A stretch of 64,000 nucleotides of DNA from an uncultured Lachnospiraceae bacterium (GTDB lineage Bacteria; Bacillota; Clostridia; Lachnospirales; Lachnospiraceae), in NCBI GenBank assembly GCA_905234595.1, contig CAJOID010000001.1:1-64000 (forward strand). Reading direction: 5' to 3'. Numbering within the stretch: position 1 is the first letter of the stretch; each line of letters opens with the position of its first letter. The position numbers and the translations under genes were made by a program. This document shows, one piece after another, positions 1 through 64,000 of this stretch. A model generated the notes under the pieces. It worked only from the letters and a program-made list of their open reading frames with translations. It was not told the origin of the DNA and searched no databases.

Positions 1-711
1 AAGAACACCACGCTCTACACGGCCGGTAGCAACGGTACCACGACCTGTGATGGTGAATACGTCCTCGACGGGCATAAGGAAAGGCTTATCAGTCTCACGC
101 TGAGGATCAGGAATATACTCATCAACAGTGTTCATGAGCTCCATGATCTTGTCGCCCCACTCGCTTGAAGGATCCTCAAGAGCCTTAAGAGCGGAACCCT
201 TGATGATAGGACATCCTTCGAAACCATACTCCTCAAGCTGCTCGGTAACTTCCATCTCAACGAGCTCGATAAGCTCGGGATCGTCTACCATATCGCACTT
301 GTTAAGGAATACTACGATGTAAGGAACACCAACCTGACGGGACAGGAGGATGTGCTCCTTGGTCTGAGCCATAACACCGTCAGTAGCAGCAACAACGAGG
401 ATAGCACCATCCATCTGTGCAGCACCGGTGATCATGTTCTTTACATAGTCAGCATGGCCGGGGCAGTCAACGTGTGCATAGTGCCTCTTGTCTGTCTCAT
501 ACTCAACGTGTGCGGTGTTGATGGTGATACCACGCTCTCTCTCTTCGGGAGCCTTATCGATATTCTCGAAATCGGTAGCTGTGTTACCGGCAACTCTCTC
601 AGCCAGAACCTTGGTGATAGCTGCTGTCAGAGTAGTCTTACCATGGTCAACGTGACCGATGGTACCGATGTTACAGTGTGTTTTTGATCTGTCGAATTTA
701 GCTTTAGCCAT
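1..711 (-). CDS. tuf: Elongation factor Tu, N-terminal part (cut by window edge)
   Basis: GTPase that carries aminoacyl-tRNA to the ribosome. The ORF track misses it because it runs off the left edge. Translating the minus strand from an ATG at 711 gives 237 residues of EF-Tu, with the P-loop GHVDHGKT near residue 18, DCPGH near 80 and NKCD near 135, ending in domain 2. An AAGGAGG lies about 8 bases upstream of the ATG. It is the last gene of the str cluster, downstream of fusA, but has a separate promoter in the 120-base gap. Identification is certain; the C-terminal 40 percent is outside the window. Confidence 0.98.
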
Positions 712-768
712 TTTAAAAATTCCTCCTTAGAATTACTGTGGTTAAATTCTATTTAGCGACTAACATAC

Positions 769-797
769 ATTATATTTAATCGTAATGCCTTTTTCAA
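769..797 (-). promoter_or_regulatory. SigA-type promoter of tuf
   Basis: Minus strand TTGAAA, 17-base spacer, TATAAT in the fusA-tuf gap, about 58 bases before the tuf ATG. tuf can therefore be transcribed independently of rpsL-rpsG-fusA, as is common for this highly expressed gene. Confidence 0.8.
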
Positions 798-831
798 GCA
801 AAATCGCTCGAAATTACTACTTTTGCAAGAC

Positions 832-2949
832 TCACTTAACCTTTGCGGAAAGCACCTTTTCCTGTACGTTCTTGGGTGTCGGCTTGTACTCCTCGAAGAA
901 CATCGAGTAGTTACCGCGACCCTGTGTAGCGGAACGAAGGTCAGTAGAGTAACCGAACATCTCTGCAAGCGGAACCTTGGCACGTACCAGCTTGCCGCCT
1001 CCGATGTCGTCAAATCCCTCTACGATACCGCGGCGTGAGTTGATATCACCGATAACATCACCCATGTATTCCTCGGGCATGGTTACTTCAACTCTCATGA
1101 TAGGCTCAAGAAGCACGGGCTCTGCCTTCTTCATGGCTTCCTTGAATGCCATGGAGCCGGCGATATGGAATGCCATCTCGGAAGAGTCGACTTCATGATA
1201 TGAACCGTCGTATACGTTTGCGGATACACCGAGTACGGGATAACCGCCGAGTATACCGGCCTTGGCAGCCTCTTCGATACCCTCTCCGACAGCGGGGATG
1301 TATTCCTTGGGAATAGCACCGCCGACAACGGTGGATTCAAACTTAAATGTCTCCTCACCGTTGGGATCCATGGGCTCGAACTTAACTTTACAGTGACCGT
1401 ACTGTCCACGACCACCGGACTGCTTGGCATACTTGTAATCCTGATCAACAGCCTTGGTAAATGTCTCTTTGTATGCAACCTGAGGTGCACCGACATTGGC
1501 TTCAACCTTGAACTCACGTAAGAGTCTGTCTACGATGATCTCAAGATGGAGCTCACCCATACCTGCGATAATGGTCTGGCCTGTCTCCTCATCGGTATGA
1601 GCACGGAATGTGGGATCCTCCTCAGCGAGCTTCGCCAGAGCCTCACCCATCTTACCCTGACCTGCTTTGGTCTTGGGCTCGATAGCCAGCTGGATAACCG
1701 GCTCAGGGAATTCCATGGACTCAAGGATGACCGGATGCTGCTCATCGCAGATGGTATCACCGGTAGTAGTGAACTTAAATCCTACTGCTGCGGCGATATC
1801 ACCGGAATAAACCTTATCAAGCTCTGCTCTCTTGTTTGCATGCATCTGCAGGATACGGCCTACACGCTCTTTCTTGTCCTTGGTAGCATTCAGTACATAT
1901 GAACCGGAGTTCATGGTACCGGAGTACACACGGAAGAATGCGAGCTTACCTACGAAAGGATCGGCCATGATCTTGAATGCAAGTGCACTGAAGGGCTCCT
2001 CATCGGATGAATGACGCTCTACCTCGTTGCCGTCCAAGTCAACACCCTTGATAGCAGGGATGTCTGTAGGAGCGGGCATATACTCAAGGACTGCGTCCAG
2101 AAGCTTCTGTACGCCCTTGTTACGATATGCGGATCCGCAGCATACGGGCACTGCCGTACACTCACATGTTCCCTTACGAAGTGCTGCCTTCATATCCTCG
2201 ACGGAAGGCTCCTCACCCTCGAGATACTGCATCATCAGATCATCGTCCAGTTCGCAGATCTTCTCGATGAGCTCGGTACGATACAGTTCCGCATCTTCCT
2301 TCATATCATCGGGTACGTCGGTAACGGTGATGTCATCACCCTTATCATCGTTATAGATATAAGCTTTCATCTCGAACAGATCGATGATACCCTTGAAGTC
2401 ATCCTCTTTTCCTATAGGAAGCTGAAGGATGATGGCGTTCTTGCCGAGACGCTCACGTATCTGATCGACTGCTCCGTAGAAATTCGCACCCAGGATATCC
2501 ATCTTGTTGATGAATGCCATACGGGGTACGTTGTATGTATCGGCCTGACGCCATACATTTTCTGACTGAGGCTCAACGCCTCCCTTTGCACAGAACACAC
2601 CTACCGCACCGTCCAGCACGCGCAGTGATCTCTCAACCTCCACGGTGAAATCCACGTGTCCGGGAGTATCGATGATGTTAATACGATGCTCCAGAGCACC
2701 GGCCTTGGGCTTGGTGAACTCTTCGAGGGTCCAATGGCAGGTAGTAGCTGCTGATGTGATCGTGATACCACGCTCCTGCTCCTGTTCCATCCAGTCCATG
2801 GTAGCAGTTCCTTCGTGGGTATCACCGATCTTGTAGTTGATACCGGTATAATAGAGAATACGCTCTGTCAATGTGGTCTTACCCGCATCGATATGAGCCA
2901 TGATACCGATATTTCTGGTCCGCTCAAGCGGATACTCTCTGGAAGCCAC
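832..2949 (-). CDS. fusA: Elongation factor G
   Basis: Ribosomal translocase, a five-domain GTPase, 705 residues (normal for EF-G). The P-loop AHIDAGKTT is near residue 17, DTPGHVD near 95 and NKMD near 150. The C-terminal domains IV and V are complete, ending SAKVK. It starts 14 bases after the rpsG stop, in the conserved order rpsL-rpsG-fusA-tuf, so it is co-transcribed from the promoter before rpsL. The start follows a GGAGGGAAAGAAG ribosome binding site. Nothing unusual is seen. Confidence 0.98.
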
Positions 2950-2963
2950 TTCTTTCCCTCCTG

Positions 2964-3455
<492 letters not shown>

Positions 3456-3593
3456 TCAATTAATTCACAGGTACTCACATGTGTCTTTCTAATGTGTTCG
3501 TGCAGCACATATATGTCGAGCGGACGCATACGCATCAGCTCACAAAAGATGCCTACACAAAAATATTAGTTCTGTTTGTGGTACAAACTATAA

Positions 3594-4013
3594 TTACTTC
3601 GCAGCCTTGGGCTTCTTGGCACCGTACTTACTACGTGCCTGCTTACGATTGGCTACGCCTGCCGTATCCAGCGTACCGCGGATGATGTGGTATCTGGTAC
3701 CGGGCAGATCCTTAACCCTGCCGCCTCTGATGAGGACAACGCTATGCTCCTGAAGGTTGTGGCCTTCACCGGGGATATAGCTTGTAACCTCAATGCCGTT
3801 AGACAGACGTACTCTGGCTATCTTACGAAGGGCTGAGTTAGGCTTCTTGGGGGTTGCGGTCTTAACAGCAGTGCACACACCACGCTTCTGGGGTGAAGGT
3901 GTGTCTATAGCAGTCTTGTGCAGAGAGTTGTAGCTCTTCTGCAGAGCAGGTGCTGTAGACTTCTTAACTGATGTCTGACGTCCCTTTCTGACCAACTGAT
4001 TGAATGTAGGCAT
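3594..4013 (-). CDS. rpsL: 30S ribosomal protein S12
   Basis: Decoding-centre protein, 139 residues from the ATG at 4013 ([11 protein letters not shown]). The longer ORF of the track starts 17 codons too early; GAAAGGAGAC lies seven bases before this ATG. The conserved [11 protein letters not shown] and the loop around KDLPGTRYH, where streptomycin-resistance changes occur in other species, are intact and look wild type. It is the first gene of the str operon. Confidence 0.98.
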
Positions 4014-4089
4014 ATCTTTTGTCTCCTTTCTTATTATTTCGCGTATCCGCGCGGATTTAAGCAAAATAAAACCACACCCACGCTAGAAT

Positions 4090-4118
4090 ATTATACGCAC
4101 GCATGGTTCCAATGTCAA
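4090..4118 (-). promoter_or_regulatory. Consensus SigA promoter of the str operon
   Basis: Minus strand TTGACA, 17 bases, TATAAT: a perfect consensus. The transcript would start about 75 bases before rpsL. The leader holds a CG-rich palindrome (ATCCGCGCGGAT, 4045-4056) just before the ribosome binding site, which could fold over it; a regulatory role is only a guess. Confidence 0.9.
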
Positions 4119-4149
4119 ACATTTATTTATATATCAGGCTTTATAAACC

Positions 4150-4599
4150 TCAGAACAGCAGATTGAGCGTCTGCTTCTCCTCTTCGACAAGAGAACCCGT
4201 GGTCTCCAGTTTCCATCTGGTCACGGTATAGAATGTATCGCCTGCTGCCGCGGGATAATTCACCTTAACGCTTACATCCAGCGTCTGCACATCGGATACG
4301 GGGATCGCGAAATCAATGTTCTGTCCCGCCTGAGCAAAGTAATCGTCCGAGTTCACTCCGGATTCATACAGCGTTTTCAGCGTATTATCTATATCGGCGA
4401 GTCTGTCCTCGGCCTGATTGCAGGCATCATAATATCCCGCCGTTCTTTCCACGACTTTATCATTCAGTTTTTTATCGGCTCTGGCGGATACGGTGGCAAG
4501 TGTGGCAAAAGAAACCAGGCACATTACCACAAAAACGAGCAGAAGCGATGATGTTCCCACGTTTACGCCGGTCGTTTCCTTTTTTCTCTTAATGCTCAT
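4150..4599 (-). CDS. Small membrane-anchored protein of the pilin-like cluster
   Basis: 149 residues from the ATG at 4599. This start overlaps the stop of the preceding gene as ATGA and has GGAGG nine bases upstream; the track start 19 codons earlier is less likely. A basic N-terminus (IKRKKETTG) precedes one hydrophobic segment at about residues 15-40, then an extracellular domain of about 110 residues with a predicted helix and a beta-rich end. No family recognised. Position as last gene of a GspF/pilin operon and the single N-terminal TM suggest a minor pseudopilin or an assembly partner, though no clear prepilin cleavage motif is visible. Confidence 0.6.
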   Translation of the reverse strand: MSIKRKKETTGVNVGTSSLLLVFVVMCLVSFATLATVSARADKKLNDKVVERTAGYYDACNQAEDRLADIDNTLKTLYESGVNSDDYFAQAGQNIDFAIPVSDVQTLDVSVKVNYPAAAGDTFYTVTRWKLETTGSLVEEEKQTLNLLF

Positions 4600-5102
4600 C
4601 TGCCGGCCTCCATTCTGTACGGTACGTGATACTTCACATCCTGCGATGCTATACATGTACCGGTTGCGACTTCATATACTTCAAAAGAGGCGATCATCAT
4701 GTCCCCGGGTTCTGCAGGCGTATCTGCCGTATAAGCATGACCGTCGGTGTCTGTCACCGATATGCTGGCTATATACACGGGCTCCCCGTCCGAAGCAGGC
4801 ATCTCTTTCCATGATTCATCGTATCCGATGGCGAGTGTCCCTGCCGTATCACCGGCGCGGACCTTACCGGTGCCGTCGGCATCGTACAGATCGCATACGG
4901 CACTTACATCTCCTTCACAACCCAGAAACTGTTCAGCCAGGTTCTGTACTATTACAGTACCCTGAGCAGTCATCTTCGTGGATTCATTAGTACTGTATGC
5001 ATACACGAACAGCTGAACGCATACTACTGCCGATATCGAGAAGAACAGGATTACTATGATCAGTTCCATCAGGAACAGGCTTGTCTTGGAGTTGGTGTTC
5101 AC
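4596..5102 (-). CDS. Pseudopilin-like protein
   Basis: 168 residues. GTG start at 5102 with ATAGGAG seven bases upstream. The N-terminus is short and polar, then SLFLMELIIVILFFSIS: a hydrophobic helix with a glutamate at its head, as in type IV pilins and type II pseudopilins, where that residue follows the processing site. The canonical Gly before the helix is replaced, so cleavage by a normal prepilin peptidase is uncertain. The C-terminal domain is soluble and mostly beta. Translationally coupled to the next gene. Role inferred: subunit of a short pilus or secretion pseudopilus. Confidence 0.6.
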   Translation of the reverse strand: MNTNSKTSLFLMELIIVILFFSISAVVCVQLFVYAYSTNESTKMTAQGTVIVQNLAEQFLGCEGDVSAVCDLYDADGTGKVRAGDTAGTLAIGYDESWKEMPASDGEPVYIASISVTDTDGHAYTADTPAEPGDMMIASFEVYEVATGTCIASQDVKYHVPYRMEAGR

Positions 5103-5122
5103 TGTTTTCTCCTATTATATAT

Positions 5123-5620
5123 CTACATGTCGGAACCTGAGCCCGTATGCGAGCTCACATACACCTGCATGCTCTTGCCGTCTGCAAATGACAGATCCAC
5201 CCTGGACAGTTTCGGGGTGACCGGGGTGATCTCAAACGAATCAAGTTCCAGGATCTTAGTCCCTGCAGCAGGTTCCATATCCATATCGGCCCTGGCGAGC
5301 AGTTCGCAGAGATATCCGTCATATTCATATATATAAGTGTTATATATGGTATTATTTATCTCCTGTGTAAAGACACAGGCATCAGTCCCGCCGAAATCGG
5401 CAAACGACAAAGCTCCGGCCTCATCATTCTGACGGAGTTTCTGGGTGATATATGCATAAGAAGTCCTGTCGGTGAAGCTCTCGTCCATATGATCGACGGT
5501 GCTCCGGTATACATTCGCTCCCAGTACCACCAGTGTCAGCGCGGACAGCGCAAACACAAAGAAAAGTGTCAGGACGAACAATATGTCCACCATATGTTTT
5601 CTGTCGCCTTTAAAATCCAT
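5123..5620 (-). CDS. DUF4860-type membrane-anchored protein
   Basis: 165 residues with one N-terminal membrane segment at about 12-36 (ILFVLTLFFVFALSALTLVV) preceded by a charged DFKGDRKH. The rest is exported, with alternating acidic and aromatic residues and a Ser/Gly tail. Length and pattern fit the DUF4860 proteins that occur with GspF and pilins in Lachnospiraceae; this is from memory and needs a profile search. The sequence MVDILFVLTLFFVF also resembles TadE/ExbD-like anchors. An AGAGGA site precedes the ATG. Likely a minor pilin-like component. Confidence 0.55.
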   Translation of the reverse strand: MDFKGDRKHMVDILFVLTLFFVFALSALTLVVLGANVYRSTVDHMDESFTDRTSYAYITQKLRQNDEAGALSFADFGGTDACVFTQEINNTIYNTYIYEYDGYLCELLARADMDMEPAAGTKILELDSFEITPVTPKLSRVDLSFADGKSMQVYVSSHTGSGSDM

Positions 5621-5628
5621 ATCGTCCT

Positions 5629-5970
5629 CTACTTATCCTCTGCCAGCCGGATGATCGTGATATCCGGATATATATTGCTTCCTATGGACTGATAATCCAC
5701 ATAAAAGAGATCTTCATTGTATGTAAGTCCGTAGTGGTCCACGAGATATCCCAGATTGGGCGGATAGGTTCCCTCTACCGCATAGCACTGTGCCACGTCC
5801 CGTGATATGGCCTTCTCAAGACTCTCCTGCTGGCCGTCCAGCGATGAGGAGCTGACATAGTTTACTCCGAGCAGGAACACGGCTATCACTATGATACCCA
5901 TCACCAGAGGCAGGAATTTCATTGCCTTATTTAATATAGTAGCTTTTCTACCTGAGCTGAATCTGTTCAT
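5629..5970 (-). CDS. Small pilin-cluster membrane protein
   Basis: 113 residues: a basic N-terminus (RFSSGRKATILNKAMK), one TM at about 19-36, then a soluble domain containing CYAVEGTYPPNLGYLVDHYGL. The motif Y-A-x-EGxYPxNLxYL resembles the start of the C-terminal domain of GspG-type major pseudopilins (YPPTLAAL-like). This supports a pseudopilin-derived fold, although there is no prepilin leader. Eight bases separate it from the next gene, so it belongs to the same operon. Confidence 0.55.
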   Translation of the reverse strand: MNRFSSGRKATILNKAMKFLPLVMGIIVIAVFLLGVNYVSSSSLDGQQESLEKAISRDVAQCYAVEGTYPPNLGYLVDHYGLTYNEDLFYVDYQSIGSNIYPDITIIRLAEDK

Positions 5971-5986
5971 ACTTCTTATACGTCAC

Positions 5987-7030
5987 TTATCCGATCGAAC
6001 TCATGATGCCCATGAGAGGCAGGATGACCGACAGCAGGATCATGCCGACTATAAGCGACAGGATGATCACAAGCGTAGGCTCGAGTACCGCGATGATATC
6101 ATGGATCCTCTTATCGACTTCCTTATCATAATCATCCGCGATCCTGTTCATCGCTTCCTGCGGATTACCTGATTTAAAACCTATCGATGCCATACGTGAC
6201 TGGATGCTTGAGAATATCTCGGCTTCCTTCAGCGCCTCGGCATACTCCCTGCCCTCGAGGAGCAGTTCCTTACATTTGGCGATCTTTGCGCTCATACGGT
6301 CATTATCGATCAGACCCGCTACCAGGTCGAATCCCTCATAGGTATCCATTCTGCCGTATACCATGGCTATACCGCTGGCGAAACGGCTGCATGCCACCGC
6401 ATCATTGAACTTGCGGGTCGGCGGAAATGCATCAACGAATCTGGCGAACATCCTGCGGCCTGCCGGAACCTTGGAGAAAAAGATGAAAGCCACAATGATC
6501 ACGCAAAGGATCACAACCAGAACTATGGATGACGAACTGAGCCTGTTACCGAAGTTCATCAGGCTTAACGAAAAAGCATTCATCTGGCTTCCGAGCTGTG
6601 TGAATACCTGGTTAAAGATCGGCAGGACTTTGGTGATCAGGACTATGATGACGAGCAGCATCATGAATATCATGATCATGGGATAGGTGACGGCGTTTTT
6701 GATACCCTCGGATATAGCCTCCTGCCTGTCGTAATAGTCAGCCAGAGAGTGGCATATCGCCTTATCGTCACCGGCACGCAGTCCCAGACGTACCATGCGG
6801 ATAACATGCTCCGGAAAAGCCCCTGTCTTCTCAAGTGCCACATCAAACTGGCCATGCTCGGTGAGTTCCGTCACGATCTGTTCCAGACACGCACGTGCCG
6901 ACGGGCTCTTTGTATCCTTCAGCATGGTCTCAATGCCCTCGCGATAGTAGATACCGCCGTCCAGGAGCATCGCCAGCTGACCGAAGAATGTAGCCAGTTC
7001 GGCATTGCTTAGTTTCTTTTGGTTCGCCAT
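5987..7030 (-). CDS. Type II secretion/type IV pilus inner-membrane protein, GspF/PilC family
   Basis: 347 residues with the two repeated T2SSF domains typical of GspF and PilC: cytoplasmic helical bundles at about 8-130 and 205-325, membrane segments near 132-155, 180-200 and 325-345. These proteins form the membrane platform that couples an assembly ATPase to pilin polymerisation. AAGGAAG lies before the ATG. No GspE/PilB ATPase, prepilin peptidase or secretin is encoded in the window, so the motor must be elsewhere or absent. Four pilin-like proteins follow directly in the same operon. Confidence 0.85.
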   Translation of the reverse strand: MANQKKLSNAELATFFGQLAMLLDGGIYYREGIETMLKDTKSPSARACLEQIVTELTEHGQFDVALEKTGAFPEHVIRMVRLGLRAGDDKAICHSLADYYDRQEAISEGIKNAVTYPMIMIFMMLLVIIVLITKVLPIFNQVFTQLGSQMNAFSLSLMNFGNRLSSSSIVLVVILCVIIVAFIFFSKVPAGRRMFARFVDAFPPTRKFNDAVACSRFASGIAMVYGRMDTYEGFDLVAGLIDNDRMSAKIAKCKELLLEGREYAEALKEAEIFSSIQSRMASIGFKSGNPQEAMNRIADDYDKEVDKRIHDIIAVLEPTLVIILSLIVGMILLSVILPLMGIMSSIG

Positions 7031-7054
7031 TGGTTCTTCCTTTCTGTCCCCTGC

Positions 7055-8122
7055 TTAGTATATATATTTGGTATCGTAATTGGATCCGTCTCCGATGAAC
7101 TCCTGCAACTCGGCAGCACTTGCGCTGGCTGCAAAAGTAGGATCCATGAGTTCCCAGCTCGTTCCGTTAAACTCTATTATCCCGTTTACCCATCCGGTCT
7201 CCTTGAGGTATACCGATATCCATGCATGATAAGCCGTGCTGGCGTATCCCACCTCCAGATGAGTGGGTATGCCCTGGCTCCTGAGCATGGACGCGGTCAG
7301 GCACGCGTAATCCAGACAGATACCGGTGCATGAATGCAATGTCCTGTCGGGATCCGGCAGATACCCGCTCTCCACTGTATTCGCCAGTTCGGTATCATAG
7401 GTCACGTTCTGCACCATATAGTTGTACACATAGGTGACAACATCCAGATCCGTGTTGGCCGGATATGCCAGTTCCTCGGCCTTGGCCACACAGTCGTTAT
7501 CGGCAGTGAAGTTGACATACTGGTTCGGATACAGATACGGACCGTATTCGTCCGTAATGGTAACATCGAAATCAGTCCTGAAACATGTCGAGTACTCTGT
7601 TCCCGCCACGTTCTCAAATATACCGATGGAATATGTACCGCTGTCGACCGTAAGCGGAAAGACTTCAACTCCGCCGCCTATCGTCAGGTTATACGTGTAT
7701 GTGGTGGTATTCGGACAAGTGAGCTGCATCTTGACCTTGGGACTGGATCCGAAATACTCCACTGATATATATCCGTCGGAAGAATTGGATGCATCCACAC
7801 TCACCAGGTCATTACCGAAAACTACGGTGCCCGGCTGGGTAGGAACCCTGACCACGGGGGTATTGTCACGTGTGCCGGGACCGCTGGGTACGGGCTCTGC
7901 CTCTGCGGCAGCCTCTCCCGATGCAGGTGTACTCTGAGCACCTGCATCATCGCCGGATTTCTGTCCGTCCGACCCGAGTGCAAAAGGCAATCCGCCGTCC
8001 TCACTGCCGGACGAGGACGATGCGCCATCCACATACGCTGCGGATCCGCATCCGGTGAAGCTTAAGCACACTGACATAAGTAAAGCCACTATGCATTTAT
8101 TGTGTGATCTGTTGTTGTTCAT
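7055..8122 (-). CDS. Transglutaminase-like lipoprotein
   Basis: 355 residues. A lipoprotein signal peptide ends LSFTGC, with lipidated Cys25, then a low-complexity Ser/Ala/Pro-rich linker to about residue 90 and a beta domain to about 200. A transglutaminase-like cysteine protease fold follows, with Cys269 (TGICLDYA), His299 (YHAW) and Asp327 (MDPTF) as the expected triad. Such proteins cleave or cross-link peptides, often in the wall. It is the gene before the GspF-like gene and may process or anchor the pilin-like products; this is inferred from position. The ribosome binding site is weak. Confidence 0.8.
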   Translation of the reverse strand: MNNNRSHNKCIVALLMSVCLSFTGCGSAAYVDGASSSSGSEDGGLPFALGSDGQKSGDDAGAQSTPASGEAAAEAEPVPSGPGTRDNTPVVRVPTQPGTVVFGNDLVSVDASNSSDGYISVEYFGSSPKVKMQLTCPNTTTYTYNLTIGGGVEVFPLTVDSGTYSIGIFENVAGTEYSTCFRTDFDVTITDEYGPYLYPNQYVNFTADNDCVAKAEELAYPANTDLDVVTYVYNYMVQNVTYDTELANTVESGYLPDPDRTLHSCTGICLDYACLTASMLRSQGIPTHLEVGYASTAYHAWISVYLKETGWVNGIIEFNGTSWELMDPTFAASASAAELQEFIGDGSNYDTKYIY

Positions 8123-8161
8123 AACACAGCTGTATCAGGAGAAGTCACTGACCTGTCCTTT

Positions 8162-8656
8162 TCAGAATGTCGGCGGTGTGAGAAGCATATGCACTGTCTC
8201 ACTGTTCAGGTCGCTGACATATATATTCCATTCTGTCTCGTCATAAGGAAAAGATACCATACCGGTACCCGAATTGAACTCAGCCGGGAATACGGTAGAC
8301 CCTGATGCGGTCACCGCATATACGGATGTGAAATCTATGAACGGTCCGTCCAGATCGATATAGAGATATCCGTCCTGTACATAATAATCTCCGACACTGA
8401 TATCCGCTTTGGTGTCGACTCCTTTGGCGTTAGCCGTGAAAACGAAGATGAGCGGAACGCATATCGTGAAGGCCAGCATGATCTTCACCGCGGTCAGATA
8501 TCTGGAATATCCCTTAGCGGCGTTCACACGCTTCTTAAGCATCTTATCTATGGGAGTGTTGGAATTCTTCTCTACACTGCTCAGTATCTTTGCAAGTGTG
8601 GAAGACGCCGCATCCTTTTTCATCGTATATCTTTTGGTTCTGTGAAAAGCAGACAT
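8162..8656 (-). CDS. Single-pass membrane protein next to sigma factor (possible anti-sigma)
   Basis: 164 residues; AAGGAGT precedes the ATG. About 50 cytoplasmic residues rich in Lys/Ser come first, then one TM at about 60-76 and an exported beta-rich domain of about 85 residues. It starts at the base after the sigma-factor stop codon. A membrane protein with a cytosolic N-terminal region directly after an ECF sigma gene is the usual place for an anti-sigma factor. No zinc-binding anti-sigma (HxxxCxxC) or RsgI domain can be seen, so that role is only a hypothesis. Confidence 0.6.
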   Translation of the reverse strand: MSAFHRTKRYTMKKDAASSTLAKILSSVEKNSNTPIDKMLKKRVNAAKGYSRYLTAVKIMLAFTICVPLIFVFTANAKGVDTKADISVGDYYVQDGYLYIDLDGPFIDFTSVYAVTASGSTVFPAEFNSGTGMVSFPYDETEWNIYVSDLNSETVHMLLTPPTF

Positions 8657-9268
8657 TTAAGACTCCTTTTTCTTCTTTTTGCCCTTACCGGTTTCGGGTA
8701 CACTTGTATGGCCGAAGGCCTCAGCCAGGTGTTCCTTGCCGCTGATCAGGTATCTCTTGACCGACGATTTGCTGTATCCGAGGATATCGACTATATCATC
8801 GATCTTCATATCATTATAGTATCTTAAGATGATGCATTGCTTCTCATGGGCAGGAAGCTTGTCTATCGCTGCCTGAAGAGTCTCAAGCTCCTCGTTTCTC
8901 TCGGAGCGCTGGGACGGATTGATATCATCGTTTTCGTCATGGATGATCTCCAGAAGTTCCGGATCCGTAATGGCACCGTAGTCCTTGGTGTTCTTACGGC
9001 TGATATCATGGCACACATGAAATGATATCTGATTGAGCCACGCAACGAAAAGCGTGGGATCATTCAGACGGGTGATATTCTTATACGCGAGTATAAAGAT
9101 CTCCTGCACCGCATCCTGTGCCAGAAACTCATCTCTCAGATAATGTCTTGCGTAATTATAAACCTTATTATAAGTAAGACCGTAGATCTGGGTGAATGCT
9201 TCCGAATCGCCACGCTGTAGTTTGAGGACCAGACCCGCTATATACTTGTGGTCGAGGTCTTTGCTCAT
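8657..9268 (-). CDS. ECF-type RNA polymerase sigma factor
   Basis: 203 residues. Region 2 is at about 15-85 (AFTQIYGLTYNKVYNYARHYL, DAVQEIFILAY) and region 4 at about 130-180 (LPAHEKQCIILRYYNDMKIDDIV, YSKSSVKRYL), with no region 3, the layout of group 4 sigma factors. A lysine-rich tail (GKGKKKKKES) follows. It overlaps the GGDEF-like gene by ATGA and leads into the membrane, transglutaminase and pilin genes, so it probably controls this operon or a surface-stress response. No matching ECF promoter could be recognised in the window. Confidence 0.85.
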   Translation of the reverse strand: MSKDLDHKYIAGLVLKLQRGDSEAFTQIYGLTYNKVYNYARHYLRDEFLAQDAVQEIFILAYKNITRLNDPTLFVAWLNQISFHVCHDISRKNTKDYGAITDPELLEIIHDENDDINPSQRSERNEELETLQAAIDKLPAHEKQCIILRYYNDMKIDDIVDILGYSKSSVKRYLISGKEHLAEAFGHTSVPETGKGKKKKKES

Positions 9269-9993
9269 GTTAAGGGTTCATCCTCCAGGTTACGATAAGC
9301 CACTGTGAGCAGATCTGCCAGCCTGGATACCTGCTCCGCATCATTAAGCGCATATGCATATTCGATCTCTATCGGCGTCTCCTTATGAGACATATTGTAG
9401 AGATTGATGGCCACATAGAGATCGGCTATGAACTGGACCACCAGTTCATCATCACACTCTTCGAATACCGCGAGGAATTCATTACCGCCGTTACGTCCCA
9501 CAAATCCGTACGAAGTACCGACATCCTTTAATAAAATACAGAAATCCTGGATCAGTGAATCGCCGACGGCACGATTGAACTTCTCGTTGATGGCAACCAG
9601 ATTGGAGAGGCGCAGTATCGCGCATCCCACCTTATGCATGGTAGCTTCGGTGTTGTGCATGCTGATCATCAGATCGACACTCAGTCTGTTAGGCAGACCG
9701 GTAAGAGCATCCACATATGCCGTATGTGACAGTTCGGAACTCTCGGATGCCGCATTCTTGAGCAGATTGAAATCGATCAGCATGCAGACGAACGAGATGA
9801 TGAGAGCTATCCACATGAGCAGACACAGCGTAAACAGCAGTTTGTTGGTGAACACCGCTGTCCTGAGTGTCTTGGAGAAAAGGAGAATGCACAGATACAC
9901 GATCTCCACAACAAATACCAGAGTCAGCTCCATTGCCTTTATGGCTCTGTACGCTGACAGGCTGTCCTTGGGCAGATTATCATTTTTGTTCAT
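9265..9993 (-). CDS. Membrane protein with degenerate GGDEF domain
   Basis: 242 residues: two TM segments (about 20-41 and 50-72), then a GGDEF-family domain from about 88 (AYVDALTGLPNRL, the typical start). The signature loop reads RNGGNEF at about 167-173: the third position is Asn instead of Asp/Glu, a residue needed for metal binding in active diguanylate cyclases. The domain also ends early, at about 242. It is therefore probably a GTP or c-di-GMP sensor or a pure regulator rather than an enzyme. First gene of the sigma/pilin operon. Confidence 0.8.
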   Translation of the reverse strand: MNKNDNLPKDSLSAYRAIKAMELTLVFVVEIVYLCILLFSKTLRTAVFTNKLLFTLCLLMWIALIISFVCMLIDFNLLKNAASESSELSHTAYVDALTGLPNRLSVDLMISMHNTEATMHKVGCAILRLSNLVAINEKFNRAVGDSLIQDFCILLKDVGTSYGFVGRNGGNEFLAVFEECDDELVVQFIADLYVAINLYNMSHKETPIEIEYAYALNDAEQVSRLADLLTVAYRNLEDEPLT

Positions 9994-10214
9994 GGGTAGG
10001 TTGACCTTTCTGATATGATATGTTTATTATAGTTTTACACTATTATCAGATACTTATCTATGCTCGATTATACAACAAAATCACTTTATTTGGTAATTCG
10101 TGCATATTTTTTTGCAAAAAGTGAACCGTTTGGCATTTTCAGTTCGTCTTTATAAGTGAACGAGGATAAATCAGAAGAGAAAATAAGCCAAATCTTTTCC
10201 CAGGAGGTTCTGAT
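9994..10214. promoter_or_regulatory. Divergent AT-rich intergenic region
   Basis: Starts two transcription units in opposite directions. For the minus-strand GGDEF-sigma operon there are two TATAAT boxes (near 10030 and 10069) without good -35 partners, which would suit an activator-dependent or alternative promoter. For the plus-strand small gene, TTGGCA at 10130 with TATAAG at 10151 gives a short 15-base spacer. None is convincing alone. Confidence 0.35.
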
Positions 10215-10553
10215 ATGTCACTATTGAAAGAAGCAGGATATACGCTTGTGATCATGGAAGATGAGCCCACAGCTCTTTCAGGCAGTATCCCTACAGTTCT
10301 CCAGTCCAGGAGTACCGTTTTCCTTGCAACCAGCCTGATGATCATTCTTATATCCGCCATAGTACTTGCAGCAGCATATGCCATCAGGCTCCATCAGTTA
10401 CAGAGCAGACTCGACGAGCTCTTAGCTTACAGCAGGATCGATGCAGGAGATTATAATCCCAGAAGCATCAGAAGCATTCGCAATCAGATTCTTATAGTCG
10501 AAAGCGATATCGCAGAGAGCAATCTTGGGGGCATGATACCTTCGATGTACTGA
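10215..10553 (+). CDS. Small single-pass membrane protein, unknown
   Basis: 112 residues with an ideal AGGAGG seven bases before the ATG, so the gene is very likely real. A soluble N-terminus of about 33 residues is followed by one TM (about 38-56, ATSLMIILISAIVLAAAYAI) and a charged C-terminal region that may form a short coiled coil (LHQLQSRLDELLAYSRIDAG). No family recognised. The only plus-strand gene between the pilin operon and the glycan genes. It is followed by a weak terminator hairpin inside the end of the convergent gene. Confidence 0.65.
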   Translation: MSLLKEAGYTLVIMEDEPTALSGSIPTVLQSRSTVFLATSLMIILISAIVLAAAYAIRLHQLQSRLDELLAYSRIDAGDYNPRSIRSIRNQILIVESDIAESNLGGMIPSMY

Positions 10554-10577
10554 TAGCTTCAGTCAGATGACAGATCA

Positions 10578-11648
10578 TTAAACCAACGAATCCAAGCGCC
10601 GGTGAATTTCCGGCGCTTCGTATTTGTCCAGAAAATCAAGCCCCAGGTATTCTTTCTCACGGGCAAAGGTCACATTATCTATCTGAGTGATCACACTCAC
10701 AAGCTTATCCACTTTGAGTACACGCATATCATTGATGACTTCCATGGGGAACCTCCCGCGGATCACCACGCAATCGGGAAACTGTGTTTCATAGTCCAGC
10801 ACATCCCTCGGATGAGGTTTGACTATGACACGGTAATCATCCCGGTACATATCTATGACATCCCCGAAGAGTCTCCTGCGCACATCGAGAGCGCACAGAG
10901 GCTCAGTCAGTATCATCGCAAACGGTCTGCCTGTTCCGTCATCAGCCAGTTTACGGTACAGCTCGTCAACATCTTCGAGGAACATACTGACCAGCTTATC
11001 ATGATCATCATTCGTGAGCCGCGCCGTCAGTTCTTTTCTGGGAACTTCTATCACGTTGGGTGGTACAGAGTGATTGGCCGATCTGTCATTCACTTCATAA
11101 TCTATGCAATACCGGCCGTAGCCGCTCTCTATGAATATGAGTCCCATCGCGGACAGCAAGCGTTTGAGTCCGAACGCCCGCTTATTGGCGAGATATGCCT
11201 GGTCATCAAGGAGGCCCGAGTTTAGTCCGTCCTCGAGTGCATGATACGGTATTTTGTGAACATTCAGATAATACCCTATCGGGTCGGAATCGCAGAATAC
11301 ATATATATCCTTATACCGTGTCAGATCCGTGGGAATATAATCCTCCTGAAGCCTGCCCAGAAGCCTGGTATAGATCACCCTCTGTATCATGTTTGACACT
11401 ATATTGCCACGGTCGCAATGATGAGACATGACCTCCGGTGATGCCGACTCATCCTGCTCATCATACATGAAGACCTCACCGAACACCCCTGATGCAGTCA
11501 GTCTGTCACTCAGGCTGCCGAAGTCATTCGACAGCTTGCTCAGTATGATATCGGCTTCTCCGTAATGAGAGCTCCCGAGCACCAGTTCTTTGACTGCTGC
11601 TACATAGGCATGGTAATAAGTATGACAGATGTATACTCGTACACTCAT
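10578..11648 (-). CDS. Putative glycosyltransferase, polysialyltransferase/GT52-like
   Basis: 356 residues from the ATG at 11648. The N-terminus VRVYICHTYYHAYVAAVKE matches the opening of bacterial polysialyl- and sialyltransferase-like proteins (IC-T-YH). The C-terminal half has IVKPHPRD, then F-CVVI-FP-E, a typical HP-type donor-binding region of that fold. This start has no ribosome binding site, but a -10 box lies seven bases upstream, pointing to a leaderless mRNA; a 20-codon longer form from 11708 also lacks a site. It is divergent from the sugar amidotransferase gene, which fits sialic-acid-like sugar transfer. Donor and acceptor are unknown. Confidence 0.7.
   Translation of the reverse strand: MSVRVYICHTYYHAYVAAVKELVLGSSHYGEADIILSKLSNDFGSLSDRLTASGVFGEVFMYDEQDESASPEVMSHHCDRGNIVSNMIQRVIYTRLLGRLQEDYIPTDLTRYKDIYVFCDSDPIGYYLNVHKIPYHALEDGLNSGLLDDQAYLANKRAFGLKRLLSAMGLIFIESGYGRYCIDYEVNDRSANHSVPPNVIEVPRKELTARLTNDDHDKLVSMFLEDVDELYRKLADDGTGRPFAMILTEPLCALDVRRRLFGDVIDMYRDDYRVIVKPHPRDVLDYETQFPDCVVIRGRFPMEVINDMRVLKVDKLVSVITQIDNVTFAREKEYLGLDFLDKYEAPEIHRRLDSLV
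10594..10618 (+). terminator. Weak hairpin terminator
   Basis: Nine-base perfect stem AAGCGCCGG/CCGGCGCTT with a seven-base loop, followed by CGTATTTGT. It lies 41 bases after the small membrane-protein gene, within the last codons of the convergent gene. The T-run is poor, so efficiency is doubtful. Confidence 0.45.
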
Positions 11649-11655
11649 ACTATAC

Positions 11656-11685
11656 AGTATATCGCTTAGCGCCTTGTTTTGTCGA
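11656..11685 (-). promoter_or_regulatory. Promoter of the polysialyltransferase-like gene, leaderless geometry
   Basis: Minus strand TCGACA, 18 bases, TATACT. The -10 box ends seven bases before the ATG at 11648, so transcription would begin at or next to the start codon. Confidence 0.6.
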
Positions 11686-11695
11686 TGTGTAAGAC

Positions 11696-11724
11696 TTGTA
11701 CGCATCATTCAATTAATCTATAAT
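11696..11724 (+). promoter_or_regulatory. Promoter of the sugar amidotransferase gene
   Basis: TTGTAC, 17 bases, TATAAT, ending 34 bases before the ATG at 11759. It lies almost back to back with the minus-strand promoter at 11656-11685, giving a compact divergent control region. Confidence 0.6.
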
Positions 11725-11758
11725 GTTAATGTTTGTGAGTATAAGTGAGGATACAGCC

Positions 11759-12910
11759 ATGAAAATGCGTTATTGTAAGAGATGCCTGCAGCCCGACACA
11801 CGTCCCAACGTTGTATTCGACGACGAGCAGATATGCTTTGCCTGCAGGTATGAAGAATCCAAAGCAACGATAGACTGGGCAGCAAGAGAGGCGGAGCTTG
11901 TATCGATCGCCGATGAGGCCAAAGCCGAAGCCGTAAAGCGCGGCAACATATATGATTGTGTGATCGGAGTATCCGGAGGCAAGGATTCCACATTCCAGGC
12001 CATATATGCAAGAGACAGGCTGGGTTTAAATCCCCTGCTGATTAACTGTGCCCCCGATGAGATCACTGAGATAGGCCGCCACAATCTCGATAATCTGAGC
12101 AATCAGGGTTTCGATATCATCACCATACGTCCCAATCCGATAGTAGCCAAAAAGCTCGCACGCAAGTCGTTCTTCGAAAGGGGCAACATCATAGCCGCTT
12201 CCGAGTACTGTCTGTGGGCATCCACATATATCATGTCGGTCAGATTCAATATCCCCCTGATCATACAGGGAGAAAACGCCGCACTCACACTCGGTGCCGC
12301 CAAAAACCAGGAGCCGACCGGCAACGCTTTCAGCGTAACTCAGCTCGATACACTGAGCCAGCAGAAGGTCGAAGACTTCATCGACCTGTCCGAGAACATC
12401 ACCGAGAAGGATCTCTTTTTCTATAAGATACCTTCCGTAGAGGAGATGAAAGCTCAGGGTACCCGTGCGATATTCCTCCAATACTACACCAGGGAGTGGT
12501 CTCAGGTCACCAATGCCGACTTCGCCGTAGCCAGAGGACTGATAGGACGTCAGGATGATCTGCATGATCTCGGCCGTTACAGAAGATACACGGCTCTCGA
12601 CTGCGATATGCAGATCCCGAATCAGATGATCAAATATCTGAAGTTCGGTTTCGGATACGCTACCGATGAGATCTGCTACGATATCCGCGAGGGCAGGTTC
12701 TCCCGCGAGGATGGTCTGTGGTACGTCAACGAATATGACGGTCTCTGCGGTCAGAACTATATCGATATGGCATGCAGGTATCTGTCCATCACCGAAGAGG
12801 AGTTCTGGGAGGTCGTTGACAGGTTCGTGAACCGTGATCTTTTTGAGAAAAAAGACGGCAAATGGGTACGCAGATTCACTGTCGGAACCGACTACGACTC
12901 CGAAGCCTGA
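11759..12910 (+). CDS. N-acetyl sugar amidotransferase (PseA/WbpG/LegX-like)
   Basis: 383 residues from the ATG at 11759, which has GTGAGGAT before it; the track start 12 codons earlier falls on the promoter. An N-terminal zinc-finger-like region (YCKRCLQPDTRP, ICFACRYEE) precedes an ATP pyrophosphatase P-loop, VSGGKDST, at about residue 80. Family members use ATP and ammonia to turn N-acetyl groups of nonulosonic acids or related sugars into acetamidino groups (pseudaminic or legionaminic acid, O-antigen sugars). No pse/leg biosynthesis genes or HisH/HisF-type partners are in the window, so the exact substrate is unknown. Followed after five bases by the membrane protein gene. Confidence 0.85.
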   Translation: MKMRYCKRCLQPDTRPNVVFDDEQICFACRYEESKATIDWAAREAELVSIADEAKAEAVKRGNIYDCVIGVSGGKDSTFQAIYARDRLGLNPLLINCAPDEITEIGRHNLDNLSNQGFDIITIRPNPIVAKKLARKSFFERGNIIAASEYCLWASTYIMSVRFNIPLIIQGENAALTLGAAKNQEPTGNAFSVTQLDTLSQQKVEDFIDLSENITEKDLFFYKIPSVEEMKAQGTRAIFLQYYTREWSQVTNADFAVARGLIGRQDDLHDLGRYRRYTALDCDMQIPNQMIKYLKFGFGYATDEICYDIREGRFSREDGLWYVNEYDGLCGQNYIDMACRYLSITEEEFWEVVDRFVNRDLFEKKDGKWVRRFTVGTDYDSEA

Positions 12911-12915
12911 CAGAT

Positions 12916-14673
12916 ATGTCCGATAACCTCAAGAAGAACTGGTATAAATATCTGACAGCAGCTCTGCTTACGCTGCAGGCCCTCGTATTCCTGATCTTCA
13001 GGGGAGAGAGCTACTTCCAGGTCCACGACAATCTGGATCTGTTCATGGCGCACTACGAGATGCTTAAGAAAGGCGGACTGTGGTTCGCTCATTCAGTTTC
13101 GGCCCCGATACTTCACGGAGTATCCAGAGATCTGTTCGGATCCGAGTTTCTGCTGTATAACCTGCTCTATATAATCCTGCCAGGAGTATGGGCATACCTG
13201 GCCGGATATGCACTCAAGATCGCCATCGGCATGTTCTCTTTCATACTGCTGGCCCGTGATGTGTACAGTGACAGGTATGAAGAATACAAGCCCCTTATCG
13301 TGATCACAGGGGCGGCTTACGGCCTGATCCCCGTCTTCCCGACATATGGGATAGCATTCACTTCCGTACCTCTGATCATCTATCTGCTTCGCAGAGTGTA
13401 TGACGGCACCTGGAGCGGGACACGCAGACGTCCGCTCATTTATCTGGCGGTATTCGCCTACCCTTTCCTTTCGTATTTCTCGTATCACGGTTTCTTCATA
13501 CTGTGCTATATGTGTGCAGCGGTGATCATCCTGTGGATCAGGGACCGCAGATTTCCGCGCGGGATATTCCTGTCGGTCATTGTATTGTCAGCAGGGTATA
13601 TAGCTTTTGAATACAGGCTGTTCGGTGCCATGCTCCTGTCAGACACCGTTACGATACGCACGACCATGGATCACGGAAATGCGACTTTCATACAGGCGCT
13701 TCAGGCTGCCTGTCAGGAGTTCGTCAACGCCTCATTCCACAGTGAAGATTCACATACATATATCATCCTGGGAACCGTGCTCATCGGTCTCACAGTCATC
13801 AACATCTCCCACATCCGGGCTCACCGGGCACGCAGGATCTTAAGCGATCCCGTCAACCTCGTGATGCTCATAATCATATTCAATGTACTCAACTTCGGAC
13901 TGTATCTGTGGCCGCCCTACAGACATATGCTCGAAGCCATTGTCCCGCCGCTCACGGGATTTGAGTTTGCGCGCACCGCATACTTTAACACCTTCCTGTG
14001 GTATGCGGAGATGTTGCTCGTATGTATGCGTATGTATGACTGTAAGGGAAAATCTGCAGACCGGATCCGTATCCTGGCCGATATCCTGGCCACCGCTGCC
14101 CTGATAGCAGTCATGTTTGTTCCGCAGGTCTATAATGACTTCTACTATACCTGCTACAATCATGCCTATAAGATCATCAGGCACAGGGATACCAGCACGG
14201 TGAACTACAACGAGTTTTATTCCACGGATCTGTTTGATGAGATCACGGACGACATGGGATATGACGGTGAATGGTCGGCAGCTTACGGACTGCATCCCGC
14301 CGTGCTCAACTATAACGGAATATCAACCGTCGACGGATACCTCGGGATGTATGCACAGGAATATAAAGAGAAATGGGGACGCGTGATCGCACCTGCACTT
14401 GCAGGTTCACCTTCACTCAAAGAATACTATGACGGATGGGGCGCCAGAGTATGTCTCTACTCCGGTTCGGATGAAAACACTTATGCCCCTTTAAGAGTAA
14501 TGGAACTCAACGATGACCGCCTTGTGGCGGATATGGATGAACTCAAGTCTCTGGACTGTAAGTTTATATTCTCACGTATAGAATTCTCCAACTCCGATGA
14601 ACTGGGCCTTGATCTCATAGGTGTCTACACACATGAGAAAAGCCCGTACACGATATACGTGTACGGGCTGTAA
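12916..14673 (+). CDS. Polytopic membrane protein, DUF6044-like
   Basis: 585 residues from the ATG at 12916, five bases after the amidotransferase stop; the track start 18 codons earlier overlaps that gene. About ten to eleven TM helices up to residue ~430 and a large exported C-terminal region. GESYFQVHDNLD near residue 28 and the general layout recall GT-C type membrane glycosyltransferases and DUF6044 proteins, which have an acidic motif in the first outer loop. Probably transfers or flips a lipid-linked sugar made with its partner gene; this is inference. Its last codons form a perfect hairpin that serves as terminator for the opposite strand. Confidence 0.65.
   Translation: MSDNLKKNWYKYLTAALLTLQALVFLIFRGESYFQVHDNLDLFMAHYEMLKKGGLWFAHSVSAPILHGVSRDLFGSEFLLYNLLYIILPGVWAYLAGYALKIAIGMFSFILLARDVYSDRYEEYKPLIVITGAAYGLIPVFPTYGIAFTSVPLIIYLLRRVYDGTWSGTRRRPLIYLAVFAYPFLSYFSYHGFFILCYMCAAVIILWIRDRRFPRGIFLSVIVLSAGYIAFEYRLFGAMLLSDTVTIRTTMDHGNATFIQALQAACQEFVNASFHSEDSHTYIILGTVLIGLTVINISHIRAHRARRILSDPVNLVMLIIIFNVLNFGLYLWPPYRHMLEAIVPPLTGFEFARTAYFNTFLWYAEMLLVCMRMYDCKGKSADRIRILADILATAALIAVMFVPQVYNDFYYTCYNHAYKIIRHRDTSTVNYNEFYSTDLFDEITDDMGYDGEWSAAYGLHPAVLNYNGISTVDGYLGMYAQEYKEKWGRVIAPALAGSPSLKEYYDGWGARVCLYSGSDENTYAPLRVMELNDDRLVADMDELKSLDCKFIFSRIEFSNSDELGLDLIGVYTHEKSPYTIYVYGL
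14636..14669 (-). terminator. Terminator of rpoBC, inside the end of the convergent gene
   Basis: Perfect 12-base stem AGCCCGTACACG/CGTGTACGGGCT with a five-base loop. On the minus strand it is followed by TTTTCTC, so it fits as an intrinsic terminator about 30 bases after the rpoC stop. On the plus strand there is no T-run. The hairpin is coding: it encodes the last ten residues of the plus-strand membrane protein. Confidence 0.75.
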
Positions 14674-14698
14674 ATGATATCTGTGTCCGGATTTGGAT

Positions 14699-17600
14699 TT
14701 ACTCCTCGACTGTCTCCACGGTTTCTTCCTCAACTGTTTCCGCAGTTTCCCCGATCATGGTATCTGTTTCTTCCGTGATCTCTTCACCTGCATCTTCAGT
14801 CTCTATCTCCCTCTTGATATCGGTACTTAAGGATACGTTGCGGTATCTCTTCATTCCCGTACCTGCAGGGATAAGCTTACCTATGATGACATTCTCTTTA
14901 AGACCGATAAGAGGATCGACCTTACCCTTGATGGCAGCTTCGGTCAGAACCTTGGTGGTCTCCTGGAATGATGCTGCTGACAGGAATGAGTTGGTAGCAA
15001 GAGCAGCCTTGGTGATACCGAGCATGATCTGTACACCTTCTGCGGGAGTCTTGCCTTCAGCCTCAAGCTGAGCGTTCATATCCTCATAATCGAGTACGTC
15101 TACGAGTGTACCGGGCAGATACTCTGAATCACCGGACTCCTCGATACGTATCTTCTTCATCATCTGACGTACGATGACTTCGATATGCTTATCTGCGATA
15201 TCAACACCCTGCAGACGGTAAACTTTCTGAACCTCACGGAGCATGTAGTTCTGTACGGATTCGATACCCTTGATCTTGAGCAGGTCATGAGGATTAACGC
15301 TACCCTCTGTAAGTTCGTCACCTGCTTCCACGGTATCGCCATCCAAAACCTTGATCCTGGATCCGTAAGGGATCAGATAAGCCTTGGACTGACCTTCCTT
15401 ATCATCGGTGATGACGATCTCACGCTTCTTCTTGGTATCCCTGATCTCGACCTTGCCGCCGAACTCGGCGATGATAGCGAGACCCTTGGGCTTACGTGCC
15501 TCGAAAAGTTCCTCGACACGGGGAAGACCCTGGGTGATATCCTCACCGGCAACACCGCCGGCATGGAAGGTTCTCATCGTAAGCTGTGTACCGGGCTCAC
15601 CGATGGACTGTGCTGCGATGATACCTACAGCCTCACCGACCTGTACAAGCTCGCCGGTAGCCATATTGGCACCGTAGCACTTCGCACAGATACCGTTCTT
15701 GCAACGGCATGTAAGTATGGTCCTGATCTTAACGGATTCGATGGGATTCTTATCCGCATCCACACCTGTCTCGAGCAGTCTGGCTGCACGGCTGGGTGTG
15801 ATCATGTGATTCTTCTTAACTATAACTTCGCCATCCTTGTCGTATACATCCTCGCAGGTATATCTGCCGACGATACGATCCTTGAATGACTCGACTACAG
15901 CCTTACCATCCGTGAACTCGCTTACAACAAGTCCGGGGATATCCTCTCTGCCTTCGCAGCAATCCACCTCACGGATGATCAGATGCTGTGATACATCGAC
16001 CATACGACGGGTCAGATAACCGGAGTCGGCTGTACGCAGCGCCGTATCGGACAGACCCTTACGGGCGCCGTGTGCGGACATGAAGTACTCGAGCACGTCC
16101 AGACCTTCACGGAAGTTCGACTTGATGGGCAGCTCGATCGTACGACCGGTAGTATCAGCCATCAGTCCACGCATACCTGCAAGCTGCTTGATCTGCTGAT
16201 CGGAACCACGGGCACCTGAATCGGCCATCATATGGATATTGTTATACTTGTCAAGGCCGGCCAGCAGTTTCTCAGTCAGACTCTTGTCGACATCGAACCA
16301 TGTCTGTACCACGCCACGATATCTCTCTTCCTCGGTACACAGACCTCTGCGGTAGTTAAGATCGATCTGGTTAACGATCTCCTGTGCTTCCTCGAGCATC
16401 TGCTCCTTCTCAGCGGGAACCGTCATATCCGATATGGATACGGTCATGGCTGCAATTGTGGAATAGTGATATCCCGTATCCTTGATCAGGTCGAGCACCT
16501 CTGCGGTCCTTACTGCACCGTGAGTATTGATGACCTTCTCAAGTATCTGCTTAAGCTGCTTCTTACCTACGTGGAAGTCAACTTCGAGCTTGTATTTGTT
16601 CTCCGGAACGGAACGGTCTACGAATCCGAGATCCTGAGGAAGAGCCTCGTTGAAGAGGAATCTGCCCAGAGTGGACTCTACGATCGCATACTCCTGATTG
16701 CCGTTCTCATCGGTTCCGTATACCTTAACCTTGATTTTGGAATGCAGGGTTATGAACTTGTTCTCATAAGCAAGTATGGCTTCGTTTAAGTTATGGAAGC
16801 ACTTGCCTTCGCCTGTAGCACCCTCTCTCTCCTGAGTCAGGTAGTAGATACCGAGTACCATATCCTGTGAAGGAACAGCCACGGGACCGCCGTCCGAAGG
16901 CTTCAGCAGGTTGTTGGGTGACAGGAGCAGGAATCTGCACTCTGCCTGCGCCTCAACCGAAAGAGGAAGATGCACAGCCATCTGGTCACCGTCGAAGTCG
17001 GCATTGAACGCAGTACATACGAGAGGATGAAGCTTGATGGCTTTACCTTCTACAAGAATGGGTTCAAATGCCTGGATACCGAGTCTGTGCAGTGTAGGTG
17101 CACGGTTGAGCATAACGGGATGCTCATGTATAACGTCCTCGAGGACATCCCATACCTGAGTATCGAGTCTGTCGACAAGTTTCTTGGCGTTCTTGATATT
17201 CTGTGATATGCCGCGGCCTACTAGCTCCTTCATAACGAAGGGCTTGAACAGCTCGATCGCCATCTCCTTGGGGAGACCGCACTGATATATCTTAAGCTCG
17301 GGTCCGACAACGATAACCGAACGTCCGGAATAGTCCACACGCTTACCCAGCAGGTTCTGACGGAAACGTCCGCTCTTACCTTTGAGCATATCGGACAGAG
17401 ACTTGAGTGCTCTGTTACCGGGTCCGGTAACCGGGCGGCCTCTGCGGCCGTTGTCGATCAGCGCATCTACGGCTTCCTGAAGCATACGCTTCTCATTACG
17501 TACGATGATGTCGGGTGCACCCAGGTCGATCAGTCTCTTCAGACGGTTGTTACGGTTGATGATACGACGATAGAGGTCATTTAAGTCGGATGTGGCAAAT

Positions 17601-18364
17601 CTGCCGCCGTCCAGCTGAACCATGGGACGTAAGTCCGGAGGGATGACCGGGATGGCATCCAGGATCATCCATTCGGGACGGTTGCCTGACTCTCTGAAAG
17701 CCTCTACTACTTCGAGTCTCTTGATGACTCTGGCTTTCTTCTGGCCGGTAGACTCAGCGAGAGCGGCACGCAGTTCATCGTTCTCTTTCTCGAGATCGAT
17801 ATCGCACAGCAGCTCCTTGATAGCCTCTGCACCCATGCCTACGCGGAACTTGTAGCCAAACTCCTCGCGGGCATCCATGTATTCTTTCTCTGTGAGGATC
17901 TGCTTATACTCAAGTGTGGTATCTGCGGGATCCAGTACGATATATGATGCGAAATACAGAACCTTCTCCAGTACTCTGGGGGACAGATCCAGGATCAGAC
18001 CCATACGGCTGGGTATACCCTTGAAATACCAGATATGTGATACGGGAGCTGCCAGGTCGATGTGTCCCATACGGTCACGACGCACGCTGGACTTGGTAAC
18101 CTCAACACCGCATCTGTCGCAGATAACACCGCGATAACGGATCTTCTTGTACTTACCGCAGTGGCACTCCCAGTCTTTGCTGGGACCGAAGATCTTTTCA
18201 CAGAAAAGACCGTCCTTCTCAGGCTTCAGTGTACGATAGTTGATGGTCTCCGGCTTGGTGACCTCACCTCTGGACCATCCTCTGATGGTCTCGGGTGAAG
18301 CAAGCCCTATCTTGATCGCATCAAAACTTATAGGCTGATAATTATCTTGCTTATATTCAGGCAT
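14699..18364 (-). CDS. rpoC: RNA polymerase subunit beta'
   Basis: 1221 residues, normal for Firmicutes without lineage inserts. The zinc ribbon CHCGKYKK...CDRCGVEV is near residue 67, the catalytic NADFDGDQ near 450, and the second zinc site [13 protein letters not shown] near 870. The C-terminus carries an acidic Glu/Thr tail ([12 protein letters not shown]). AAAGGAGAATTAC precedes the ATG. It begins 25 bases after rpoB and is co-transcribed with it. Confidence 0.99.
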
Positions 18365-18389
18365 CGTAATTCTCCTTTACTCTTCAGGA

Positions 18390-21300
18390 TCACTCTTCGT
18401 CTTCAAAAGAACCTTCGGCTTCAAACTCTTCGGCGTCATCAAAATCTTCATCCGCCTCGATATCTTCGCCGTCATCGGTGCTTTCGAAATCGCCGGTCTC
18501 TTCGTTGTATTCCTGCTCACTGTAACCGAGCTTCGAGAAGGACTCGTCTTCCTTATTGTGTCCCTGACTGCGGGCATCGAGTTCATATCTGAACACGCTG
18601 TCGTTGTAATCAACCTGCTCTTTGATCTCAACTTCCGTACCGTCATCACGAAGGACTCTGATGTCCAGACCGAGAGACTGAAGTTCCTTGAGCAGAACCT
18701 TGAACGACTCGGGAATGCCGGGCTCAGGGATGTTCTCACCCTTGATGATGGCTTCGTAAGTCTTCACACGGCCGATGACATCATCGGACTTGACAGTCAG
18801 TATCTCCTGAAGTGTATATGCTGCACCGTAAGCTTCCAGTGCCCAAACCTCCATCTCACCGAAACGCTGTCCGCCGAACTGGGCTTTACCACCCAGAGGC
18901 TGCTGAGTAACCAGTGAGTAAGGACCGGTTGAACGAGCATGGATCTTATCATCTACCAGATGGTGGAGTTTGAGGTAATGCATGTGACCGATGGTGACAG
19001 GTGAATCAAACAGTTCACCGGTACGTCCGTCACGGAGCCATACCTTACCGTCTCTGGTTATCGGAACACCCTTCCACAGTTCTCTGTGGTCACGGTTCTC
19101 CGACAGATAATCCATGACTTCCGGAAGAAGTGTATCTTTATACTTATCCCTGAATGTTTCCTTTATGCCCTTCTCCTTCCACTCGGCGAGCTTGGCCTCG
19201 TCCTTGTCAAAAGGAAGATTGACATAGTCATTTGCCAAATCGAGCGTATCCATGATGTCGTTCTCTTTGGCACCGTCGAACACGGGAGTGGCTACATTGA
19301 AGCCGAGTGCCTTGGCAGCGAGAGACAGATGGATCTCAAGTACCTGACCGATATTCATACGCGAAGGCACGCCCAGAGGATTAAGGACTATATCCAGGGG
19401 ACGTCCGTTAGGCAGATAAGGCATGTCCTCAACAGGCAGCACGCGGGATACAACACCCTTGTTACCGTGACGGCCGGCCATCTTATCACCAACGGAGATC
19501 TTACGCTTCTGAGCTATGTAGATGCGGACTGCCTGGTTAACACCGGGTGAGAGTTCGTCGCCGTTCTCTCTGGTGAAGACCTTGGCATCCACTACGATAC
19601 CGTATTCACCGTGAGGTACCTTCAGGGATGTGTCACGTACCTCTCTGGCCTTATCACCGAAGATCGCACGCAGCAGTCTCTCCTCTGCGGTAAGCTCTGT
19701 CTCGCCCTTGGGGGTAACCTTACCTACCAGGATATCTCCCGCACGTACCTCGGCACCTATACGGATGATACCTCTCTCATCGAGGTTCTTGAGTGCTTCC
19801 TCGCCGACACCGGGTACATCTCTGGTGATATCCTCGGGTCCGAGTTTGGTGTCACGTGCTTCTGCTTCGTACTCTTCTATATGAACTGATGTATAAACGT
19901 CATCCTGTACCAGACGCTCGCTCAAGAGAACGGCATCCTCGTAGTTGTAACCTTCCCAGGTCATGAAACCGATCAGAGGGTTCTTACCGAGTGCCAACTC
20001 ACCGCCGCATGTTGAAGGACCGTCGGCAATGACTTCGCCTGCTTCCACATGTGCGCCCTTAAGAACGATGGGCTTCTGGTTATAGCAGTTGGACTGATTG
20101 GATCTGGCAAACTTGGACAGCTTGTACTCTGTCTCCTGACCGTCCTCGTCGTTCACGATCCTGATCACATCGGTAGCTACATATGATACCGTACCGGCCT
20201 TGTCGGCCACTACGCATACGCCTGAGTCTACGGCAGCCTTGGGCTCCATACCGGTGCCTACTACAGGCGCTTCGGTAAACAGAAGCGGAACTGCCTGACG
20301 CTGCATGTTCGAACCCATCAGGGCACGGTTTGCATCGTCGTTCTGCAGGAAAGGTATGAGGGCTGTAGCAACCGAAAATACCATCTTGGGAGACACATCC
20401 ATGTAATCGAACATGGCCTTGGGATATTCCTGTGTCTCATCCTTGAAACGTCCGGATACCGTGGATCTCTTGAAGTATCCCTTTTCATCAAGGGGAGCCG
20501 AAGCCTGGGCTACATGGTAGTTATCCTCTTCATCGGCTGTCATGTATACTACTTCATCGGTAACTCTCGGATTCTCCGGATCGGACTTATCGATCTTACG
20601 ATAAGGAGCCTCAACGAAGCCATACTCGTTGATACGTGCGTAGCTTGCGAGGGAGTTGATCAGACCGATGTTGGGACCTTCGGGGGTCTCTATAGGGCAC
20701 ATACGGCCATAGTGGGTATAGTGTACGTCTCGAACCTCGAATCCGGCACGGTCTCTCGACAGACCGCCGGGACCCAGAGCCGAAAGACGTCTCTTATGAG
20801 TAAGCTCACCGAGCGGGTTGTTCTGATCCATGAACTGTGACAGCTGGGATGAACCGAAGAACTCCTTAACAGCAGCCTGTACCGGCTTGATATTGATAAG
20901 TGCCTGAGGAGATACATCCTCGGCATCATGAGTGGTCATACGCTCACGTACTACTCTCTCAAGTCTGGACATACCGATACGGTACTGGTTCTGAAGCAGT
21001 TCACCTACCGCACGTATACGACGGTTGCCCAGGTGGTCGATATCGTCGTCATTGCCGATGCCATGCTCGAGATGCATGTTGTAGTTGATGCTGGCCAGGA
21101 TATCCTCGCGGGTGATGTGCTTGGGTATCAGCTCGTGGATGTTGCTCTGGATAGCCTCGGCAAGACCGTTGGGATCCTCTGCATACTCCTCGATGATCTG
21201 ACGCAGTACGGGATAATATACAAGTTCGGTAACACCCAGTTCCTTAGGGTTGCACTCGATGAAGTTGGTGATATCAACCATGAGGTTGGAGAGCACCTTG

Positions 21301-22322
21301 ACGTTGCGCTCCTCTGTCTGGATGAGTACACTCACTACGGCTGCGTTCTGGATCTTATCAGCCAGTTCTCTGGTCACCGTCTCACCGGCAGTAGCTATGA
21401 TCTCACCGGTAGTAACGTCTACGACATCCTCGGCGAGTACATGTCCTGCTATACGGTTTCTGAACATAAGCTTCTTATTGAACTTATATCTGCCGACCTT
21501 AGCCAGGTCATATCTCCTGGGGTCAAAGAACATACCGTTAACGAGGCTCTCCGCACTCTCAACGCTTAAAGGCTCGCCGGGACGGATCTTCTTATATAAT
21601 TCAAGTAAACCTTCCTGTGAATTCTCTGCCAGGTCCTTGGCAAAGGTAGCCTCGATCTTGGGCTCATCGCCGAACAGTTCACGTATCTCATCATTGGTAC
21701 CTACGCCCATAGCTCTGATGAGTACGGTAACGGGAACCTTACGTGTACGGTCGACGCGCACATAGAACACATCACTTGAGTCGGTCTCGTACTCAAGCCA
21801 TGCTCCCCTGTTAGGTATTACCTGACATGAATACAGTGTCTTACCTATCTTATCGTGGGCTATAGAATAATATATGCCGGGTGATCTGACGAGCTGGGAT
21901 ACGATAACTCTCTCTGCACCGTTGATGACAAAAGTACCTGTCTCGGTCATGAGAGGAAGGTCGCCCATGAAGATCTCGTGATCGGTGATCTCGATCTGAT
22001 CGGTTGCCTTGTTGATCAGACGGACCTTCACTTTCATGGGAGCTGCATAGGTAGCGTCACGCTCCTTGCATTTCTCAATAGAATACTTGACGTCATCTAC
22101 ACATAGCTCGTAATCCACGAATTCGAGACTCAGGCGGTCGCTGTAGTCCGAAATCGGAGAGATGTCATCGAACACCTCTTTCAAGCCTTCTTCCAGGAAC
22201 CACCGATAGGAGTTCTTCTGAACTTCGATCAGGTTGGGCATCTCCAGTACTTCCCTCTGCTTCGCATAGGTCATACGTAGATTCTTGCCTGCGGTCACCG
22301 GACGTATCCTGTTTTTTTCCAT
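18390..22322 (-). CDS. rpoB: RNA polymerase subunit beta
   Basis: 1310 residues from the ATG at 22322. The track uses a TTG two codons upstream, but GGGGTGAT sits at a proper distance only for the ATG. The rifampicin pocket ([29 protein letters not shown]) looks wild type. An unusually long acidic C-terminal tail of about 50 residues is rich in Asp/Glu ([18 protein letters not shown]). Separate promoter and an upstream terminator detach it from rplJL. Confidence 0.98.
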
Positions 22323-22403
22323 TGACAAATCACCCCGTTTTTCTTATTTTGAGCCGTTTTTGGGCACAAAAGAGCATACCTCACCCATAATGGCGCATCA
22401 TCC

Positions 22404-22432
22404 ATTGTAACGCAACTGTAATCTCGAGTCAA
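22404..22432 (-). promoter_or_regulatory. SigA promoter of rpoBC
   Basis: Minus strand TTGACT, 17 bases, TACAAT, in the 206-base gap between rplL and rpoB and downstream of the rplL terminator. It gives rpoBC independent transcription, with a leader of about 75 bases. Confidence 0.8.
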
Positions 22433-22469
22433 GGAAAAGTTGTATAGAATATAAAAAAGATATGTGTTG

Positions 22470-22508
22470 AGAAAAAGAATTCGGGGATGCCGGTGAAAGC
22501 ATCCCCGA
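22470..22508 (-). terminator. Terminator between rplL and rpoB
   Basis: Ten-base perfect stem TCGGGGATGC/GCATCCCCGA, eight-base loop, followed on the minus strand by ATTCTTTTTCTC. It lies 20 bases after the rplL stop. It would stop most transcripts after rplJL, giving the excess of L7/L12 over polymerase that cells need. Confidence 0.85.
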
Positions 22509-22528
22509 TATGTGTTTTAACAGTCAGA

Positions 22529-22909
22529 TTACTTAAGAGTAACCTTAGCGCCTTCAGCTTCGAGCTTAGCCTTGATATCCTCGGCTTCTTCCTTGCTGGC
22601 AGCTTCCTTGATAACCTTGGGAGCGGAATCAACGAGATCCTTAGCTTCCTTGAGGCCGAGACCGGTAGCTTCACGAACAACCTTGATAACCTTAACCTTG
22701 TTCTCGCCTACTTCGGTAAGCTCTACATCGAACTCGGTCTTGTCATCAGCTGCTGCACCGCCCTCAGCGGCACCTGCTGCTGCAACTACGACGCCTGCTG
22801 CTGCAGATACGCCAAACTCTTCTTCACATGCTTTTACGAGATCATTCAGCTCAAGAACAGAGAGCTCTTTGATCGCATCAATGAAATCCTGTGTGGACAT
22901 CTTTGCCAT
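22529..22909 (-). CDS. rplL: 50S ribosomal protein L7/L12
   Basis: 126 residues: N-terminal dimerisation helices ([12 protein letters not shown]), an Ala/Gly hinge near 35-55 ([16 protein letters not shown]) and the factor-binding C-terminal domain ([20 protein letters not shown]-type). It recruits translation GTPases to the ribosomal stalk. CAGGAGG precedes the ATG. Follows rplJ by 51 bases in the usual order. Confidence 0.98.
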
Positions 22910-22960
22910 TGTTTTTTCCTCCTGATTTAATCTAAATTCAAATTAAGTGTTTTAAAGATA

Positions 22961-23515
22961 TTATTCTGTGGGTGTTTCTTCTGCTGCGGGTGCTGCTTCT
23001 TCTGCCTTCTCGGCGGGTGCGCATTCTCCTGCGCCGCCTTTTTCAGCGATCTGATTAAGCACACGGGCGAAGTTCGAGATAGGGGACTTCAGGCTGCCAA
23101 GCATCTTGGACAGCAGTTCCTCTCTCGAGGGAACCTTGGCGATCTGCTCGATACCCTTTGCGTCGTATACGGTACCTTCTACCACGCCGCCCTTGATCTC
23201 AAGAGCCTGAGCAGTCTTAGCGAACTTGGCGAGCACTCTTGCAGGTGCCGTAGCATCCTCAGTAGAGATAGCGATGGCACTGGGGCCCTCAAGATAAGGT
23301 GCAAGACCTTCAAAATCGGTTCCCTTGAATGCAAAGTTCATGAAGGTGTTCTTGTATACTTTGTACTTGATGTTGTTCTCGCGGAGTTCCTTACGAAGCT
23401 TGGTATCCTCGTCAACCGTCAGACCACGATAGTCTACAAGTACGACTGACTGGGCATCCTTGATGTTCGCAGAGATCTCTTCCACGATGGGTTTCTTCAG
23501 TTCTACCTTTGCCAT
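22961..23515 (-). CDS. rplJ: 50S ribosomal protein L10
   Basis: 184 residues from the ATG at 23515 (AKVELKKPIVEEI), with AAGGAGGAAAGGAA just upstream. The track start 28 codons earlier lies inside the L10 leader. L10 anchors L7/L12 dimers on the stalk through its C-terminal helix; here the C-terminus is Ala/Glu/Pro-rich (EEAAPAAEETPTE), typical of Clostridia. Expression is controlled by the upstream L10 leader. Confidence 0.97.
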   Translation of the reverse strand: MAKVELKKPIVEEISANIKDAQSVVLVDYRGLTVDEDTKLRKELRENNIKYKVYKNTFMNFAFKGTDFEGLAPYLEGPSAIAISTEDATAPARVLAKFAKTAQALEIKGGVVEGTVYDAKGIEQIAKVPSREELLSKMLGSLKSPISNFARVLNQIAEKGGAGECAPAEKAEEAAPAAEETPTE

Positions 23516-23580
23516 TTCCTTTCCTCCTTCTTTAATGATTGCCGAAAGAGTTATATCGTGTCCCGCCGGATCCCGGCGAA

Positions 23581-23609
23581 AAGAAAAACTCCCGTCCAAA
23601 GACAGGAGT
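23581..23609 (-). terminator. Attenuator hairpin of the L10 leader
   Basis: Stem ACTCCTGTC/GACGGGAGT (one G-U pair), four-base loop, followed on the minus strand by TTTTTCTTTT, about 70 bases before rplJ. This is the terminator part of the L10 leader, which forms when L10-L12 is in excess. Confidence 0.85.
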
Positions 23610-23710
23610 AATAAGCTTGTGAATAACTCATTCCTCGGCAGGCGCTCCGCTTACACCCCTCATCCGCCTGTCGGCGTCCTCAGGGTACCTGCTGTCTTCG
23701 GCATGGTTTA
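23585..23710 (-). ncRNA. Ribosomal protein L10 leader
   Basis: The transcript contains CCGAAGACAGCAGGTACC and, further on, GCGCCTGCCGAGGA. These are the two conserved halves of the L10 leader helix with its kink-turn, known from Bacillus subtilis as the site where L10(L12)4 binds. A terminator follows before rplJ. Together they form an autoregulatory attenuator for rplJL. Confidence 0.85.
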
Positions 23711-23721
23711 TAACCTTGCAT

Positions 23722-23750
23722 ACAATACCATGCCGAAGAAGCTATGTCAA
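23722..23750 (-). promoter_or_regulatory. SigA promoter of rplJL
   Basis: Minus strand TTGACA, 17 bases, TATTGT, placed directly upstream of the L10 leader and just after the CapA-like gene. A strong, near-consensus promoter that makes rplJL independent of rplKA. Confidence 0.9.
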
Positions 23751-23785
23751 GCACAATTTACCTATATTTGCGGCAGATCCGCTGT

Positions 23786-25186
23786 TTAATATGTAATGCT
23801 TCCGTCCGCATCTATGGATATCCCGGGAGACATAGCGCGCATATCGGCTATGATGCGGTCACGTTCTTCTCCGGTGGCCAGAGATGTCTTGCAGCCGGTC
23901 TGCCTGCAGGGTATGAACTTAAGATCCGACAGTGCGGCTCTGCCTCCGGACGGTGCGCTCAGCGTAGCTCTTACGAGACACGTATCGAGATCCTTGGAGT
24001 TAAACCAGAAGTTCCCGAGGCTGTAGAACACAGGGATCCCTTTCGTCCTGCCGATGGACTGCAGCACATGGGGATGTGCTCCTATGATCAGATCCGCACC
24101 CGCATCGGCGATCTTCGGGGCCTGATCCTGCTGAAGCCAGTCGGTCTCGGGTGTACTCTCCGTCCCCCAGTGGATGAATACCACCAGAAAGTCGCATTTG
24201 GCTCTGGTCTCGGTGATATCGGCCAGCAGTCTGGAGGGATTCATGCATCTGAAAACTCCCGACAGCGTATCGGTCGCACCTCTGGTATCGGGGTAATCAT
24301 TTCTCTCGATCTGAGTAGCCGCGATGATGCCGATCTTCACATCATCTACCACGAAAAAGAGCGGAGCGGAAGCCTCATTAATATTTCGTCCTCCTCCGCA
24401 ATAAGGGATGCCCGCCTCTTCAAGCGTGGTCAGTGTGTCCGCAAAGGCGTGCTCCCCGAAGTCAAAAGCGTGATTATTTGCAATACCGACAGCATTGACT
24501 CCCATATCGCTTAAGTATCTGACCGTCGGGGGATCCGCTCTGAAAGTATATGTCTTATCCGGAGTGGGCGTGCCGCCGTATGTATAGGGGAACTCATTAT
24601 TGACCATGGTGATGTCGGATGCATGCATCATGTCTATCAGCTCCGGAGATATGCCTGCCGATATCTCTCCGCCGTTCTCTTTTAGTTTGGCGGTCACCGC
24701 ATACTCATCATCGAAGAGAATATCTCCGCCGAAGGTGAGCGTGACACCCGAATCATCCCCATCGCGGGAGTCCAGTACATATATCCTGTTTGCCGTCAGA
24801 TATTCCGGATCATCCAGGTCATCTCCGAACCGTCCATACACTCCGCTGTACCTTGACTTGTATGAATCATCCGCGGGAATCTCTGCAGTCTCTTCGGCTG
24901 CCTGTTCATCTGTATCGGTTCCGGCCTGTACTCCCAGTACCGCAGGATCATCCGCACTTATGGGTTCACGCCCGGTATATCCGTCTCCGGCATCGGCAGC
25001 AAATCCCGCTTCAGCCTGCACGGGTCTGTCTTTTTTCACACCCGTCACGGTCCCGTATATGAGAAAGGCCACAACTCCTGCCGCGATCACACCCATCATG
25101 GTGAAAATAAAAAGCGCGATGAGATTGGTTTTCTTTTTCCCGCCATTATACACTTTCTTGTGGTTACGAGTATCTCTGGACACCAT
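23786..25186 (-). CDS. CapA/PgsA-like membrane-anchored protein
   Basis: 466 residues from the ATG at 25186; the track start 12 codons earlier overlaps the -10 box. A basic N-terminus, one TM (about 24-46) and an acidic linker precede the CapA-type metallophosphatase-like domain from about 150: FGGDILFDD, NNHAFDFG near 255, HWGTE near 345 and GAHPHVLQ near 375. Family members act in poly-gamma-glutamate capsule synthesis or are uncharacterised surface enzymes; no pgsBC genes are present here. It sits between rplA and rplJ with its own leaderless-type promoter overlapping the rplA terminator. Clearly an inserted gene in an otherwise standard ribosomal cluster. Confidence 0.85.
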   Translation of the reverse strand: MVSRDTRNHKKVYNGGKKKTNLIALFIFTMMGVIAAGVVAFLIYGTVTGVKKDRPVQAEAGFAADAGDGYTGREPISADDPAVLGVQAGTDTDEQAAEETAEIPADDSYKSRYSGVYGRFGDDLDDPEYLTANRIYVLDSRDGDDSGVTLTFGGDILFDDEYAVTAKLKENGGEISAGISPELIDMMHASDITMVNNEFPYTYGGTPTPDKTYTFRADPPTVRYLSDMGVNAVGIANNHAFDFGEHAFADTLTTLEEAGIPYCGGGRNINEASAPLFFVVDDVKIGIIAATQIERNDYPDTRGATDTLSGVFRCMNPSRLLADITETRAKCDFLVVFIHWGTESTPETDWLQQDQAPKIADAGADLIIGAHPHVLQSIGRTKGIPVFYSLGNFWFNSKDLDTCLVRATLSAPSGGRAALSDLKFIPCRQTGCKTSLATGEERDRIIADMRAMSPGISIDADGSITY

Positions 25187-25192
25187 ATATAG

Positions 25193-25221
25193 AGTATAGC
25201 ACGTTCCGATTTCATTGAACA
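25193..25221 (-). promoter_or_regulatory. Extended -10 promoter of the CapA-like gene, leaderless geometry
   Basis: Minus strand TGC-TATACT (extended -10) with only a weak -35 (TGTTCA, 17-base spacer). The -10 ends six bases before the ATG at 25186 and no ribosome binding site is present, so the mRNA probably begins at the start codon. Confidence 0.55.
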
Positions 25222-25222
25222 C

Positions 25223-25254
25223 AAAAACAGGCCCCGGAATACTCCGAAGCCTGT
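25223..25254 (-). terminator. Terminator after rplA
   Basis: Outer stem ACAGGC/GCCTGT and inner stem CGGA/TCCG, followed on the minus strand by TTTTTGTG, 25 bases after the rplA stop. It ends the rpmG-secE-nusG-rplKA unit, and its T-run runs directly into the CapA promoter region. Confidence 0.85.
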
Positions 25255-25278
25255 CTGAAATCTGTGATCAGTATTGAT

Positions 25279-25971
25279 TTATGAATACTTGGCTGTTGAA
25301 ACCTTCACGCCGGGGCCCATGGTAGTGGAGAGCGATATGCTCTTCAGATACTGACCCTTAAGTGCTGCGGGCTTAGCCTTGATGATGGCATCCATCAGTG
25401 CGGTATAGTTCTCACGAAGCTTATCCTCATCGAATGAAGCCTTGCCGATAGGGCAGTGGATGATGTTAGCCTTGTCAAGTCTGTACTCGATCTTACCTGC
25501 CTTGATATCGGCGATAGCCTTGGCTACGTCCATCGTTACGGTACCTGCCTTAGGGTTGGGCATGAGTCCCTTGGGACCGAGCACCTTACCGAGACGGCCT
25601 ACAACGCCCATCATGTCGGGAGTCGCTACTACTACGTCGAACTCGAACCATCCTTCGTTCTGGATCTTGGGGATCAGGTCCTCAGCTCCTACATAATCAG
25701 CACCTGCATTCTCTGCCTCGGTAGCTTTCTCGCCCTTGGCAAATACCAGCACGCGTACGGACTTACCTGTTCCGTTGGGCAGTACTACGGCGCCTCTTAC
25801 CTGCTGCTCAGCATGACGACCGTCGCAGCCTGTACGGATGTGTACTTCTACTGTCTCGTCAAACTTAGCTACAGTTGTCTTCTTAACCAGAGCCACTGCA
25901 TCGGCGGGCTCATAGAATACAGCACGATCTACCAGCTTGGCAGCCTCGTTATACTTCTTACCATGCTTCAT
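25279..25971 (-). CDS. rplA: 50S ribosomal protein L1
   Basis: 230 residues, normal length, with [13 protein letters not shown] at the N-terminus and the conserved [12 protein letters not shown] near 140. L1 binds 23S rRNA at the E-site stalk and in many bacteria represses its own mRNA. Fifteen bases separate it from rplK. Last gene of its unit, followed by a strong terminator. Confidence 0.98.
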
Positions 25972-25986
25972 ATCACTGTCCTCCTA

Positions 25987-26412
25987 TTACTCTTCCACTA
26001 CGATGCCCATGCTCCTTGCGGTGCCGGCGATCATGCTCATGGCTGACTCGATGCTTGCTGCATTTAAGTCAGGCATCTTGATCTCTGCTATCTCTCTTAC
26101 CTTGTCCTTGGAGATGGTAGCGACCTTGGTCTTGTTCGGTACACCCGAACCTGACTGGATGTTGCAAGCCTTCTTAAGAAGAACTGCAGCCGGAGGGGTC
26201 TTGGTGATGAAGCTGAAGCTTCTGTCTGCGTATACGGTGATGACAACAGGGATGAGCACATCGCCCTGATCTGCTGTCTTGGCGTTGAACTGCTTGGTGA
26301 ATTCAACGATGTTCACACCATGCTGGCCGAGTGCCGGACCAACAGGGGGTGCAGGTGTTGCCTTGCCTGCAGGGATCTGCAGCTTGATGTAGCCTTCTAC
26401 TTTCTTAGCCAT
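25987..26412 (-). CDS. rplK: 50S ribosomal protein L11
   Basis: 141 residues with the typical start [27 protein letters not shown] and the RNA-binding C-terminal domain. L11 forms the GTPase-associated centre, the target of thiostrepton. AGGAGGTAAAGATA precedes the ATG. A seven-base hairpin (26446-26464) lies in the nusG-rplK gap and lacks a T-run, so transcription probably reads through from nusG. Confidence 0.98.
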
Positions 26413-26512
26413 TATCTTTACCTCCTAATGGTTGTGGTGACTGGCGCTCCCGACTACCGGGAGCTCCCACTTATATCTACTCGCCTGATCTCTCAGACGG
26501 ACAGATCTGTTA

Positions 26513-27142
26513 TCAGACCATGCGTCGCATCTCTGCGAAACTGATCTCGACGGGAGTCTCGCGGCCGAACAGTTCGACATTGAGTGTAGCGGTCTGCTTG
26601 GACATATCCATCTTCTGTACTACGCCGACCGTATCCTTCCATACACCGGCTACGACAGCGACGGTATCGCCCTCTCCGAAATCAACGGATACGATATCGG
26701 TCCTGATGCCGAGAGGCTTCATCTCTGCCTCGGTGAGCGGCACGGGTTTGGATCCGGGACCTACGAATCCGGTCACGCCCCTGGTGTTGCGTACTACGTA
26801 CCAGGTGTCATCGTTCATGATCATATTGATAAGTACGTATCCGGGGAACATCTTACGCTGAACGGTCTTGCGTACACCGTTCCTGATCTCGGACACATCT
26901 TCCATGGGAACTCTCACCTCGAGGATCTCATTCTCCAGATGACGGTTCTCAATGGTCTTCTCTATATTGGCTTTAACCTTGTTCTCATATCCGGAATAAG
27001 TATGTACGACATACCAGTCGGCATCCTTCTCGCGCTGTGCTCTGGCAGCAGCTTCGGGATCAAGCTCAGGCTCATCCTCGGTTACGGGTGCTGTTTCGGT
27101 ATCCGTTACTTCCGTAAGTATATCCTTAGCTTCTTCAGACAT
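26513..27142 (-). CDS. nusG: Transcription termination/antitermination protein NusG
   Basis: 209 residues. An N-terminal acidic extension of about 38 residues precedes the NGN domain (ADWYVVHTYSGYENKVKANIEK), followed by a C-terminal KOW domain from about 155 (FGEGDTVAVVAGVWKDTVGVVQ). The acidic extension makes it longer than the roughly 175-residue standard; such extensions are common in Lachnospiraceae. AGGAGGAG precedes the ATG. Located between secE and rplK in the canonical order. Confidence 0.97.
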   Translation of the reverse strand: MSEEAKDILTEVTDTETAPVTEDEPELDPEAAARAQREKDADWYVVHTYSGYENKVKANIEKTIENRHLENEILEVRVPMEDVSEIRNGVRKTVQRKMFPGYVLINMIMNDDTWYVVRNTRGVTGFVGPGSKPVPLTEAEMKPLGIRTDIVSVDFGEGDTVAVVAGVWKDTVGVVQKMDMSKQTATLNVELFGRETPVEISFAEMRRMV

Positions 27143-27174
27143 GCTCTCCTCCTGAATGAATGCACACTAATCTA

Positions 27175-27378
27175 TCAGCCTATTGAGCTGATGAAGTTGA
27201 AACCATACTGGAACGCCATATCAAGCACGGCAATGAGAGCTCCGACTATCACGGATATCACGATAACAGCCGCAGTCTGCTTACCCAGAGATGACGGATC
27301 AGGCCAGCTTATCTTTTTGAATTCCGCTTTTACACCGTCAAAGAATTTAACCTTGTTTTCGGTACTGTTCTCAGACAT
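27175..27378 (-). CDS. secE: Preprotein translocase subunit SecE
   Basis: 67 residues, one C-terminal TM (about 36-58) after an amphipathic helix with VKAEFKKISWPD, the SecE signature. It clamps SecY in the membrane channel. Placed between rpmG and nusG as in most Firmicutes; GAAAGGAG lies before the ATG. Confidence 0.95.
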   Translation of the reverse strand: MSENSTENKVKFFDGVKAEFKKISWPDPSSLGKQTAAVIVISVIVGALIAVLDMAFQYGFNFISSIG

Positions 27379-27405
27379 AGTTTCTCCTTTCTCCGCAGTG
27401 GATTA

Positions 27406-27555
27406 TCACTTGGTCTCTTTGTGCAGAGTATGTCTCTGGCAGAATCTGCAATACTTCTTGGTCTCCATACGGTCAGGATGGTTCTTCTTCTCCTTGGTCG
27501 TATTATAGTTGCGGTTCTTGCATTCGGTACATGCCAGTGTTATCTTTGTACGCAT
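27406..27555 (-). CDS. rpmG: 50S ribosomal protein L33, zinc-binding form
   Basis: 49 residues from the ATG at 27555 ([11 protein letters not shown]), with CGGAGGAATATAAA upstream; the track start is 11 codons too early. Two CxxC pairs (CTEC and CRFC) make this the zinc-containing C+ form. Zinc-starved Firmicutes often replace this form by a C- paralogue, which is not seen here. First gene of the secE-nusG-rplKA unit. Confidence 0.96.
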
Positions 27556-27592
27556 TTTATATTCCTCCGATCCTATACAAAAAAGCACAAAA

Positions 27593-27611
27593 AAAAGAGC
27601 TAAACTCTTTT
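27593..27611 (-). terminator. Small leader hairpin with T-run before rpmG
   Basis: Seven-base stem AAAAGAG/CTCTTTT with a five-base loop, followed by more T on the minus strand, between the promoter and rpmG. It looks like a weak intrinsic terminator placed only about 12 bases into the transcript, hence a possible attenuator; the stem is A-T rich and may be too weak. Confidence 0.4.
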
Positions 27612-27621
27612 GCGCTCAACA

Positions 27622-27650
27622 AATATAACATATCTGAAAATATGTGTCAA
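27622..27650 (-). promoter_or_regulatory. SigA promoter of rpmG-secE-nusG-rplKA
   Basis: Minus strand TTGACA, 17 bases, TATATT. The -35 box overlaps the stop codon of the preceding FliD-like gene, so the two transcription units are packed with no spare DNA. Confidence 0.88.
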
Positions 27651-28957
27651 CAATAACTGTTAAAGAGCATGCCGGAATATGCACTCATCGTATACGGTGA
27701 TGCAAACGTCTTACCGGGATTCTTATATGCAACTATAGTTTTATCCGCATAGTAAAGAGGATTAAGAGCTATATCGTTGGACTTGTGAAGCAGCGACTGA
27801 GCAAATCCCCTGAGAGAGGATGCGGTCTTGGCCGCGGATCCGTCCCTTACGGAATGTTTGAATGTCTCTTCATCAAGTTCAAGACTTCCGTCCATATTCA
27901 GGTTCACGCCGACCTCCGTCAGTCCCTCTGCGTAAGCGCGGCTGATCGACGACATCTCATTCACCAGTCTGTTGGAGATGGGATGCGTATCGGAGTACTC
28001 CGTGGCGGCCCTGATAAACGAATTGTACCCGCCTATCAGAGTGTTGATGTTCTCAGTCATGGATTCCACGTCAGTCATCAGGCCCACATGAGTCTGCTGG
28101 CCTTCGGGACTCACACCCTTCAGAGTGATCTCATACATGTGACCTACGGTGAAGGTGTTGCCGGATGCGGTCCTGTCCTCGCCGTTGATCGAGAACTCGG
28201 CATCCGATCCCATCCTGGAAGTATAATCTATACCGAAATAATCCACTGCTCCGGAAGCTTTGGTGGAGTTTTCATCGCTTATGGTGAATATCTGTCCGGA
28301 GCCGTTCCTGGTACCCGTGGTAGCCGATTCCAGTCTCAGATACGATCTCTCACCCGCATCATCATCTATTACCTCAGCGGTGAGGCCTACATTTGAGTTA
28401 TTGATGAGTCTGCCCAGTCTCTCCTGAACCTCGCGGTTGGTATCTGTTTCCTTGATATTGAACTGGAACTCATATCTGAATTCATTGATATTTACATCAA
28501 ATGAATATGTATCCGAAGGCAGGTCCACAGGCTCATCGTTCGGAAGGAAACGTCCGAGGTTGATCTGCGGTGATGCCAGATGTTTGACTTCTATATCGAA
28601 CTCGGGAGCTGCACCGTCTTCATCAAGCTCACCGATGAATTCGGCTTCAACCAGGCTCTCATCACTGGTAGCGGCTGCCTTTTTGCTCAGGATATCATCC
28701 TCATCCATACCGCCTACGGAAGCGATGGTATTCTTGAGTGCACGCGCACTTTCTTTAAGACCTACGACATACTTACGGCCTTCGTCTGTATTATCCAGGA
28801 TATAGAGGGGTGAGTCTTTGTTGATCTTGACTATGGAGTTATAGACTCCGCGCAGCTCAGACTTCTTGTGCGTATCGTATGGCGAATTGGACTTATCCGC
28901 ATACGTCGACAGATAGAAATTATGAACGTTGTTGAGTATAGCGATATTATTAGCCAT
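27647..28957 (-). CDS. Flagellar cap (FliD)-like protein
   Basis: 436 residues from the ATG at 28957, with GGAGG ten bases upstream; the track start is 27 codons too early. Features of FliD are present: a central domain with IEVKHLASPQINLGRF near 120 (FliD_N-type 'V..LA..Q'), a middle D2/D3-like beta region with FNIKETDTNREVQERL, and a C-terminal region with MTENINTLIGGYNSFI near 315 and SGML at the end. The usual FliD opening GLASGLDT is missing, and the last residue is Cys. It may be a divergent cap or a second FliD paralogue. No other flagellar assembly gene is adjacent. Confidence 0.55.
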   Translation of the reverse strand: MANNIAILNNVHNFYLSTYADKSNSPYDTHKKSELRGVYNSIVKINKDSPLYILDNTDEGRKYVVGLKESARALKNTIASVGGMDEDDILSKKAAATSDESLVEAEFIGELDEDGAAPEFDIEVKHLASPQINLGRFLPNDEPVDLPSDTYSFDVNINEFRYEFQFNIKETDTNREVQERLGRLINNSNVGLTAEVIDDDAGERSYLRLESATTGTRNGSGQIFTISDENSTKASGAVDYFGIDYTSRMGSDAEFSINGEDRTASGNTFTVGHMYEITLKGVSPEGQQTHVGLMTDVESMTENINTLIGGYNSFIRAATEYSDTHPISNRLVNEMSSISRAYAEGLTEVGVNLNMDGSLELDEETFKHSVRDGSAAKTASSLRGFAQSLLHKSNDIALNPLYYADKTIVAYKNPGKTFASPYTMSAYSGMLFNSYC

Positions 28958-29152
28958 AACGTCTGCCCCTCCTTTCTTCCATGAATGTGCGGCAGCTTGA
29001 GAACCTCTCTGTAATCCCGTATCCATCGGGATCTTCATCAGATCGGCTATACCTAAATACTAAAAATGGAGACACTTATAGTGATAGTTATCCATTTAGT
29101 TAGATTAAACGTAACACATCGGGAAATTAAATGCAATACCTTTTTGAAAAAA

Positions 29153-30802
29153 TCAAGAAATTTTCAAATATACTATGCTTTTAGGAGGGATTTCAAGCAC
29201 TCTGCCCGAAGCGGCGGCAGACCCGGCAGTACCGGCATCCGCGGTGCCGGCTTCAGACAGTGCACATAATACGGCCACAGGTTGCATTCCGTTCACCGCA
29301 CTGTCAGATGCGGAGATATCCACCGTGGCAGGCTCATCCCCGGTATTATAGACGATCGCCATGACCTCATCGCCCCACGTCTTCGTGATCACTGCGACAT
29401 GTCCGTCAGTCAGTTCATCCACTATATCTATATGGCCTCTCGCGATCTCCGGATAAGCATTCCTGATTGCAAGTGCTTCCTTATAATAAGACAGGATCGA
29501 TGCGGGATCCTTTTCCTGCTCGGATACGGGTGCAAAACTCTGCTCAATATCCTTATCGGCATTCTCCGGATCGCGGCACACTCCGGAGCCTGCAGGCGTA
29601 CCATCGCCATCTGTATATACCGTCCCGTCCCAGTTCATATGCAGACGTTTGTTCTCATCCGCCTTGCCTTTGGACTTCATCCCTATCTCTTCACCATAGT
29701 ATATGAAGGGCGAACCGTTCATGGACAGAAGCAGTCCGGCTGTCATCTTCATATCCTCGGGGTCGCTCTTAAGCGCATTCGCCACGCGGCCCATATCATG
29801 ATTTGTGATAAAAGGAGCATCTATATAGTCCGGATTGGCAGCTCCGTAGGTCTCCTGATAATCCACACACGCTTCCGCAAACTTCTGTGCGGTGAGTTTT
29901 CCACGGCCTGCCCTGACCAGCTTACCCTCGGCATCGGCAGCATCGAAATTAAAGAAGCTCGGAGTCCCGCTCGCATAGTAGTCCGCTATGGTCTTTTCCG
30001 ACGCCCATACTTCCGAGACCATATAGAAGTCCGGATTCAGGCTTTTACAATACTCATAGTAGTCATGGAGGAATTCTATATTATATGAAGAAACTTCATC
30101 ATCATAATGCATCACGGCATCCATCCTGAAGCCGTCACAGCCTAAGTCCGTCCAGAATGCGGCTACCTTTCGCAGCTCTTCCTTCAGAGCCGGGTTATAC
30201 AAATTCAGGTCAGGCTGAGTGTAGTAGAACACTGCCTCATAATACCAGTCGGATCCGGGGGCCTCGCAATACGAACCGTTTATCTGTTCCCTCGAAAAAT
30301 GATAATAATCAACCTCCGGGCATTCATTCAGGTCAGGTTCCGCACCGTCCGGCAGGGTACGCAGATACTCACATGCCTCCTTAAACCATGGATGCTCGTT
30401 CGAGGAATGATTGATCACGAGGTCGATGATCAGGCGTATGCCGCGTTTATGGCAGGCATCCGCGAGGGACTTAAAGTCATCGTTGGTTCCGAATGCAGGA
30501 TCGGTCATATAGTAATCGGTCGTGTCATACTTGTGATACGAGGGAGATGCCATGATAGGAGTGAGCCATATACCGTTACATCCGAGATCCGAGATATAAT
30601 CAAGTTTCGACTCTATCCCGCGCAGATCACCGGTCCCGTCCCCATCGCTGTCGCAGTACGAACCCACGAATATCTCATAGTAGTTGCGGTAATCATCATC
30701 GATGACATTGGCTTTAGGCGCATTATTCGAATAGCCACATGCCGTAAGCAGGCATGTGGTTATTATAAGACATATTAATCTCGATAATCCGGTTCTCTTC
30801 AT
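29153..30802 (-). CDS. Surface-anchored alpha-amylase family (GH13) lipoprotein
   Basis: 549 residues. The lipoprotein signal ends LLTAC (lipidated Cys22). The GH13 barrel follows with all four signatures: DLVINHSS near 127, GFRMDAV with nucleophile Asp228, SEVWA with acid/base Glu264, and ITNHD with Asp336. A C-terminal beta domain completes it. Substrate is probably maltodextrin or starch fragments, given the MalEFG-type transporter directly upstream in the same operon (17-base gap). Anchored outside the membrane, it would feed oligosaccharides to the transporter. Subfamily and transglycosylation potential cannot be told from sequence alone. Confidence 0.93.
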   Translation of the reverse strand: MKRTGLSRLICLIITTCLLTACGYSNNAPKANVIDDDYRNYYEIFVGSYCDSDGDGTGDLRGIESKLDYISDLGCNGIWLTPIMASPSYHKYDTTDYYMTDPAFGTNDDFKSLADACHKRGIRLIIDLVINHSSNEHPWFKEACEYLRTLPDGAEPDLNECPEVDYYHFSREQINGSYCEAPGSDWYYEAVFYYTQPDLNLYNPALKEELRKVAAFWTDLGCDGFRMDAVMHYDDEVSSYNIEFLHDYYEYCKSLNPDFYMVSEVWASEKTIADYYASGTPSFFNFDAADAEGKLVRAGRGKLTAQKFAEACVDYQETYGAANPDYIDAPFITNHDMGRVANALKSDPEDMKMTAGLLLSMNGSPFIYYGEEIGMKSKGKADENKRLHMNWDGTVYTDGDGTPAGSGVCRDPENADKDIEQSFAPVSEQEKDPASILSYYKEALAIRNAYPEIARGHIDIVDELTDGHVAVITKTWGDEVMAIVYNTGDEPATVDISASDSAVNGMQPVAVLCALSEAGTADAGTAGSAAASGRVLEIPPKSIVYLKIS

Positions 30803-30819
30803 TTATACATACAATGGGA

Positions 30820-31677
30820 TTAACCCTTTACGGCGCCGCCGGTAACTCCTTCGACATAGTACTTCTGCAGGCACATGAAGAGAATGGTCACAGGTATCGC
30901 TACCAGAATTCCGCCGGCGCAGAACCTCGTGAAGTATCCCTGATAGTCATTGGTCCACACCCATCTGGTCATGGCCACTGCCACGTTGAAGCTGGAGTCA
31001 TGTCCGAATGCAACGTAGGAAGCAAATACGTAATCGCACCAGGGCGCCATGAATGCAACCAGAGCGGTGTAGATTATTATAGGCTTGCTCATCGGTATGA
31101 TCATGGTGAGGAAGACTCTCGCACGTGATGCACCGTCTATCATGGCAGCTTCATCGAGCGCTTTGGGTATCGTATCGAAGTAACCCTTGCACACATAGTA
31201 TCCCATACCCGAGCTGGCTACCGATACCAGGATCAGTCCGGGCACGGCGCCGGCCTGAGTCAGGCCGAACTGCTTGAGCAGGAAGTACAGGCAGATCATC
31301 GTAAGGAATCCGGGGAACATGCCCAGGATCAGCCAGAATCTCATCAGGAATGTACGGCCCGCAAACCTCATCCTGGAGAGCGCATAGCTTACACACAATA
31401 TGATAATGGTCTGCAGCATCGATACGAATACCGCTATGATGATCGTATTCTTATACCATACAAGGAAGTTCGTCTCACCCGACAGGATGAATCTGTAGTT
31501 ATCCAGAGAGAACGTCTTGGGTACAAGATAATCGACCATTCCGCCGTACTCAACCGCCGGATCGTATGATCTGAAGCTCTGAAGCACCAGTCCGAAGAAA
31601 GGGAAGAGCCACACAATGCTTATGATGATCAGTACAAGATATGAGATCGCATTTCCTATCATTCGTTTTGTTTTCAT
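30820..31677 (-). CDS. malG: Sugar ABC transporter permease, MalG-like
   Basis: 285 residues with six TM segments and the inner-membrane EAA loop near 190 (EAAMIDGASRARVFLTMIIPMSKP) that docks the ATPase. It pairs with the MalF-like permease, whose stop overlaps this start (TAATG). No MalK-type ATPase gene is present nearby; such systems often share a multi-use MsmK-like ATPase encoded elsewhere. Maltodextrin specificity is inferred from the neighbouring GH13 enzyme. Confidence 0.9.
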   Translation of the reverse strand: MKTKRMIGNAISYLVLIIISIVWLFPFFGLVLQSFRSYDPAVEYGGMVDYLVPKTFSLDNYRFILSGETNFLVWYKNTIIIAVFVSMLQTIIILCVSYALSRMRFAGRTFLMRFWLILGMFPGFLTMICLYFLLKQFGLTQAGAVPGLILVSVASSGMGYYVCKGYFDTIPKALDEAAMIDGASRARVFLTMIIPMSKPIIIYTALVAFMAPWCDYVFASYVAFGHDSSFNVAVAMTRWVWTNDYQGYFTRFCAGGILVAIPVTILFMCLQKYYVEGVTGGAVKG

Positions 31678-33056
31678 TATTGGAAGCCCTCCTCATCTTT
31701 GACTGACGGAAGCATGTTATATACGACAAGCGAAGTCACAGCCGTCACTATGAATACCATGATACCGATGACGGCAGCCATGCGGTAGTTGGTATTGTTG
31801 ACAGTCATCTTATACAGCCATGTGATCAGCAGGTCTGTGGAACCGGCATTCTCCACGAGCGACATGGACTGGGGTTTACCCTGCGTCAGCAGATATATGA
31901 CGTTGAAGTTATTTAAGTTACCCGTAAACTGGGTCAGCAGGAACGGGCCGGTAACAAAGAGCATATACGGAAGCGTGATGGACTTGAACATCTGCCATCC
32001 GTTCGCTCCGTCTATACGGGCGCTTTCATACAGGTCCTCTGGTATGTTCATCAAAAGACCGGTCGCTATAAGCATCAGATACGGGATGCCGATCCAGATG
32101 TTCACAACTATGATGGTAACCCTGGCGAGCATCGGATTCGTCCAGAAAGGTATGGGTGAGTTGATCCACCCCCATTTGAGCAGATATCCGTTGATAAGTC
32201 CGTCATTTGCAAACATCTTCATGACATACAGAAGAGATACAAACTGAGGCACCGCTATGGTAATGACCAGGATGGTCCTCCAGAGTTTCTTGAACTTTAT
32301 CCCCTTTTTATTGATAAGGATCGCCACTGCCATACCGAGGAAATAGTCTATAAATGTGGCGAACAGCGCCCATACGAGAGTCCAGGCAAGCACCTTGAAG
32401 AATGTCACACCGAATCCGGAAGATCCGAAAGAGACCAGATTCTTGAAGTTCTCGAAGCCTACCCAGGTAAACAGGTTGGTCGGTGCCTGATGGTTCTTGT
32501 CATAATTGGTGAACGCCACACAGACCATGAAGGCGATGGGAAGAACAGTAAATACGAATACACCGAGAACGGGAAGCGCAAGCAGTGTCTTGTCAAAATT
32601 GGAATCAAGAAGTGATGCAACGACCTTTTTGTTGGACGGAAGTTTCTTGCCTGCCCGGATCAGTTCTTCTTCCCTGCGGTTCTCGAGTATGTTCATATAC
32701 CAGACAACCACGAAGAAAAAAATAATAAACAGGGTCAGCAAGCCGAACAGAAGGATCAGGAAACTGTTGTCACCGTACACTGTCTTACGGCTGATCTTCT
32801 GTGTCTCAACGGTACCCAGAGTGGTTATCTTAGCCACATACTTATGTCCGAATGTTACCAGATACCATATAAAACCTGCTTCCATGAGCAGATAAGCTAT
32901 GCCTTTGACGATCTGCCCGCGAAGCAGCTGTCCGAAACCAAGGATAAGATAAGAAACCCTGGTCTTCCAGTCTCCTGTCACGAACGTGCTTCCTACGGTC
33001 GCAAACACATTCGTCACGGGAAACCCTGCCGTTTTCCTGTCTTTGCCTTTACCCAT
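31677..33056 (-). CDS. malF: Sugar ABC transporter permease, MalF-like
   Basis: 459 residues from the ATG at 33056, with AAGGAGG six bases upstream. An N-terminal extension of about 170 residues with two or three TM segments, resembling MalF of maltose systems, precedes the six-TM core with the EAA loop near 370 (ESARIDGANGWQMFKSITLP). It lies 113 bases after malE, behind a 13-base hairpin that probably lowers its expression relative to malE. Confidence 0.92.
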   Translation of the reverse strand: MGKGKDRKTAGFPVTNVFATVGSTFVTGDWKTRVSYLILGFGQLLRGQIVKGIAYLLMEAGFIWYLVTFGHKYVAKITTLGTVETQKISRKTVYGDNSFLILLFGLLTLFIIFFFVVVWYMNILENRREEELIRAGKKLPSNKKVVASLLDSNFDKTLLALPVLGVFVFTVLPIAFMVCVAFTNYDKNHQAPTNLFTWVGFENFKNLVSFGSSGFGVTFFKVLAWTLVWALFATFIDYFLGMAVAILINKKGIKFKKLWRTILVITIAVPQFVSLLYVMKMFANDGLINGYLLKWGWINSPIPFWTNPMLARVTIIVVNIWIGIPYLMLIATGLLMNIPEDLYESARIDGANGWQMFKSITLPYMLFVTGPFLLTQFTGNLNNFNVIYLLTQGKPQSMSLVENAGSTDLLITWLYKMTVNNTNYRMAAVIGIMVFIVTAVTSLVVYNMLPSVKDEEGFQ

Positions 33057-33084
33057 AAGTAACCTCCTTAACCCCTTGACCAAA

Positions 33085-33116
33085 ATGAGGTCCGGTAATC
33101 GTATACCGGACCTCAT
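33085..33116 (-). terminator. Hairpin between malE and malF
   Basis: Perfect 13-base stem ATGAGGTCCGGTA/TACCGGACCTCAT with a six-base loop, followed on the minus strand by TTTTGG. The T-run is short, so it probably acts as a partial terminator or as a 3'-end stabiliser that keeps malE mRNA more abundant than the permease mRNA, as known for other binding-protein operons. Confidence 0.75.
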
Positions 33117-33169
33117 CCAATCTTTCAATCCGTAATCATATTCTAATACGGATGTAATTCAGAATCAAT

Positions 33170-34510
33170 TTACTGTGCATAAGAGATGCAGGTATCCTGG
33201 AAGTCCTGAAGTGCTTTCATCAGATCATCATCGCTGGATGAAGATGTAAGCTCACCGCTTATGATGCTGTCGCCGAGTGATGTTGCAAGTCCCCAGTAAT
33301 CGCCGGGATACTGTCCCTGAGGAATGGTGTATGCGAGCTGCTCAGCAAGTGCCGAAAGAGCTACGTCAGACTTAACAGCTTCAGACTGCTGTGCGTTGAT
33401 GTTGGAAGGACCCCAGCCTACTTCGTTGTATCTTGCAAGCTGAACTTCCTCACCTGCAAGGTAAGCTGCTACTGCATCGCAGACCATCAGCTTATTCTCA
33501 TCTTCCTGAGGCTTAACACCGAGAAGCTTGAATCCGCCGAAACCGCTCATCTGATAAGACTTGCCGTCTGCACCCTGGAAAGTAGGAAGCTTAGCGCATG
33601 CATAGTTGTCGCCGAAGAGATCCTGAGCTGCACCTGAATCCCATGTACCGTCTACGATAGCTGCAACGTTGGTAGCTTCGCCGATGGCGGAACCGTTCTG
33701 GAATGCCTTGGACTCTTTGAGTTCGATCATCTTCTTCAGTGCTACGAGACCATTGTCGGATGCATAGGTCACATTAGCCTTGGTGAAGTTACCCTGATCG
33801 TCTGTATCATAGGTAAGGTCACAGCCTGTAGCGAAGAAGAATGCTGTCTGATACCATCCGGAGTTGATCTCCATGTAAAGGCTCTTGCCTGCTGCCTCGC
33901 AGTCAGCCATGATACCTTCAAGAGTGGAAGGATCGGTAACCACACTCTTGTCATAATATAAGAAGTATCCGTTATCGGAAGTAAGAGGATAAGCGTAAAG
34001 TGTGCTTCCTACTGTAGCTGCTGCAACTGATCCGGCATCATTCTGTGAAGTAACCAGATCTATGTTCTCGGGAGCAACCTCCTCAAGAGCGCCTGCGGTA
34101 ACCAGTCTCGCGATCTGATCCTGTGCAAATGCATAGATGTCTGCACCTGCCTCAACGTCTGTGATCATGTTGCCGGCTGCATCACCCTCACCTACTGCCT
34201 CTACTGTAAAGGTGTAGCCTGAGAACTCTGAATGATCGCCTACGAACTTGTCGATCTGAGCCTTGGTGAAGTCTACTACGTTATCTGCAACCCAGACCTT
34301 GATCTCGCCTGTGCCGTAATCGATGTCAGCGGTATCTGCTGCTTCTGTGGTTTCTTCTGCAGTATCTGCTGCAGGTGCTGCTTCTGTGGTCTCTGCTGCG
34401 GTATCTGCTGCAGGTGCTTCTGCGGGAGCTTCAGCTGCGCCGCCGCAAGCGGTCAGAGACATTGTCATTGCTGCTGTAGCGATGAGTGCTACCAACTTTT
34501 TCATTTTCAT
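33170..34510 (-). CDS. malE: Sugar-binding lipoprotein, MalE-like
   Basis: 446 residues from the ATG at 34510, with AGGAGGAGAGAAC just upstream; the track start is 44 codons too early. The lipoprotein signal ends SLTAC (Cys22), then a flexible Ala/Glu/Thr linker with an internal repeat, then the two-lobe binding protein from about 68 (IKVWVADNVVDFTKAQIDKF) with a DIYAFAQDQIARLV motif like MalE's. Binds maltodextrin-like sugars by family and context. Transcribed from a LacI-controlled promoter; first gene of malE-malF-malG-GH13. Confidence 0.9.
   Translation of the reverse strand: MKMKKLVALIATAAMTMSLTACGGAAEAPAEAPAADTAAETTEAAPAADTAEETTEAADTADIDYGTGEIKVWVADNVVDFTKAQIDKFVGDHSEFSGYTFTVEAVGEGDAAGNMITDVEAGADIYAFAQDQIARLVTAGALEEVAPENIDLVTSQNDAGSVAAATVGSTLYAYPLTSDNGYFLYYDKSVVTDPSTLEGIMADCEAAGKSLYMEINSGWYQTAFFFATGCDLTYDTDDQGNFTKANVTYASDNGLVALKKMIELKESKAFQNGSAIGEATNVAAIVDGTWDSGAAQDLFGDNYACAKLPTFQGADGKSYQMSGFGGFKLLGVKPQEDENKLMVCDAVAAYLAGEEVQLARYNEVGWGPSNINAQQSEAVKSDVALSALAEQLAYTIPQGQYPGDYWGLATSLGDSIISGELTSSSSDDDLMKALQDFQDTCISYAQ
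34339..34416 (-). repeat. Two 39-base tandem repeats in the malE linker
   Basis: Two near-identical 39-base copies (starting at 34339 and 34378) encode the Ala/Glu/Thr linker between the lipid anchor and the binding domain. Copy number change would lengthen or shorten the tether without breaking the frame (39 is a multiple of three). Confidence 0.7.
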
Positions 34511-34559
34511 GTTCTCTCCTCCTGAATAAAGTAAGGTGTAATAACTACGGTTGATTTGC

Positions 34560-34611
34560 GCAACCGATTGTCTACATTGGTTAGTGTAACGCGTGTGCAA
34601 TTGTGTGTCAA
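34560..34611 (-). promoter_or_regulatory. malE promoter with LacI-type operator
   Basis: Minus strand TTGACA (34606-34611), 17 bases, TACACT (34583-34588). The operator GCAACCGATTG lies at 34560-34570, at about +6 to +16, in opposite orientation to the gene. The same 11-base core occurs at the same distance in the promoter of the LacI-family gene 2.3 kb upstream. Binding there would block initiation. Confidence 0.85.
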
Positions 34612-34638
34612 CACTTTTTTCGTTCCGGACGGAGGCCG

Positions 34639-34854
34639 TCACACCTCGAAGCTCGTAAAACGCTTATACATATCCTTGTACCGGAAACGTATCATTTCAT
34701 TGTGTTTCAGGACATCTTTTTCAGATCCGGAGTACTGGCAGCGTATGCAGTAATACTCCTTTTTGTCCTTGTCATAGAACATGTCTATGTCCAGATCGCG
34801 CAGGAAGCACGACGGACATCTGTAATTCAGTTTGCCTTTTCCAGCCTGAGCCAT
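34639..34854 (-). CDS. Small zinc-ribbon protein
   Basis: 71 residues with CPSC near 13 and CIRC near 36, a two-knuckle zinc ribbon, followed by a basic, aromatic tail (RFRYKDMYKRF). It overlaps the end of the 617-residue gene by 28 bases, and AAGGAGG lies ten bases before its ATG, so translation is probably coupled. No family recognised. Its stop is 28 bases upstream of the malE -35 box. Could be a nucleic-acid-binding or protein-binding accessory of its upstream neighbour. Confidence 0.65.
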   Translation of the reverse strand: MAQAGKGKLNYRCPSCFLRDLDIDMFYDKDKKEYYCIRCQYSGSEKDVLKHNEMIRFRYKDMYKRFTSFEV

Positions 34855-36680
34855 GTCGACACTACCTCCTTCTCCCTGATATCAGTGGTATATCCAAGTG
34901 TAAACATCGGTGAGAAGGCATATCCTTCTCTGATGTATCCGGTTGCGCTGCTGTCCCCACAACCCATGGATACGCGGGTTTCGATCGGAGGAAGCACGCA
35001 TGATACGCTGTCTGCTCCCTGCATCTCGTCCTCCCTGCACTTATATGCATACTTTATATCCCTGTGTCCTTCGGGGCCGTCTATGCTCAGCGTCAGGGAC
35101 GTCATATCTTCGGGATATTCGGTGGTCCCGTAGCAGGCAACCATGTATTCGTTGAGAGTGACCTGAGCAGACGTATCACTCATGGAGAGTACCTCTCTCT
35201 CATATGCGATCTCACCGGTATCTTCGGTGAATATGACTCTGGTCTGCAGCGTCAGTGTCAGGTCGCTGAACTCGATATCCACGGGTTTAAGCGTGAGTAT
35301 GCGTTTCTTCTTCCCATCTTCGATAACCTGTTCGGAGAACTGCGCGGAAGTCCTGCACAGAGCGAGATCCACTTCCTCTCCGTCGTGGATAAGCTTCGCC
35401 GATCTGATCGTCCCCTCTCCGGCGTAATGCGTGAAGTATCCGGCCCTGTATTTCTCCTGGATCAGGAACGGATAGGATGCATCCTGTACATGCGGAGTAT
35501 CTATGCCGACAGGCCATTCAAGCTTGGCGGCATAAGGTCTTAAATCCACCAGTGCCCCGCCCTGATACATGTTGATGCAGGCTCTCATATAAGGGTCGCA
35601 GTACCAGAACAGCTGCTTGTCCGAGCCGTAGAGTATGTCGCGCCACAGCGCACATTCGGGCTCGGTGTAGGTCTTTTTCTCACGGAAATGATCGGCAAAC
35701 TCAGCCATCGTCATGTCCTCGAGCTTATTCTCCTTCTTGAGCTTGCCGTAGTATTCCATGCCGTCCTCATAGGATTTCTTCAGCAGTTCATACGGGCACT
35801 CCCAGCGTCCCATCTTGTTAAGCCATCCGGGACCTACGAACATCATGTTATAGGCGTAGCCGTTGTTATATTTCTGCAGATCACGGTACTGGTCGATCAG
35901 ATTATACAGATAAGGGTACTCCCAGGTCTTGGTATCATATATCATCCCGCGCAGCACGTTCTGCGGATGAGTACCGAAGTTTGAACCGTTACCGTCATAG
36001 CAGGCGATCAGGTCTCTGGACAGGTGGGGGATAGCCACTATACCCGAATCTTCAGCCTCGTTTGCGGCAGGTGCATGAGTATTCTGCTTAGACGGGATCC
36101 AGGGATTCCAGGGGCCTCCGTCCATCAGCGTGTACCAGGAGTTATTGCAGGTATGATAGGCCTTCGGGCCTTCTTCCCAGCATGTGGCCACGGCACACTT
36201 GACCGAAGGGTATTTCTCCTTGATGTAATTGATCAGGTCGGCATCCATATAATAGGAACCGGTGGATTCGGGATAAAAACCGAAGATATCATGGAACTTG
36301 CCGAAGACATCATCCACGATAGACTTCTTGTCTTCCATGGAAAACATCCATATGCAGAAGTCCTTGGTCTTATACTTCTCGCGGAATTCCTTACACGGAA
36401 GTCCCAGCAGGGTGAGTGCTATCTCATCGCCGTACTTCTCATGATCGGCCTTTGCGATGGCTATAGCTTCGTCATTGAAAAGGCTCGCATAAGTCATCTG
36501 AATCGTGGTCTTTAAGCCGTTCTTATGAGCGGTCTCCTGCTGGAATTTGAAGATATCCAGGCTCTCGGTAAGCAGCGCCTTGCGGCCGATGTCCTCGGAT
36601 TTGCCGTGTCCGGTGACCTTTTCGGCATATTCGGGGACCATCTCGGGGCGATGGATGATGTTAACTATGAATTTGTCCAT
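34827..36680 (-). CDS. Large cytoplasmic protein of unknown family, LacI-linked
   Basis: 617 residues from the ATG at 36680, with AGGAGGAAAA directly before it. No signal peptide and no TM. The first ~330 residues have the look of a beta/alpha barrel of deacetylase or GH type: KTTIQMTYASLF near 55, DEIALTLLGLP near 82, FYPESTGSYYMDADLINYIKEKYP near 132, many Trp/Tyr/Asp (GGPWNPWIPS). The second half is beta-rich, as in accessory sugar-binding domains. I do not recognise a named family. It lies between lacI and malE and is probably an intracellular carbohydrate-active enzyme or sugar-metabolism protein. Confidence 0.65.
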   Translation of the reverse strand: MDKFIVNIIHRPEMVPEYAEKVTGHGKSEDIGRKALLTESLDIFKFQQETAHKNGLKTTIQMTYASLFNDEAIAIAKADHEKYGDEIALTLLGLPCKEFREKYKTKDFCIWMFSMEDKKSIVDDVFGKFHDIFGFYPESTGSYYMDADLINYIKEKYPSVKCAVATCWEEGPKAYHTCNNSWYTLMDGGPWNPWIPSKQNTHAPAANEAEDSGIVAIPHLSRDLIACYDGNGSNFGTHPQNVLRGMIYDTKTWEYPYLYNLIDQYRDLQKYNNGYAYNMMFVGPGWLNKMGRWECPYELLKKSYEDGMEYYGKLKKENKLEDMTMAEFADHFREKKTYTEPECALWRDILYGSDKQLFWYCDPYMRACINMYQGGALVDLRPYAAKLEWPVGIDTPHVQDASYPFLIQEKYRAGYFTHYAGEGTIRSAKLIHDGEEVDLALCRTSAQFSEQVIEDGKKKRILTLKPVDIEFSDLTLTLQTRVIFTEDTGEIAYEREVLSMSDTSAQVTLNEYMVACYGTTEYPEDMTSLTLSIDGPEGHRDIKYAYKCREDEMQGADSVSCVLPPIETRVSMGCGDSSATGYIREGYAFSPMFTLGYTTDIREKEVVSTWLRLEKAN

Positions 36681-36789
36681 TTTTCCTCCTGTAAAAAAAT
36701 TGCAATTATATGTCACATCGCAGATATAGTTTGGTTTCAGGGGCGCTCCCGCTCATACTCCGACGTAGCGGGTACTACGCACAACCTTC

Positions 36790-37779
36790 TTACATGATTT
36801 GTGTGCTCTCTTTCATCAATACTTCGTAGTTCATCAGGGTTACGGGTTTCACGGGGCGGCCGTCTATGAGGTCGAACAGACGCTCACAGGCCGTCATGCC
36901 CAGCTTCGCCACGTCGAACTTCAGTGAAGTGACCGACGGTTTATTATGGTCAAGTATGGATGTGTTGAAAAATGACGCAACCTTGATGTCTTCGGGAATG
37001 CTTAAGTTCATCTTGACGAGGTTCGTAAGTATGGAATTGCATATGGAATCATCCATACCTATGATGCAGTCCACACGCTTCTCGAGCAGATCGTGCACGG
37101 TCTTCTCTATCATGTACATACCGTTCACATTCATATGGATCAGGCTCTCATCGGGTGTAAGTCCCGCACGGGCATATCCGTCGAGAAATCCGTTCAGGCG
37201 GTTGTTGTTGACTACGTAAGTGGAATCACCGCCGACGAGGGCGAGTTTCTTAAGTCCCTTTAACAGCAGCAGACCGGTGAGATCGGTACATCCCGCGCGG
37301 TCATTGTTATCGACCTGGACAACACCGTCAACATCGGTTGAGCCGATCGTCACGAAGGGAAGCTTCCGCTCCTGCAGGTAAGCGATCGCCTTATCATTTG
37401 TATATGTACGTCCGAGAAGCAGGCCGTCTACCTTGCTGTTTTCGACCAGGCGCTTAAGTCCGGTGATATCGGTTGCGCTGACCATGGATATGAACACATC
37501 GTAGTCCATACGGGTGGCCATGCTCGTGACACCCCACAGACATGTCTGGAAAAAGGGCATGTCCACGATATCCGCTTCATTCGGCATCACAAAACCGATA
37601 TTCATGGTCCTGGAAGTGGCCAGACTCTGCGCAATTGCGCTGGGCTTATAGTTCACATCATTGGCGTAGGCCATGACGCGCTGTCTGGTGGAATCGGATA
37701 TCCTCCCCTTCCCGGACAATGCTCTGGATACGGTGGTCTTTGAAATATTCAGTTCCCTGGCGATATCATCTATGGTCAT
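36790..37779 (-). CDS. LacI-family transcriptional regulator
   Basis: 329 residues from the ATG at 37779 (TIDDIARELNISKTTVSRALSGKG: LacI helix-turn-helix and hinge). A sugar-binding domain of the periplasmic-binding type follows (DGLLLGRT near 125, DNNDRAGCTDLTGLLL near 165, SLKFDVAKLGMTACERL near 295). The alternative start six codons earlier has no better ribosome site. An operator shared with malE sits in its own promoter, so it likely represses itself and the malE operon, and probably responds to a maltodextrin. The 617-residue gene follows after 109 bases. Confidence 0.92.
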   Translation of the reverse strand: MTIDDIARELNISKTTVSRALSGKGRISDSTRQRVMAYANDVNYKPSAIAQSLATSRTMNIGFVMPNEADIVDMPFFQTCLWGVTSMATRMDYDVFISMVSATDITGLKRLVENSKVDGLLLGRTYTNDKAIAYLQERKLPFVTIGSTDVDGVVQVDNNDRAGCTDLTGLLLLKGLKKLALVGGDSTYVVNNNRLNGFLDGYARAGLTPDESLIHMNVNGMYMIEKTVHDLLEKRVDCIIGMDDSICNSILTNLVKMNLSIPEDIKVASFFNTSILDHNKPSVTSLKFDVAKLGMTACERLFDLIDGRPVKPVTLMNYEVLMKESTQIM

Positions 37780-37837
37780 ATGAAACGGTCCCCGCATGTT
37801 GTGTATGTATCATGCGCCCGAATTCAGGCAAAATGCG

Positions 37838-37888
37838 CAATCGGTTGCTTTTATAAAAGAGAATAACACCGGCATTGCCACGCGTCAA
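37838..37888 (-). promoter_or_regulatory. lacI promoter with self operator
   Basis: Minus strand TTGACG (37883-37888), 17 bases, TATTCT (37860-37865). The operator core (minus strand GCAACCGATTG, 37838-37848) is at about +5 to +15, the same geometry as at malE. This indicates autoregulation. Confidence 0.85.
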
Positions 37889-37892
37889 GAAC

Positions 37893-37924
37893 AAAAAAAC
37901 TGCGTCCGGTCAAACCGAACGCAG
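37893..37924 (-). terminator. Terminator of ptb-buk
   Basis: Eleven-base stem CTGCGTTCGGT/ACCGGACGCAG (one T-G pair), three-base loop, followed on the minus strand by TTTTTTTG. It is located 47 bases after the buk stop and directly before the lacI -35 box. Confidence 0.93.
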
Positions 37925-37970
37925 TCCATAAAGACATTTTATATGTTCATGAATATCAGATCATCTCAGA

Positions 37971-39038
37971 TCAATACTCTCCGGGCTTCTCCTCGCCGTT
38001 CATAACTCTCAGACCGCCCTGAGCAAGAGCAAGCAGCTCATCCTCTCCGGGATATACGGTGAAGGGTGCGATCCATTCGCAGTTGTCCTTCAGTGCCTGA
38101 ACCACTACCTTGTCATAAGCGATACCGCCGGTCACGATGATCTGGTCAACTTTGCCCTGCAGTACACATGCCATGGAGCCGATGTCCTTGCTCATCTGCA
38201 TGATGAATGCATCTCTGGCAAGCTTGGCATCAGCATTGCCCTCGTCAACCATCTTATCTACATCACGCATATCATTGGAACCTACATATGCGTTGAATCC
38301 GCCGTTGCCGACAAGTTTCTTATATACTTCCTTCTCGGTATACTTACCGGAGAAGCACATCTTGACAAGGCTTCCGACGGGTACCGCACCTGCTCTCTCG
38401 GGCGAGAATGCTCCGTCTCCGTCAAGTGCGTTATTGATATCAACCACGCGTCCGTGCTTATGAGGACCTACGGATACTCCGCCGCCCATATGTACGACGA
38501 TGAGGTTCAGGTCTTCGTATTTTTTACCTACCTCTGCAGCATATCTTCTGGCCACAGCCTTCTGATTGAGTGCGTGGAATATGGATACGCGGGGAAGCTC
38601 CGGTACACCGGAGAGCCTGGAAGCGGGCTCCAGCTCGTCTACCACCACGGGATCCACAATGTATGAAGGTACTCCGATCGAATCACCGATCTCACGTGCG
38701 AGTATTCCGCCGAGGTTGGATGCGTGCTGTCCGCTCACACCTACCTTCAGATCCTCGAGCAGCTTATCGGTCACGGGATATGTACCGCCAGGTATGGGTT
38801 TGAGCATGCCGCCACGGCCCACGACCACGTTGAAGCTTTTTAAATCTATTCCCTTCGACTCCAGGAACTTCACGATGATGTCCTTACGGAAGTCCTTCTG
38901 ATCAACGATGGTCTCAAACTGTGCGATCTCCTCGGTGGAGTGACGCAGTGTCTCGTCGAAAACAAGAGTCTCATCATCGAATACACCGATCTTGGTGGAT
39001 GTCGAACCGGGATTGATTATCAATGAACGAATTGCCAT
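37971..39038 (-). CDS. buk: Butyrate kinase
   Basis: 355 residues. Converts butyryl phosphate plus ADP to butyrate plus ATP, the last step of butyrate formation. ASKHA kinase motifs: [18 protein letters not shown] at the N-terminus, [16 protein letters not shown] near 75, [12 protein letters not shown] near 185, VTGGIAYDK near 300. The partner phosphate butyryltransferase lies 43 bases upstream in the same unit. The acyl preference (butyrate or branched acids) cannot be told from sequence alone, but context supports butyrate. Confidence 0.95.
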
Positions 39039-39081
39039 TTTATCTCCTTTCTGTCCTGCCTGTCGCCTGACGTGCGACGGA

Positions 39082-39993
39082 TCACTTCATGCTCTCGGCA
39101 ACTACTGCTGCCAGTGCGATGGAATTAACCTTGGTCTCGCAGTTATCCGATCTGGATGTCAGGATCACGGGAGCCTTGGTACCTGTAAGGATGTTACCGT
39201 TCTTCATGTCAGCCATGTGTACGATAGCCTTGTATACGAGGTTACCTGCATGTATATCAGGGAAAAGGAGGATGTCTGCATCGCCTGCTACCTTACGCCC
39301 CAGAGCGCCCTTTTCCTCAGCTGCTTCCTTATACAGTGCGATATCCAAGGACAGAGGACCGTCCACGATACATCCTGTGATCTCGCCTTCCTCATTCAGT
39401 CTGGTGAGCTCTGCAGCTTCAACCGTGGTAGGCATTTTCTCATTAACGACCTCAACAGCCGCAAGAGGAGCAACCTTAGGCATCTCCACGCCGCAGGCCT
39501 TCGCAATATCCACGGTATACTTGATGATCCACTTCTTATCCTCGAGTGTCGGGTAAGGCATGAATGCAACGTCTGTCAGGAACAGCAGTCTGTCGATACC
39601 CTTGATCTCGAATACGCATACGTGAGAAAGGGGAGAACCGGTACGGAGACCGACTTCCTTATCAAGCACGCTCTTAAGGAACGTCTTGGTATCAAGAAGT
39701 CCCTTCATATACATATCGGCTTTTCCGTCGTGGACGAGTGATACTGCCTTAAGTGATGCAGCTACGGTATCCTTCTCATCTATGATCTCGTACTCGTCCA
39801 TATTCATGCCCAGCTCGGCACCTATGGCACGTATCTGATCCTCATCACCTACCAGTATGGAATCGGCGATATTACGCTCCTTGGCAGCCTTCACTGCCTC
39901 CAGTACGGCCTTGTCCTGTGCGCATGCTACGGACAGCTTCTTTTTGCTGCATTTCTCTACGCGGGAAAGCAGGTCTTCAAAACTCTTGCTCAT
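39082..39993 (-). CDS. ptb: Phosphate butyryltransferase
   Basis: 303 residues of the phosphate acetyl/butyryltransferase family (PTA_PTB). Makes butyryl phosphate from butyryl-CoA and phosphate. Typical segments: [22 protein letters not shown] near 28, [16 protein letters not shown] near 105, [20 protein letters not shown] near 215, [19 protein letters not shown] near 235. CAGGAGGATGAC precedes the ATG. With buk it gives the classic ATP-yielding route to butyrate, used as alternative to butyryl-CoA:acetate CoA-transferase. Confidence 0.95.
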
Positions 39994-40033
39994 GTCATCC
40001 TCCTGAAAAATAATAATAAAACCGAACTATTTG

Positions 40034-40062
40034 ATTATACTGCTAAAGGAAGGGGGGTTCAA
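40034..40062 (-). promoter_or_regulatory. SigA promoter of ptb-buk
   Basis: Minus strand TTGAAC, 17 bases, TATAAT. The -35 box overlaps the last codons of the upstream nuclease gene. Confidence 0.85.
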
Positions 40063-40997
40063 GTGAGGGGAGAGGACATGGCCTGCTCTGTGAGCATAGC
40101 ACGGAGCTCCGCGATCTGCTTGCTGAGCTCAGCATTCTGCGACTTAAGTTCAGCGATTTCTTTATCACGCTCGGCAATCTGCCTTTCATTCTTCGCGATC
40201 TGTTTTTCATTCTCCGCGATCTGTTTTTCATTCTCCGCGATCTGCCTGTCCTGCTCAGCCAGCCGTTCTCTGCGATGCCTGTCACCATCGATTTCTTCCT
40301 GACTCTTTTTACAGAGTTCCAACACCCAGGGTTCGGTAACACTGCTGTACATTGACTCCGCTGCGGATTCGATATAAGGATCTGTCTGTGCTAACATTTT
40401 AACCTCCTCCCATGTGGTAGATTTGAAGAGGGCTGCCCATTTGTCTATCCCATAGGCTTTATCCTCTTCGGTTGCCATATCTATGTGGTTCAATTCTACA
40501 ACCGCCAAAGTCAGCTTGTCACTATACACATTGCCAGTTTTGAGGTCTGACATACGATATGTGGAATAGAACGAAGTCTGTCCGTTGAAAAGTGTATAAT
40601 CGAGGAATCCGACATGATATACAGGCTTAACCTGTGAATAATCATCTCCGTGGTGCAGGTTCGTATACTCACGGCACAGATAATACAGAGAACGCGGAAT
40701 CCAGTTATAAAAATTATGTACCTGCATCTCAAGATCCATGATCGATCCGTCATTATATGATACGAGTATGTCAAGGACTGTATTCTTTTCCTGCGGCTGA
40801 TGTCCATAGATGAGCGGATTTTGGATGACTATATTCCTTATGGAAGACGGATCCAGATGCAGCAGTGAAGCGATGAGACCGGTCAGTGCTTTGTGGTTGT
40901 TCTGAAAAACGATGTGGAATAGTGCATCGTTCGTCATGTTGTAGGCGACCGGGCCGGAAGCCTGTGACAATGGTACAGGTTGTAGATCGGGATACAT
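40059..40997 (-). CDS. Rpn-like PD-(D/E)XK nuclease/transposase family protein
   Basis: 312 residues from the ATG at 40997, which has AAGGAGG seven bases upstream; the track start is 24 codons too early. The N-terminal nuclease-like domain reads NDALFHIVFQNNHKALTGLIASLL, then LDILV...DLEMQV (the D...ExQ form of PD-(D/E)XK). These proteins (Rpn, 'PDDEXK transposase') promote RecA-independent recombination in Escherichia coli or act in phage defence. The C-terminal ~80 residues are a coiled coil of seven-residue units (QIAENEK) encoded by 21-base DNA repeats. Own promoter upstream. Catalytic residues look intact. Confidence 0.85.
   Translation of the reverse strand: MYPDLQPVPLSQASGPVAYNMTNDALFHIVFQNNHKALTGLIASLLHLDPSSIRNIVIQNPLIYGHQPQEKNTVLDILVSYNDGSIMDLEMQVHNFYNWIPRSLYYLCREYTNLHHGDDYSQVKPVYHVGFLDYTLFNGQTSFYSTYRMSDLKTGNVYSDKLTLAVVELNHIDMATEEDKAYGIDKWAALFKSTTWEEVKMLAQTDPYIESAAESMYSSVTEPWVLELCKKSQEEIDGDRHRRERLAEQDRQIAENEKQIAENEKQIAKNERQIAERDKEIAELKSQNAELSKQIAELRAMLTEQAMSSPLT
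40173..40256 (-). repeat. Four 21-base tandem repeats encoding coiled-coil heptads
   Basis: Four consecutive 21-base units, two of them identical, each coding one QIAENEK-type heptad in the C-terminus of the Rpn-like protein. Being in-frame and heptad-sized, slippage would change coiled-coil length without a frameshift. Confidence 0.85.
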
Positions 40998-41161
40998 GTG
41001 ATAACCTCCTTGCACGATGCGGTAATCCATACACGGATCACCGGAAAACAGGCATAAACATGCCATCACAGTTACATATCGGTGTTATTGGATTACAGAG
41101 GTTAATACCTCCGGAGGAAGAGAAACTTCCTCGTCGCACTCGTGGAAGCAAGTGCTATATG

Positions 41162-41190
41162 AATGTAGCATAAATAAACGGTTAATTCAA
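41162..41190 (-). promoter_or_regulatory. Promoter of the Rpn-like gene
   Basis: Minus strand TTGAAT, 17 bases, TACATT, overlapping the stop of the 139-residue gene. A seven-base hairpin (GAGGAAG/CTTCCTC) follows within the long leader of about 155 bases, which holds no ORF I can support. Confidence 0.6.
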
Positions 41191-41606
41191 GTTTGAGTAC
41201 CAAAGAGATAGTTTAAATAATTATCGTGGAAATCCACGCTTATTCTACCCACGATATCCGCGAAGCATTTCGCGCCGAAATCTTCAAATTTCACCCAATA
41301 GTTGTCGAGATTGTTGTTGCCGTTGTTGTGGCGGATGTATGCATCGAAATCGAATCTCTCCATTCCGATATTACGGAGATGCTCCCTGTAGAACATGCAT
41401 CCCTCTTTCATCGTACGGCGTTCGAAGAACTCATTCAGGTTCCCATATGTGATGCCGTATAAAGCCAGCTCGGGAGGAAACAGCCTGCCCTCGTTCATGT
41501 CAATGGCTTTGATGAGCCGCCTGTCCCTGACTTCAAAATCAAGAAGCGGTGTATCCAGATAGTACAGTATGCCTTTCAGGTTATTGATCAGTCTCACTTC
41601 TGCCAT
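41187..41606 (-). CDS. Partner protein of the HipA-like kinase, unknown family
   Basis: 139 residues, no TM, overlapping the kinase gene by 13 bases, so the two are translationally coupled. It shows LLDFEVRDRRLIKA near 21, LALYGITYGNLNEFFERRTM near 47 and LDNYWVKFED near 100. I recall similar small proteins beside HipA-like kinases in Lachnospiraceae but cannot name a family. It does not look like HipB (no helix-turn-helix) or HipS. It could be an antitoxin, substrate or adaptor of the kinase. Confidence 0.65.
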   Translation of the reverse strand: MAEVRLINNLKGILYYLDTPLLDFEVRDRRLIKAIDMNEGRLFPPELALYGITYGNLNEFFERRTMKEGCMFYREHLRNIGMERFDFDAYIRHNNGNNNLDNYWVKFEDFGAKCFADIVGRISVDFHDNYLNYLFGTQT

Positions 41607-42808
41607 ATCTCGAGGATCCTCCTCTCGTATTCGAGTGCGTATGGTGTATGCAGGATATCCGGATAGACCACCTTATCTATCCCCGGGTACATAGCTTTCA
41701 GATCAAACTCTTCATCCAGCATGCGTAACATATCAAACGGATCTTCTCCGTAGGGCGAAACATATACATTTCTCATCGCCTCGTCAAATGACTCATATCT
41801 GTCCCTGTAGGGATCGTTCTCAAACAGGCCCATTCCATTATCGAACACGGGAGGGATCTCATATGCGCCCGATCCGGTATTGAAAAACAGTCCGAAATTC
41901 CTCGTATGCCTGTCAATATTACCTACCATGCAATCCAATACTGCCAGGCCGGTCATGTACTTAAGTGTCTCATCATATGGGAGTGCCCCCGCCTCAGACA
42001 GCTGCATTGCACACCACTTAAGCTTATCCAGTGCCCCAAGAGATATGAAATCATCATCTCTCGATGTCAACCCGTGCCGCTCTATCAGCCTCTCGAACGA
42101 AATAAACGTATATCCGTCCAATTCAAAATTACGCGAATATACACCATCATATGAGCGGCCCTCATAGACAAACTGACATGGTTTCTGTTCTATACAGGGT
42201 ATCGACAACTGTCTGCATATATCCGTAGCGATCACTTCCACCGCCCAGTCACGCAGCGCTACTCCGGAAATGACCGCCTGTGACTTGATGAACAACCGCC
42301 GGTCATGTGTCAATGCCTTCATCTGATACCCGTCTGTATCCGTCCTGTGTATGACACGGTCTTTTCTGGAAAAAGTAAATACCGGAATCGCATCAAATAT
42401 ACCGGCATCTCCATCTCTATCCTCAAAAAGATATTGGGCCGGTGATTCTATTCCCCGGTTTCTCAGATACCTGTCATCCAGATACTCCTGCAGGTCCTCC
42501 CGATCCGGGGATGTATTATATCCGAAAGCCAGTTTCGACAGCTGCGAAACATAATTTATCACCCTGACATGCTGCTTCCGGCAATCATAGAAAACAGAAC
42601 TGCACAATTCACCGTCAACGACATGATCTATCCTCACCTCGACCGGCATCTGCGCAGCCTTAAGCCTCTTATCCAGTGCCTGTCTGGACACACCATACTC
42701 AGCGGCGATCGAAGCCACGCTCTCGCCTGCTGCCCGCCTCTCGCGTGCCGACTCTATCTGTTCATCGCTGATCTTAGGTTTTCTGCCTGAGCCTCTGTCA
42801 TTGGGCAT
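41594..42808 (-). CDS. HipA-like protein kinase with N-terminal helix-turn-helix
   Basis: 404 residues. An N-terminal helix-turn-helix of resolvase type (ISDEQIESARERRAAGES, SIAAEYGVSRQALDKRL, residues 13-50) is joined to a HipA-type Ser/Thr kinase. ATP-site Lys175 (LFIKS), Glu191, and the catalytic set Asp299, Asn304 (NIDRHTRNF) and Asp323 (VFDNG) match the spacing of Asp309, Asn314 and Asp332 of Escherichia coli HipA. In standard hipBA the DNA-binding part is a separate protein; here it is fused. Promoter -10 overlaps a large inverted repeat, so self-repression is likely. Probably a toxin-antitoxin or stress-response unit with the following gene. Confidence 0.8.
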   Translation of the reverse strand: MPNDRGSGRKPKISDEQIESARERRAAGESVASIAAEYGVSRQALDKRLKAAQMPVEVRIDHVVDGELCSSVFYDCRKQHVRVINYVSQLSKLAFGYNTSPDREDLQEYLDDRYLRNRGIESPAQYLFEDRDGDAGIFDAIPVFTFSRKDRVIHRTDTDGYQMKALTHDRRLFIKSQAVISGVALRDWAVEVIATDICRQLSIPCIEQKPCQFVYEGRSYDGVYSRNFELDGYTFISFERLIERHGLTSRDDDFISLGALDKLKWCAMQLSEAGALPYDETLKYMTGLAVLDCMVGNIDRHTRNFGLFFNTGSGAYEIPPVFDNGMGLFENDPYRDRYESFDEAMRNVYVSPYGEDPFDMLRMLDEEFDLKAMYPGIDKVVYPDILHTPYALEYERRILEIWQK

Positions 42809-42819
42809 AAATAATCCCT

Positions 42820-42887
42820 CATAATCAGATCAGGATGTTTATACATCCGGTTAATCTGATTATGGGAGATTAAAGAATCTCTGTCAA
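42820..42887 (-). promoter_or_regulatory. Promoter with nested inverted repeat before the HipA-like gene
   Basis: Minus strand TTGACA (42882-42887), 17 bases, CATAAT (42859-42864). The -10 lies in one arm of an inverted repeat CATAATCAGAT/ATCTGATTATG (42820-42830 and 42854-42864), which encloses a second one, GGATG/CATCC. This is a good candidate operator for the fused helix-turn-helix. In RNA the region would fold just before the ribosome binding site GAGGGAT. Confidence 0.8.
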
Positions 42888-42941
42888 CTAATTAATTTGT
42901 TTACAATATCGCCGGAATAATCAGGTTCTTGTATGCTGCCG

Positions 42942-42970
42942 TTTTCTTTTACAGTTCTATAGTTTATAAT
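42942..42970 (+). promoter_or_regulatory. Promoter of the 157-residue gene, leaderless geometry
   Basis: TATAAT at 42965-42970 ends seven bases before the ATG at 42978, with a poor -35 (TTTTCT). No ribosome binding site is present, so the transcript would begin at the start codon. Confidence 0.5.
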
Positions 42971-42977
42971 TTGGCCT

Positions 42978-43451
42978 ATGAGAATATTATTGATTGGCCC
43001 TACCACAGGATTACTGTATAAAGAACAGAAGAAAATATCAGAAATGTTGACAGATGCCTGCCATACATGCACCGGCATCTATCGTGCCCCCGGTGATACG
43101 CGCAATATCATGAAAGAGATACGGGAATTTGAGCCTGAGCTTATGATCACCGAAGACCTTGAAGGCTTTGAGATGTGCACGCTCACGGATGCGGTGTCCT
43201 ATAATCTGATCCATTGCAGGCAGCTGCATCTTCTTTCGTCTGATCCACTGTCCAATGAACGATACCTGAGTAAACAGCTCAGTCTGCTCATGACATTCGT
43301 GTGTCCGAATCCGGATCGTGCCGCTTTACTTATGGATAAATACCCGGATATTCCCGAGATCACAACTTTGGAAAACGTGCCGGAAGATATACCGGATGAG
43401 ATAAAAAATATCCTTTCATTTATATCTGACACGAACTTTAAGAAAGCCTGA
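42978..43451 (+). CDS. Unknown cytoplasmic protein before the CgeB-like transferase
   Basis: 157 residues, no TM. It opens RILLIGPTTGLLYKEQKKISEML like the first strand-helix of a GT-B glycosyltransferase N-terminal domain, and EFEPELMITEDLEGFEM fits the next strand. No C-terminal donor domain follows, so it may be a half-size remnant or a separate subunit of a transferase. One base separates it from the next gene. Start codon lacks a ribosome site but has a leaderless-type promoter. Family not recognised. Confidence 0.6.
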   Translation: MRILLIGPTTGLLYKEQKKISEMLTDACHTCTGIYRAPGDTRNIMKEIREFEPELMITEDLEGFEMCTLTDAVSYNLIHCRQLHLLSSDPLSNERYLSKQLSLLMTFVCPNPDRAALLMDKYPDIPEITTLENVPEDIPDEIKNILSFISDTNFKKA

Positions 43452-43452
43452 T

Positions 43453-44613
43453 ATGAACATATTATTCTACGATATGGGAAGCTACCTGTATGACGACATA
43501 CTCGATGCACTGAAAGCGATGGGACATACGGTACGCACAGCCTATTATCATTTCGAGAACCGATATGAGGACGATTTCTTTGTCGAGAGGTTCACACGCA
43601 AGCTGCACGAGAAGCCCTGCGACATCATATTCAGCGTGAACTTCTTTCCTCTCGTGGCCGTGATCGCGCATGACCATGGCATCCCGTATGTATCATGGAG
43701 CTGCGATTCCCCACTTGCCGAGGGGCTCGAAGATTATTTCGATCATGACACTAACCGTATATGGCTCTTTGACCGTGCAGAGGTAGATTCTTATCGCAAA
43801 AAGGGACACAGCCGTATCTTCTACAGTCCGCTGGCCGTCAATACAGCCCGTGTGAAAAAGGTGATCAGGGACGGTGCAAAATCCGGAGCACTTAACAGAT
43901 ACAAGGCTGACATAAGTTTCGTCGGTTCGCTCTATAACGCATCACTCGAGGGACTCATCGCCCCGCTCGATGATTATCTGAAGGGATATATAGAAGGCAT
44001 CATGAACACGCAGATGGAATTCTACGGAACTGATCTGCTGTCCATGACCATAACGGATGAGATACTTAACCGGATCAACACACAGTATGCGGCGCTCGGA
44101 AATGCGGAAGCCGTCTCAATCAACCGCAAAGGACTCGCTTTCGCCATTCAGAAACAGATCACATACGCAGAGCGCGTCACTCTGATCGACACGCTGGGCA
44201 GTATGTGCGATATGCGATTCTATTCTACGAAGGAGTATCCGTTCGAGAACAACGTCAGATTTATGGGGCCGGTGAAATACCATGATCAGATGCCGCTCGT
44301 GTTCGCGGCCAGCCGCTTAAGCCTGTGTCCGACGCTCAGAAGCATCATCTCGGGCATCCCGCTCAGGAGCCTCGATATACTCGCATGCGGCGGCGTACTG
44401 CTCTCCAACTGGCAGCCCGAGCTCGCTGAATACTTCACGGACGGTGAGGATCTCATCATGTACTCAAGTCTCGAGGACGCTGTAGCGAAGGCTCAGTGGT
44501 ACCTGGAAAATGAAGATGCGCGCGCCCGGATCGCGGGACACGCGCAACCTGTACTCGAATCGGAATTCAACTATGCCGCAAAACTGTCCGGGATACTGTC
44601 GGAATTCGACTAG
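43453..44613 (+). CDS. CgeB/DUF3880-type glycosyltransferase
   Basis: 386 residues. The N-terminal half (MNILFYDMGSYLYDDILDALKAMGH, CDIIFSVNFFPLVAVIAHDHGIPYVSWSCDSP) fits DUF3880. The C-terminal half (ADISFVGSLYNA, VRFMGPVKYHDQMPLVFAASRLSLCPTLRSI, GIPLRSLDILACGGVLLSNW, YSSLEDAVAKAQWYL) fits the Glyco_trans_1_2 donor domain of CgeB-like proteins. These enzymes decorate spore surfaces or flagellins; near a flagellin gene, flagellin glycosylation is plausible. Its stop shares four bases (CTAG) with the stop of the convergent GT2 gene. Confidence 0.85.
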   Translation: MNILFYDMGSYLYDDILDALKAMGHTVRTAYYHFENRYEDDFFVERFTRKLHEKPCDIIFSVNFFPLVAVIAHDHGIPYVSWSCDSPLAEGLEDYFDHDTNRIWLFDRAEVDSYRKKGHSRIFYSPLAVNTARVKKVIRDGAKSGALNRYKADISFVGSLYNASLEGLIAPLDDYLKGYIEGIMNTQMEFYGTDLLSMTITDEILNRINTQYAALGNAEAVSINRKGLAFAIQKQITYAERVTLIDTLGSMCDMRFYSTKEYPFENNVRFMGPVKYHDQMPLVFAASRLSLCPTLRSIISGIPLRSLDILACGGVLLSNWQPELAEYFTDGEDLIMYSSLEDAVAKAQWYLENEDARARIAGHAQPVLESEFNYAAKLSGILSEFD

Positions 44614-45734
44614 ATCCCTATTGTCTTTATATTCTTCGCAAACCCGGCGAACTGTTCACGGCCCAGAGGATTGAACAGACTCTGCAGCATAAGCGTATAC
44701 ATCTCCGGCAACACTCCCTGCTTCACATAACTGTTTTCCCATATATCCGGGATATGAGTCTGAGTATAAGTACACAGCAGCTGATACAGATTATACGGCG
44801 GCTCCTCAAACCTGAGTGCTATGATCTTCCAAAAAGCAAGTGCACAGCTGTATACAAACTCCAGCTTGATCTCATCTCCGTATGTTTCCATCAAGCCGCG
44901 ACTAATATATTCATTCCACAACTGCTCCTGGACCGTCAGCATATCGGTATGATAACCTGCTCCGGCCGACAGAAGCGTTGACTCTCTGTTTACGAAATAG
45001 TGATAAAGCTTATCTTCTGTAAGGCACACACAGCATGCGCAGATGTTCATCAATCCGCCCCAGTATATATCCTCATACGCAAGTCCTTCCGGGAAAAAGA
45101 TACTGTTCGATATCAGGAAATCTCTCCGGATGAGTTTGGAATATACCGCATAGGTCAGGACCTGCTCTCGCACGAACCTTTTATGATCCCCTGTGGACTC
45201 CGCGGTTACGATGTGCACTCCCGGCCCGCCCCCCGCAGACTCAACGCAGCCGGCCCCGGTCCCGTCGGGACTGTCACCGTTTTTTGCTGCTGTGCGTTCA
45301 AAAAGCTTAAGCTCCTCCGAGAAATCACGATCATAACCGCACTGGATCACATCGAAAAGCTTATCTCCCGATCCTATGCAGGCATACATACGCTCAAGAA
45401 AATCCGGCTCAACCCAGTCATCGGAATCAACATAAGCTATCCACTCACCCTTTGCTTCACCTAAAGCCACGTTACGGGCTCTGCCCTGCCGGCCGTTTTC
45501 ATCCTGTGCAATGACGCGTATCAAGCCGGGATATTTCTCCTCATAGATGCGCAGGTGACGGAGCGTATCATCCGTCGACTTATCATCCACGCATATGATC
45601 TCCATCGAACCTGAGGGAAAGGTCTGTGCGAGCACGGAATCCAGGCACCTGTTTATATATCTCTCCACGTTGTAGCATGGGATTATCACACTGACCGCAA
45701 CTCCGGCACCGGGCATCCGCAGGCTCTTATCCAT
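44610..45734 (-). CDS. Family 2 glycosyltransferase
   Basis: 374 residues. GT-A domain at about 12-250: VSVIIPCYNVERYINRCLDSVLAQTF, VDDKSTDDT, GRARNVALGEAKGEWIAYVDSDDW (metal-binding DSD near 105). A C-terminal helical region of about 110 residues follows. GGAGG precedes the ATG. Last gene of the minus-strand transferase operon that starts with the 441-residue LicD gene. It is a paralogue of the next gene upstream, with the same layout. Sugar not predictable. Confidence 0.9.
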   Translation of the reverse strand: MDKSLRMPGAGVAVSVIIPCYNVERYINRCLDSVLAQTFPSGSMEIICVDDKSTDDTLRHLRIYEEKYPGLIRVIAQDENGRQGRARNVALGEAKGEWIAYVDSDDWVEPDFLERMYACIGSGDKLFDVIQCGYDRDFSEELKLFERTAAKNGDSPDGTGAGCVESAGGGPGVHIVTAESTGDHKRFVREQVLTYAVYSKLIRRDFLISNSIFFPEGLAYEDIYWGGLMNICACCVCLTEDKLYHYFVNRESTLLSAGAGYHTDMLTVQEQLWNEYISRGLMETYGDEIKLEFVYSCALAFWKIIALRFEEPPYNLYQLLCTYTQTHIPDIWENSYVKQGVLPEMYTLMLQSLFNPLGREQFAGFAKNIKTIGI

Positions 45735-45750
45735 GGTATCTATCCTCCAT

Positions 45751-46818
45751 CTACAGACCTCCCTTCCTGAGAATCTCGATCAGCCGTGAGAAAACGTCCC
45801 GTGATACATACCTGTGGACCATGCCGAAAAGCAGCCTGTGCATCTCCGGTATCCCGGGATCTGAGGCAAAACGCCCACACATATCCGCAGGCACCTTCGA
45901 GCGCGTCAGTTCCTGCAGCAGACGAAAATATGAATATGACGGTTCGTCATATCTGAGCGCCAGGATCTTCAGCATGCCCAGGTAACCGTCATAGAGGTAT
46001 TCATACTGTATCTCCGGGAGATAGTTTTCGCCGAATCCGCGCCCGATAAGCTGAGCCCACATGATCTCCTGAGTCGAGATATGATCTATATGGTATGCTT
46101 CGTTTTTCTTAAGGACTATCGAATTCGGATTCACATAGTAGTGATACATCGCACGGTCTATGAGAGCCGCACTCTCTACATACATATTGACGAGGTTGCC
46201 CCATACGATATCCTCATATGCGAGATGCTCAGGAAAAAAGAGTTCGTTTTCCATCAGGAAATCGCGTCTGATGAGACGGCCCCATGCATACAGTTTGAGC
46301 GGCTGATTCATAAAAAAACTGCGGCGCGCGGAAGTGCCGGTGATCGTATAGGGAATCACTTTTTCTCCGGTGACGCTACCGTCGGAAGCCGCCTCCGGTT
46401 CCGGGCCGCCCTGTCCGTCGAAGTATGTCAGCGAATCGGAACTGTCTCGTTCCTCCCTGCACGCCACCAGCTGATAACGACCGTTCACAGCGACCGCGTG
46501 CAGAGCAGTCAGATAATCCCTCTCGATCCAGTCATCGGAATCTATAAAAGCGATCCACTCGCCGTCGGCATATGAGAGACCTATATTGCGGGCCTTGCCC
46601 AGATGACCGTTCTCCTCACAGTCGATCACCATTATGGTATCCGGGAATATCTCTTCCCAGGTTTTGAGCTTATCCAATGTTCCATCAGTCGAAGCATCAT
46701 TGATGCACAATATCTCCATATCGCTCATCGAAAAGGTCTGTTCCGTGACCGACTGTAAACATCTGTCTATGTACTTTTCCACGTTATAGCACGGGATTAT
46801 TACACTGATTTTTTTCAT
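45751..46818 (-). CDS. Family 2 glycosyltransferase
   Basis: 355 residues, closely similar in layout to its downstream neighbour: ISVIIPCYNVEKYIDRCLQSVTEQTF, INDASTDGT, GKARNIGLSYADGEWIAFIDSDDW, then the motif RRDFLMENELFFPEHLAYEDIVWGN, which recurs in both. A tandem duplication seems likely. Sixteen bases separate the two genes. The ribosome binding site is weak. The donor sugar is unknown. Confidence 0.9.
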   Translation of the reverse strand: MKKISVIIPCYNVEKYIDRCLQSVTEQTFSMSDMEILCINDASTDGTLDKLKTWEEIFPDTIMVIDCEENGHLGKARNIGLSYADGEWIAFIDSDDWIERDYLTALHAVAVNGRYQLVACREERDSSDSLTYFDGQGGPEPEAASDGSVTGEKVIPYTITGTSARRSFFMNQPLKLYAWGRLIRRDFLMENELFFPEHLAYEDIVWGNLVNMYVESAALIDRAMYHYYVNPNSIVLKKNEAYHIDHISTQEIMWAQLIGRGFGENYLPEIQYEYLYDGYLGMLKILALRYDEPSYSYFRLLQELTRSKVPADMCGRFASDPGIPEMHRLLFGMVHRYVSRDVFSRLIEILRKGGL

Positions 46819-46825
46819 TCTTTAT

Positions 46826-48763
46826 TCAGTCAGTCCTGCATCCGTCTATGGCTTCGCGAACTGCCGCAGAGAATCTGCATGCGCAGTCATCATACACCTC
46901 ATTAGTGTGCGTGATCTCCTCCTCGGTTGCCATCCTCTGCCTGCCCGCTTCCTTGCGCACATAGCCTAAGCGGCGCTCACGGTACTCCTGCTCCGACTTC
47001 GTATAGTAGTGATTGACTCTGAGGATATCGCATTTCGAATCATAGAAGAAAGCCGTCGGTATGAGCGATCCGTGCTCGCTGATACACCAGTAGCCCTCCT
47101 CATATATCGCGAAATGGGGATTGATGATCGTCTTCACGCACTCCGGCTTCACTATGCTTTTTATATGGCAGTTGATCATCAGGTCGTCGGGCCCTCGATA
47201 CCTGTATTCGTCTATCACGAGACCTTCCACAGGTGCCTCATGATCCGATGTGCCGTAGACTCTCCAGTTGATGCCGATACCTCCTGCGGCACATGATCCG
47301 GGAAACTTAAAAGGCGTCTCCTCATATGCTCTGAATATATCCTCTATGGCATCGATCGCTCTGTCATGCTTCACAGGGATCAGGAATTCATCCGCATCGA
47401 TAAGTGTGAGATATTCGGCCGCATCACGGCTGCGCTTAACCGCATCATTGTAGCTCTGCATCTGGGCCGGATGGTGCTCACCGGTGACATTTGTAAGCTC
47501 TGCCAGCCCGCGCTCGATATAGGGCTGCCATATGCTTACGGAATCATCCGTACTGCCGTGATCATATACATAGAAATACTCCACGCCCATGAGAATATGG
47601 TATTCGATCCATTCCTTCAGATACCGTGCCTCGTTCTTCTGTATAAGAGCGGCGGCCAGGCGGTATCTATGTGTGCCGGACTTTCCGGCGGCACCGGTAA
47701 CGGACTTTATGCCTGTAACGGTATCCGGCATCGAAGCCGTGTCATTGCCTGCCTCAGTTACTGCCCGCCCGGTCACTTTGTATATCAGTGCTTTCGGATC
47801 CTCATCATTGGCCTTCATCACATCGATATCAGCCCTCTCGATCTTAGCGGATACATACCGGTTATCGTATCCGGGAGCAGCTGCAGCCAGTCGTATATCA
47901 CGAAGTTTTTTAAGTGCTCTGAGTGTGTCGATCGTGGGGCCGCTCTGTGCATCCTTGAGTGCCATCACCACACCGTATCCGTACATCTGAATGATCTCGC
48001 ACTCTATGGCGTAACGAAGCGCTTCATAGTTATCGAGACTGTCACTCAGTCCGTGCAGGGCCTGCATGGCTCCGATGATATTCTCTATATAAGAGGCAGC
48101 GGTGTTTTTCTTTGATGCCGATCCTTCCGAAGCCGCATACCAGTACAGAGTCTCCTCCACCGCACCGACGGATCTCGCATGTGCGATCAGCGATACGAGC
48201 ACCTCGGCATCCTCAAGTATGCATTTCTCACGGAAAATGATCCCACTGTTTTCCAGCAGTTCCCTGCGATACAGTCTGGACCACAGATATCCGCCGCTCA
48301 CGATCAGATCGCACTTCTGTGCATCACTCAGCACACCGCGTGTATCTCTCCCGGTGTGCAGCATCGCTTTGTCCTGCGCCTCGTTGAAATAACCGCAATC
48401 CACGATATCGTGATCACCGAAACGCATCTCGGTGATCAGTTTCTCATAGAAGCCCGACTGAAGGTAATCATCGCTGTCTACGAAGCCGATGAATTCACCG
48501 CGTGCATACTGCAAGGCTATGTTGCGCGCACCTCCCGGGCCTGCATTCTCATCATTGCATATGACCATGATGCGGTCGGGATCGGACTGCTCGAGACGCA
48601 TCAGCACATCCCTGGACGAATCGACGGATGCATCATCCACCAGGATGATCTCGAGATCGCGGTATGTCTGATTGAGCAGACTGGCCACGCATCTCTCCAC
48701 GGTACGCCCGGCATTATAGACCGGTACTATCACGCTTATCAAACCGTTTATATATTCACTCAT
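46826..48763 (-). CDS. Two-domain glycosyltransferase, GT2 fused to GT92-like domain
   Basis: 645 residues. Domain 1 (about 8-230) is GT2: ISVIVPVYNAGRTVERCVASLLNQTY, VDDASVDSS, GEFIGFVDSDDY. After a linker with Gly/Thr-rich sequence, domain 2 (about 370-600) has YRLAAALIQKNEARYLKEWIEYHILMGVEYFYVYDHGSTD and LTLIDADEFLIP, the hallmarks of GT92/DUF23-like transferases. Each domain has its own DxD, so one chain may add two sugars in sequence. Overlaps the next gene upstream by eight bases. Confidence 0.88.
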   Translation of the reverse strand: MSEYINGLISVIVPVYNAGRTVERCVASLLNQTYRDLEIILVDDASVDSSRDVLMRLEQSDPDRIMVICNDENAGPGGARNIALQYARGEFIGFVDSDDYLQSGFYEKLITEMRFGDHDIVDCGYFNEAQDKAMLHTGRDTRGVLSDAQKCDLIVSGGYLWSRLYRRELLENSGIIFREKCILEDAEVLVSLIAHARSVGAVEETLYWYAASEGSASKKNTAASYIENIIGAMQALHGLSDSLDNYEALRYAIECEIIQMYGYGVVMALKDAQSGPTIDTLRALKKLRDIRLAAAAPGYDNRYVSAKIERADIDVMKANDEDPKALIYKVTGRAVTEAGNDTASMPDTVTGIKSVTGAAGKSGTHRYRLAAALIQKNEARYLKEWIEYHILMGVEYFYVYDHGSTDDSVSIWQPYIERGLAELTNVTGEHHPAQMQSYNDAVKRSRDAAEYLTLIDADEFLIPVKHDRAIDAIEDIFRAYEETPFKFPGSCAAGGIGINWRVYGTSDHEAPVEGLVIDEYRYRGPDDLMINCHIKSIVKPECVKTIINPHFAIYEEGYWCISEHGSLIPTAFFYDSKCDILRVNHYYTKSEQEYRERRLGYVRKEAGRQRMATEEEITHTNEVYDDCACRFSAAVREAIDGCRTD

Positions 48764-50453
48764 AACATTTCATCCTGTATCTGCCGTCCATGACGATCTC
48801 TGCAACCGGAGTCTTATCGGACAGGCCTGCTGCCGCTCCGTCATACACGGGACTGTACCTGTCTGCTGTCATGCTGCCATCCGCCGTCATACCGCCCTCC
48901 GCATCATCCATCCGGCCACCGTCCGTAAGTATCTCTATCCTCAGCGGATGCAGGATGATGTCATCCAGCATGCCTCTCGATATCCTTTCGTTTCTCTCAT
49001 AATATCCGTCAACATCTATGATGAGTTCGGGGTTGATCTCCCGTATGGCACGAACGAGTTCGGCCTCCGATGAACAGGGGATCCTGATCGCATCCGGCCC
49101 TCCGGAACTGCCGTCACCGGTTCCTCCACTTAACATATATCCGTAATAAGTCTCGAAACCATGTCCGGTCTGAGCTGCATACTCATTACGTCGGTTGATC
49201 TTATATAATACGGAATCCGAGGCAAGGCGCTCTGCCCCTTTTCCGGATATCCTCTGATTCATCATCAGCTGCATATCATACACGGCGGGAGGTGCCGGAG
49301 GGATCCTGTCAAAAGCCTCCCTGATCACGTCTATATGCCTGTAACCAACGTCACATACATAATCGACCGTGAAATAATCTACCAGTTCATCAGCCTGCTC
49401 CCAGTACAACCACAGTCCCTCCATCAGAAACTGCATGGCCGGATGATGCTTACGAGCTGTCAGCAGAGACAATGTCCACCTGCCGCGCTGGATATCCATT
49501 CCCCACAGCGGCGGATCGAAACGGAGCGTATACAGATCACTGTCAAGAAGCGAAGATGAGACCGGTCCGGACACAAAGTAAGTAGCATCTATCCACATGC
49601 CGCCGTATCTGTACAGCAGCTCCGCTCTGAGTATATCCGACAGATGCGTCACCGAGATCAGGCCCCGTTCGAACTTTTCGCATATCGCGGGAGTCAGCGT
49701 CACATAATCTGAGTAATTATCCTGCGTGATCAGAACAGTCTGTGCATTATCCGGCAGATTTCTCTCTATGGATGACAGGCATGCACGGATCAGTTCCGGT
49801 GCCTGGTCCACTCCCTGCCACCAGCAGATCCATACAGGAATTTTGCCCCCAAAATCACCCTGATACGGATCGTCTTCCGCAAAGCAATCATCAAATCCGG
49901 CCTCACGACGCAGGCCGATATATTCAGCAAGAACCGCGTCGAAATACTTCTGTATGACTTCGATCCTCTGATATCCGGTATTCCATATCTCGGGATCGGT
50001 ACGTGCCGTGCTCTCGCATTTGACACGCAGGTGCTTTTCGATGATATATGTTCTGAGCCGGGAAGCAAATTCGGGGGAATCCGCACTGAGGCCCGCACCC
50101 ATGCCAACTGCTGCATCGCCGTGTCGGTCCGCACCTGTAACAGTCCTCAAGAATTTCCGCAGCTCACCGCACCGCATCACGAACGCCCCGGGCTCAAATC
50201 TCTCCCCTGCTTCAAACGGCAGGATGGCATCGTAATGCTCCATGATCCGACCGATATAGGGTCCTGTCAACGGCTGCTCATTTCTGACGAAAAAGCGTCC
50301 GCCCGTCAATGCGCCAAGACAATCGTCATCAGCTCTGTCCTCTGTCAGGCGGAGCAGCGCTTCTGCGGTCGGATCCTCATATACATACGAATAGATGGGG
50401 TCCGCGGTATACTCTTTTTTCTCACCGGTTCCAAATGAAATAATGCTGATCAT
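48756..50453 (-). CDS. Capsule-type glycosyltransferase (Caps_synth/GT32-like)
   Basis: 565 residues from the ATG at 50453. A GTG ten codons earlier overlaps the previous stop as GTGA and is also possible; neither has a good ribosome site. The core at about 200-380 reads KIPVWICWWQGVDQAPELIRACLSSI, VTLIT-type strand, then SDILRAELLYRYGGMWIDATYFV, the Caps_synth/GT32 (OCH1-like) signature with GGxWxD. The N-terminal ~190 residues and C-terminal ~180 residues are additional and not recognised; the latter are Gly/Asp-rich. Probably adds a sugar to a capsule or protein-linked glycan. Confidence 0.8.
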   Translation of the reverse strand: MISIISFGTGEKKEYTADPIYSYVYEDPTAEALLRLTEDRADDDCLGALTGGRFFVRNEQPLTGPYIGRIMEHYDAILPFEAGERFEPGAFVMRCGELRKFLRTVTGADRHGDAAVGMGAGLSADSPEFASRLRTYIIEKHLRVKCESTARTDPEIWNTGYQRIEVIQKYFDAVLAEYIGLRREAGFDDCFAEDDPYQGDFGGKIPVWICWWQGVDQAPELIRACLSSIERNLPDNAQTVLITQDNYSDYVTLTPAICEKFERGLISVTHLSDILRAELLYRYGGMWIDATYFVSGPVSSSLLDSDLYTLRFDPPLWGMDIQRGRWTLSLLTARKHHPAMQFLMEGLWLYWEQADELVDYFTVDYVCDVGYRHIDVIREAFDRIPPAPPAVYDMQLMMNQRISGKGAERLASDSVLYKINRRNEYAAQTGHGFETYYGYMLSGGTGDGSSGGPDAIRIPCSSEAELVRAIREINPELIIDVDGYYERNERISRGMLDDIILHPLRIEILTDGGRMDDAEGGMTADGSMTADRYSPVYDGAAAGLSDKTPVAEIVMDGRYRMKCYE

Positions 50454-50479
50454 AATATCACTGACATCGGAGCAGACGG

Positions 50480-51457
50480 TCACGCCGAAACGAACAGATC
50501 GCCCTCTTTGATCATCCCGTTAACATACTCGCCGAACATCCCACTCTCGACCACAGCCTGATACAGCTCGGCTGCAGAGACATTGCGGCGGTATTCCTTA
50601 TTTCTGAAAAGCTCGGCCAGATCCGGGATCAGGGGATGGTAGCTCTCGAAGCTGGCGGCATCATAGTCGCGCGCAAGCCATCTGATGTCATCACGGGTCA
50701 GATCATGACTGTCGATAAACAGATTCGTCCTGCGCATGGATTTCCACTCCCTGAAAGCGTATGCGTCGGGATGTCTGACGGTGACCCAGGTTCCGTATGT
50801 CTCGAACTCGGAGAATCCGAGCTTCATGTTGTCTATGTCGATCGCATAGAAGATCTTTTCGTAGAAACGCTCTCCGGGCAGATCCATGGCCTCGATCTCT
50901 TCTGTCATCTCCCTCACCAGCCTTGCATCAAAAAGCATATGCTCCGAGATGAACGACTGGTCATAAACCTTCTCCATTCCGAAGAGGTTCATTATCGTCT
51001 TGAAATACCCGGGGTTATACTCACGCTTGGTATCGAAATAAGGCCTGCCCGAAGCGTCAAACATGGCGACACGGCGAAGGGGTATCGTATCGGAATCCCA
51101 TGACATATAGTAGTCGCTTCCGCACACGTTTGCGTATGCAAGCTTCAGGAACTGCTGATAATACCACCCGGGACGCGAATTCTCTCCTATCAGATAACCA
51201 TCGGCCCTGATCCGGTTCTCCATGGCGTTATACAGCGCTTTGAACGATATGATATCATTCTCGTTCACGAAAGTGACTCTGTCAGTCAACTCTGCCTCCG
51301 CCGCATCTGCCGTCACAGGTTCTTCGAGCTCAGCAGGGCCTATGAATACTATTCGACTGATCGGAAGCAGTTCGAAAAAGGACTTCAGATCCCTCTTCAC
51401 CCTGCCATAATCCTTCGGAATAGTGGGAATGATCATTTCTATGGCTTTGTCATTCAT
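50480..51457 (-). CDS. DUF6492-like putative glycosyltransferase
   Basis: 325 residues. EMIIPTIPKDYGRVKRDLKSFF at the N-terminus, GWYYQQFLKLAYANVCGSDYYMSWDSDTIPL near 115 (a DSD motif in GT-A context) and PYFDTKREYNPGYFKTI near 150 fit DUF6492 proteins, which resemble GT-A transferases. AGGAGATATAT precedes the ATG. Seventy-one bases follow the LicD gene upstream. Sugar and acceptor unknown. Confidence 0.75.
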   Translation of the reverse strand: MNDKAIEMIIPTIPKDYGRVKRDLKSFFELLPISRIVFIGPAELEEPVTADAAEAELTDRVTFVNENDIISFKALYNAMENRIRADGYLIGENSRPGWYYQQFLKLAYANVCGSDYYMSWDSDTIPLRRVAMFDASGRPYFDTKREYNPGYFKTIMNLFGMEKVYDQSFISEHMLFDARLVREMTEEIEAMDLPGERFYEKIFYAIDIDNMKLGFSEFETYGTWVTVRHPDAYAFREWKSMRRTNLFIDSHDLTRDDIRWLARDYDAASFESYHPLIPDLAELFRNKEYRRNVSAAELYQAVVESGMFGEYVNGMIKEGDLFVSA

Positions 51458-51528
51458 ATATATCTCCTATGCTCTGGCGTTATCATCCGTACCATGGAGG
51501 TTCGCCCGAACTGTGACGTTCGGCCGTT

Positions 51529-52854
51529 TCAGGACGGGTCGCCCGTCTCTATCGGACCATGTCCGCGATATAGTTCGGTGATATCGGCTCTGAGTGCAGA
51601 CAGTTCCGTGCCGATAGCAGAAACAGGATCCGAAGCGGCAGCACCTTTGCCGGATCCACCCTGCGTGCCGGCTTTATGGATCAGCTCACGTACCCTCTCT
51701 ATCCTGTGAACTGCAGTCGAATCCGTGCTGTAATCTGCTTTGACCATGTCAGTCAAGCTATCCAGCAACGAAGTCATGCCCCGCAGAAGCGCATGACACG
51801 ATGCCTGATCTTCGGCTGTTTTGGTCCGTATCATCTCAGTGACCTGATCACACATATTGAGTATCTCGGTGCATTTAGCATCATGCTCCATATGCTTATC
51901 AGCGGTGGAATGTATATATGCGGAAAGCCTGTCATCGGGATGGGAAGACAGATGATCGAGCAGTATCTCCTGCTGCATACGGTATACAGGATATGGATGT
52001 GCCACCCCGCCCCCACGGTCTATACGCATATAATCACCGTATTCCGCACGGAGCACGGCATCATATTCCGCCGGAACCGGTATCTCCAGATTCTCAAAAG
52101 GCAGATAAACAGTCCGGTCATACCAGGATCTCTCGCGTTTATATGCCCTGTACGCGGTCCACCCCTTCATATATGAGACGTATGTTGAGCTCTCCGCATC
52201 GCATTCCGCATAATTCCGCCATATCATCCCGGCCAGTCTGTGTCCGAGCTCGTCATTCACAGGGAGCGCCACATCATATCGCGATCCGATACGCCTGAGC
52301 AGTTCACGGCATTCGGGCAGATCCCTGCCGCCACCGGCTACCATATCATAAGCCCTGCGAAGCTCCATCGCTCTGTCACATCTGTCCTGCTCCAGATCGG
52401 GATCATCATATATCCCGTCCAGAATGAAAATATCCACTCCGGCGGTATAAGGACATCCGCAGTATTCACTTAAATATGCGGGATCAAACTGTATCCTGCC
52501 GTTATTGACCACTCTGCCGAGAGGATCATCATATCCGGGTTCATTCGTAACATCGAACACTCGGTATGTCGCCGGAAGCTCAGCCGGCGCCACCTCGAGG
52601 AAACGCTCATAATCCTTACGGAACATGGCAATATCGGTATCATCGTCCCATGGGATGAATCCACGATGTCTCACCGCACCGATCAGAGTACCGAACTCCG
52701 CGAACCACTTGAGCCCATGCTTCACACACACACTGTCGATCGCACACATGACCTTCAGCTGGACGGCCCAGTACCTCTTGGTCATCCCTGCTATACGGAA
52801 CCCTTCCCGTACTTCGGGATTATAGTATTCATCGGTTATCGGAGTGACTTTCAT
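51529..52854 (-). CDS. LicD-family phosphotransferase with helical C-terminal extension
   Basis: 441 residues. LicD domain at about 20-270: QLKVMCAIDSVCVKHGLKWFAEFGTLIGAVRHRGFIPWDDDTDIAMFRKDY, the classical signature with the WDDDTDI metal site. LicD proteins move phosphocholine or other phospho-groups from CDP-activated donors to surface glycans. A C-terminal extension of ~150 residues is helical and not seen in its two paralogues here. The ATG at 52854 lacks a ribosome site; a -10 box ends seven bases upstream, so the mRNA is probably leaderless. Heads the operon ending at 44610. Confidence 0.87.
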   Translation of the reverse strand: MKVTPITDEYYNPEVREGFRIAGMTKRYWAVQLKVMCAIDSVCVKHGLKWFAEFGTLIGAVRHRGFIPWDDDTDIAMFRKDYERFLEVAPAELPATYRVFDVTNEPGYDDPLGRVVNNGRIQFDPAYLSEYCGCPYTAGVDIFILDGIYDDPDLEQDRCDRAMELRRAYDMVAGGGRDLPECRELLRRIGSRYDVALPVNDELGHRLAGMIWRNYAECDAESSTYVSYMKGWTAYRAYKRERSWYDRTVYLPFENLEIPVPAEYDAVLRAEYGDYMRIDRGGGVAHPYPVYRMQQEILLDHLSSHPDDRLSAYIHSTADKHMEHDAKCTEILNMCDQVTEMIRTKTAEDQASCHALLRGMTSLLDSLTDMVKADYSTDSTAVHRIERVRELIHKAGTQGGSGKGAAASDPVSAIGTELSALRADITELYRGHGPIETGDPS

Positions 52855-52861
52855 ACTAGAA

Positions 52862-52890
52862 ATTATACTATAAAAAGGGAGTCGCGTCAG
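52862..52890 (-). promoter_or_regulatory. Promoter of the LicD operon, inside the flagellin terminator
   Basis: Minus strand CTGACG, 17 bases, TATAAT. The -35 falls in the loop and stem of the flagellin terminator hairpin and the -10 directly follows its T-run. The -10 ends seven bases before the ATG. Confidence 0.6.
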
Positions 52891-52899
52891 CGACTCCCT
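52872..52899 (-). terminator. Terminator of the flagellin gene
   Basis: Perfect ten-base stem AGGGAGTCGC/GCGACTCCCT with loop TGAC, followed on the minus strand by TTTTTATAG, 33 bases after the flagellin stop. Confidence 0.93.
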
Positions 52900-52931
52900 T
52901 GTGTCTCTTGATGTAGGTTATCTTACTCGTA

Positions 52932-53747
52932 TTAGCCGAGGAGTGAGAGAACACCCTGGTTAGCCTGGTTGGACTGTGCCAGCATCGACTGACCTGCCTG
53001 AGAAAGGATGTTGTTGTTAGAGTATCTAACCATCTCTGTTGCCATATCGGTATCACGGATCTGGCTCTCAGCTGCCTGTGTATTCTCTGCGATGTTATCA
53101 AGGTTCTTGATGGTGTGCTCAAGTCTGTTCTGGATAGCACCGAGTGCAGCTCTCTGTCTGTTCAGACTGGAGATAGCGGCCTTGATAGTGCTGATAGCTG
53201 CTGCAGCCTTGGTCTGGGTTGATACGCTGAATGTAGATGTGATGCCCAGTCCGGATGCTGTCATAGGCTTGATGCTGATGTCGATGTACTGTCCGCTCTC
53301 AGCACCTACCTGTAAGTGCTTACCTGTGAAAGAACCGTCTAACAGGTTCTGCTGGTTGAATGTAGTTGTTGATGCAACACGGTTGATCTCACTCTTCAGG
53401 GCCTGAACTTCCATGTTGATGTAGTCCTGATCCTCTGTGGTGTTGGTATCGTTAGCAGCCTTGGTTGCCAGTTCGTTCATTCTCTGCAGCATGTCGTGTA
53501 CTTCATTCAGTGCACCTTCTGCTGTCTGTACGCAGGAGATACCGTCCTGTGCGTTGGCTGATGCCTGTGTAAGACCTCTGATCTGACGTCTCATCTTCTC
53601 GGATATTGCAAGGCCTGCTGCGTCATCGGCTGCACGGTTAACCTTATAACCGGAAGAAAGCTTCTCTGTAGTCTTGGCAAGTGAGTTAGTTGTAAGACCA
53701 AGCATTCTGTTTGAGTTCATTGCTGTAAGATTGTGCTGTACTACCAT
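52932..53747 (-). CDS. Flagellin
   Basis: 271 residues, made only of the conserved D0/D1 parts (VVQHNLTAMNSNRMLGLTTNSLAKTTEKLSSG at the N-terminus, ATEMVRYSNNNILSQAGQSMLAQ and GVLSLLG at the C-terminus) with a minimal variable centre. The TLR5 contact region LQRMNELA is intact (Arg89, Glu92, Leu93). Cys72 in DGISCVQTAEG is unusual, as flagellins rarely contain Cys. AAGGAGG precedes the ATG. Single-gene transcript: sigma-28-type promoter, structured leader, strong terminator. Surrounded by transferases, so the filament is a likely glycosylation target. Confidence 0.96.
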   Translation of the reverse strand: MVVQHNLTAMNSNRMLGLTTNSLAKTTEKLSSGYKVNRAADDAAGLAISEKMRRQIRGLTQASANAQDGISCVQTAEGALNEVHDMLQRMNELATKAANDTNTTEDQDYINMEVQALKSEINRVASTTTFNQQNLLDGSFTGKHLQVGAESGQYIDISIKPMTASGLGITSTFSVSTQTKAAAAISTIKAAISSLNRQRAALGAIQNRLEHTIKNLDNIAENTQAAESQIRDTDMATEMVRYSNNNILSQAGQSMLAQSNQANQGVLSLLG

Positions 53748-53805
53748 TTTTTATCCTCCTTGAAGGTGGCGCCTCCGTGCGACCGTGTCCTTATCTGAAT
53801 CCAAC

Positions 53806-53850
53806 GAATCCGCAATATAGTTTTTTGATCCGTTTGTATATTGCGAATCC
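53806..53850 (-). other. Long hairpin in the flagellin mRNA leader
   Basis: Fourteen-base inverted repeat (GGATTCGCAATATA with TATATTGCGGATTC on the minus strand, two G-T pairs) around a 17-base loop, about 20-65 bases into the transcript and about 60 bases before the ribosome binding site. No T-run follows the stem. Probably an mRNA stabiliser or protein/RNA binding site. Confidence 0.7.
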
Positions 53851-53880
53851 GTTCGCCTTTTTTACTTCGTTACACCTTAT

Positions 53881-53907
53881 ATATCGGACGACCCTTCAAT
53901 TACTTAA
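53881..53907 (-). promoter_or_regulatory. Sigma-28 (SigD/FliA)-type promoter of flagellin
   Basis: Minus strand TTAA, 15 bases, TCCGATAT, against consensus TAAA-N15-GCCGATAA. Spacing is exact, and no SigA promoter is visible upstream. The leader is about 130 bases long. Confidence 0.85.
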
Positions 53908-53942
53908 CCCCTAATTTCAAAATTTTTATGTAACCCGAAATA

Positions 53943-54887
53943 TCACTCAAATTCAGCAGGAAAAGGCACTCCCTGCTCCTCATATATCTTACGAAGTTTC
54001 CGCTCTTCCGCCGCAAAATTCGGGTATTCATGAGCAGGAGCAGCCTTGACGGGCGTCATATAGTTATCGCCGTATGAAACCCGCAGGACCGAATCATAAC
54101 CCGATGGAACCGGGAGCATCATATTCTCAAAAGGCATATTCACCGTGGTCATGTATGCTGATTTAGGTTTCTTATTAGCCTTATTGGATGTATAAAACTC
54201 AACACATGCCACATAATCTGCGTCTTCATCCATATACATGGCAGATATCTGATCCGCATACATAAGTGCCTGAGGTTTGATCGGAATATCTCTGTCAAAT
54301 TTCAATCCGATATTCTCCTCTATCAGATCCACCCTTTCACGCACCTCATCTTCGCAGTCATCATACTTCACACCGTTCCTGGAGGTTACGAAGCAGTCAC
54401 ATGCCAGAGACGCTATGGTATGGAATACATCTTCCTCCTCCGGATAATTCGGCACGTTGTCAAACGGACAGATGTCTATCCCCACTCCATATGGGCATCC
54501 ATGATATCTGTCCAGAGAATCACGGTCGGTCCGGATCACGTCGGAATTAAATACATTCAAAGTCATGGAAAAGGGAGACTGATCACCTCTTGCGTTTCTC
54601 AGAAGCCATCCCTCAGGCAGCTCATACGGAGCATACTTAAGAAAAAGCTCGTAATCCGCTCTGAGCATACCCAGATCAATATCGTCATCCCACGGAATGA
54701 ACCCCTCCTCTCTCACAGCGCCCAGAGTAGTGCCACTGTCAGTAAACCATCGGATATTATGTCTGTCACAGATTTCCGCTACGACATTGACTATCTCCAG
54801 TTCCACAGCCCACACACGTTTCATCATGGGACGTATATAGAATCCGTCGCGCTCTTCGCCTTCAAAAAAAGATTCATCAAAGATCAT
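53943..54887 (-). CDS. LicD-family phosphotransferase
   Basis: 314 residues, LicD domain over almost the full length: ELEIVNVVAEICDRHNIRWFTDSGTTLGAVREEGFIPWDDDIDLGMLRADYE. The metal-site WDDDIDL is intact. ENMMLPVPSGYDSVLRVSYGDNYMTP near 260 is shared with the other LicD proteins. The stop of the upstream LicD gene overlaps the start (TGATG), so the two are translationally coupled and may act as a pair. Flagellin is the next gene downstream but has its own promoter. Confidence 0.9.
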   Translation of the reverse strand: MIFDESFFEGEERDGFYIRPMMKRVWAVELEIVNVVAEICDRHNIRWFTDSGTTLGAVREEGFIPWDDDIDLGMLRADYELFLKYAPYELPEGWLLRNARGDQSPFSMTLNVFNSDVIRTDRDSLDRYHGCPYGVGIDICPFDNVPNYPEEEDVFHTIASLACDCFVTSRNGVKYDDCEDEVRERVDLIEENIGLKFDRDIPIKPQALMYADQISAMYMDEDADYVACVEFYTSNKANKKPKSAYMTTVNMPFENMMLPVPSGYDSVLRVSYGDNYMTPVKAAPAHEYPNFAAEERKLRKIYEEQGVPFPAEFE

Positions 54888-55855
54888 CAGTCATCACACC
54901 CCAGCTGTAAAGTATCTATATATTTATCCGGATGAAGAAAGTAATCCATATACGATACATCCGGATTAAAGATGGCAGAATGCTGTTTGCGAATATACGG
55001 TTTCATATATTCGGCGCCGAACCACCAGGTCAGGAAGTCATGATAGCGTTTGTATACGGGAAGATCAAATCCTTCAAAAGGAATGCGGATTATATCTTCA
55101 TAAAATGACTTATCAAAAGAGTGGGAAAAATTCTTCAGAACTTCCAGATAATGATAGCCGTATTTTGTGGAGATGCCTTCCATGGAGATCATTGTCTGCT
55201 CATATATCCTGTACCGCTCGATCACGGGAAGAGCCATGATCGCTTCAAGATCCTCGTGCGGAACGGCCGGTAAAACGTTGGGATCCATTAATTTACGGAT
55301 AATCTCGGGTTTTCCGAAGACCGTTACATAGAGTTCCTTGGCAATCTCCTTCATCTCAGGGGTGACATTGATCTCATCAAATCCCTCATCCAGGGGAAAG
55401 ATATCTATCCATATACCCTGATTGACTTCCATGGGCATGGCCGGAGGTTCGATCGCGGTGGTCTCCCGATTGCGTATCTTCGCAAAAGGAAGCATATGCG
55501 TGGATGTGATCTGCTCGGGCGTACATACGCTCAGATTGGTGTACAGATCCTGCCATTCATACGGATATGGCAGTTCCTCCTGCATGATAACCTTCGCACG
55601 TTCATAATCTGCCCGGGGCATGTTTACATCGAAGTCGTCATCCCAGGGTATAAAACCGTTATGCCTAACAGCACCGAGCATCGTTCCGCCGTCAAGCGTA
55701 TATCTCAGGCCATGCTTTCTGCACAGCCTGTCAAACTCAAATACTATCTCAAGTTCTTTCGCCCAGACCTTCTTGCGTTTCTCCGATATATAGAAGTCCC
55801 ATCGGGTTTCCGGTTTATAAAAGTCTTCTTCTATTCTGTATGCAGGATTATCCAA
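54887..55855 (-). CDS. LicD-family phosphotransferase
   Basis: 322 residues: KELEIVFEFDRLCRKHGLRYTLDGGTMLGAVRHNGFIPWDDDFDVNMPRADYE, intact metal site. The start is TTG at 55855, preceded by GGGAAG; no ATG is available before the domain. It follows the aminotransferase gene by 42 bases. Third LicD in the window. Family members transfer phosphocholine, phosphoethanolamine or phospho-ribitol-like groups; the substrate here is unknown. Confidence 0.9.
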   Translation of the reverse strand: MDNPAYRIEEDFYKPETRWDFYISEKRKKVWAKELEIVFEFDRLCRKHGLRYTLDGGTMLGAVRHNGFIPWDDDFDVNMPRADYERAKVIMQEELPYPYEWQDLYTNLSVCTPEQITSTHMLPFAKIRNRETTAIEPPAMPMEVNQGIWIDIFPLDEGFDEINVTPEMKEIAKELYVTVFGKPEIIRKLMDPNVLPAVPHEDLEAIMALPVIERYRIYEQTMISMEGISTKYGYHYLEVLKNFSHSFDKSFYEDIIRIPFEGFDLPVYKRYHDFLTWWFGAEYMKPYIRKQHSAIFNPDVSYMDYFLHPDKYIDTLQLGCDD

Positions 55856-55897
55856 TTCTTTCTTCCCTGTGTCTCTTTAAGGTTATTCCTGTATCAT

Positions 55898-56977
55898 TCA
55901 GATGCCGCGTTTATGCAGGTAATCACGAAACACATCAACAAGTGTTATATTATCCTCTGTCCTCAGATTTCCTATATGTCCCACGCGGAATACACGTTCC
56001 GCCAGCTCGCCGCCGTTCGGACATATCCATATACCGTATTCATCTTTGAGAGCGGTAAATATATCTTTGGCGGATATCTCCTCCGTATACAGGGAAGTAA
56101 CCGCATTCGACGGGCTCTCTGAGAAAAGCTTAAACGGCAGATCCACGATCCTGCCTCTGAAGTCCTCCGCAAGCTCTCGTACTCGCCTGATCTCGGATTC
56201 GGGTCCTCCATGTGCATCTATATCCCGCAGTCTCGCATTGATCTGGAGCAATGTAGTGACAGCCGGGGTAAAAGGAGTCTGTCCACGCTCACCGTTCTTC
56301 AGGGCATCCTTCAGATCCAGATACATACACCGGCTGTCGATCCTCTCTGTCCTTTCCAGCGCCCTCGGTCCAAGCACCATTACAGATACTCCTGGAGGTA
56401 CTGCGAGAGCCTTCTGTGATCCCGTGATCATCACGTCAATCCCGGACTCAGCCATATCTATGGGATCGGTCAGAAATGCACTGATGGCATCCACTATCAG
56501 GAAAAGTCCGTTGCGCCTGCAGAAATCGCTGATCAGGTCTATATCATACAGAACACCCGTGGAGGTCTCGTGGATATTGACCAGAAGTGCTGTATACCCT
56601 GCATCGGAGCCATCAAAATGAGCAAGATCAGCTGCGGTCAGAGCATGCCCGGCCTCAAGCAGTACCGGAGTATACGGTATCGCGTGTATCTCACAAAGCT
56701 TACAGAACCGTCCGCCGAAAGATCCTCCGTTGATGACCAGCGCTCTGTCATCCTTATCCAGAAGATTCATGACCGCCGCCTCCATGGATGCGGTTCCCGA
56801 ACCTGTGATAAAGACCGTTCGCGAACCGACCGGAGCACCGGCAAACTTATTCATCATTCTCTCATTCTCGAGCATGATCTCCGAAAACTCGGGCGTTCTG
56901 AAATACGGTGCCGACTGTGCACCTATCTTCAGTACATCTTCATTTGATTGTACGGGGCCTACCGTAAAATTAAGCAT
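55898..56977 (-). CDS. Class V aminotransferase, 2-aminoethylphosphonate/serine-pyruvate type
   Basis: 359 residues, PLP fold type [29 protein letters not shown] at the N-terminus, [13 protein letters not shown] near 55, [14 protein letters not shown] near 135, [13 protein letters not shown] near 160 and the PLP lysine in [12 protein letters not shown] near 188. The pattern is that of 2-aminoethylphosphonate-pyruvate and alanine-glyoxylate aminotransferases. Directly upstream of two LicD genes, it could make or use an amino-alcohol or aminophosphonate head group. No PEP mutase (pepM) or phosphonopyruvate decarboxylase is in the window, so the substrate is open. Confidence 0.82.
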
Positions 56978-57015
56978 ATTCTCTCCTCACGACACTTCTT
57001 TATGATCGTGTCATT

Positions 57016-57024
57016 ATTTTACCA
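57016..57024 (-). promoter_or_regulatory. Candidate extended -10 promoter of the aminotransferase-LicD operon
   Basis: Minus strand TGG-TAAAAT, about 40 bases before the ATG at 56977. A -35 is not evident. A GAGGAGAG ribosome site follows. Confidence 0.4.
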
Positions 57025-57048
57025 TAAGATGATCTGTTTGGACGGTAG

Positions 57049-57813
57049 TCATCTCTTATAGAAATACACATCATACGTATATGCCGCGTTCCAGTAGTTA
57101 GGAAGCGCGCAGTGTGCAAATTTCACATCGCAATCATACCGTTCCGCGATATCTATGAACATACTCTTCGGATAGAAAAGATGCTGCGTATCCTTATACT
57201 TCTCATCGTAGTTCTCGACCACCGACCGACGATAGTTCAGAAAGTCCTCCCGCTTCGCCAGATCATGCACGTCAAATATACCCACTGAATGATCAGCCTT
57301 CTCTATCATGCGAGTGACAACTTCCTCTCCGTATGCCAGATCATCGAAGTACTGGAATATACTCCTGGAAAAAACACAGTCATACTTGATATCCGTCTTA
57401 AGGTCTCTGGCCTCGGCGCTGTACAGTTCCACAGCATTCTGCACATAGCGTCTGGCCACCTCTACATACGCCTCGCTGTAGTCCATACCGCCAAGCTTAA
57501 ACTCCGAATTCAGAGTGGCCAGATAATACAGATACGGCCCGGTAGAACATCCTACATCAAAGAAAGACTGTGGGCGGAATTCGGGATTTGTGGAAAAAGA
57601 TAATTCGCGGAGGAAGATGTTGAATTGATCTATGAAAGTTTTAGCACGGTCGGGAGATGTTGCCCCACCATGGTAATTCGGATTTGTGAAATCCTTCAGT
57701 TCCATAAAAGTTTCTTCAAAGGACTCCTCTCCGGATAATCTGATATCATCCAAAACCGTACTCTTATTCCATATTGTTTTCCAGCCATTAAAACGAACGG
57801 AATCATTACTCAT
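57049..57813 (-). CDS. SAM-dependent methyltransferase
   Basis: 254 residues, class I methyltransferase fold. Motif I FFDVGCSTGPYLYYLATL near 82, then LGGMDYSEAYVEVARRYV near 110 and YDCVFSRSIFQYFDDL near 142. AAGGAGATAG precedes the ATG. It lies upstream of the aminotransferase-LicD genes and may methylate a sugar, an amino-alcohol head group or a protein; nothing in the sequence decides between these. N- and C-terminal parts are complete. Confidence 0.85.
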   Translation of the reverse strand: MSNDSVRFNGWKTIWNKSTVLDDIRLSGEESFEETFMELKDFTNPNYHGGATSPDRAKTFIDQFNIFLRELSFSTNPEFRPQSFFDVGCSTGPYLYYLATLNSEFKLGGMDYSEAYVEVARRYVQNAVELYSAEARDLKTDIKYDCVFSRSIFQYFDDLAYGEEVVTRMIEKADHSVGIFDVHDLAKREDFLNYRRSVVENYDEKYKDTQHLFYPKSMFIDIAERYDCDVKFAHCALPNYWNAAYTYDVYFYKR

Positions 57814-57864
57814 AAAACTATCTCCTTCGCCCGAATCGGGAAGAAAGCCTTGTATATAATATCT

Positions 57865-58075
57865 TTATAAAAACAAAGCCATATAAAGAGGCAATGTTAT
57901 TACATGCCCTTCCTCTCCGACATTTCCGTCAACAAGTTTATAAAAGGGCTTTATCCGTTTTTGCCCATACTATCTGATTCAGCGAGGTAGAACTAGCATT
58001 ACTGCTTTTGGCCTCTATCGGGATCACATTTCCATCCTTTTGTATAAGAAAATCAATCTCTCTTTTCGTTACTTA
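57865..58075 (-). pseudogene. C-terminal remnant of a DUF4143-type AAA ATPase
   Basis: In the only gap above 300 bases, the minus strand encodes KREIDFLIQKDGNVIPIEAK, then SLNQIVWAKTDKAL in one frame and, after a single extra T in a run of four, YKLVDGNVGEEGHVITLPLYMALFL and a stop in the next frame. This is the characteristic end of DUF4143 ATP-binding proteins (nuclease-like EIDF...EAK, then K-VDGNVG, LPLYMA-FL). The upstream ~330 codons are gone. A decayed accessory gene at the border of the AT-rich segment. Confidence 0.85.
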
Positions 58076-58119
58076 ATTGATTTTCAACACTGCGCAGGCA
58101 TAAGAAAAACTATTATACT

Positions 58120-59268
58120 TTATTCTCCTGAACCAACATCCCTTCCAACAGCTTTTTTAAATGCTAATTCATATCCAGATATCATATCTGTTTTTTTGTA
58201 TATGTATCGTCTATTTCTACTCAATACGTCAACAGCGGAATCTGCAAAACTATCATTTCCGTCAGTATGTATGTTTATATATCTATCTTTGTAGAAATGT
58301 CCATTATCATCTAAGCTGTTAATAAAACCAGGAATTTTCCCAGTCAAAGGGTCTGTATAATCATATATATAATTATTCCCATTTAATATGGTTTGCATTA
58401 CCACTGAATGATATCGCATTCCAAATGCACACTTCGCTCCCGATATAAACATATATAGTTCAGCCAGATTAAACGAATGATGTATTACCTTTATATTTTT
58501 TCTTCGACATTTTACTCTCAGTTTTTCCATATAGTATCTATCATCGCCACCAGCAAAAAACATATTCATAGCAACAAGATAAACTTCTTCATAAGCTTCA
58601 GCCATTTTATCTATAAAGCGAATCAATTCAATCTCATTCTGTATACCATCAACACCATAACATGTTGATGGGTACTCCCTTAAGCTGATAACAGCATACT
58701 CACTCTGCTTTTGATGCATAGTGTATTCTTCCATAGAGATAATGGCCGGATCACCAAGAACCAGTAGATCATTATTCAAGTCAGGATAATAGTCCCTAGC
58801 CAACTTGGCCGAAAACTCATCTCTAAAAGATATAATAGTGCTGTTAGACAAGGTATTCCCGACTATATCTCTGTATTCTTTGTTATTTAATGGGCCTATT
58901 CCACAGCCCGCAATAATTGTTGGTATTCCTTTTCGGTGGGCATATGCGAAGCAATAATCAATCAAGAACACTTCTTCAATATCCATCAAAGGTCCGCCAC
59001 CCATTACAACAAGATCTGATGCTGTTATATACCGCTCTGTCTCTTTGCGGTCTTTAACATCAAAAACAAGCATTTTTACATCTGGTGCTGATTTTGAGAA
59101 AACTGTTTCTTCTTCCAATAATGTTCGTTCCGAGAAAAAAGGAAACAAACTGCCAAGAGAAACTGTTGTTTTTTCCCTATATGTCGAGATTACACGAAGA
59201 AGGCCATCGAGAATCGCTATATCCCCCATGGTTTCAGTACCATACCACCCCAATATACATATATTCAT
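58120..59268 (-). CDS. Polysaccharide pyruvyl transferase family protein
   Basis: 382 residues. NICILGWYGTETMGDIAILDGLL at the N-terminus and SDLVVMGGGPLMDIEEVFLIDYCFAYAHRKGIPTIIAGCGIGPL near 90 are typical for the CsaB/WcaK-like family, which adds ketal-linked pyruvate to surface sugars using PEP. GAKCAFGMRYHSVVMQTILN near 295 carries the conserved R-H. Markedly AT-rich compared with genes left of 57,000. Twenty bases after the radical SAM gene; last of its operon. Confidence 0.88.
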   Translation of the reverse strand: MNICILGWYGTETMGDIAILDGLLRVISTYREKTTVSLGSLFPFFSERTLLEEETVFSKSAPDVKMLVFDVKDRKETERYITASDLVVMGGGPLMDIEEVFLIDYCFAYAHRKGIPTIIAGCGIGPLNNKEYRDIVGNTLSNSTIISFRDEFSAKLARDYYPDLNNDLLVLGDPAIISMEEYTMHQKQSEYAVISLREYPSTCYGVDGIQNEIELIRFIDKMAEAYEEVYLVAMNMFFAGGDDRYYMEKLRVKCRRKNIKVIHHSFNLAELYMFISGAKCAFGMRYHSVVMQTILNGNNYIYDYTDPLTGKIPGFINSLDDNGHFYKDRYINIHTDGNDSFADSAVDVLSRNRRYIYKKTDMISGYELAFKKAVGRDVGSGE

Positions 59269-59287
59269 AAATCAAAACCCCATATAA

Positions 59288-60613
59288 TCATTTCCACCTC
59301 AACATCCTGTTTTTAAGTTCTTCTGTATATAACACTTTCTTTCCCTCTGCGTTAAGTCTCGAGCTATACTGAGCACACTTTTCACATTTTTCCGCTTTTA
59401 TCTGTTCTAAATAGTTCAAATTACGATTGACAATTGATCGAGCGCTTTCTTCGAGAGCATTGCCTATCTCAACACTGTGAGTAGCACAGAAGCCAACTGT
59501 ACCTTCCGGATAGATAGTTATCCATTTGTTTTTCTGACAAGGACACTCGGTATATCTCCTCTTTTCTCTCAAATATAGGAACAAACCATAATACCTTTCC
59601 TCTTTAGTCTTTTGGTAAAGTCCGAAAAAGAATTCCTGAGCCATCATCCTGGCTCTCTCGTCCTTAAAAAGAGAAAAATCCGAGACTTTGTCCTGATTGG
59701 CTATTCTCTCATTCTCCGTTGCTATATTATAGTTAACGTATAAATCCTTCTGTTCTGCCCATACAACAACTTCATTAACGTTAAAAATATTCTTCTTTGT
59801 TATAGTGCAAATAACACTTAGGCTGTCGCACAGTTCAGGATTACTCCTAAGAATATCTATAGTTTTGTTCGCACATTCAAAAGCTCCGCCACATCCACGA
59901 TGTTCATCCTGTAGTTCCCCGATACCATCCACGCTTATTGCTATTGAAACATTAATCCCATTATCCTGACACTTACCATGAATGCGTTTTAAAACTGATA
60001 CAATCCTCTCGGTAAAAAAACCATTAGAAATAATATTGAACCCTTTTAATTCCGGCAGTACATCTATCATAACTTCCATGCACTCTGCCAAATCGTTTCG
60101 CAAAAAAGGTTCACCCCCGTTAATTCCTACATATTCCACTTTACGGAACAGGTCATCCTGAAGTATTTTTTTAATTTCATCAACAGAAGCGTGTTTTTTG
60201 TATTTTAGCTTAGGCATCCCACACATAATACAGTTAAAATTGCAGGCATATGTGACAGGAAACTGGATCGTGCTTGGATATTCACATACACCACCATCAT
60301 ATGAAGATTCACCATCCATAAGAAGAAGTTTAAACTCATCCGTGAAAAAAATGTGGTTTTCCGAATACCCTAAAGATATCAATTGATCAAAAATAGAGCG
60401 ATAATATCTGGCAACGCAGATAATCACTAATGAATCCTCAATATATCTCGGTTGTTCAATAATGACATTGTCTGCCATCATCTGCCCCCAACGCTTCGAG
60501 CCATTATCAAAAACGCACCTGACAAGGATATTATTTTCCTTCAAGAAAGATAACATCTCAACACCCCACTCACCGGCGCCAAAAACTATTATGTTTTTTT
60601 CAATCATTCCCAT
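59288..60613 (-). CDS. Radical SAM/SPASM protein with N-terminal Rossmann-like GAG module
   Basis: 441 residues. Residues 6-100 form a Rossmann-like module (IIVFGAGEWGVEMLSFLKE, then CVFDNGSKRWGQ). Then the radical SAM core with Cys124, Cys128, Cys131 (YACNFNCIMCG) and NGGEPFL near 157, and a C-terminal SPASM-type region with CPCQKN, FCATH and CEKCAQY that can hold further iron-sulfur clusters. GGAGAG lies before the ATG at 60613, which overlaps the end of the GT4 gene. The reaction is unknown; SPASM enzymes modify peptides, proteins or sugars. The same module occurs at the ends of both GT2 proteins upstream. Confidence 0.85.
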   Translation of the reverse strand: MGMIEKNIIVFGAGEWGVEMLSFLKENNILVRCVFDNGSKRWGQMMADNVIIEQPRYIEDSLVIICVARYYRSIFDQLISLGYSENHIFFTDEFKLLLMDGESSYDGGVCEYPSTIQFPVTYACNFNCIMCGMPKLKYKKHASVDEIKKILQDDLFRKVEYVGINGGEPFLRNDLAECMEVMIDVLPELKGFNIISNGFFTERIVSVLKRIHGKCQDNGINVSIAISVDGIGELQDEHRGCGGAFECANKTIDILRSNPELCDSLSVICTITKKNIFNVNEVVVWAEQKDLYVNYNIATENERIANQDKVSDFSLFKDERARMMAQEFFFGLYQKTKEERYYGLFLYLREKRRYTECPCQKNKWITIYPEGTVGFCATHSVEIGNALEESARSIVNRNLNYLEQIKAEKCEKCAQYSSRLNAEGKKVLYTEELKNRMLRWK

Positions 60614-61856
60614 TTATCAACTCTCCGTATATGTGTGTGATTTCATCTACAACGTTTTGTGCACCATTAAACACGCCGGCACGTTCGCTTTCATTTTGAG
60701 ATAAAGCTTTTAAATCAATGCCTCCATTCATAACCTGTCTTAAATAATATGCAAGCATATAAGGTGCATCATACTGGTATAAGAGGCCTTCAGATGATGT
60801 TTGTATTATGTCTGGAATTCCACCCACATTTGACACTACAACCGGAATACCTATCATCATAGCTTCCGATAACGAATTCGGAGAATTCTCTATAGTCGAA
60901 GGCATAATGTATACTTGAGATTTTTGAAAACGATCGATCACTTCATCCGGAGCAAGTTCACCCAAAAAAGTTATATGATCGCTCACCTTTAATCTTTCCG
61001 CATATTCTTTTGTCAACTGTCCGTATGAGTCATCACCTTGCCATATGTTTTTTCCGGATATATAGAGGTGCAATTTCGGATATTGATCAATCAATTCTGC
61101 TATTGCCGGAATAACAAAATGCAAACCTTTTATTGGATAACTAGCCTGTGTCATAAAAATAGAAAATGATTCACACTTATCCGGATTCCAAGAAGATCTG
61201 TTGACATAAAATTCATCACGCAGTATTTCTCCGCAATGCCAGTACCTTGCTGAACGATTTATGCTCTCAACGCAGCTCTTGTCCCAGTTAGTTCTCCCTA
61301 TAACATGTTTGGCTAACCTGATCGTCTTTTTTTCACATATTCCTCGTTTCAAAAAAGCTTCTTTGCCAGCAGATATTTCATCCATCCTCGAATCCGAAAA
61401 ACCTTCTTCAAGAAGCTCCTCCATTCCTTTCATATAATGCTCTGCATAAAAAGAAACCATTCCTTGGATATATACCAATGTTCTATCCAATAGCTCCAAT
61501 TCCTGCGCGGCAAGGATCATTGCATATGAATGAATATATTCAGTGCCCCAGATTTGTATAATATCAGGTTTAAATTCAGATATGATCTCACGAAATCTGA
61601 CAGTCATCTGCTCACCCGCAGAACTATAATCAGTCGAATTATAGTCAACAGAAAATGAATAGTATTGATGTCCAAAAGCATAACCATCTTTCATTCGATT
61701 TGGATCAATAATAGGAAAAACCAAGCCAATTTCAGTCGGCTTATCCTCAAGAGCATGCAACATACCTGAAATCCATCCGCCAAATACGTTTTTTTTCAAG
61801 TTAAACTCCGTTGAATACTCTGGCAATACTATATTGCACAACCATAATACTCTCAT
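60600..61856 (-). CDS. Family 4 glycosyltransferase
   Basis: 418 residues from the ATG at 61856, with GGAG five bases upstream; the track start is 16 codons too early. GT-B fold: RVLWLCNIVLPEYS at the N-terminus, KPDIIQIWGTEYIHSYAMI near 100, FMTQASYPIKGLHFVIPAI near 250, and the donor site PSTIENSPNSLSEAMMIGIPVVVSNVGGIPDI near 345 with the E-x7-E pair. The gene overlaps the radical SAM gene by 14 bases. AT-rich. Retaining transfer is expected from the family; sugars unknown. Confidence 0.92.
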   Translation of the reverse strand: MRVLWLCNIVLPEYSTEFNLKKNVFGGWISGMLHALEDKPTEIGLVFPIIDPNRMKDGYAFGHQYYSFSVDYNSTDYSSAGEQMTVRFREIISEFKPDIIQIWGTEYIHSYAMILAAQELELLDRTLVYIQGMVSFYAEHYMKGMEELLEEGFSDSRMDEISAGKEAFLKRGICEKKTIRLAKHVIGRTNWDKSCVESINRSARYWHCGEILRDEFYVNRSSWNPDKCESFSIFMTQASYPIKGLHFVIPAIAELIDQYPKLHLYISGKNIWQGDDSYGQLTKEYAERLKVSDHITFLGELAPDEVIDRFQKSQVYIMPSTIENSPNSLSEAMMIGIPVVVSNVGGIPDIIQTSSEGLLYQYDAPYMLAYYLRQVMNGGIDLKALSQNESERAGVFNGAQNVVDEITHIYGELINGND

Positions 61857-61858
61857 TG

Positions 61859-62980
61859 CTACTCCATAGCTCCATTCTTTCCTATAATCTGCTGGAAAGT
61901 ACAAACCTTATCCGCCTCTGCTTCTTGAAAAGCTTTGAACACTCCATATACCAAATCGCTTTCTATTGCTATAACTATAATGTGCTCTTTTGCTGACGTT
62001 AAAGCCTCCTTAGGAGATATAACTGGCTTACCACAGTACAGTGAACCTATCTTCCTCTCACTACGATCTGCAAAACAATCTATCCGATCACCCAATAATT
62101 CAAATGTTCTCTGGCCAAAATCACCTGCTCCGTATACGATCACATTGTTGTCTTCGACCGACAAATCATATAGTTCATTTATTTCAGGTAATACGCCGAC
62201 AAAGCAATTTAACATATTAGAATCAACACTATTGGTTATAAGCATATCCAGATACAATCCAAACAGATAATTCTTGTTGCACCTAAGTTTTTCAAACAAA
62301 AAACCAAATCTAGGAGCACGAAAATGATCATTCAGTAGTTTTTTGAGATACATAAATTTCTGATGCGATTGAGTCTGTTCATAAATCCGAAAAGCATATA
62401 TTTTTTTGTCCAGATGATCTAAATTGCCATACTTTTCCAATACCCTCATAAAGTATTCATAATCTTCAATGACAAAAAACTCATCCTTATACTCACCCAC
62501 CGACTTATAACACTCTCTTGTATACATAAAACACCCACCGACTATGTCGTTATAATACATTCTGAGGGGGTCCTTCTTAACAAATTCTCCTATAACCGCT
62601 CCTTTGTCATCAATCAGATCCATATCTGCATATACAAACTGGCAATTCGGATTATTCTCCATATACAATAATAGCTCTTCAAAAGCATTTGGGTAATAAA
62701 CATTATCATCAGTAGTCCATGTAAGATAGTCACCTTTCGCAATTCTGAATCCAGCATTCAATGACGCGGGTGTCTTACTGTTTACAGGGTTGGTAAGAAC
62801 CGTTATTCTAATGTCTCGTTTTTGATATTCCCTCAATATACGGGGAGTTGAATCAGTTGAACAATCATCCACAATTATCAATTCCCAGTCTTTCATCGTC
62901 TGACCAATAATACTATCTATTGCTTCACTCAAATAATCTTCACCATTATAAACCGGCATTACCACGCTAATTCTAGGCAT
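61859..62980 (-). CDS. Family 2 glycosyltransferase with C-terminal Rossmann-like GAG module
   Basis: 373 residues. GT2 domain at about 1-220: ISVVMPVYNGEDYLSEAIDSIIGQTM, VDDCSTDST, GDYLTWTTDDN (DxD replaced by TDD). After a short helical linker, residues about 275-365 hold VIVYGAGDFGQRTFELLGDRIDCFADRSERKIGSLYCGKPVISP, the same module as at the N-terminus of the radical SAM protein. The module ends with a typical HIIVIAI strand. Two bases separate the stop from the GT4 start. AT-rich. Confidence 0.88.
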   Translation of the reverse strand: MPRISVVMPVYNGEDYLSEAIDSIIGQTMKDWELIIVDDCSTDSTPRILREYQKRDIRITVLTNPVNSKTPASLNAGFRIAKGDYLTWTTDDNVYYPNAFEELLLYMENNPNCQFVYADMDLIDDKGAVIGEFVKKDPLRMYYNDIVGGCFMYTRECYKSVGEYKDEFFVIEDYEYFMRVLEKYGNLDHLDKKIYAFRIYEQTQSHQKFMYLKKLLNDHFRAPRFGFLFEKLRCNKNYLFGLYLDMLITNSVDSNMLNCFVGVLPEINELYDLSVEDNNVIVYGAGDFGQRTFELLGDRIDCFADRSERKIGSLYCGKPVISPKEALTSAKEHIIVIAIESDLVYGVFKAFQEAEADKVCTFQQIIGKNGAME

Positions 62981-62998
62981 AATTCTTTTATCTCCTTT

Positions 62999-64000
62999 TT
63001 AATTGCGCTGTTCCGGATTAATTCGAAGGATTTTCTCTTCTGGAACACCGTATTCTTTCAATTGTAAAAAAACCTGTTTTACTATGTCTGATATAAGAAT
63101 TGCAATAAGTATATAATCGTACTCTGTCTCCTGAATGATCTCCGGCTTTCTTACGCTTTCCCTGTTTGAACTTTTGTCTACCCAAGCAACTGTGTTAATA
63201 TCAGTATATTTATCCATAAACGCCTTCAGGCTTATTCCAAAGCCTCCTGCACCATATACGATTACCCGGGCTCCTTCAGGAATCAATCCATAATAATCTA
63301 AGTATCTGTCATGATAATGAAGTATCTCCTCGGGTTTCCAAAACAAGTGCATATAGGCATTCAGATAAGTATACTGTCTTTCGGTATCTGTATTCCGTAT
63401 TGCCGGATCAAAGTATGCCTGTCTCATATATTCAAGCATTCTTTTGATTGAATCATACTTCACAGGACTCATTGATCCCATCACAGAATCATGACGAATA
63501 CAATAGTGATAGTAACTTTTCCCAGTCACATAGACCCTGTTGCTAGCCATAATACACGGATATGATACGCACAAATCCTCGCCAACAAATATATTGTCCG
63601 GAACACTATTCTGCAGCCTAAAGATTATGTCTCTTCTAAACAGTTTATTTACCACATTAAATGCTATATTTTTTTGAAAGAATTCACTTTGATCTATCAG
63701 TTTATTAATCACTTCATTGTATAATTGCTCCCCCTCATATAATCCTGGCCTAATATGCTCCTCCTCATCTACAACTGCTTTACCATAATCACGAAGCAAT
63801 CCGGAGGTCACGACATCTGCATCATAATCCAACGCGTAACCCAGCATTTCCGAATACATATTCACATCAATCCAATCATCCGAATCAACATATGTAACAT
63901 ACTTTCCTTTTGCAATCTCAGTGCCCTTTTTTCTTGCTGAAATCGCACCTGCATTCTCTGTTGATAACACACTAATCTGACGGTGTATAGATGCATACTC
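62999..64000 (-). CDS. Family 2 glycosyltransferase with GAG module, 5' end outside window
   Basis: At least 333 residues; the frame is open to the right edge. The track start (GTG at 63970) is inside the domain, because the visible part begins just before GKYVTYVDSDDWIDVNMY, the metal site that normally lies near residue 85. The C-terminal module VIVYGAGGFGISLKAFMDKYTDINTVAWVDKSSNRESVRKPEII matches the other two copies. Nineteen bases before the next gene. AT-rich. Confidence 0.88.
   Translation of the reverse strand, partial: EYASIHRQISVLSTENAGAISARKKGTEIAKGKYVTYVDSDDWIDVNMYSEMLGYALDYDADVVTSGLLRDYGKAVVDEEEHIRPGLYEGEQLYNEVINKLIDQSEFFQKNIAFNVVNKLFRRDIIFRLQNSVPDNIFVGEDLCVSYPCIMASNRVYVTGKSYYHYCIRHDSVMGSMSPVKYDSIKRMLEYMRQAYFDPAIRNTDTERQYTYLNAYMHLFWKPEEILHYHDRYLDYYGLIPEGARVIVYGAGGFGISLKAFMDKYTDINTVAWVDKSSNRESVRKPEIIQETEYDYILIAILISDIVKQVFLQLKEYGVPEEKILRINPEQRN

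Follow-up and report, generated by a model that had tools for sequence, protein, structure and literature searches.

A survey of Hip kinases distinguishes the classes hipBA/AB, hipBST, hipEB, hipH, hipRF, hipRG, hipMP, hipL, hipIN, and hipJS (PMC8262856). In HipBST, HipS is the antitoxin of the HipT kinase (PMC10627512, PMC9325769). Here we describe a related gene pair from an uncultured Lachnospiraceae bacterium, located in a window of 64,000 nucleotides (GenBank assembly GCA_905234595.1, contig CAJOID010000001.1, positions 1 to 64,000 of the forward strand). The source is a gut-type bacterium, and the gene pair is small and mobile. We consider it probable that the pair is a horizontally acquired chromosomal toxin-antitoxin module of the HipBST kind, in which three functions are redistributed over two genes.

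The first gene, P0001 (41594..42808, reverse strand, as are all oriented features of the window given below), encodes 404 residues comprising a helix-turn-helix (HTH), a half-lid, and a kinase domain. The second gene, P0002 (41187..41606), encodes a free-standing, HipS-like lid protein of 139 residues. A preliminary description of the locus reported that the two genes overlap by 13 bases, and direct reading of the open reading frames confirms this (41594..41606, ATGGCAGAAGTGA). The overlap is read as WQK-stop in the kinase frame and as MAEV in the partner frame. The ribosome binding site (RBS) of the partner, AGGAGG (41618..41623), lies within the kinase codons for a conserved ERR[MI] motif. 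The same arrangement is seen in many homologues, where the partner RBS is often inside the ERRM codons at the end of the kinase gene.

The kinase domain spans residues 138-404 of P0001 (41594..42397), as judged from the invariant columns of a kinase alignment (A1) and from the top fold matches. Its Gly-rich loop is R155-K164 (RTDTDGYQMK), followed by Lys175, the catalytic residues Asp299 and Asn304, and the metal-binding Asp323. Gly160, Lys175, Asp299, Asn304, and Asp323 do not vary among the 16 aligned kinases (positions in A1 are lower by one than in P0001, as the first row of the alignment starts without Met1), and the earlier assignment of Asp299, Asn304, and Asp323 as HipA catalytic residues was correctly numbered. 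Residues 160-323 match the Pfam family HipA_C with 24.6 bits, under the cut-off of 30.5 bits, and P0001 is thus a divergent HipA relative; the more distant L017 kinase passes the cut-off with 37.5 bits. CtkA comes first in a PDB sequence search with P0001. A Foldseek search of PDB folds also ranks CtkA first (8.5e-9), followed by HipA (4.5e-6) and HipT (2.4e-5), and P0001 is accordingly modelled with a HipA/HipT-type fold, the confidence of the structure model being moderate (pLDDT 79). In all 16 aligned kinases, Asp157 occupies the position of the autophosphorylation site, Ser150 of HipA or Ser57 of HipT, in a loop register that was aligned by eye to a HipA protein (L002) on Gly160 and Lys164. 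The outgroup kinase of L017 has Ser at the equivalent position. The HipT variant S57D stays toxic yet resists HipS (PMC10627512), so inhibition in the P0001 family must differ in detail. By analogy, its lid would have to cope with a permanently negative Gly-rich loop.

The partner had been described as a protein of no known family, a statement that no longer holds. Searches of P0002 against Pfam, PADLOC, NCBIfam, PHROGs, and PDB sequences returned nothing usable, and a viral fold library gave no match. M1 aminopeptidases, the best PDB sequence matches at E 0.08, were taken as chance and rejected as relatives. The partner profile found a protein of 433 residues (L030) in which a partner-like N-terminal domain is followed by a HipA_C kinase. 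Thirty such one-chain lid-kinase proteins were gathered, and they occur in 27 of 150 family genomes. Compared with their N-terminal domain, the partner profile (A2) aligns over 98 columns (hhalign 96%, E 3.7e-9). By profile comparison, therefore, P0002 represents the lid domain that clostridial one-chain HipA-like kinases have at their N-terminus. A PDB fold search with P0002 gave no significant match among 17, the second being HipS of Escherichia coli HipBST (TM 0.60 by target length, E 4.2) and the third HipA. From the one-chain lid match and the ranks of HipS and HipA we read P0002 as a Hip-kinase lid provided in trans, as in the case of HipS and HipT, and it is probably an inhibitory lid that works like HipS. 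Sequence comparison with the N-domains of two HipA proteins from the same genome gave no match (P0002 was compared with one, a one-chain lid with both). In that genome, two hipBA-type pairs of the ordinary kind, both with full HipA_C kinases, lie near each other on one contig (L001 and L002 on contig C26 of G000).

The N-terminus of the kinase carries a resolvase-type HTH (residues 8-45, 42674..42787) that scores above the cut-off of Pfam HTH_7 (E 9.6e-9), and the DNA-binding domain is indeed part of the kinase chain, as first proposed. It is followed by the half-lid, at about residues 56-116 (42461..42643), which consists of three strands and a helix (56-63, 66-74, 79-84, and 102-116 in the structure model). 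The kinase profile matched two further proteins, L078 and L079, over residues 3-117 only. Each has about 200 residues and combines an HTH with a complete lid. Residues 3-114 of P0001 align to them with an hhalign probability of 99.4% (E 2.5e-21), and the alignment ends where the second half of the lid starts. The half-lid region gave no significant hhalign match to lid profiles directly, and the link runs only through the complete HTH-lid proteins. Relatives of these HTH-lid proteins are common in Lachnospiraceae (49 of 299 genomes) and carry one of two unrelated HTH types, resolvase-type or Xre-type. A HipA-like kinase of about 270 residues adjoins the HTH-lid gene in 26 of 30 inspected loci. 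Elsewhere the same HTH belongs to a complete lid that neighbours a kinase encoded by its own gene. The window family can thus be read as a reshuffled HipB/HipS/HipT set, in which the kinase has gained the resolvase-type HTH along with half a lid, and a full lid has become free. Further layouts were observed in this survey. A 470-residue open reading frame (L063) is a one-chain protein of Xre-type HTH, lid, and kinase. At L008, a second pair directly follows a window-type module (5922-7503) and comprises a 268-residue HipA-like kinase and a 266-residue protein with a lid-like N-terminus and a C-terminal HTH.

The operon has a sigma-70-type promoter, TTGACA-17-CATAAT (42859..42887). Alignment of 16 upstream regions on TGTCAACTAATTAAAAAGTTGACA revealed a palindrome, P1 (TGTAAACAAATTAATTAGTTGACA, 42882..42905), whose right half-site is the -35 hexamer. 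Counting as P1 any TGTCAA-N12-TTGACA with at least 10 of 12 matches, or the N11 form (counted for L007, L079, L080, and L081), the site is found in all 17 window-type operons and in 7 of 10 resolvase-HTH-lid operons, as against 0 of 18 Xre-HTH-lid operons. P1 thus tracks the resolvase-type HTH, whether this is fused to the kinase or to the lid, and it occurs once in its own genome. The association and the single genomic site are good evidence that the HTH reads P1, a predicted operator, and that the module regulates only itself. Judged from its layout, a co-translated gene pair with a candidate autoregulatory operator over its own -35 box, the module would qualify as a type II toxin-antitoxin system. 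The preliminary description had placed the palindromic promoter at the -10 box, within an 11-base inverted repeat that encloses a second one. Both repeats are real, P2 (CATAATCAGAT/ATCTGATTATG, 42820..42864) running from the -10 box to the RBS with 0 of 200 shuffles giving an arm of 11, and the inner 6-bp repeat GGATGT/ACATCC lying within it (42833..42848), but among the operator candidates the palindrome at -35, which had been overlooked, is the best conserved. We rejected the reading of P2 as a hairpin in the normal RNA, since the -10 box lies in its left arm, which is therefore not transcribed from the own promoter. Many relatives carry a repeat, CCTCCATAAT...ATTATGGAGG, that extends over both the -10 box and the RBS. 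This repeat hides the RBS in read-through RNA (probability of a free RBS near 0 in L006, L007, L009, L014, L021, L022, and L029), whereas RNA from the module's own promoter is without the left arm. The window P2 is an expanded, weaker version, and its RBS-hiding effect is weak (0.21 vs 0.48; 12 of 50 shuffles as low). The data from relatives therefore support insulation against read-through by P2-type repeats, while the window gives no statistical support for it. A long P2-like inverted repeat (ACACCCTCCTG/CAGGGAGGTGT) also surrounds the -10 box and RBS upstream of an HTH-lid operon (L086, upstream of 2046, reverse strand).

The two genes are conserved together. A contig scan yielded 20 kinase loci, all in Lachnospiraceae, and a partner homologue is directly downstream of the kinase in all of them but L015, a contig that stops within the kinase gene; wherever a locus extends far enough, kinase and partner are adjacent. 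Homologous gene pairs overlap by 13-23 bp in 14 of 15 cases, as the window pair also does, the exception being L014 with a gap of 17 bp. Whole-genome searches agreed with this: 299 family genomes contained five partner genes, all of them next to a kinase, and full kinases, always accompanied by a partner, turned up in 6 of 392 genomes of the order. Close homologues retain the kinase residues, the HTH, and the partner, as expected of a genuine module; the HTH, present in all 16 aligned kinases, is missing from the distant outgroup L017/L018, which keeps the partner and consists of a plain 264-residue kinase and a lid. At L017, this short kinase and lid (3478-5228) stand directly behind a Uma2 nuclease gene, possibly in one operon.

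The module lies within an accessory insert (40040..42956) that comprises an Rpn gene, the partner, the kinase, and the promoter. The 2.9-kb insert is missing from two sister species (G300 and G301), where the flanks are intact and contiguous with about 31 bp between them, and the kinase is found in one of seven congeneric genomes. The flanking genes at 37971-39993 are of the acetate/butyrate kinase type (by reading) and a phosphate acetyl/butyryl transferase (Pfam). An Rpn-family PDDEXK_2 nuclease/transposase gene (40059..41069, E 2.5e-33) follows the pair, and the early view of this as an accessory spot is borne out by the sister species. Genes of the PDDEXK_2 type are also near L014 and L009, with none at the other inspected loci. 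Because the genes adjoining the module differ from locus to locus, we regard the Rpn gene as cargo of this insert and not as a conserved part of the module. The gene pair was not found on phage, plasmid, or viral contigs; one phage record matched weakly, to the kinase part only. Taken together, the overlap, the co-conservation, the unique candidate operator, and the insert uphold the description of a coupled, apparently self-regulated two-gene accessory module.

In the proposed mechanism, P0001 is the presumed toxin, a HipT-like kinase that carries a HipB-like repressor domain and a half-lid at its N-terminus. The overlapping second gene would supply a free HipS-like lid by coupled translation. 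This lid presumably sits on the kinase and keeps the Gly-rich loop from its ATP-binding form. Complexes of kinase and lid may bind the -35 palindrome through paired HTH domains and thereby shut off their own operon. Upon loss of the free lid, an active Ser/Thr kinase would be released and growth would stop, the target being perhaps a translation factor, as for HipA and HipT. In most relatives, the repeat over the -10 box and RBS would in addition keep read-through transcripts from being translated, as would befit a module whose chromosomal landing sites are random.

The predicted growth arrest could amount to abortive-infection defence. A dedicated anti-phage role, with the lid being removed or modified by an infection that is then aborted by the kinase, is compatible with the toxin-antitoxin reading and seems to us possible but doubtful. 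It would account for the match of the kinase to the PADLOC candidate defence family PDC-M03A (E 7e-13), for the weak match of the lid-HTH protein in the second L008 pair to PDC-M03B (E 0.0027), and for the position of the module on a mobile accessory insert. However, P0002 matches no PADLOC model, the neighbours, read by eye from their open reading frames, do not form a defence island, and PDC-M03 is only a candidate system.

The pattern of conservation bears on a second alternative. Identity within the main clade is 63-80% for the partner vs 50-60% for the kinase, and dN/dS between close pairs is 0.07-0.14 for the partner and 0.15-0.35 for the kinase, which indicates purifying selection on both genes. 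An antitoxin is not usually conserved more strongly than its toxin, and we count the better conservation of the partner against a toxin-antitoxin module. It would fit a regulatory, non-toxic HTH-Ser/Thr kinase for which the small protein is a cofactor or a substrate, and which both modifies itself (or that partner) and governs its own operon or a host process. So would the invariant Asp at the autophosphorylation position, which suggests that there is no phospho-switch there, and the top fold match, CtkA being a proinflammatory kinase of Helicobacter pylori and not a toxin-antitoxin toxin. We nevertheless hold such a regulator to be unlikely, since a housekeeping function for the host fits poorly with patchy presence, clean insertion, and unrelated neighbours, and the one operator in the genome leaves no regulon beyond the module itself. 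It is highly improbable that the pair is an inactive or decaying remnant with reading frames that have survived by chance: the C-terminal tail of the window partner is longer than in relatives and unaligned, but both frames are intact, all motifs, the promoter, and the operator are kept, and dN/dS is low in relatives. We therefore retain the HipBST-like toxin-antitoxin module as the preferred reading, with the invariant Asp157, the lack of a lid sequence match to HipA N-domains, and the moderate kinase model also counted against it.

Several described systems share parts of this layout. HipBST of E. coli O127:H6 and Legionella pneumophila likewise combines an HTH regulator, a free lid (HipS), and a short kinase (HipT) in overlapping genes, and the HipS-like fold is the best-ranked biological match of P0002, though not a significant one. 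In contrast to HipBST, the HTH of the window is of the resolvase type and a half-lid joins it to the kinase, there is no separate HipB gene, the lid gene is downstream, the Gly-rich-loop phosphosite is Asp and not Ser, and the lid is not alignable by sequence to the HipA N-domains tested. The fusion of HTH and kinase had been presented as an unusual layout; this stands with respect to the absent separate HipB of HipBST-type systems, but such a fusion is known from YjjJ/HipH of E. coli K-12, a HipA-family kinase with an N-terminal HTH (PMC8262856). HipH is encoded alone (PMC8262856), whereas the window partner gene overlaps the kinase gene, and the sole match to a YjjJ model reached 11.3 bits vs a cut-off of 401. 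The hipJS class (Gerdes 2021) has a kinase followed by a free HipS-type protein, exactly the layout of L017/L018, but HipJ kinases form a class of 279-321 residues that lacks an HTH, whereas P0001 has both HTH and half-lid. Clostridial operons of HTH-lid and kinase (L079-L109), which possibly overlap with hipRG (Gerdes 2021), share the lid and kinase families with the window, and one subgroup has the same resolvase-type HTH and operator; there the HTH is on the lid, in the window on the kinase. CtkA of H. pylori (PDB 3AKJ/3AKK) is the closest solved kinase fold but is a single protein, and the PDB entries name neither an HTH nor a free lid. The candidate system PDC-M03 shares the kinase, its component A, but P0002 matches no PDC-M03 model and component B gave no match at E up to 10. 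The parts are thus known, and the arrangement of an HTH-half-lid-kinase with a free lid is neither among the surveyed classes (PMC8262856) nor did we find it described elsewhere, although such absence is not proof of novelty. On balance, we lean towards an undescribed Hip class, in which a putative toxin kinase carries an operator-binding domain and a vestigial half-lid, the complete lid acts in trans, the operator is kept with the HTH through swaps between lid and kinase, and a hairpin would block read-through in most relatives.

In Clostridia, the functions that HipBST combines (DNA binding, lid, and kinase) are freely shuffled and occur as lid-kinase, Xre-lid-kinase, HTH-lid + kinase, kinase + lid-HTH, kinase + lid, and HTH-half-lid-kinase + lid. 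These layouts are natural experiments on how lids may inhibit Hip kinases, and they include a family with a natural Asp at the HipA/HipT autophosphorylation position. The link between operator and HTH makes autoregulation directly testable in a simple system.
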